Under the pieces are notes generated by a model. That model worked only from the letters and a program-made list of their open reading frames with translations. It made no database searches and was not told the DNA's origin. Below, piece after piece: positions 1-20,601 of a stretch of 20,601 bases of DNA. The translations under genes were made by a program, and so were the position numbers. Source of the stretch: a virus. Numbering within the stretch: the stretch's first letter is position 1; every line of letters starts with the position of its first letter. The DNA is taken from IMG/VR virus record IMGVR_UViG_3300037805_000645, positions 1 to 20,601 of that record, one strand, 5' to 3'.

Positions 1-182
1 GTTTTAGCTTCAGATGCCCAAGCGAATTTATTAGAACCACCAAAAAGGTCTTCAAATTCAGCAGACAAACTCAGCGTACCACCACCGATTACTTTTAAGA
101 TACCGTAAGGTAAATTATCGGATCTTCTATATGGTGCCATTGAATGAATACCATATACAATCCTGTTAGTTGATAAAGCCAT
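1..182 (-). CDS. Probable major tail (tube) protein, N-terminal part
   Basis: This open frame begins at ATG 182 and runs off the left edge, so only about 60 residues are visible. It starts MALSTNRIVYG and contains a glycine-rich stretch (GGGTLSLSAEFEDLFGGSN) that resembles the opening of phage tail tube proteins, where a 'LFGGSN' segment before an aromatic residue is common. A strong Shine-Dalgarno (GGGAGG) lies just upstream, immediately after the stop of the preceding 55-residue gene. Its place after the gpG-like and tail-terminator-position genes also fits a tail tube or sheath gene. The family call rests on pattern and synteny only; the missing C-terminus would decide it. Confidence 0.5.
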   Translation of the reverse strand, partial: MALSTNRIVYGIHSMAPYRRSDNLPYGILKVIGGGTLSLSAEFEDLFGGSNKFAWASEAK

Positions 183-192
183 TAGGCCCTCC

Positions 193-360
193 CTAGATTA
201 CTTTTTCTGTTTTAAGATTAGGTAAATACTTAACCGGAACAGTTATTCTCTCACCTTTAACAAGCTTGATATCATCTTCATTACAGAAAATATGAAAATC
301 ACGCTTAGGTATGATCGAACCGTCAGGCTTCTTACTCACCTTCTTCTCGTCGTTGAACAT
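193..360 (-). CDS. Small conserved-position phage protein, 55 aa
   Basis: The reading frame starts at ATG 360 with an AAGGAG Shine-Dalgarno eight bases upstream and ends in TAG. The 55-residue product begins MFNDEKKVSKKPDGS and ends PNLKTEKVI. It is highly charged, with no membrane segment. It sits between the tail-terminator-position gene and the probable tail tube gene. That is the slot where Mu-like phages carry a tiny protein (gp38) before the sheath and tube genes, but I see no clear sequence match to that family. It is a real gene judging by its ribosome binding site and tight packing; its function is unknown and a virion assembly role is inferred from position alone. Confidence 0.7.
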   Translation of the reverse strand: MFNDEKKVSKKPDGSIIPKRDFHIFCNEDDIKLVKGERITVPVKYLPNLKTEKVI

Positions 361-372
361 TTCTGTACTCCT

Positions 373-882
373 TTATCTGGCTGTAATAGAAGCGGTTATT
401 TCAATACCAGATGATTGCAACGTCTTGTTACCTATGGCTACCGTCGTAGGAACTAAGACGTCTATTTTGAGCTTACCAAAACTGCGAATCGAATCGTAGT
501 TCTCCATGGCAACCTCTTGAAGTGCGCGGGTGTATCTTAATGATTTAAAAACATTTGATTTATATTTACTATCGCCAGTGTCAGGGATAACTGCCTCTAT
601 GAAAACCTTCATGACCTGTATGGCGTTATCCTCTTGCTGATCCTTTAAGTCTATAGCGTTTATGCCAAACACCATAAACTGCTTAGAACTCCACACCTGA
701 GGCAGGTGCTGCAAATACCAGAAGTCATCGCCCATGGTTTGTAATGTAAAGTCATCACGAGTCTCAGGCGTTAACGTACTCTTCTCTGTATTAATCTCAG
801 CTATCTTCGTATTCAAGTTGGCCTTGAATACCGTTTCTATATCTAATAAAAATCTTTCAACATCATATTTCGGATTAGACAC
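373..882 (-). CDS. Tail terminator-position protein (Mu gp37-like slot)
   Basis: This encodes 169 residues starting MSNPKYDVERFLLDIETVFK. The protein looks soluble, mixed alpha/beta, without signal peptide or membrane segment. It overlaps the upstream gpG-like gene by 8 bases, which suggests translational coupling in the late operon. In Mu-like phages the gene after gpG is gp37, a tail terminator or tail completion protein. The size and the pattern of an N-terminal helix followed by alternating strands are compatible with that class. I cannot recognise diagnostic residues, so the role is inferred from gene order. The gene itself is secure, since it fits the operon spacing exactly. Confidence 0.6.
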   Translation of the reverse strand: MSNPKYDVERFLLDIETVFKANLNTKIAEINTEKSTLTPETRDDFTLQTMGDDFWYLQHLPQVWSSKQFMVFGINAIDLKDQQEDNAIQVMKVFIEAVIPDTGDSKYKSNVFKSLRYTRALQEVAMENYDSIRSFGKLKIDVLVPTTVAIGNKTLQSSGIEITASITAR

Positions 883-1450
883 GTGCGCTCCCTGTTATTA
901 CTTGGTTTACATAGTCTACAACTATATTCGTCCAGGCTTCAAGCCTTCCTGAAACCACAGCGTCTTTCGCAAGCTCAGCAGGTCCGCCATCGATGAATAT
1001 CATCTTACGCTGTGGCAATACCTTACGAGGCCTATCTGACTGATGGTACTTCGCATGCTCTACATTAGTTCCCATAATCATTGTTTGACGACCAGCAAAG
1101 AACACAGACCCTGCTCCGCTTTTTGATATCAATGAAGCCTCAAGACCACCGTGACGCTTTAACATTGGATATATAAACCCAACCTCACGCTGTTTTTGAA
1201 ACTTCGCAGCGACACGCTTTGTAACAAGCCTACCCTTTAACCTAACCTTATCATTAGGGTTCATCCCACCATAATCAGGATATAAACCAGCTGATTTTAA
1301 AGCGAATATTTTCCTATTACCCTTATACCAATGGTTGCCTATTAACTGGAATGGAACGCGAAAATCATCCACATTCTCACCCAACTTCTGTAGAGCATCT
1401 GAGAACTCTTTATCGTTTTGTGGAATGAAAGATATTATAGGCTCAGCCAT
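875..1450 (-). CDS. Virion morphogenesis / tail completion protein, Mu gpG-like
   Basis: The 191-residue product begins MAEPIISFIPQNDKEF. It contains an early 'FQLIGNHWYKGNRKIFA' stretch and a late 'KYHQSDRPRKVLPQRKM' segment. These match the pattern of the phage virion morphogenesis (Mu gpG / tail completion) family, in which a basic C-terminal region with H-Q and RKxLP follows a variable middle. Family members act in joining tail to head. The start overlaps the stop of the upstream gp36-like gene in a TAATG arrangement, and the next gene overlaps by 8 bases. The gp36-gpG gene order is the Mu order. I am fairly confident in the family and less so in its exact role here. Confidence 0.75.
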   Translation of the reverse strand: MAEPIISFIPQNDKEFSDALQKLGENVDDFRVPFQLIGNHWYKGNRKIFALKSAGLYPDYGGMNPNDKVRLKGRLVTKRVAAKFQKQREVGFIYPMLKRHGGLEASLISKSGAGSVFFAGRQTMIMGTNVEHAKYHQSDRPRKVLPQRKMIFIDGGPAELAKDAVVSGRLEAWTNIVVDYVNQVITGSARV

Positions 1451-1938
1451 TACCAGTTGTTTCCACCTTTTTTAATAGTTACAGTTCCGGAGTTTGATTT
1501 AAACAAAGCCGCAGACTTAGGACTCTGCTCTTTAGGAGAAGCATCGGTTAAAGTAAAATCAGGATCTACCCACTCACAACATTCAGAATCCCATGTAGGT
1601 ATTAGGCTGTTTAAAGTTTTCAAAGCCTGAGCTCTAAGATTACCTTGCACATCTTGCTTTTTATCAGAGGTTTGATTTACAGACTCTAAAATCATCTTAA
1701 TATCATGAGCCACAAGTAGTTTAGAAATACGGCCAACAATAACAAGCGATGCCGTTCCAGTAATAGGAGTGGTATAAAAATCATTTAACTTCGCATCTAT
1801 AAAAGAATCATGCTCTAAAATTAACTCATCTACAGTCTCAGTTGTTACAGCAGTTTCAGTTTCAGGATCTCCCGTTGCCGCCTCAATCCGAATATCTCTA
1901 AACATCGTCTTAACTTTTGCTGAAGTTGTATAAGCCAC
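1450..1938 (-). CDS. Head-tail connector, Mu gp36-like (DUF1320)
   Basis: The 162-residue protein begins MAYTTSAKVKTMFRDI. It has the helical 'ETVDELILEHDSFIDAKLND' segment and a 'YTTPITG' turn, typical of gp36/DUF1320 proteins, which form an adaptor ring below the portal. A second helix (LVIVGRISKLLVAHDIKM) follows as expected. The tail past residue about 100 is longer than the core family and ends in a basic segment (TVTIKKGGNNW). Both ends share a TAATG stop-start overlap with neighbours, so the gene is part of a coupled late transcript. In Mu the gp36 gene lies close to the capsid gene; here about 5.4 kb of accessory genes separate them. Confidence 0.75.
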   Translation of the reverse strand: MAYTTSAKVKTMFRDIRIEAATGDPETETAVTTETVDELILEHDSFIDAKLNDFYTTPITGTASLVIVGRISKLLVAHDIKMILESVNQTSDKKQDVQGNLRAQALKTLNSLIPTWDSECCEWVDPDFTLTDASPKEQSPKSAALFKSNSGTVTIKKGGNNW

Positions 1939-2432
1939 TACTTCTCCCCCTTTGTAAGCTCTATATATAATCTATACGGAGTGTTTGCTTTATCCCTATC
2001 GTATTCAGGCCTAATCCTATCTGGCAGACCCTCTAAAGCTTCATGGCAAAGCATGTTATTAGTTGTATCTCCGAACGGCTCACCGTAGGGGATAGGTCTA
2101 TTAAATGAAAAAAGTAAAAACCCACGCCATGTTAACCAAAATAAATACATAAAATCGTAAGTTGATCCACGATATTTATATTTCATATTCTCGTATATCT
2201 TAGATTCATCTTCATCAGATTCTAATTCATAATACTTTGAAAAAATACGCTTACGCTTTTTGAAAAAATCCTCAATACTATCGTCTATGAAACCACGAAA
2301 AGACCAATGCAATATTCTATTATTTATAAGTATGCCGAAATGACCACATGGCTCCTCTAAAAAGTAACCAATGAAGTCGTTTTCTGTGCTTATTTTTTTC
2401 AAGAATAATGATCTAGTCCATATAAATGTCAT
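1938..2432 (-). CDS. Predicted permuted papain-like (YiiX/NlpC-related) protein
   Basis: This 164-residue protein carries the signature of circularly permuted papain-fold enzymes, where the histidine precedes the cysteine. His31 lies in 'CGHFGILINNRILHWS', followed by an F-x-x-R-x-x helix. A 'YRGSTYDFMYLF' segment sits at about residues 87-98, and Cys129 lies in 'MLCHEAL', comparable to the CSEL motif of YiiX/YebB-type proteins. Known relatives include amidases, peptidases and acyltransferases acting on cell wall or lipid substrates. There is no signal peptide. It lies between the gp36-like gene and the accessory virion block. A virion-associated wall- or lipid-acting enzyme is my inference; the catalytic pair is seen in the sequence, the substrate is unknown. 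Confidence 0.6.
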   Translation of the reverse strand: MTFIWTRSLFLKKISTENDFIGYFLEEPCGHFGILINNRILHWSFRGFIDDSIEDFFKKRKRIFSKYYELESDEDESKIYENMKYKYRGSTYDFMYLFWLTWRGFLLFSFNRPIPYGEPFGDTTNNMLCHEALEGLPDRIRPEYDRDKANTPYRLYIELTKGEK

Positions 2433-2434
2433 AA

Positions 2435-3295
2435 TTACGCCTTAAATATCTCAAAGATTGCCTGAAACCTATGCTGGTATCCGGGTTGATGTCTCATCAT
2501 AAATCTAATTCTATTTGTACCCAGGTTAGGTGGTAGATTAACAAAAACACCATTGGGCGGCATTACACCTGCATTATACAACATTGTACCATTAACACCT
2601 TTTAAGCCAACAGGGTCACGCGGGCTAACAAAACTCATAGCCATGCCACCATCTAAAACTGTAATTGGCGCTAAACCATAAGCACCCAAAGCAGGATCAA
2701 CGTCTAACATAAATCCCCACATATAAACTTCTGTTGTTGGTACTTCTTGGTGTGTAACAACCCCACTCATAATCATAAAATCAACGTTAGGCATAAATTT
2801 ATAGTCTGTTCTTATACATTTCGTATCAAGGTCAAGTTGTGTAGGGTTAACCATTAAGGTTTCGACACCATTTACATCTTCATAAAAATCACACGTAGAA
2901 AAACCAGTATCAAGATTTGCAGCATTCTTATCATGGATAGCACCATTAATTATTGATGTTGTAAACTCAATCTCATGTAGTCTTTGATAAAATCCATCAG
3001 GAGCATACTTAGTTGTAACTTTAATTCCAGCCGTATCACTATCTTTATCCATGATGTTAACATCTGTGGGAGCCTTAATAACTGGCACTGGGATACCGTC
3101 ATGTGCGCCAACCAAAGCTATCAATATTGTTTCTTCAGGAGCCGACAAGACTCCAGTAAATAATATTTCTAGAACATCAGAATCAGTGTTTATAGCATCT
3201 AATGCTGGTACGACCGCGCTTGCTGTAATTTCAGTAGTTAGCTTAGGCGTATCAACTGCGGCATTTAAAGTATCAGCAGCTATTGAAAATATCAT
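2435..3295 (-). CDS. Accessory virion protein sharing its N-terminal domain with the next gene upstream
   Basis: The 286-residue product opens with a domain of about 70 residues (MIFSIAADTLN ... LSAPEE ... AHDGIP). This clearly aligns with the start of the adjacent upstream gene at 3292-4020: shared S-I-A-x-D-T-L-N, EI-x-x-SA, ALD-x-x-N, DVL-x-I-x-F, LSA and AH-x-GI. The remaining 210 residues form a separate beta-rich-looking domain with 'MIMSGVVTHQEVP' and a C-terminal 'RIRFMMRHQPGYQHRFQ'. I do not recognise that domain. The gene overlaps its upstream neighbour by ATGA, and the Shine-Dalgarno lies inside that neighbour. Its position suggests a capsid- or tail-associated surface protein with an N-terminal anchor and a variable C-terminal part. 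Confidence 0.7.
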   Translation of the reverse strand: MIFSIAADTLNAAVDTPKLTTEITASAVVPALDAINTDSDVLEILFTGVLSAPEETILIALVGAHDGIPVPVIKAPTDVNIMDKDSDTAGIKVTTKYAPDGFYQRLHEIEFTTSIINGAIHDKNAANLDTGFSTCDFYEDVNGVETLMVNPTQLDLDTKCIRTDYKFMPNVDFMIMSGVVTHQEVPTTEVYMWGFMLDVDPALGAYGLAPITVLDGGMAMSFVSPRDPVGLKGVNGTMLYNAGVMPPNGVFVNLPPNLGTNRIRFMMRHQPGYQHRFQAIFEIFKA

Positions 3296-4020
3296 AAATC
3301 AACCCTCCATAATTCAATGCGCGCCCTTCTTATTTTAGCAGAGCCCCCACCATCGTCATTATATTGGATTTTAAAAGTATTCACTCCAGAGATAGATGTG
3401 AAATGTTTAAATCCACTTTGACTCATCCAATGATGCTTTTCAAATTCATCCACAGAGGTATGCTCTATTTGATGTAAAACGGTAACATCATTTTGAATCA
3501 ACTGATAATTAGCATCACTATCTGATGTGTACATTTCATAGCTAAATTGCATTCTATAATTTCCTGATGCTAAGGACGGTGTAGTTAAAGTGAGTTTAGT
3601 TTGATAACTTCCAGATGTAGTAGATGATTCACTTTCGCTTTCTGCATATTGATAATTAGCACCGAAATTATTGCCACTTCCTGCTGGTCCAGCTGGACCT
3701 ACTGCACCAGTATCTCCAGTATCCCCTTGAGGGCCTTGTACTGCACTTAAATTTATAACTTCTTCATTTGAATCTAAAATATGATATCTATTAATATCAG
3801 ATTTTGTATAAATTCCAGTATGGGCCGCAATCAAGGTATTTAAAGCCACTATATCAGAAGCTGATAATGCCTCTTTAAAGCCAATAGTTAAAACATCAGC
3901 GCTTCTATTTACATAATCAAGAGCTTTTGTTATCGCAGATGTTCTTATTTCACCTCTCAAAGCTGGGCCACTACAAACACCATTTAAAGTATCATTAGCT
4001 ATAGAATAAATATGAATCAT
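3292..4020 (-). CDS. Mosaic virion protein: shared anchor, collagen-like stalk, beta-sandwich-like tip
   Basis: I place the start at ATG 4020, with GGAGG a suitable distance upstream and a TAATG overlap with the previous gene; an in-frame TTG at 4035 would add five residues but bypasses the Shine-Dalgarno. The 242-residue protein has three parts. Residues 1-70 match the start of the next gene (2435-3295). Residues about 94-112 are collagen-like G-x-y triplets (GPQGDTGDTGAVGPAGPAG). The last 115 residues match the C-terminus of the previous gene (4020-4559), sharing STTS, G-x-Y, SGFxxFTSISG and the terminal IE(I/L)WRV. It is therefore a chimera bridging both neighbours. Collagen-like stalks trimerise in many phage fibres, so a short trimeric fibre is the likely form. 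Confidence 0.75.
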   Translation of the reverse strand: MIHIYSIANDTLNGVCSGPALRGEIRTSAITKALDYVNRSADVLTIGFKEALSASDIVALNTLIAAHTGIYTKSDINRYHILDSNEEVINLSAVQGPQGDTGDTGAVGPAGPAGSGNNFGANYQYAESESESSTTSGSYQTKLTLTTPSLASGNYRMQFSYEMYTSDSDANYQLIQNDVTVLHQIEHTSVDEFEKHHWMSQSGFKHFTSISGVNTFKIQYNDDGGGSAKIRRARIELWRVDL

Positions 4021-4559
4021 TAAGCAACCCTCCAAATTTCAATTTTAGTTTCCGACAACTCAACCTCATCCTCATCATTTGGAGAATTAAATTGAAGCTC
4101 AACCTGCAATGTTGTAGCCCCAGACAAAGTCACAGTAGTAAAACCAGTCCAAGAAAAGTCCTCATCCTCTTGTTTTTCACCATACTTTAAGTCAACCTCT
4201 ACATCAGTAGATCCGTCAAGTCTTACTCTCATGTTTAACCCACTTTCAGCTTTCTCGAACTTACAAAGAGTAAACCATTTTACAATGTATTTTCCCCCGT
4301 CCGTTAAACCTGAAAATGTATTATCTATTTTATCTGACCAATCATTTGAAGTTGTTGAATCATCCCCTAAAGACACGGCCTCATCATAATCTAATCCAAA
4401 TACACGGGCAGCTAGTTCATCTAACTGCCCCTGAGTTTCATCGGAGGTTAGTCCGTTTGTAGTAACTGCTGAAACATTAGACGCAGTTAGCTGGAGCTCC
4501 GTTTGCATATGAAGCTCCACACCGTCCTGTTCTAATAAAGCAACTTTAAAGTTAGGCAT
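4020..4559 (-). CDS. Accessory virion protein with shared C-terminal domain
   Basis: The 179-residue protein has a short N-terminal segment (MPNFKVALLEQDG) weakly resembling the start of the upstream 467-residue protein (MAQVKVLYINADG). A small helix with 'DETQGQLDELAARVF' follows. From about residue 65 it has a beta-rich domain (DSTTSNDWSDK, GGKYIVKWF, SWTGFTTVTLSGATTL, IEIWRVA) that aligns with the C-terminal domain of the downstream chimeric gene. The composition is acidic and Thr/Ser-rich, as in phage surface proteins. It overlaps the upstream gene by 8 bases and the downstream gene by a TAATG. Function is inferred as a minor fibre or head surface component; no enzymatic motif is visible. 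Confidence 0.65.
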   Translation of the reverse strand: MPNFKVALLEQDGVELHMQTELQLTASNVSAVTTNGLTSDETQGQLDELAARVFGLDYDEAVSLGDDSTTSNDWSDKIDNTFSGLTDGGKYIVKWFTLCKFEKAESGLNMRVRLDGSTDVEVDLKYGEKQEDEDFSWTGFTTVTLSGATTLQVELQFNSPNDEDEVELSETKIEIWRVA

Positions 4560-5955
4560 TTTTCTTAACAGGCCTTACTTCAACATGCATTTCGCCAGTA
4601 GCTGATAAAACACCAGCTTGCCAAACATGAGATGATGCTGCTGAAGGAATTGTAGCTGTTAAGCCAGAACCATCCCAGTAGATAGGATCGCCAACAGCAG
4701 GAGTTCCGCCAACTGTTAAACCAGTGACCTTAGTGTCGTTAGCTAACACCTTAACGGTTGCAGCAGCAGCTTCGGTAGTTAAAGCAATACCAATACCTCT
4801 ATGGTGAACTGTTAAGGTCCCATAAGGCAGAACTGTATTCGCAGCTGATATGTAAACTAAATCGCCCTTAGTAACTCCACCTGCTCCTACAGTATAATCC
4901 TGTCCTACATCAACTATTGCTGCGCCAAGCTGTTGTAAAGCATCTTCAACAAAGTCAGTGGTAAAGTAACCACCAGCATCTGCTATAGGCATATCCCCAG
5001 CACTTACTTGGCCTGCGCCTGTACCCCAGTCTATATGAGTATCGTCAATACCGTCAGCTAAAACACCAACCTGATTAGAACCGTTAATCTCAATAGATGT
5101 CCCGTCAACACCAACACTAAAAACACCTGAAGCTATTGAGATACCATTAGCTAAAGCCGCATCTGCAATTTGAACATCAGTACCAACTTTAGTTAAACCA
5201 GTAGAGGCAGTAGTTGCTTCGAGTAATTTTTGACTCCAACTTGCTCCACCCCAAAGATAATATGCAGTATTAGGCTCATCATCAGCACTATTCTTAGTAC
5301 CAACTGTAGGCGTAGTAGCGACCCATAATGTTCCGTTAAATTGAACTATATCACCAGCACTTGCACCATCCCAGTTTACATGAGGCGCTCCACCATCGTG
5401 AGATAGTATGTAAACGTCGTCTAAAACCTCAGTTGCAGGAATAGCTGTGTTATCCACAACATAATCTAATGCTGATTTTGGATACCACTCGCTCGTTAGC
5501 GTAATGTCATCAACATATTTCTTATCAACTAACTCTGTGTCAGCTGAAAACGTTGGATGAGAACTGTAAGACACTTTGCCTGTATAAGCTCTGGTTCCAT
5601 CTACTAATGAATATATTGTATGATCATCGTCACCGAGACCTAAAAGACTGCCATGGTCAATTGCTCCGACATTAATCATGTTATTATTAATTAATCCAGC
5701 AGCATCTAAAACTATAGGAGCACCAGCGGAACCCACACCTGCCGAACTATTCAAATGCTCACTCTCTTGAAAATAAACAGAATCATGAGTGTGCTCAGCA
5801 GAGCCATCCCCACCACCGATTAAGTTTCCTAACCTCGTATCCGTTAGCTCATTATTTGCAGTAAGAAGACTTGATACCTTAAAAGAATCAGCTGACTCAC
5901 TGTGTTCTTGCGGCAAACCATCCGCATTTATATATAATACTTTTACTTGTGCCAT
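4552..5955 (-). CDS. Tail-fibre/decoration-like virion protein, 467 aa
   Basis: The N-terminus (about 1-45) resembles that of the next gene. Around residues 53-160 there are typical phage fibre elements: 'EHTHDSVYF', 'DHGSLLGLGDDDHTIY', 'LVDGTRAYTG' and 'ELVDKKYVDD'. The middle is Gly/Ala/Thr/Asp-rich with beta-repeat character (TGLTKVGTDVQIADAALANG). The last 115 residues (VTKGDLVYIS ... GIGIALTTEAAAATVKV ... GDPIYWDGSGLT) look like a capsid decoration domain of the DUF2190 type, with the G-D-P-(I/L)-(Y/F) pattern shared with the gene at 6365-6802. A GGAGGGG Shine-Dalgarno precedes ATG 5955. It is probably a fibre or knob attached to the head or tail. The combination of fibre repeats with a decoration-type tail is notable. 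Confidence 0.65.
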   Translation of the reverse strand: MAQVKVLYINADGLPQEHSESADSFKVSSLLTANNELTDTRLGNLIGGGDGSAEHTHDSVYFQESEHLNSSAGVGSAGAPIVLDAAGLINNNMINVGAIDHGSLLGLGDDDHTIYSLVDGTRAYTGKVSYSSHPTFSADTELVDKKYVDDITLTSEWYPKSALDYVVDNTAIPATEVLDDVYILSHDGGAPHVNWDGASAGDIVQFNGTLWVATTPTVGTKNSADDEPNTAYYLWGGASWSQKLLEATTASTGLTKVGTDVQIADAALANGISIASGVFSVGVDGTSIEINGSNQVGVLADGIDDTHIDWGTGAGQVSAGDMPIADAGGYFTTDFVEDALQQLGAAIVDVGQDYTVGAGGVTKGDLVYISAANTVLPYGTLTVHHRGIGIALTTEAAAATVKVLANDTKVTGLTVGGTPAVGDPIYWDGSGLTATIPSAASSHVWQAGVLSATGEMHVEVRPVKKNA

Positions 5956-5975
5956 TGCTACCCCTCCATGGATAT

Positions 5976-6356
5976 TTAGTCTTTAATAATTTCGCCCGTA
6001 TCAGGATTGTACCCCATTGGCTCGTTTTCCGAAAGACCGTATTTTGGATTAATGCTTTTTTTATACTCAACATACTTATTCTTATACACTTCAAACCGAT
6101 CAGCTTTACCTTTAACCAGTTCTCTTTGAGATATAATTTTAGTCTTAAGCAATTCGTTCTCTAAGATCATATTTCTTAACGATTGCTCTTCTAAATTCAT
6201 ACCCATTTTTGCGATTAAAACATCTTTAGAAAAGGTTTCTAGCTTTATTAAATCATCAGCTTCAAGAGTACCTAATACCTTAGATATTTTTTTAACTACT
6301 TTCTTAGATACTTTCTTAACTACCTTTTTCTTCTTAACTCTTGTTGTTGTTGCCAT
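5976..6356 (-). CDS. Lysine-rich N-terminus plus coiled-coil protein
   Basis: The 126-residue protein starts with a very basic low-complexity segment (residues 6-26, repeats of KK, VVKK and SKK) similar in look to histone H1-like or DNA-binding tails. A long helical region at about 30-95 with heptad-like leucine and charge spacing (LEEQSLRNMILENELLKTK) follows. The C-terminus is short and polar (YNPDTGEIIKD). There is no membrane segment or signal peptide. It lies among virion genes, so it may be packaged or scaffold-like, and binding of packaged DNA through the basic tail is possible. The family is not recognised. The gene is supported by tight spacing in the late operon. Confidence 0.6.
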   Translation of the reverse strand: MATTTRVKKKKVVKKVSKKVVKKISKVLGTLEADDLIKLETFSKDVLIAKMGMNLEEQSLRNMILENELLKTKIISQRELVKGKADRFEVYKNKYVEYKKSINPKYGLSENEPMGYNPDTGEIIKD

Positions 6357-6364
6357 ATATTCCT

Positions 6365-6802
6365 TTATGCAATTACTGTTGGGTTAGTAGACTGGAATAA
6401 TATATCATTGCCACCTAATGATTTTCCAACAGGGACATGATAACCCGCTGTTCTCTTAACATTGGTAATACCACCATCTACATCTAAAAATAATGGATCA
6501 TTTAAATTAAACACGCTAAATATTGCGTCTGTCACAACGCCTAACAATATAACATCAACAGTTTCACCTATTGCAGCTCCTGCGTCAGCAATACCTAAAA
6601 CCATGGCGTTTTGTTTTGTACTGTCGCCTGTTGCAAGAGCAACGTGAGTTGTACTAAAAGCCCTTACTAATTCACTAGCAACAATAGCCTCTTGAGCTAT
6701 CCTTGTTATCTTTAATTTAGTTGCACTATCTACAACAGTAGACGTACTCGACGTATCTACGAAATCAAAATTACTAGTAAATGGATTAAACCGCCATCCC
6801 AT
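6365..6802 (-). CDS. Decoration-like virion protein, 145 aa
   Basis: It begins MGWRFNPFTSNFDFVDTS, a short tag (W-R-F-N-P-F-T-x-x-x-D) seen at the start of many phage fibre or surface proteins. The rest (VASELVRAFSTTHVALATG ... MVLGIADAGAAIGETVDVI ... NDPLFLDVDGGIT ... GYHVPVGKSLG) has the alternating strand pattern of capsid decoration proteins of the DUF2190 type, and parallels the C-terminal domain of the 467-residue protein. Its ATG shares the TAATG overlap with the gene before it. It is probably an outer-surface trimeric protein or a fibre base. The call rests on composition and strand pattern, not on a catalytic motif. Confidence 0.6.
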   Translation of the reverse strand: MGWRFNPFTSNFDFVDTSSTSTVVDSATKLKITRIAQEAIVASELVRAFSTTHVALATGDSTKQNAMVLGIADAGAAIGETVDVILLGVVTDAIFSVFNLNDPLFLDVDGGITNVKRTAGYHVPVGKSLGGNDILFQSTNPTVIA

Positions 6803-7089
6803 TACGTCTTCACCGCGCTAACTAGATTAGTTTTACTCGAACTCTGATATATCAATGTTACTACAGCAACCTGGCTTCCACTTAATCCACCCGTTAAAAA
6901 TGAATATATCTCAGATGTAGATGTCGGGTATGTTATTGCAACCGAATCGTAAGAAACCCCATGTAGCAATCCACCTATACCAGCGAGTTTTTCATGAGTA
7001 GCGAAATCATGAACACGCAAACGTTGTACAGTGCCGTCAGCAGCCTCTGCTAAAACCTTCCATGCTTTGACCTCGCCCAATAAACTCAT
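6802..7089 (-). CDS. Hypothetical virion-operon protein, 95 aa
   Basis: The product starts MSLLGEVKAWKVLAEAADG and ends NLVSAVKT. It is small and apparently beta-rich, with a Gly/Ser-rich centre (FLTGGLSGSQVAVVTLIY). It has no signal peptide or clear membrane helix. Its start overlaps the stop of the upstream 78-residue gene by ATGA, and its stop overlaps the next start by TAATG, so it is translationally coupled on both sides. I do not recognise the family. From its place directly before the decoration-like gene it could be a small virion surface or adaptor protein, but nothing in the sequence proves this. Confidence 0.6.
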   Translation of the reverse strand: MSLLGEVKAWKVLAEAADGTVQRLRVHDFATHEKLAGIGGLLHGVSYDSVAITYPTSTSEIYSFLTGGLSGSQVAVVTLIYQSSSKTNLVSAVKT

Positions 7090-7322
7090 TCAGATTTTTC
7101 ATCCTTAATCTCAATGTTAACAACTTCTTTTTTATGTTTATTATAATTATATTTCTCGACCTCAACCCAATGCTGAGTTCCTACCGACTCAAGATGCTCA
7201 ATGTCATCCTTGTCTATTTCAAAAACCTGCTTATCTCTTGTAACCATGTGCTTTCCAACACGCATAACCCGCCTTGGGATCTTGTTAACAAGGTTAGGCT
7301 TCACTCTCATAACTACTTTCAT
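7086..7322 (-). CDS. Small basic hypothetical protein, 78 aa
   Basis: I start the gene at ATG 7322, five bases after an AAGGAG Shine-Dalgarno; an in-frame GTG one codon earlier is too close to that site. The product (MKVVMRVKPNLVNKIPRR...) is basic in its first half and mixed-charge at its end (KEVVNIEIKDEKSE). The segment 'GKHMVTRDKQVFEIDKDDIEHLE' has the look of a small head-completion or adaptor protein that follows capsid genes in many phages, but there is no firm match. It is the first gene after the terminator downstream of the major capsid gene, so its level would be set by readthrough or by a promoter I cannot see. Confidence 0.6.
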   Translation of the reverse strand: MKVVMRVKPNLVNKIPRRVMRVGKHMVTRDKQVFEIDKDDIEHLESVGTQHWVEVEKYNYNKHKKEVVNIEIKDEKSE

Positions 7323-7333
7323 CACTACTCCTT

Positions 7334-7373
7334 AAAAAAACGCCGGGCAGAAGAACAACCAAACACCCCGGCG
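7334..7373 (-). terminator. Intrinsic terminator after the major capsid gene
   Basis: On the minus strand a perfect 7-bp GC stem (CGCCGGG at 7341-7347 pairing with CCCGGCG at 7367-7373) with a 19-base loop is followed directly by a run of seven Ts (7334-7340). It lies between the capsid stop (7383) and the Shine-Dalgarno of the next gene. It would cut most transcription after capsid while letting some pass to the downstream virion genes. The long loop makes it moderate rather than strong. Confidence 0.75.
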
Positions 7374-7382
7374 CTAAACAAA

Positions 7383-8285
7383 TTAATGTTTAATTTTGAA
7401 TGCTTTATACCAAACGCCGTATCCAAACCCTACACGGTAATCAACACCGAATAGTAATTCTTTACGCATGAAAGCTCTATCACCTTTGTCCAAAGACTCA
7501 AATGTAATCGCTTTACGCTTTTGTAATACTAAAGGCTTTAATTCGCCAGAAGCATTAAGCAAGTACCAGTCGTTACCAGTTAAACGAGAAGAAATAACAG
7601 ACTTAGCAGCACCTTTTAGAGTGTTGGTAGTACTGTTAATTAAATCCGCGCCTAAAACCTCGTCAACAACGTTTTGAAGGTCAGGAGAACATACAACGAT
7701 TAAGTCCATGTTTCCTTCGTTTCTTGGCTCGCCTTGATCGTCAGTTAAAACTCTAAGACCTTGTCTCGCAGTTTGAAACTCAGCTTTAAACTCAGCAACT
7801 GTTTGGCTAGTCCCAGCAATAGTAGCTGTAGCAAGATTAAGTTGGTTAACTCCCGACTCATCATGTGCTAAAGAGAAAAAAGGAAGACCATCATATCCAA
7901 GATCAACTTCACCAGCTTTTAACTGGTCAAAGAATAACTTTCTAGGATGATTTCTAGCAACAGAAGCAAGATCAGAAATACGAACTTTAACAGCCCCTAA
8001 TTGATCGTCATCCATTGCATTCTTATTAACCTTAAGTGTAGCTTCGTAATCTTTATTTGCGATACTATAATCAAAGTCTTTAAGACCTTTTAATTTTCTC
8101 TCGTCCAACCACTCGGTCATTTGAGGAGAATTACCTAACCATCCGTATTTCTCAGAATCAGCACTAGAGTCTGTTTCCATGATCATACCCATGATCTCTT
8201 GAGGATTTTCGCCGTTATTGAATTTCTTCATGAAATCAGCGCGTAACCCTTTCTCTAAAAGTAATTTATTACTTACGATACCCAT
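7383..8285 (-). CDS. Major capsid protein, Mu gpT-like
   Basis: The 300-residue protein is close to Mu gpT in length and has its landmarks. An N-terminal helix (LLLEKGLRADFMKKF) is followed by 'YGWLGNSPQMTEWLDERKLKGL', the 'KDYEATLKVNKNAMDDDQLG' segment, 'DGLPFFSLAHDESG', 'LIVVCSPDLQ' and a late 'AFMRKELLFGVDYRVGFGYG'. These are the characteristic ordered blocks of the Mu-like major head subunit, an HK97-fold protein that builds the icosahedral shell. GGAGG lies upstream of ATG 8285. The gene follows a protease/scaffold gene and a decoration gene and is followed by a terminator, a typical arrangement for a very highly expressed capsid gene. Confidence 0.9.
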   Translation of the reverse strand: MGIVSNKLLLEKGLRADFMKKFNNGENPQEIMGMIMETDSSADSEKYGWLGNSPQMTEWLDERKLKGLKDFDYSIANKDYEATLKVNKNAMDDDQLGAVKVRISDLASVARNHPRKLFFDQLKAGEVDLGYDGLPFFSLAHDESGVNQLNLATATIAGTSQTVAEFKAEFQTARQGLRVLTDDQGEPRNEGNMDLIVVCSPDLQNVVDEVLGADLINSTTNTLKGAAKSVISSRLTGNDWYLLNASGELKPLVLQKRKAITFESLDKGDRAFMRKELLFGVDYRVGFGYGVWYKAFKIKH

Positions 8286-8301
8286 TTTAAATCCTCCTTA
8301 A

Positions 8302-8718
8302 TTAAGCTGCCGCAACAGGATTGCGCTCTAGTTTAACCCATACTTGAGTAGCCGAAACGTATTCAACGATTTGACCAACCATAGGGTTGTTAGTAGAGGT
8401 TTTAGTGATAGTGTCATCAGCTGATGCATAAACAAATTCGCCTATGTCAGTTTGAGCAAGACCCGCACCTGTTAATAAATAGCATCCCTCTTTCTTGTAT
8501 CTACAGTTAAGATCGCCAGCTGCACCAGCAGAATTGTCGATCTCTTCTTCAGAAATACCTGCAAAAATATTACCCGCGCCCGTAGCCGCTGGAGCAAGGT
8601 ATCCTGTTGTAGAGTACATAACAATCGCGCCACGATATATAATATCAGAAGCGATAACTGGAGCACTGTGAACAACACCGTCTTTTTCGTCTACATTTAC
8701 ACTGTTTGATAAAGCCAT
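8302..8718 (-). CDS. Capsid decoration/cement protein (DUF2190-like)
   Basis: The 138-residue protein (MALSNSVNVDEKDG...) has the beta-rich, Ala/Gly-rich pattern of head decoration proteins: 'IIYRGAIVMYSTTGYLAPA', 'IFAGISEEEIDNSAGAAGD', 'TDIGEFVYASADDTIT' and 'VGQIVEYVSATQVWVKL'. The G-x-(F/I)-V-Y-A-S-x-D-D-x-(I/T) motif is the kind seen in DUF2190 proteins, which sit on the capsid outer surface as trimers or spikes. It stands between the protease/scaffold gene and the major capsid gene, the usual place for a cement protein. Its ATG shares a base with the TAA of the upstream gene (TAATG). Confidence is good for a decoration role. Confidence 0.75.
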   Translation of the reverse strand: MALSNSVNVDEKDGVVHSAPVIASDIIYRGAIVMYSTTGYLAPAATGAGNIFAGISEEEIDNSAGAAGDLNCRYKKEGCYLLTGAGLAQTDIGEFVYASADDTITKTSTNNPMVGQIVEYVSATQVWVKLERNPVAAA

Positions 8719-9146
8719 TATTCAGCCCCCTCGTTTGCCTGATAGAACTCTTCTTCTGTAAGCTCCATTTTCTTAGCCATTGCTTTTTCAGCATCAGTAA
8801 GCTTAATAACAATCTTGTTGTCAGCTTCTTTAGAACCTTTAGGCGTTGTGTTTAATTTATCATTTAAAGATAATACATCTAGAAGGTCTTTACCTTCGTT
8901 CAAAGCGTCAAGTTGAGCTTTGTTGATCTTACCTTCGCTAAAAAGCACACTGTGCTTCGCTTCTTTTTCTTTTTTCTCAGCTGATAGTTTTAACTCTGTA
9001 TTTTCTTTAGACAGAGTTTCAACTTTAGACTGCAAGTTCTTTGCAGTAGTAACAGCTGTGCCTTCACTCAACTTCAAACCGTCGATATTTTTTTGCATAT
9101 CAACAATCTGTTGGTTGTGGTCGGCTAAAGCAATAGTTTTTTCCAT
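8718..9146 (-). CDS. Nested scaffold protein from an internal start (Mu gpZ analogue)
   Basis: Inside the protease frame, Met271 (ATG at 9146) has a strong Shine-Dalgarno, AAGGAG, eight bases upstream. Initiation there would give a 142-residue protein (MEKTIALADHNQQ...) holding only the coiled-coil scaffold part (NLQSKVETLSKENTELKLSAEKK) and the acidic C-terminus. Mu makes its scaffold gpZ from the 3' part of gene I in this way, and lambda does likewise with C/Nu3. The junction also lies in a linker (LNESKNKGVPK), which fits a domain boundary. The ribosome site and domain break are seen; actual use is inferred from the family. Confidence 0.7.
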   Translation of the reverse strand: MEKTIALADHNQQIVDMQKNIDGLKLSEGTAVTTAKNLQSKVETLSKENTELKLSAEKKEKEAKHSVLFSEGKINKAQLDALNEGKDLLDVLSLNDKLNTTPKGSKEADNKIVIKLTDAEKAMAKKMELTEEEFYQANEGAE

Positions 9147-9956
9147 TTTAGGAACTCCTTTATTTTTGCTTTCGTTTAAACCAACAATCGCGTCCATTTT
9201 TAAGAATGGTCGATTGACTAATGCTGCGCCTAATAGAGTCGGCCCATGGGCTACGCCCGAATGTGGGTGGATCCAATTAGGATGAAATTCCGGGCTCAAA
9301 TACCTAAACTCTCGGTCTGTTAAACTAACAGCTCCTTTAGGTGTCCATTTAATAACCCCGAATAAAGTATTGCCGTCGTCACTCAAAAAGACTTCTTTGA
9401 TCCAACCCGCCGCTTCTCTCGTTTCATGATCAAAGTCTATTGATAGATCGACTCCTACTACTTTATTCTCGAAATTTTCTTTAAAACTTAATAAATTCTT
9501 TTGCGTGATCTTAACCTCACCATAGGCTGCATGGAAACCATCAACAACCGTAGCAAGCTCTATGACGTAAGGTAATTCAGCGCTTAGCTTTAGACTATCG
9601 CCGTCCTTTACGTTGAATAAAAGTGGGTTGTCAGGACTCATAGGCCTAAGCAATCCAACATAAATCGTAACGCCATCTCTAATCTTAATCTTACGCATGG
9701 TGCTTTCAATAAAACCAATCTCATCAAATAAAATAACTGCATAACCATTTTTAGTCTCATCTATTACCGCATCCGTATAGACATGAGCTCTTAAGAAGTC
9801 GTCAACCTGATCTTTATCAGAAAATACAGTACCATCAAATTCAATACGCTGACCCATAGATCCTGGCTCTACATCATTGTCGGCAATAATTTGATCGACC
9901 TCTTCTTCCATCTCTACAAATTTCTTATCCATTAATAAGGATTTTAATAAACTCAT
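8718..9956 (-). CDS. Prohead protease/scaffold, Mu gpI-like with an extra N-terminal domain
   Basis: The 412-residue protein has three parts. Residues about 35-105 (VFSDKDQVDDFLRAH, IDETKNGYAVILFD, MRKIKIRDGVTIYVG) resemble a small domain I recall preceding prohead proteases in other phages. Residues about 130-255 match the Mu gpI-type protease: 'SIDFDHETREAAGWIKEVF', 'REFRYLSPEFHPN' and 'GAALVNRPFL', with the D-x-D-H block at about residue 173-176 likely near the active site. From about residue 270 it is a charged coiled-coil scaffold. It would cleave itself and capsid-associated proteins during prohead maturation. It overlaps the portal gene by ATGA. A nested in-frame start gives the scaffold alone (see the next entry). 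Confidence 0.85.
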   Translation of the reverse strand: MSLLKSLLMDKKFVEMEEEVDQIIADNDVEPGSMGQRIEFDGTVFSDKDQVDDFLRAHVYTDAVIDETKNGYAVILFDEIGFIESTMRKIKIRDGVTIYVGLLRPMSPDNPLLFNVKDGDSLKLSAELPYVIELATVVDGFHAAYGEVKITQKNLLSFKENFENKVVGVDLSIDFDHETREAAGWIKEVFLSDDGNTLFGVIKWTPKGAVSLTDREFRYLSPEFHPNWIHPHSGVAHGPTLLGAALVNRPFLKMDAIVGLNESKNKGVPKMEKTIALADHNQQIVDMQKNIDGLKLSEGTAVTTAKNLQSKVETLSKENTELKLSAEKKEKEAKHSVLFSEGKINKAQLDALNEGKDLLDVLSLNDKLNTTPKGSKEADNKIVIKLTDAEKAMAKKMELTEEEFYQANEGAE

Positions 9957-12352
9957 TTCGTCTCCTTTAGAGTTATAGACTTCTTGTCAGTGTCTGTAAT
10001 CGCTGGTAATCCTGTAACGTCAGGCAAGTCACGGCTTGTTTTTAAGTTAGCTCGTAAATATGACTTGCAGTTCTGATGTAAAGGAGGTTGAAACCGTATA
10101 ATGTCACGATCCTTAACATCGTAACTAGTACCAGCTAGCTTCTTACAAATATCAGCCTTTGGATCACTGTTAACAAAAGTATATGAAGCCACGGCGTCTA
10201 TAACATCGTCAGATAATAGAAACTCATTACGAGCCTCATTAACTATAGTCGTCGTAACCGTTCCAGCAACCACATCCTTAGACCCGCTGTTAATGGCATC
10301 GTCTGCAGCGTCTAACAGATCATTTCTTAACACCTCAATATCTTCAGTCGATGACTCAGAGGAATTAAATTGAAAAGCAACCGTGTCAGCTATAGACCCG
10401 GCCTCTTTATCTGAAATTAACTCAGCCTGATTAGTAATTAATATCTGTATATGCCTTGGAAGCTCAGAAAAATCAGTGAACTTAAAAGTATCAGCATTAT
10501 CAAACTTAGTTTTTAACATATCCATGTCATAACCAAGCTTCACGTCAGCCTTTGAAGGTATTTCACTCTTGGCTTGCCTCAACGACTTCTTAGCAGCTCC
10601 GGTTAACGATGCCTTGAGCTCTTTTTTAAAAGCATTAACACCGCCCACCTTAACATTCTTCGTAGCGTTTAACTTCTGACCATCTGAAAGACGCTCGTAG
10701 TTTTTCATTATGTCATTAATGTATTTATCAGAAATATTTGTTAAATTACGTCTTATAATTCCAACCACTTCAGGCTCTAACGATTCAATCAACGTCTTAG
10801 GATTATCTGATAACTCCTTACGCTCTTTAGACACTACAGGCTTACTCGTGTTCGTATCACCGTCTATAATATGTATGTGACCAGAACTATCTGCCTCTGT
10901 TTTAGTGCGACCTATAACCTCACCACTTGAATCTAAAAGCTCATGATAATGCTTAGCCCCTCGCTTAATAGAAGGGCCCGTTCCCTTGTGAGTATGGCCT
11001 ACAATATCGGCTAGCTTCAGCGATGTACTGTTATCGTCATCGCCCATATCACTATCATCGTCATCACCACTAGAATCATCATTAATTCCATCTCCTCCTG
11101 TTCCATCTGACTCCCCATTGTCAATCATAGCGCCCTCGGCTTTCTTAGGCAGCTTATGAATTTTACGAACATGATCCTCTAATGGCTCATCAACAGCAAT
11201 TACCCCAGCGGCACTATACCCTGTTATGATCTCCATGATTTCTTTTCCGGCCTTATCACTAACACCAGAATATGTAAGTTGTGGAAGTGTATCAATAGTA
11301 TCGCCATAATTTAATGCGACTAACTGAGGTATTAAACACGTATTAATAGTGTCCTGTATAGTATTCGCAATAGACTCTAATCCGTTTAGGAAAAAATCAG
11401 ATAGATCATTACCTAATGCAAACGCTCCGCTATTCCCACCAATGCCTAACTCTAAAAATGTTGCCAATATAGCGCCTGACATATTTTCATTCTCAGACTT
11501 AATCAAAGCGTTGAGTTTTTCAGGATCGAAACTATTATTATGTAGCTCTAGCTCCCAACCCTCAGGCTTGATTATATAGCTATCCTCAGCACTAGTGAAA
11601 CCCTTCATAACCTCAACAGCCTCAGCGTATTCGGCGTCGTTCTTAGACACGCGCTTGGGCACTGTTAATATTGGTGTTGGAATAGCGAAACGCTCAGTAC
11701 CGATGTACTGTAGCTCAGTAGCAAGTAATTTACGTGTGTAAGGGCCATACAAAATACGGCCTAAAGGAAAACCAATATTGTCCCCCTCTTGCTCATTATA
11801 AAATTGTAATAAAAATTCAGCAGGAATATCAGCGCTTACCTGAATGTCTCCAGTAGCCTCTTGCTTTACGTGTAGAAGCTGCCCCGTAACTTTGTCATGA
11901 TGCCATTCTGTTATAGTATTCTGTTTACGAAAACCTAACTGACCTAATCCCGTATAGGGGCCAAGCTCCTTGTTTGTTTTATTCTGATGTACTATTTCAA
12001 ATAATGCAAATCCATGATAGAAAAAAGTTAACGACTCATGCAAAAACTTAGACCATGAAATATCCTTAAATAAAATCTGATCTATTAACGCCGCAACCTC
12101 AATGTCTTTCGTATCATCAGTCGCAGCTTCTATTCCCCACTCGGCGGCCTTAATAGGATAGTTGACCGCAGATATTACCTTACGAATCTGAGAATCAGAG
12201 CGGCGCATCTTATCATAGAAACTAGAAGCTTCGTTACCTGTTAATAATTCTATATGGTCATCAGAGTTATGAATACGACCCACTACGTCGGTGCCTGATG
12301 AGCCTATCGGTGAGTCGTGACGTGTTGCTTTTACATTCTCTTCTGTAGCCAA
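9953..12352 (-). CDS. Portal protein (DUF935, Mu gp29-like) fused to Mu F-like minor head protein
   Basis: The 799-residue protein begins at a TTG codon with AGGGGA eight bases upstream; the next good Met is residue 49, inside the conserved portal start. Residues 1-400 are a DUF935/gp29 portal (MRRSDSQIRKVISAVNYPIK, WSKFLHESLTFFYHGFALFE, GRILYGPYTRK, LELGIGGNSGAFALG). Residues about 410-445 are an Asp/Gly/Ser-rich acidic linker. Residues 452-496 hold three H-x-H pairs (HTH, HYH, HIH). Residues about 505-799 are a Mu F-like domain ending in 'DICKKLAGTSYDVKDRD' and 'FQPPLHQNCKSYLRANL', the family's C-terminal signature. In Mu these are separate genes (gp29, gp30). The fusion would fix a 1:1 portal-to-minor-protein ratio unless it is cleaved by the neighbouring protease. 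Confidence 0.85.
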   Translation of the reverse strand: MATEENVKATRHDSPIGSSGTDVVGRIHNSDDHIELLTGNEASSFYDKMRRSDSQIRKVISAVNYPIKAAEWGIEAATDDTKDIEVAALIDQILFKDISWSKFLHESLTFFYHGFALFEIVHQNKTNKELGPYTGLGQLGFRKQNTITEWHHDKVTGQLLHVKQEATGDIQVSADIPAEFLLQFYNEQEGDNIGFPLGRILYGPYTRKLLATELQYIGTERFAIPTPILTVPKRVSKNDAEYAEAVEVMKGFTSAEDSYIIKPEGWELELHNNSFDPEKLNALIKSENENMSGAILATFLELGIGGNSGAFALGNDLSDFFLNGLESIANTIQDTINTCLIPQLVALNYGDTIDTLPQLTYSGVSDKAGKEIMEIITGYSAAGVIAVDEPLEDHVRKIHKLPKKAEGAMIDNGESDGTGGDGINDDSSGDDDDSDMGDDDNSTSLKLADIVGHTHKGTGPSIKRGAKHYHELLDSSGEVIGRTKTEADSSGHIHIIDGDTNTSKPVVSKERKELSDNPKTLIESLEPEVVGIIRRNLTNISDKYINDIMKNYERLSDGQKLNATKNVKVGGVNAFKKELKASLTGAAKKSLRQAKSEIPSKADVKLGYDMDMLKTKFDNADTFKFTDFSELPRHIQILITNQAELISDKEAGSIADTVAFQFNSSESSTEDIEVLRNDLLDAADDAINSGSKDVVAGTVTTTIVNEARNEFLLSDDVIDAVASYTFVNSDPKADICKKLAGTSYDVKDRDIIRFQPPLHQNCKSYLRANLKTSRDLPDVTGLPAITDTDKKSITLKETK

Positions 12353-12364
12353 AGCGAAAATCCC

Positions 12365-13972
12365 CTAATATTCACTCACCTTCACCCCTGATCGTCTCTC
12401 TCTTCTTTTTTTCTGCTTAACTATGGGCTCAGATGATATATTTTTATTAAAACTACCGTATGTAATATTAACATAACGACCTAAATTACACAAAGCTAAC
12501 GCATCCGAATAATCCGGTGATGGTCGGCCAGTCCTCTTTTTATAATCCTCTTTAGACTCTATTCGTAACCGACCTTTTGAATCAGGGAACGACTTTATCG
12601 TTGGAAGCTCTTTCATGAAGTTTGAGTCATTTATTAAATCTATGCAATAACGCATATCGTTAGACAATAGTTGAAACATCCTAGCCTTAAGGTTGGCATA
12701 ACGCGATTTATCTTGGTCAATTATCTCTTGATCTTTTTCATCCTCGTTTACGGGTGATGCTCCGAAATGTATTTCTCTAATATCTACTTTTTTAGAAATT
12801 ATTCCTTCTTGCTGCTTTTCAATAAGGTTATCAAACACACCCGCACCTATACCTGTTGCATCAACTAATACAACTGTGTCTCTAGCTACGTGATCGTTGT
12901 TTATCATATTTATCACATGCCCTGTAACCACCGTGGTACTGCGCTTTGCGACTGCTAATAGATCGGTATGCTTAGTGCCAACCATCTCACATAAAACGCT
13001 CTTATCGGAACCGTAGCGAGCCACATCGACGCCTATGCATCTTAAGCTTGTTTCCTCAAGCTCAGTGTCTCTTTCAAACGCCGCAGTTACTAAATTCATC
13101 GGTATTAATACAGAATCATCGTCATCTGGGAACTCGCCGAATACTTTAGATACTACTAGAGGATGGTCTAAACCCCACTCCATGCAAAATTCAATAGCCC
13201 ATTGAGCAGATGCAAGATGTGGAGTAGGCTGTGCATAACTCGATATCTCCATAAGCCGCTCATCTTCTGGCATCATCATTAAGCGGTCGATCTCATCCTG
13301 AATATCTTCTTTATTAAAAAAACCATTAGCCCTTAAGTTCGGAGAGTTAAAACAACTTAAATGTATACTATGCCATGATGCTAACTTTGACTTCTCATAA
13401 AACTCACACGCGCGAGTAGTTGGGTTGGCGATAGCTACGAACTTAACAATTTTACCGGAGGTCATTAACCCCTCAGCCATTTTCCAAATATCAGGAGGTA
13501 CGCCCGTCGCCTCATCGAAAATAATTAATACATGATCTGAATGATATCCCTGAAAGCTTGAGCCCTGTTGCTCATCTGATGAGCCAGCAGTTTTTTGAGG
13601 AGACAACCCTAAGCAATACCACTTGTCAGACTTTTTAAGTTGAGTGTTTAATAGCACCCCACCAAGAGGCATCTTTGAGTTTTTATAAGCATCCCTAAGC
13701 TCACCCCAAAGTAGTTTCTCAACTTGCTTATGTGTTGGCGCTGTAGTTATTACTAGAGAGTTCTCAAAGCATGAGTAAAACCATAGAGCAATACGAGCCA
13801 TCATATATGTTTTACCAGTACTATGAGATGAACGTATCAATACGCGATTATACTTAGCTACACGCCTTAAGACGTCAGACTGATAACACTCTAGAGTGTC
13901 AATTCCAAGAACATCCTCAAAAAATTCATCAGGCTTTATTCTATATTCATCTATTAAGGTTACGTCGCTCAT
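12365..13972 (-). CDS. terL: Terminase large subunit, Mu gp28-like
   Basis: The 535-residue protein has the full large-terminase layout. The Walker A loop is SSHSTGKT (about 48-55), Walker B is LIIFDEATG (about 149-157), and a coupling motif AIANPTT (about 181-187) follows. The RNase H-like nuclease domain carries acidic residues in 'IGVDVARYGSD' (Asp about 316), 'VLVDATGIGAG' (Asp about 371) and 'PDYSDALAL' (Asp about 487 and 490). It pumps DNA into the prohead and cuts it. It is the first gene of the main late block, with the portal 12 bases downstream. No convincing Shine-Dalgarno precedes ATG 13972. The small subunit gene is not adjacent: a plus-strand cassette separates them. Confidence 0.92.
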   Translation of the reverse strand: MSDVTLIDEYRIKPDEFFEDVLGIDTLECYQSDVLRRVAKYNRVLIRSSHSTGKTYMMARIALWFYSCFENSLVITTAPTHKQVEKLLWGELRDAYKNSKMPLGGVLLNTQLKKSDKWYCLGLSPQKTAGSSDEQQGSSFQGYHSDHVLIIFDEATGVPPDIWKMAEGLMTSGKIVKFVAIANPTTRACEFYEKSKLASWHSIHLSCFNSPNLRANGFFNKEDIQDEIDRLMMMPEDERLMEISSYAQPTPHLASAQWAIEFCMEWGLDHPLVVSKVFGEFPDDDDSVLIPMNLVTAAFERDTELEETSLRCIGVDVARYGSDKSVLCEMVGTKHTDLLAVAKRSTTVVTGHVINMINNDHVARDTVVLVDATGIGAGVFDNLIEKQQEGIISKKVDIREIHFGASPVNEDEKDQEIIDQDKSRYANLKARMFQLLSNDMRYCIDLINDSNFMKELPTIKSFPDSKGRLRIESKEDYKKRTGRPSPDYSDALALCNLGRYVNITYGSFNKNISSEPIVKQKKRRERRSGVKVSEY

Positions 13973-14005
13973 AATTGTATTACATTAAGACAGTTTGTAT
14001 ATACT

Positions 14006-14033
14006 TTGCAATTACATAAATAAAAGCTAAAGT
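14006..14033 (+). promoter_or_regulatory. Possible promoter for the plus-strand cassette
   Basis: In the AT-rich divergent gap 13973-14082 a TTGCAA (14006-14011) and a TAAAGT (14028-14033) are separated by 16 bases, a weak sigma-70-like pair ahead of the gene at 14083. TTGCAA is palindromic and could also serve a minus-strand promoter for terL, paired with TAATGT on that strand. The match to consensus is partial. Confidence 0.25.
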
Positions 14034-14082
14034 TTTTAACTTAAAATACCGATAAAAATTATGTAACTAACAAAGGATTTAT

Positions 14083-14262
14083 ATGAAATTAGATAAATTA
14101 ATAGAACTAGAATCACAGATATACTCACAGATAATAAAAGAAATAAAAAACCCTACGTCAACAAATATTATAAGGGTCGATGACTTACATAAGGCAAGAG
14201 AAGAAGTCCATGAGATAATGAAGACATTAACAACTAATCTAAAAAAAGAGGAGGTAGTATGA
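14083..14262 (+). CDS. Small helical protein, 59 aa, first gene of moron-like cassette
   Basis: The frame starts at ATG 14083 after an AAAGGA Shine-Dalgarno and ends TGA, overlapping the start of the lipoprotein gene by ATGA. The product (MKLDKLIELESQIYSQIIKE ... ARIEV-like middle 'LHKAREEVHEIMKTL' ... KKEEVV) is small, charged and helical, with no membrane segment. Its leader (CTAACAAAGGATTTATATG) is close to that of the gene at 19470. It is transcribed against the terminase genes on either side. Function unknown; it is probably co-expressed with the lipoprotein as an accessory pair. Confidence 0.75.
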   Translation: MKLDKLIELESQIYSQIIKEIKNPTSTNIIRVDDLHKAREEVHEIMKTLTTNLKKEEVV

Positions 14263-14576
14263 AAAAACTAATTCTATTGCTCCTAATAATGTTCTTATTA
14301 AACGCCATCGGGTGCGCTAACGATACTGATGAGGAATTCAAATGCGCATCAACACCTACAGGACTATCTGAGGTAAGTGTTGGCGATAATATATCAACTC
14401 AAGGACTGGCTGATATTTTCAACTCAGTAACCCCAAGCATTTACACTTCAGGAGATTACTGTAGCGAGAATTATAAGTTCTCTCAGTTCAATAAGAATAC
14501 AGCCGGTTGGTGTTACTACTATGATATAGATGTGGATTGTAATTCCAAGCAAGTAACAAGTGTTTTTACAGATTAA
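14259..14576 (+). CDS. Predicted phage-encoded lipoprotein, 105 aa
   Basis: The protein starts MKKLILLLLIMFLLNAIGC: a lysine pair, a hydrophobic stretch and Cys19 in an A-I-G-C lipobox, so signal peptidase II cleavage and lipid attachment at Cys19 are likely. The mature part (about 87 residues) is polar with six or so cysteines or aromatic positions (FKCAS, DYCSEN, GWCYYYDIDVDC) that could form disulfides outside the cytoplasm. A strong GAGGAGG site precedes it. The gene sits opposite to the terminase genes, with its own terminator. Small lipoproteins carried this way often alter the lysogen's surface, for example by blocking superinfection. That role is inference; the lipoprotein call is from sequence. 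Confidence 0.8.
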   Translation: MKKLILLLLIMFLLNAIGCANDTDEEFKCASTPTGLSEVSVGDNISTQGLADIFNSVTPSIYTSGDYCSENYKFSQFNKNTAGWCYYYDIDVDCNSKQVTSVFTD

Positions 14577-14603
14577 CCGGAGTTAGTTACATATCACTGG
14601 TAT

Positions 14604-14623
14604 GGGGCTTCGGCCCCTTTTTT
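14604..14623 (+). terminator. Intrinsic terminator of the lipoprotein cassette
   Basis: A perfect 5-bp stem GGGGC / GCCCC closed by a TTCG tetraloop (14604-14617) is followed by six Ts (14618-14623), a compact textbook terminator on the plus strand. It ends at the stop codon of the convergent small terminase gene. The opposite strand lacks a T-run after the stem, so it is not a good terminator for minus-strand transcripts. Confidence 0.9.
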
Positions 14624-15194
14624 ATTCCTCATCTTCATCAGGCGTAACATCTATTAGACGTTTTTGCTTAGCCTCTAAAACCATGTCGGTAAAAGTTTTT
14701 ACCTTCACATCAACATCAATATGAAACTTATCTGTAAAAGCACCAACATGCTTACCTAACATTTCAAGGCACTTAGTTTTATCCATAAGCTTAAATTCAA
14801 ATCTAGACGTTGTTACACCGTCGCGTGAAGTTGTGTCAGTCCTCTTCATAGTAGAAACCATTTGTCTTATGTGTTTAGGCATATCAGATAATTTTGATAT
14901 GTCCATCCCGTCCTTACCAAGATCAGACCACTCAGTAAAATCTGCCTCCATGACCTGCTTAAGTTTTTCAACCACATAAAACATGTCAACTTTTACAGAA
15001 TCGTTTCTATCTTTAATAAGTTTGGCTAGGCGCGTCTTAACTTTAGGATTATTTAGTAGTTCATGTCCGGCCACTCCGAGTTGCTTAGCTTCGCTTCCTG
15101 CAACTCCTGCGGCCCTTGATGCGTTAAAGTCTTTTAGATATTCAGTGCAAAATATATCATACCTATCTGCCTTGGTATTAATCTTCTTAGCCAT
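14622..15194 (-). CDS. terS: Terminase small subunit
   Basis: The 190-residue protein has the N-terminal DNA-binding pattern of terminase small subunits (terminase_2 type): 'YDIFCTEYLKDFNASRAAGVAG', then 'GHELLNNPKVKTRLAKLIKDR'. That is, F-x-x-x-Y-L-x-D-x-N-A-x-x-A-A followed by a glycine turn and 'LL-x-N-P-x-V'. A central helical oligomerisation region (MFYVVEKLKQVMEADF) and an acidic tail (VTPDEDEE) follow. It recognises the packaging site and loads the large subunit. It is separated from terL by the plus-strand lipoprotein cassette, so terS and terL are not a simple operon. No clear Shine-Dalgarno precedes ATG 15194; a promoter-like pair ends seven bases before it. Confidence 0.85.
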   Translation of the reverse strand: MAKKINTKADRYDIFCTEYLKDFNASRAAGVAGSEAKQLGVAGHELLNNPKVKTRLAKLIKDRNDSVKVDMFYVVEKLKQVMEADFTEWSDLGKDGMDISKLSDMPKHIRQMVSTMKRTDTTSRDGVTTSRFEFKLMDKTKCLEMLGKHVGAFTDKFHIDVDVKVKTFTDMVLEAKQKRLIDVTPDEDEE

Positions 15195-15201
15195 AAAGAA
15201 A

Positions 15202-15229
15202 ATCTAACCAAGGTATGTAAAAATGTAAA
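15202..15229 (-). promoter_or_regulatory. Weak promoter-like pair before terS
   Basis: On the minus strand TTTACA (15224-15229) and TTAGAT (15202-15207) are 16 bases apart, and the second hexamer ends seven bases before the ATG. If used, the transcript would start at or next to the start codon, which would fit the lack of a Shine-Dalgarno. The -10 match is poor (3 of 6). Confidence 0.2.
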
Positions 15230-15291
15230 TACAAATATACAAAAAAACCAAGGCTACCTGTTACCGTAAAAAACGTACTCCCTATACCCTT

Positions 15292-15320
15292 CCCCCATAT
15301 CCCCCTATATCCCCCTATAT
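15292..15320. repeat. Three tandem 10-base repeats, CCCCC(T/A)ATAT
   Basis: CCCCCATAT (15292-15300), CCCCCTATAT (15301-15310) and CCCCCTATAT (15311-15320) follow head to tail, with a related CCCTATA just upstream. The ten-base period places each C-run on one face of the helix. The strand is strongly pyrimidine-biased. A protein-binding or bent-DNA site is possible; no gene overlaps it. Confidence 0.8.
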
Positions 15321-15431
15321 GTGCTTATTCCTTATACACACCCCCTTATTATATTTTCTTTTCTTTTAATAGAGAAATAGAGGTAACCGGTAATAAGACA
15401 GATAAGCCAATAGAATTATTGGATAAATTTT

Positions 15432-15512
15432 ATTACCGCAAAAAACAATATTACCGCAATTGCGGAAACGCAAAAAAAACGAAAAAAAAGGGGCTCAACG
15501 ATATTACCGCAA
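15432..15512. repeat. Iteron-like ATTACCGCAA repeats with central palindrome
   Basis: Exact ATTACCGCAA occurs at 15432-15441, 15450-15459 and 15503-15512. The second copy runs into TTGCGG, forming the perfect palindrome CCGCAATTGCGG (15454-15465), which gives an inverted half-copy. Variants are TTACCGTAA at 15261-15269 and, on the other strand, TTACCGGTTACC at 15394-15383. Repeats of this sort beside a primase-helicase gene suggest initiator or regulator binding. Confidence 0.75.
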
Positions 15513-15533
15513 ACCCCTTAATGTTATCGGTAC

Positions 15534-15553
15534 GGTTACTGCTAACAGTAACC
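15534..15553. repeat. Perfect hairpin just after the primase-helicase stop
   Basis: GGTTACTG (15534-15541) and CAGTAACC (15546-15553) form a perfect 8-bp stem with the loop CTAA, four bases from the primase-helicase stop codon. No T-run follows on either strand, so it is not a standard intrinsic terminator. It may stabilise the mRNA end or be another arm of the TTACC repeat family (GTAACC/GGTTAC). Confidence 0.6.
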
Positions 15554-15557
15554 TGAA

Positions 15558-17639
15558 TTAGTCTTTTTCTAGATGATCTGCCATATTTAACACCCCTGGC
15601 GTTCTTTCAATATTTTGAAAAGCCTTCGGCAAGTATAGCCTACATGCTTTTCCTTCAACTTTTTGAACCTTCTGAAAGTGCTTACGCATTAGTCCTTGGA
15701 TCCTTTTAATTCCAACCCTATATTTCTTAGAAACAGCCTCAGCTAAAGATGACACATACGGCCAAGTCATTATTTCAGGATCTGTACTAATTCCATAGAG
15801 AGCTTTAAGTCTATCGGCAAGTTCTTCAATAATTAAGTCATTTGTATCGTCCGGCGTTTTTTCGTTAAGATATTCGTCCATGGCTTTATGAGCCTCTTTA
15901 GATGCTTTATATTTAACCCGGTCTAGTTCGATCATTTGAGCTAGAATTTGGTCCGGGTTAACTTGCTTATATGTCCATATTATTTTTTCAACCTCGAAGA
16001 TTGTAAACCGTCTATTCCCTGTGGAGTCTCTAAGAATATCCTCAAGGTTGCATGATGAGACAAATGAAGTGCGCATATCCATAAACGTGGCTTTCTTAGC
16101 GTATGGCGTTCGATAGTTTAACCTTGGCGTAGTAATAAGAGTCTTAATTGTTGAGATTGAAGTCTTATGAGTCTCATCAAACTCCGGGATGTTTCCTATT
16201 AGTAGCCCGGCAATATCGCCAGCAATTTCTTTTAGTTTCTCACTAACTGGGATATCAGAGAAATATAGACTTAGAGACGAGAACATGTGTTGTAAAAAAG
16301 AATCCTTCCCGATCCCTTGGTTTCCTTGTAATATCGTCACAGTATTTTGGTTTCTAGAATCCCTAGCCTTAGAGAATACTTTTCCAGCCCATTCTTTGAA
16401 TAGCTCCTCGGCATAATCGTGGTTAATATTAGATATATATAGTCGTTTAAACATCTGCCCAATAGGATCTTCGTTCTGATACTCAGGGGCATCAAACAGG
16501 AACCGTTTCTCCATACTGTCTATATATCTGGAAAGGTGAGGCTCTACTTTCGTTGGATCAAGCAACGACTCTGGGGCAAGAGATTTCATAATATTTATAG
16601 AGTTTTCAATTGGTATCCATTGCTTGAACCGATCTTTATAATACGCGGTGTCTGACATCGGGCATCTGCGCATGGTTTTATAATGGGCGTCGGTCCAGAG
16701 TTTAAAATCAAGATAAGACTTAGAGGCTTTCTTTGGCTTCATGTATAACTGTCTCTTAACCTCGTCCATCCCATAGTTCATATATAGATCGTTAAAGTCC
16801 GTTGGGTATCCATCATTTGAGTCAAACTCTGGGTAGAAATACGGAACGCCATGGGCTACGAATAGTTTGTAGGCCTTATCAAGCCCTGCATTGTATTTAT
16901 TAAACTGATCATTATCAGCTAAAACCATGATATCGGCTTTCGGGAACCGCTCCTTAACCACTAGATAAACGGCCTCAAGGTTTCCGGCATCGAACGCCAC
17001 AACCACTGGCCCCTCTAGGACCTCGGAGCACGTAGCTCCTGTGGCGAACCCTTCACATATATATATAGACTCCACATCCTCCACAGCTCTAGGGTTTATG
17101 GTGAAGAAAGTCCCTTTGATCTCCCCGTCTTTTAGAAATCGCTTAGAGCCGTCGTCGAAAATGCGTTGAACTGAGGTGATCTCGCCCGATATATTATAAC
17201 GTGGTATGACTATGCTATTGCCGTGCGTTCCCTTAAAGTACTTCAGTCCATACGACTTGCTCAGCCCCTTGGCCTGCATATAGGGATTCTCTAGGGGGTT
17301 GAGCTCTCCAGCTTCAGTCCAGAACCATGCAGCTTTTTTTGCAGCCTCTTTATTTAAGACGGCTTTTTCTTTCTCGGCAGCCTCTTTAGACTCCTGCACC
17401 TTGGCCCTGAAGGTATCATCGTACTCTGTATGCTCGTATGACTTCCAGGTGTTTCTCTCCCCTGTAGACCAGTCTCCGGCCAGCAGATACTGAAACTCCT
17501 TGCCGTTATCGTAGTGTGAAAACCCGATATACCATGAGTTTTTTTGTTTTTGGGAGTGTTTTTTATACCTATGCACTTGACCATCAAATTGTATGTGCTC
17601 TTTAATATCATGTAGTTGTTGGAACTCGAACAAATTCAT
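15558..17639 (-). CDS. Toprim primase fused to VapE/D5-type helicase
   Basis: The 693-residue protein starts with a domain common in phage and plasmid primases (WYIGFSHYDNGKEFQY, GDWSTGERNTW), then a helical linker. A toprim domain follows, with 'IYICEGFATGATCSEV' (Glu about 196) and 'MVLADNDQFNK' (Asp about 242, 244). The C-terminal half is a VapE/virulence-type P-loop ATPase: 'LQGNQGIGKDSF' (Walker A, about 438-448), 'LLIGNIPEFDE' (Walker B, about 479-489) and 'SSCNLEDILRDSTGNRRF' (sensor/arginine-finger region, about 528-545). It would prime and unwind phage DNA. GAGGGG precedes ATG 17639. No separate helicase, polymerase or transposase gene is in view, so this is probably the core replication protein. 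Confidence 0.88.
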   Translation of the reverse strand: MNLFEFQQLHDIKEHIQFDGQVHRYKKHSQKQKNSWYIGFSHYDNGKEFQYLLAGDWSTGERNTWKSYEHTEYDDTFRAKVQESKEAAEKEKAVLNKEAAKKAAWFWTEAGELNPLENPYMQAKGLSKSYGLKYFKGTHGNSIVIPRYNISGEITSVQRIFDDGSKRFLKDGEIKGTFFTINPRAVEDVESIYICEGFATGATCSEVLEGPVVVAFDAGNLEAVYLVVKERFPKADIMVLADNDQFNKYNAGLDKAYKLFVAHGVPYFYPEFDSNDGYPTDFNDLYMNYGMDEVKRQLYMKPKKASKSYLDFKLWTDAHYKTMRRCPMSDTAYYKDRFKQWIPIENSINIMKSLAPESLLDPTKVEPHLSRYIDSMEKRFLFDAPEYQNEDPIGQMFKRLYISNINHDYAEELFKEWAGKVFSKARDSRNQNTVTILQGNQGIGKDSFLQHMFSSLSLYFSDIPVSEKLKEIAGDIAGLLIGNIPEFDETHKTSISTIKTLITTPRLNYRTPYAKKATFMDMRTSFVSSCNLEDILRDSTGNRRFTIFEVEKIIWTYKQVNPDQILAQMIELDRVKYKASKEAHKAMDEYLNEKTPDDTNDLIIEELADRLKALYGISTDPEIMTWPYVSSLAEAVSKKYRVGIKRIQGLMRKHFQKVQKVEGKACRLYLPKAFQNIERTPGVLNMADHLEKD

Positions 17640-17698
17640 TAAATCCCCTCTGCTGTTTTATGGTGAATAAAAGACTCTAGCCCATGACTCTAAGCATA

Positions 17699-17713
17699 GT
17701 GTAATGATTACAC
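17699..17713. promoter_or_regulatory. Perfect 7+1+7 palindrome, candidate operator
   Basis: GTGTAATGATTACAC is a perfect inverted repeat around a central G, in the middle of the 134-base divergent region between the primase-helicase gene and the small-gene operon. A related half-site (TTTACAC) lies at 17738-17744, over the plus-strand -35. A Cro/CI-type protein encoded at 18296-18544 is the likely ligand. A GACTCTA direct repeat (17673 and 17686) lies nearby. Confidence 0.55.
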
Positions 17714-17737
17714 GCCTTGCCATAAAAAATAAATATA

Positions 17738-17766
17738 TTTACACAGTGAATTAGTTTACATATATA
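17738..17766 (+). promoter_or_regulatory. Candidate early promoter of the plus-strand operon
   Basis: TTTACA (17738-17743), a 17-base spacer and TATATA (17761-17766) form a fair sigma-70 promoter. The -10 ends seven bases before ATG 17774, so transcription would begin at about the start codon and the message may be leaderless. No Shine-Dalgarno is seen before that ATG. A TTTACAC half-site overlaps the -35, as expected for repression. Confidence 0.45.
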
Positions 17767-17773
17767 TTAACTC

Positions 17774-18004
17774 ATGACAGATTTAGAAATAGAAGTAGAT
17801 GCGTTAAGGGAGAAGTTTGCACTATATATAGAGCAGACTAAGAAACTAGAACTAGTGGTAGAGGAGTATGCGAAAGTGGTTGAAACCAGAGGAGAGATAA
17901 TCAGGGGTTTCAAGGCATTGGCGCGTAAGTCTGTAGCACATGCACATATGGGTGATCATCAGGCTATCATCGATATGTATTCGGAGGTGACGCTTGTTGA
18001 GTGA
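17774..18004 (+). CDS. Small coiled-coil protein, first gene of the early operon
   Basis: The 76-residue protein (MTDLEIEVDALREKFALYIE...) has a long heptad-patterned helix (LREKF, LYIEQTKKLELVVEEYAKVVE) followed by a short C-terminal part with 'AHAHMGDHQAIIDMY'. There is no membrane segment or signal peptide. ATG 17774 has no Shine-Dalgarno and lies where a transcript from the nearby promoter would begin. It overlaps the next gene by 11 bases. Function unknown; small coiled-coil proteins at the head of phage early operons are often regulators or host-interaction proteins, but nothing here shows which. Confidence 0.65.
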   Translation: MTDLEIEVDALREKFALYIEQTKKLELVVEEYAKVVETRGEIIRGFKALARKSVAHAHMGDHQAIIDMYSEVTLVE

Positions 18005-18299
18005 GTCGTTACAGCGATGGCAGTTGAAGCGGTTAGCTCAGGCTCTGCACCATGATCACGTGGCTACAGCGCCTAGGGTGTTAATGCTAATGGCTCAGGT
18101 TCGTGAGTTTAAGCGCGGAGATCGTGTGCTGATGTGGTGTGTGAGAAACGACATCACGGGGCAGCGGTTTATAGATTTTTTTAAAGAGGAAGAGGGCCGA
18201 GAAACCATGGGTGTGCTCATGGGTGTTCAAACGGCTCTAGGGTATATAGATGGAAAGCGGCTTTATAAGAGTAAGCTATATAAGGATGAATTAAAATGA
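17994..18299 (+). CDS. Hypothetical early protein, 101 aa, TTG start
   Basis: The frame has two adjacent TTG codons (17994 and 17997) and no early ATG. GGAGG at 17983-17987 is six or nine bases upstream, so a TTG start is likely, overlapping the end of the previous gene. The product (MLSESLQRWQLKRLAQALHHDHVATAPRV...) is basic and helical at the start, then contains 'RGDRVLMWCVRNDITGQRFIDFF' and ends 'KSKLYKDELK'. No known domain is recognised. Its stop overlaps the start of the helix-turn-helix gene by ATGA, so the two are probably translated together. It might assist regulation or replication; this is inference from context. Confidence 0.7.
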   Translation: MLSESLQRWQLKRLAQALHHDHVATAPRVLMLMAQVREFKRGDRVLMWCVRNDITGQRFIDFFKEEEGRETMGVLMGVQTALGYIDGKRLYKSKLYKDELK

Positions 18300-18544
18300 T
18301 GTATGCAGCGACGGCGCTGAGAAAGGCGCGACTAAAAAAAGGACTAACCCAAGAGGCTGTGGGTTTAATATTGAAGATGAGGCGTCCGCATTATCTGTCA
18401 CACATTGAACTTGGTAAGGCCCCGGTTAGCGTGAAGATGGTTAAGCTCCTTGCCCCCATCTATGGGTTTGAGATTAATCGAATAATCAACCTAATGGTTA
18501 AGGATTATAAAGAGAAAATAACCAAGAAGATGAACGAGCGATGA
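18296..18544 (+). CDS. Cro/CI-type helix-turn-helix regulator (XRE family)
   Basis: The 82-residue protein has the classic XRE layout: 'LRKARLKKGLTQEAVGLILKM' (helices 1-2), 'RRPHYLSHIELGKAPVSVKMVKLLAPIYGF' (recognition helix, then helices 4-5) and a short basic tail (KDYKEKITKKMNER). The G-L-T-Q-E-x-V and S-x-I-E-L-G motifs place it firmly. An AAGGA site precedes ATG 18296. At this size it is a single DNA-binding domain, like Cro rather than a full CI repressor. It probably binds the GTGTAATGATTACAC palindrome in the divergent region and controls its own operon and perhaps the primase-helicase gene. Target binding is inferred. Confidence 0.85.
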   Translation: MMYAATALRKARLKKGLTQEAVGLILKMRRPHYLSHIELGKAPVSVKMVKLLAPIYGFEINRIINLMVKDYKEKITKKMNER

Positions 18545-18726
18545 AAACTATAACGGATATATGCAGGGAGATAGTTAAGCGCAAGGGTAGCTCTACCATA
18601 AAGGCTGAGCGTGAAACAGTGGGGCATGTAAGTGATCTACTCTATGCAGCAACAGAGGGTGACGTGGTTGAGAGGGTGCTGAAAGCCCATGGGAAGCGTC
18701 GATTTATAAAGGGGTTAAAGCGATGA
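18541..18726 (+). CDS. Hypothetical small basic protein, 61 aa
   Basis: It starts at ATG 18541 in an ATGA overlap with the regulator gene and ends in an ATGA overlap with the next gene. The product (MKTITDICREIVKRKGSSTIKAERE...) is basic, with a helix 'HVSDLLYAATEGDVVERVLKAH' and a basic end (GKRRFIKGLKR). The composition could suit a nucleic-acid-binding or regulatory protein. No family is recognised. The overlapped starts suggest coupled translation with the regulator, so it may act in the same early-control unit. Confidence 0.65.
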   Translation: MKTITDICREIVKRKGSSTIKAERETVGHVSDLLYAATEGDVVERVLKAHGKRRFIKGLKR

Positions 18727-18899
18727 GCAAGAGTTTAGAGGAGATGAAGGCAGCGTATGAAGCGCTTGAGCGTGAGTATGTGCACCTGAAGGCTAGGTTT
18801 AGAGAGATTGACAAAAAGAATCAGTACTTGGAGGCTACGCTTCGCAATAGTGCGAACTATGGTTTAGAACCGAGACGAATGATAAAGGACCCAGAATGA
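18723..18899 (+). CDS. Small coiled-coil protein, 58 aa
   Basis: This short gene is read from ATG 18723 (ATGA overlap with the preceding stop) to TGA 18899. The product (MSKSLEEMKAAYEALEREYV...) is almost one amphipathic helix with strong heptad spacing to about residue 40 (LEREYVHLKARFREIDKKN), then a short polar tail (GLEPRRMIKDPE). It overlaps the next gene by ATGA. Function unknown; it has the same general look as the first gene of this operon and may pair with it or with another coiled-coil partner. Confidence 0.65.
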   Translation: MSKSLEEMKAAYEALEREYVHLKARFREIDKKNQYLEATLRNSANYGLEPRRMIKDPE

Positions 18900-19075
18900 C
18901 ATATATAACGTTTTTAATAGCGATTGTTTGCAGTAACCCCGCAATGCACGAAAAGTTTGAGGTGCCTGGCTCTACTGAGGGGCTAACGGTTATGAAGTGT
19001 GAAAAGGCATTGCATGAGTGTTATCAAATTAGTGGAAATATTAAATATTGTATAAATGATTTACGTGAGATGTAG
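18896..19075 (+). CDS. Small cysteine-containing, possibly exported protein, 59 aa
   Basis: The frame starts at ATG 18896 in an ATGA overlap and ends TAG 19075. The product starts MTYITFLIAIVCSNPAMHEK: a short hydrophobic stretch that could be a weak signal or anchor, followed by 'MKCEKALHECYQISGNIKYC', where three cysteines are spaced as in small disulfide-bonded proteins. The signal is short and lacks a leading lysine, so export is uncertain. The ATGA overlap supports a real gene. Function unknown. Confidence 0.55.
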   Translation: MTYITFLIAIVCSNPAMHEKFEVPGSTEGLTVMKCEKALHECYQISGNIKYCINDLREM

Positions 19076-19076
19076 C

Positions 19077-19175
19077 ATGGAAGTTAACAATTTAGGGCGT
19101 GGCCTGGCAGGAGAGGGAGGAAATGCCCGACTCGATTTAGGAGAAAACAACCTTTCAGGTCAAGCCCACTTTTAA
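19077..19175 (+). CDS. Doubtful tiny reading frame, 32 aa
   Basis: ATG 19077 opens a 32-codon frame (MEVNNLGRGLAGEGGNARLD...) right after the previous stop. There is no good Shine-Dalgarno. The segment is richer in G than its surroundings (ggagagggagg), so it may instead be part of a structured RNA or an untranslated leader. It is listed because its spacing continues the operon. Treat it as a weak candidate. Confidence 0.25.
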   Translation: MEVNNLGRGLAGEGGNARLDLGENNLSGQAHF

Positions 19176-19203
19176 ACGAATTTACGTGGAGTAGTTCAAC
19201 TTT

Positions 19204-19217
19204 TTAACATTAGAGGA
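19204..19217 (+). repeat. Linker repeat TTAACATTAGAGGA, copy 1
   Basis: A 14-base sequence combining TTAACA with the GAGGA Shine-Dalgarno of the gene at 19225. It is repeated exactly at 19897-19910. Related linkers occur at 19453 (TTAACAAAGGA), 19691 (TTAACATAGG), 20209 (TTAACAAAAACC), 20407 (TTAACAAAAACGGAGG) and 14066 (CTAACAAAGGA), each just before a small plus-strand gene. Confidence 0.8.
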
Positions 19218-19224
19218 TTTTTAA

Positions 19225-19452
19225 GTGAGTACAAGAAAACAACAAGTAGCTGCATTAAAAGAAGCTAACAATAATTTAAGATTGAAAAATATAGAGCTTA
19301 GAAAGATGAAGGATATTTGTATGGATAAAAAAGAAATAGCGGAGTATGCCAGAATGTTAATTTGTTTTAGAAATTTGTCTTGGGGTGAAGCTATCAAAAT
19401 AGCAAGAGAAGTATTCAAAGCAGAAAAAGAATACATAGAGAGTGACGACTAA
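19225..19452 (+). CDS. Small helical protein, 75 aa, GTG start
   Basis: It begins at GTG 19225, seven bases after AGAGGA, and ends TAA 19452. The product (MSTRKQQVAALKEANNNLRL...) has a basic N-terminus and a coiled-coil-like helix (ALKEANNNLRLKNIELRKM). It then has 'RMLICFRNLSWGEAIKIAREVFKAE', which looks like a small helical hairpin. There is no membrane segment. The opposite strand also has an open frame here, but lacks a ribosome site and runs against the operon. Function unknown; a DNA- or RNA-binding helper is possible from its charge. Confidence 0.65.
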   Translation: MSTRKQQVAALKEANNNLRLKNIELRKMKDICMDKKEIAEYARMLICFRNLSWGEAIKIAREVFKAEKEYIESDD

Positions 19453-19469
19453 TTAACAAAGGAATTGAT

Positions 19470-19679
19470 ATGAATGAGAGAGATTTTTGCTACTGGTTAC
19501 AAGGTTTTTTTGAATTAAATACAGAAAATAAAACAATAGATCTTATGCAAAAAGAAATTATAAAAGATCACTTGAAGTTGGTTTTTGATAAACAGACGCC
19601 AGACTATGATATGACGATAACAACAACTGGGCATGAACCAAGTGATTTTCTTACGCCTCGTGAATCTATTATATGCTGA
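19470..19679 (+). CDS. Conserved phage hypothetical protein ('DFCYWLQGFFEL' type)
   Basis: The 69-residue protein starts MNERDFCYWLQGFFELNTEN and continues 'LMQKEIIKDHLKLVFDKQTPD'. I recall this pattern (D-F-C-Y-W-L-Q-G-F-F-E-L, then Q-x-x-I-I-x-x-H-L-x-L-V-F) from many small uncharacterised phage proteins in marine and other Gram-negative hosts. No function is known to me. AAAGGA precedes the ATG within a TTAACA linker. It is useful as a marker that this is genuine phage accessory DNA. It is cytoplasmic by sequence. Confidence 0.8.
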   Translation: MNERDFCYWLQGFFELNTENKTIDLMQKEIIKDHLKLVFDKQTPDYDMTITTTGHEPSDFLTPRESIIC

Positions 19680-19706
19680 GTAACCACATTTTAACATAGG
19701 GTTTGG

Positions 19707-19889
19707 ATGAGTGTTTTAGGAATTATATTTATTTGGATGATAACTGCATGGGCTTTTTTAGATTTTACAGAGGGTTATAAAAATTACAAATTGAAAAAAG
19801 AGAAATTATGCATAGAAATGAATTGCTGTTATGATAAAGAATTTGACGCTGTAAATTGCAAAGATTGGAAAAAACAACTTGGTTTATAG
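19707..19889 (+). CDS. Small single-pass membrane protein, 60 aa
   Basis: It starts MSVLGIIFIWMITAWAFLDF, one hydrophobic helix at the N-terminus, followed by a charged region (YKNYKLKKEKLC) and a cysteine-rich tail (MNCCYDKEF, NCKDW). The positive charges after the helix suggest an N-out, C-in orientation, though the tail cysteines would then be cytoplasmic. A TTAACATAGGG linker precedes ATG 19707. It could be an inner-membrane accessory protein affecting the host envelope. It is not a clear holin, having one helix and no lysis neighbours. Confidence 0.65.
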   Translation: MSVLGIIFIWMITAWAFLDFTEGYKNYKLKKEKLCIEMNCCYDKEFDAVNCKDWKKQLGL

Positions 19890-19896
19890 CCGAGTC

Positions 19897-19910
19897 TTAA
19901 CATTAGAGGA
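19897..19910 (+). repeat. Linker repeat TTAACATTAGAGGA, copy 2
   Basis: An exact 14-base copy of the sequence at 19204-19217, placed the same way before the gene at 19916. The copies are about 690 bases apart. Identity beyond the Shine-Dalgarno core is more than a ribosome site needs. Confidence 0.8.
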
Positions 19911-19915
19911 ACGAG

Positions 19916-20212
19916 ATGATTAAGGGATATTGGGAAAAACGAATAGAAAAAAGATGCGAATCATTTTATCTAATTGATGATGATAAAAATATTTCATACA
20001 CCTTTGAAATAACTGCGCACAAGTCAGAGCCAGGCACGGAAAGCCCATCGACAGATATTCGATCTGATAATCTAGGCATAATAAACGCAATGGCCGAGTC
20101 GTTACAAATGGGTGGGTATATTCCAAAGTCTGCGGTTGATGCTGAATTAAGCGCTACTAAATATCACTTAGAAGATATGAGAAAACTTACATTAAAAGAC
20201 AAAGGTCTTTAA
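19916..20212 (+). CDS. Hypothetical early protein, 98 aa
   Basis: The product (MIKGYWEKRIEKRCESFYLI...) starts with a basic helix, has a strand-like segment (KNISYTFEITAHKS) and a Ser/Thr/Pro-rich turn (EPGTESPSTDIRSDN). It ends with a helical part (YHLEDMRKLTLKD). AGAGGA lies six bases before ATG 19916 within the second copy of the 14-base linker. No family is recognised and no membrane segment is present. It is probably a cytoplasmic accessory protein. Confidence 0.6.
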   Translation: MIKGYWEKRIEKRCESFYLIDDDKNISYTFEITAHKSEPGTESPSTDIRSDNLGIINAMAESLQMGGYIPKSAVDAELSATKYHLEDMRKLTLKDKGL

Positions 20213-20242
20213 CAAAAACCGTCGACAAAAGGAATAAATTAC

Positions 20243-20404
20243 ATGGAAAATGTTGAAGAATTACATGAGAAATTTAAGAAATTAAGCACTCTTGAATTAT
20301 GCGACTTGTTGGTTATGTATTCAAAAGTCCAAGGATCATCAAAATTAGTCGTAATTATTAAGACGTATATTGCCAGAAGTATAGCAGCCGAAGGCATAGA
20401 GTGA
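20243..20404 (+). CDS. Small helical protein, 53 aa
   Basis: This short gene is read from ATG 20243, with AAAGGA upstream, to TGA 20404. The product (MENVEELHEKFKKLSTLELC...) is mostly helical: a charged first helix, 'LCDLLVMYSKVQG', then 'KLVVIIKTYIARSIAAEGIE'. The second half is fairly hydrophobic but broken by charges, so membrane insertion is unlikely. The gene follows the same linker pattern as its neighbours. Function unknown. Confidence 0.6.
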   Translation: MENVEELHEKFKKLSTLELCDLLVMYSKVQGSSKLVVIIKTYIARSIAAEGIE

Positions 20405-20427
20405 ACTTAACAAAAACGGAGGTTGAA

Positions 20428-20601
20428 GTGAAAAGAATACAGATAGAAGTTGATATATACGATCTATTATATGCTTCAATGAAAAATTGTGAGCACAGTC
20501 ATTTAGTTGATAAAGACACTGTTATTGATTTTAAGATGGGTGAGAAGTTTGAATATTTTGAGGACTTGCAAAGTCATGTGTATGAAATTTTAAGCGCAGT
20601 G
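20428..20601 (+). CDS. Hypothetical protein, partial at right edge
   Basis: The frame opens at GTG 20428, five bases after GGAGG, and is still open at the window end, giving 58 visible residues (MKRIQIEVDIYDLLYASMKN...). It begins with a strand (KRIQIEVDIY), followed by a helix and an acidic segment (EKFEYFEDLQSHVYEILS). No family is recognised from this part. The TTAACAAAAACGGAGG linker before it matches the one before the previous gene. Confidence 0.6.
   Translation, partial: MKRIQIEVDIYDLLYASMKNCEHSHLVDKDTVIDFKMGEKFEYFEDLQSHVYEILSAV

Follow-up and report, generated by a model that had tools for sequence, protein, structure and literature searches.

Genes and shared domains at the locus

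The window analyzed here is a 20,601-nt stretch of DNA from an uncultured phage (IMG/VR record IMGVR_UViG_3300037805_000645), and the analysis focused on positions 2,435–5,955, where four adjacent genes, designated A to D, are found. Their positions are as given in an earlier note on this DNA, with C starting at an ATG at 4020. The genes and the parts mapped within them are:

4552–5955, minus strand: gene A, 467 aa, fibre-like, without a shared-sequence link to B
4609–4899, minus strand: possibly capsid-cement-like C-terminal part of A, from a search with family PF09956
4020–4559, minus strand: gene B, 179 aa, with a short N-terminal part and a C-terminal jelly roll; proposed first chain member
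4023–4403, minus strand: jelly-roll "tip" of B, residues 53–179, on profile evidence
3292–4020, minus strand: gene C, 242 aa, a putative extender with an N-terminal anchor, a collagen-like linker, and a C-terminal TNF/C1q-like tip
3805–4020, minus strand: anchor domain of C, residues 1–72, with a pLDDT of 92–98 up to residue 70 in the monomer model
3679–3738, minus strand: collagen-like Gly-X-Y stretch of C, residues 95–114, unstructured in the monomer model
3295–3666, minus strand: TNF/C1q-like jelly-roll "tip" of C, residues 119–242, presumed C-terminal half of a joint
2435–3295, minus strand: gene D, 286 aa, with an N-terminal anchor (docking) domain and a variable C-terminal part, Y; proposed last chain member
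3086–3295, minus strand: anchor (docking) domain of D, residues 1–70, from HMM searches, with a predicted beta-alpha-beta-beta-alpha order
2438–3085, minus strand: Y part of D, presumed outer and putatively receptor-facing domain

The earlier note had claimed that the first 70 residues of C recur in D and its last 115 or so in B, and both similarities were recovered, the latter over ~120 residues. For C and D, BLASTP aligned 103 aa at 37.9% (E 7e-14), Smith-Waterman alignment gave a z of 19 with none of 500 shuffles as good, and profile-profile comparison gave a probability of 97% (E 1e-10, residues 4–72). For B and C, the BLASTP E-value was 2e-6 without composition adjustment and 2e-4 to 0.12 with it, depending on query direction, while Smith-Waterman alignment gave a z of 9.7 (0/500 shuffles as good) and profile-profile comparison 96% (E 2.6e-9) over 120 columns. 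The weaker N-terminal similarity claimed between B and A was not found by Smith-Waterman alignment (z = 0.6; 137 of 500 shuffles equally good) or by profile-profile comparison, where the probability was 2% for a 26-residue stretch outside the N-terminus of A. The domain-by-domain profile check that had been suggested was significant for B/C and C/D and not for A/B, and the rule of one common domain per neighbouring pair holds for B–C and C–D and fails for A–B. As judged from these alignments, B, C, and D form a real relay of domains and A stands outside it, which partly confirms the original observation. Residues 353–449 of A scored 23.2 against the cement family PF09956 (cut-off 24.0), a family with no match in B, C, or D, and a homologue of A in the related locus L006 matches the head-decoration family phrog_2647.

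In the predicted structure of C, a beta-alpha-beta-beta-alpha domain comes first, followed by the collagen-like linker, which is disordered, and finally by a C1q/TNF-like jelly roll (model residues 119–239, pLDDT 81–97). Foldseek matched this jelly roll to the PDB entries 2wq4, 8d02, and 9h3d and to C1QL (E 1e-5 to 5e-4), and the tip of C is thus predicted to be a jelly-roll beta-sandwich of the C1q/TNF-like type. The model of D gave its anchor the element order seen in C, at low confidence (pLDDT 60–74), and was too poor for use beyond the anchor. A collagen-like stalk had also been reported in C. The stretch GPQGDTGDTGAVGPAGPAG contains about six Gly-X-Y triplets and is matched by many phage tail-fibre profiles; it is short, and scores below the Pfam collagen (PF01391) cut-off (13.3 vs 27.2 bits).

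Anchor and tip genes in other phages

The anchor domain was identified in 53 genes from 46 IMG/VR loci, every time at the extreme N-terminus, with the HMM match starting 2–11 residues past the start codon; most tips finish 4–8 residues ahead of the stop. Most loci were retrieved with the anchor alone as query, and their anchor-Y proteins make up 30 clusters at 50% identity. A gene ending in a jelly roll lies immediately upstream of 52 of the 53 anchor genes (in three cases with one small gene inserted). Tip gene and anchor gene are within 50 nt of each other in 49 cases, 27 of them overlapping. Each of 30 whole records (3.4 Mb in sum) carries both domains, and none of the 39 tip matches in them falls outside the anchor locus; one weak anchor-like match, in G015, was distant from the locus. 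Exceptions to the arrangement are L034, where the last gene (anchor-tip) comes after the anchor-Y gene and its tip is followed by no anchor, L023/L027, with three tip genes per one anchor, and L021, with three tips and no anchor. The phages carrying the pair span 20–529 kb and otherwise have little in common. No match to the anchor domain was obtained in Pfam, PHROGs, NCBIfam, PDB, or 50,697 phage records. Annotated phages searched with A, B, C, D, and their relatives gave no match, PDB sequence searches gave nothing significant, and scans of bacterial and archaeal genomes yielded no relative of the anchor and a single contig with the tip.

Since a tip nearly always precedes a gene starting with an anchor, anchor and tip look like the two halves of one joint. 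The earlier reading of the shared domains as interchangeable anchors and tips is probably wrong; what varies follows the anchor of D. The extender form, with an anchor at one end and a tip at the other, recurs with unrelated middles in several other phages: the middle is collagen-like in the window and L006, a 9-aa linker in L045, and ~435 aa long and fibre-repeat-like in L059 and L066. The form is also present in L075 and probably in L037.

Two gene borders in the window carry such joints:

3981–4043, minus strand: B/C gene junction, DNA 79% identical to the C/D junction over 63 columns
3262–3318, minus strand: C/D gene junction, an ATGA overlap in which the Trp-Arg codons TGG-AGG contain the ribosome-binding sequence GGAGG

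Trp-Arg or Trp-Gly was found at the tip end in 19 of 27 overlapping ends vs 7 of 32 other ends (p = 2e-4). These residues are kept without overlap in L056, L057, L064, L066, and L078, and the idea that the conserved C-terminal Trp-Arg-Val of the tip exists solely because its codons house the ribosome-binding site used by the following gene is only partly supported. In trees built to see whether the B/C tips and C/D anchors go back to one duplication, an AU test of the two window joints as sisters gave p values of 0.29 and 0.47, by which sisterhood is neither rejected nor demonstrated. Across loci, anchor and tip similarities were uncorrelated (Spearman 0.04), a weak test given tip identities near saturation, and in L032/L033 the anchors are 86% and the tips 18% identical. 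Both observations count against a joint, since they are the reverse of what is expected of a co-evolving interface, unless conserved features of the fold are used.

These borders could also be read as those of separate adhesins, with B, C, and D each attached to the virion, their common domains derived from tandem duplication, and their adjacency due to coupled translation and inherited order. The DNA repeat does span both gene borders, starts overlap with a ribosome-binding sequence placed within tip codons, and TNF-like fibre ends are frequently receptor-binding. However, gene order alone would hardly preserve the pair across phages so different in size and content, and both the position of the two domains at opposite extreme termini and the repeated extender form with its unrelated middles are hard to explain, which makes separate adhesins unlikely.

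Variable C-terminal parts and DNA exchange

The freely varying part of D-type proteins appears, on sequence grouping, to be the region after the anchor. By BLAST, all anchors fell into one cluster and the Y parts into ten unrelated groups, the Y of D belonging to one of these. Y was unrelated in 175 of the 202 locus pairs whose anchors are at least 55% identical. Comparison of related loci for swapped domains, as the earlier note had advised, revealed exchange both between the window and L006 and in other phage pairs with DNA homology almost only at the joint. In the window, the exchanged segment is:

1942–3810, minus strand: exchanged cassette, DNA 87% identical to L006, comprising the C linker, the C tip, D, and the next gene

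Relative to L006, the flanks on either side of the cassette are diverged or unrelated. DNA identity rises from about 57% to 97% inside the linker of C and does not drop again before the gene that follows D has ended. The jelly roll of C is conserved (about 94%) and its N-terminal domain divergent (about 50%), so the sole recent exchange seen runs contrary to a diversification of tips.

Some phages have DNA in common almost only over the joint. In L030 and L036 the common DNA consists of the tip and anchor (553 nt) plus 65 nt at a more distant downstream position, in L031/L032 and L032/L048 it is confined to the anchor (~160 nt), and in L032/L033 homology stops around the tip and restarts inside the anchor. 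Together with the identity jump in L006, these pairs bear out the suggestion that duplication and exchange have affected domains within a set of surface proteins. That several phage pairs are homologous only at the anchor or joint, and that homology breaks off around the tip in L032/L033, would also suit a recombination footprint, in which frequent recombination at conserved junction DNA drags the domain ends along with no functional pairing. We consider this highly improbable, as it explains neither the 52/53 pairing nor why either domain is almost missing from the rest of the records.

A proposed fibre chain and comparable systems

The reading we favour, with a probability of roughly 0.6, is that B, C, and D follow one another as segments of a single multi-protein virion fibre, joined by pairs of a jelly roll and an N-terminal domain. 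At each junction, a TNF/C1q-like jelly roll at the C-terminus of one protein, probably trimeric, would act as the socket ("tip"), and the ~70-residue beta-alpha-beta-beta-alpha domain at the N-terminus of the next protein as the plug ("anchor") docking physically into it; gene order would equal assembly order. B would supply the first socket, C, with its collagen-like stalk between a plug and a socket, would extend the fibre, and D (plug and Y) would terminate it and bear an exchangeable outer domain, most likely receptor-binding. Extenders like C may come from tandem duplication over the overlapping socket/plug border, possibly a single event, which would copy both halves together, and the conserved joint would be the site where phages trade outer domains and stalks. 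The interpretation put forward in the earlier note is partly supported.

Precedents exist for such a joint. C1q/TNF-like trimers bind N-terminal segments of filament proteins, as in BxpB-BclA (PMC10470788) and as stated in the title of 9h3d. In Bacillus, the C1q/TNF-like BxpB/ExsF trimer is a socket that receives the N-terminus of BclA or F-Anchor, a collagen-like filament protein (PMC10470788; PDB 8d02, 9h3d), and the 8d02 and 9h3d trimers are fold neighbours of the tip of C; in that case a short peptide on the spore surface serves as plug, whereas here it is a folded domain in a phage. In the long tail fibre tip of the T2/S16-type, the gp37 fibre trimer carries at its C-terminal end the small protein gp38, attached through the gp38 N-terminus, and this distal adhesin has a hypervariable outer region and an N-terminal compatibility that restricts swaps (PMC12892980). 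In 52/53 cases the genomic arrangement would fit a gp38-like attachment of the anchor to the fibre end encoded upstream. The locus differs in having no sequence match to gp38, a jelly-roll fibre end, extenders carrying both joint halves, and unrelated domains as outer parts in place of glycine-rich loops. The anchor is without a PDB sequence match, the D sequence contains no glycine-rich PGII domain as in T2-type gp38, and the D profile gave no PDB match.

D-type proteins might instead be Tfa-like assembly chaperones, whose anchor binds the upstream-encoded jelly roll during folding and is then released or retained. The anchor gene adjoins or overlaps the gene for a TNF-like fibre end, and in myocyanophage Pam3 the protein gp25, encoded alongside gp24, binds the TNF-like end of gp24, the two having been cloned as one gp24-gp25 segment (PMC9608196). 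Pam3 gp25, however, is a Tfa-type chaperone not detected in virions, and Tfa proteins have a variable fibre-binding N-terminus and a conserved helical C-terminus (PMC9608196), the reverse of the pattern here, where the N-terminus is conserved and the remainder varies. Extenders bearing both anchor and tip fit a chaperone poorly, as does the L039 anchor protein of 953 aa with fibre-like repeats, and we regard such a role as quite improbable. Membership of D-type proteins in the Tfa family itself was rejected, as they lack the combination of conserved C-terminal helical domain and variable N-terminus and gave no Tfa profile match.

Other fibres resemble the proposed fibre chain in part. The SPP1 capsid spike gp12, in the passages on it in a review (PMC7602432), is a trimeric, collagen-like, capsid-bound phage surface protein; it is a single protein, for which these passages describe no plug/socket pair, and the collagen-like stretch of C is limited to roughly six triplets. 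The MAT fibres of Bdellovibrio are mosaic and trimeric, some with terminal TNF-like domains; these form the end that binds glycans, and the relevant sections of PMC10769870 describe no following plug-bearing protein. TNF-like fibre ends elsewhere bind a receptor or glycan (Pam3 gp24, PMC9608196; Bdellovibrio MAT, PMC10769870), which we count against the socket reading. Exchange of fibre domains among phages is widespread and ongoing, and the sections on receptor-binding protein mosaicism in PMC10684548 contain no description of this domain pair or of a two-gene joint.

More tentatively, and at somewhat less than even odds, the anchor and tip may represent a general, previously undescribed plug/socket joint of extensible fibres, with gene order as assembly order, duplication over gene borders, and trade of outer domains, in phages from 20 kb to >500 kb. 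If so, the two domains would serve as markers of fibre chains and of their outermost members in many uncultured phages, very large ones included, in which receptor-binding proteins cannot be found by similarity. The outermost protein would be the one that starts with an anchor and has no jelly roll. The joint would predict specific protein contacts and offer a concrete mechanism for the growth of fibres and the passage of outer domains among unrelated phages.

Shared domains among three of four presumed virion genes

The window, an IMG/VR virus record of 20.6 kb, has a Mu-like head module, and past the major head protein the genes A-D follow on the minus strand, together with connector-like genes, so that A-B-C-D lies between the capsid and connector genes:

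12365-13972, terminase large subunit, assigned by eye
9953-12352, portal (Portal_Mu, E 6e-39)
8718-9956, Mu-like protease
7383-8285, major head protein (phrog_371, E 4e-56)
4552-5955, minus strand, gene A
4020-4559, minus strand, gene B
3292-4020, minus strand, gene C
2435-3295, minus strand, gene D

A 38-kb contig of the same phage adds genes judged by eye to be tail-tube-like, tape-measure-like (856 aa), tail-tip-like and collar-fibre-like; the phage thus looks like a long-tailed siphovirus with tail-tip genes of its own. By eye, the product of 8302-8718 resembles capsid-cement-like parts, which would give the phage two or three such parts. Matches to PF09956 just under its cut-off came from the gene at 6365-6802 and from A's C-terminal part (4609-4899).

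BLAST, shuffled Smith-Waterman scores and profile comparison showed, far above chance, that C and D have in common their N-terminal ~70 residues (the anchor), and B and C their C-terminal ~120 residues (the tip, a TNF/C1q-like jelly roll). Shuffled Smith-Waterman and profile comparisons gave no common domain between A and B, and the relay proposed in the earlier note, with one shared domain for each neighbouring pair, therefore holds for B-C and C-D only. A carries fibre-like repeats and a C-terminal part scoring just under the cut-off of a phage cement family, and its homologue in the related locus L006 matches a head-decoration family.

In a high-confidence model of C, a beta-alpha-beta-beta-alpha anchor (pLDDT 92-98) is followed by a disordered linker including collagen-like triplets and then by the jelly roll (pLDDT 81-97), which resembles the C1q/TNF-like trimers of BC2L-C lectin, BxpB, ExsF bound to an F-Anchor peptide and C1QL proteins. 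The model of D was poor, with anchor elements in the same order. Phage and giant-virus proteins annotated as C1q or collagen are among the best matches in viral models. Close structural matches of C in giant viruses were BFVD A0A3G5AHF9 (Solivirus) and A0A1X9VNK7 (Mimivirus AB-566-O17), one of them with 31% sequence identity over 126 columns.

Pairing of anchor and tip across gene borders

Searching IMG/VR with the jelly roll gave loci L018 and L020; in both, the jelly roll is immediately followed by a gene that starts with a D-type domain. Follow-on searches returned 18 loci with the L018/L020-type protein and 44 with the anchor alone, on partly overlapping contigs. In 46 loci with 53 anchor genes (three start codons corrected by eye), the anchor begins 2-11 residues from the start codon, and 52 of the 53 have an upstream gene ending in a jelly roll. 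This is a fair test because most loci were fetched without using the jelly roll, and since the proteins formed by the anchor and the part behind it (Y) fall into 30 clusters at 50% identity, the pairing is not one phage counted repeatedly. Of the 52 pairs, 49 are spaced within 50 nt and 27 overlap (offset 0 or -3), while three have one small gene inserted. The inserted genes (L056:2725-3217, L057:2526-3011 and L064:3536-3998) encode small cysteine-cluster proteins, YkgJ-like by eye. At window 3262-3318 and 3981-4043 and at related overlapping borders, the last Trp-Arg codons of the tip (TGG AGG/AGA) double as ribosome-binding site for the next anchor gene; overlapping borders are enriched in Trp-Arg (19/27 vs 7/32 at other ends).

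Each of the 30 whole records, the largest of 529 kb and all together 3.4 Mb, contains both anchor and jelly roll, with 39/39 jelly-roll matches at the anchor locus and one extra weak anchor-like match elsewhere, in G015. Proteins with an N-terminal anchor and a C-terminal jelly roll (extenders), with a jelly-roll gene before and an anchor-Y gene after, occur in the window and L006, L045, L059, L066 and L075, and probably in L037, where the anchor match is weak. Their middles span 9 to 436 residues and are collagen-like, fibre-repeat-like or nearly absent. On the jelly-roll side the rule is broken by the last gene of L034 (order X-tip, anchor-Y, anchor-tip), by three tip genes in L023/L027 and by three jelly rolls without an anchor in L021. 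The latter are tandem domains of one protein (L021:1-1536, on a Candidatus Sumerlaeota MAG contig), with no anchor gene nearby.

In the window and L006, and apparently in L035, head genes stand on one side of the module and tail genes on the other; in L038 it separates a neck gene from a tape-measure gene, and in L020 it lies behind baseplate genes. Capsid, neck and tail are all candidate sites for the putative fibre. Behind D there is a conserved small protein (window 1938-2432; L006:4117-4629; L018:9316-9894; L030:9289-9807; L034:9737-10276) without a Pfam match, which contains a His (GHF/SHV) and, further on, a Cys (C-[HA]-E), and by eye has the look of a permuted papain-fold (YiiX/LRAT-like) enzyme. 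In L033:8948-9877, L037:9404-10270 and L035:9619-10467 this slot, right behind the anchor-Y gene or close to it, is taken by a patatin-like phospholipase (PF01734, E 3e-21 to 6e-38); one lipid-acting enzyme may have replaced another.

Variation and DNA exchange

By BLAST, the anchors form one cluster and the Y parts ten, and Y is unrelated in 175 of the 202 locus pairs whose anchors share 55% identity or more. A chaperone role for the anchor proteins, as for Pam3 gp25 on TNF-like gp24 (PMC9608196), is the main functional alternative to the joint proposed below; the conserved N-terminus and variable C-terminus seen here are the reverse of the pattern in that chaperone family.

L006 (contig IMGVR_UViG_3300028045_000130; gene order F-A-B-C-D-I) has other genes behind the module than the window. 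DNA identity between the two is mostly ~50-75% up to the N-terminal domain of C, climbs from 57% to 97% in the C linker region (about 3690-3810), stays at ~76-97% until gene I ends near 1942, and is lost beyond. The jelly roll is the conserved part of C (about 94%) and the N-terminal domain the diverged part. The jump in the linker and the loss after gene I show a recent exchange in which the C linker, C jelly roll, D and I moved together, one edge of the block falling in the linker. The swapping suspected in the earlier note is thereby borne out at this locus.

L030 and L036 have in common tip and anchor (553 nt at 75%), plus 65 nt farther along. The DNA of L031/L032 and of L032/L048 matches over the anchor alone (about 160 nt, 76-78% identical). 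L032 and L033 are related elsewhere, but their DNA homology drops out around the jelly roll and returns inside the anchor. Exchange thus begins and breaks off at the tip-anchor junction. Anchor and jelly-roll similarities across loci showed no correlation, and specific co-evolution is therefore unsupported, although jelly-roll identities are near saturation.

A proposed protein joint

The simplest account is that jelly roll and anchor would be the two halves of a protein joint, the jelly roll of one protein docking with the anchor of the next, once per gene border, and that the order of the genes would be the order of assembly, because they occupy opposite extreme termini, are near-invariably adjacent across gene borders, recur as a pair and repeatedly form extenders. 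The pair is present in very different phages that have little else in common. Tandem duplication over the jelly roll-anchor border could produce an extender in one step; a DNA repeat of 79% identity across the B-C and C-D borders is consistent with this, and trees neither support nor reject it. Each half has a precedent: in Bacillus spores, TNF/C1q-like trimers hold N-terminal segments of collagen-like filaments (PMC10470788; PDB 9h3d), and T2 gp38, whose outer region is variable, attaches to gp37 by its N-terminus (PMC12892980).

At the sensitivities used, the anchor had no matches in Pfam, PHROGs, NCBIfam, PDB sequences or 50,697 annotated phage records. Multi-protein fibres are well known. 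So is domain mosaicism of phage fibres (PMC10684548). What looks new is a reusable joint pair across a gene border, with extenders.
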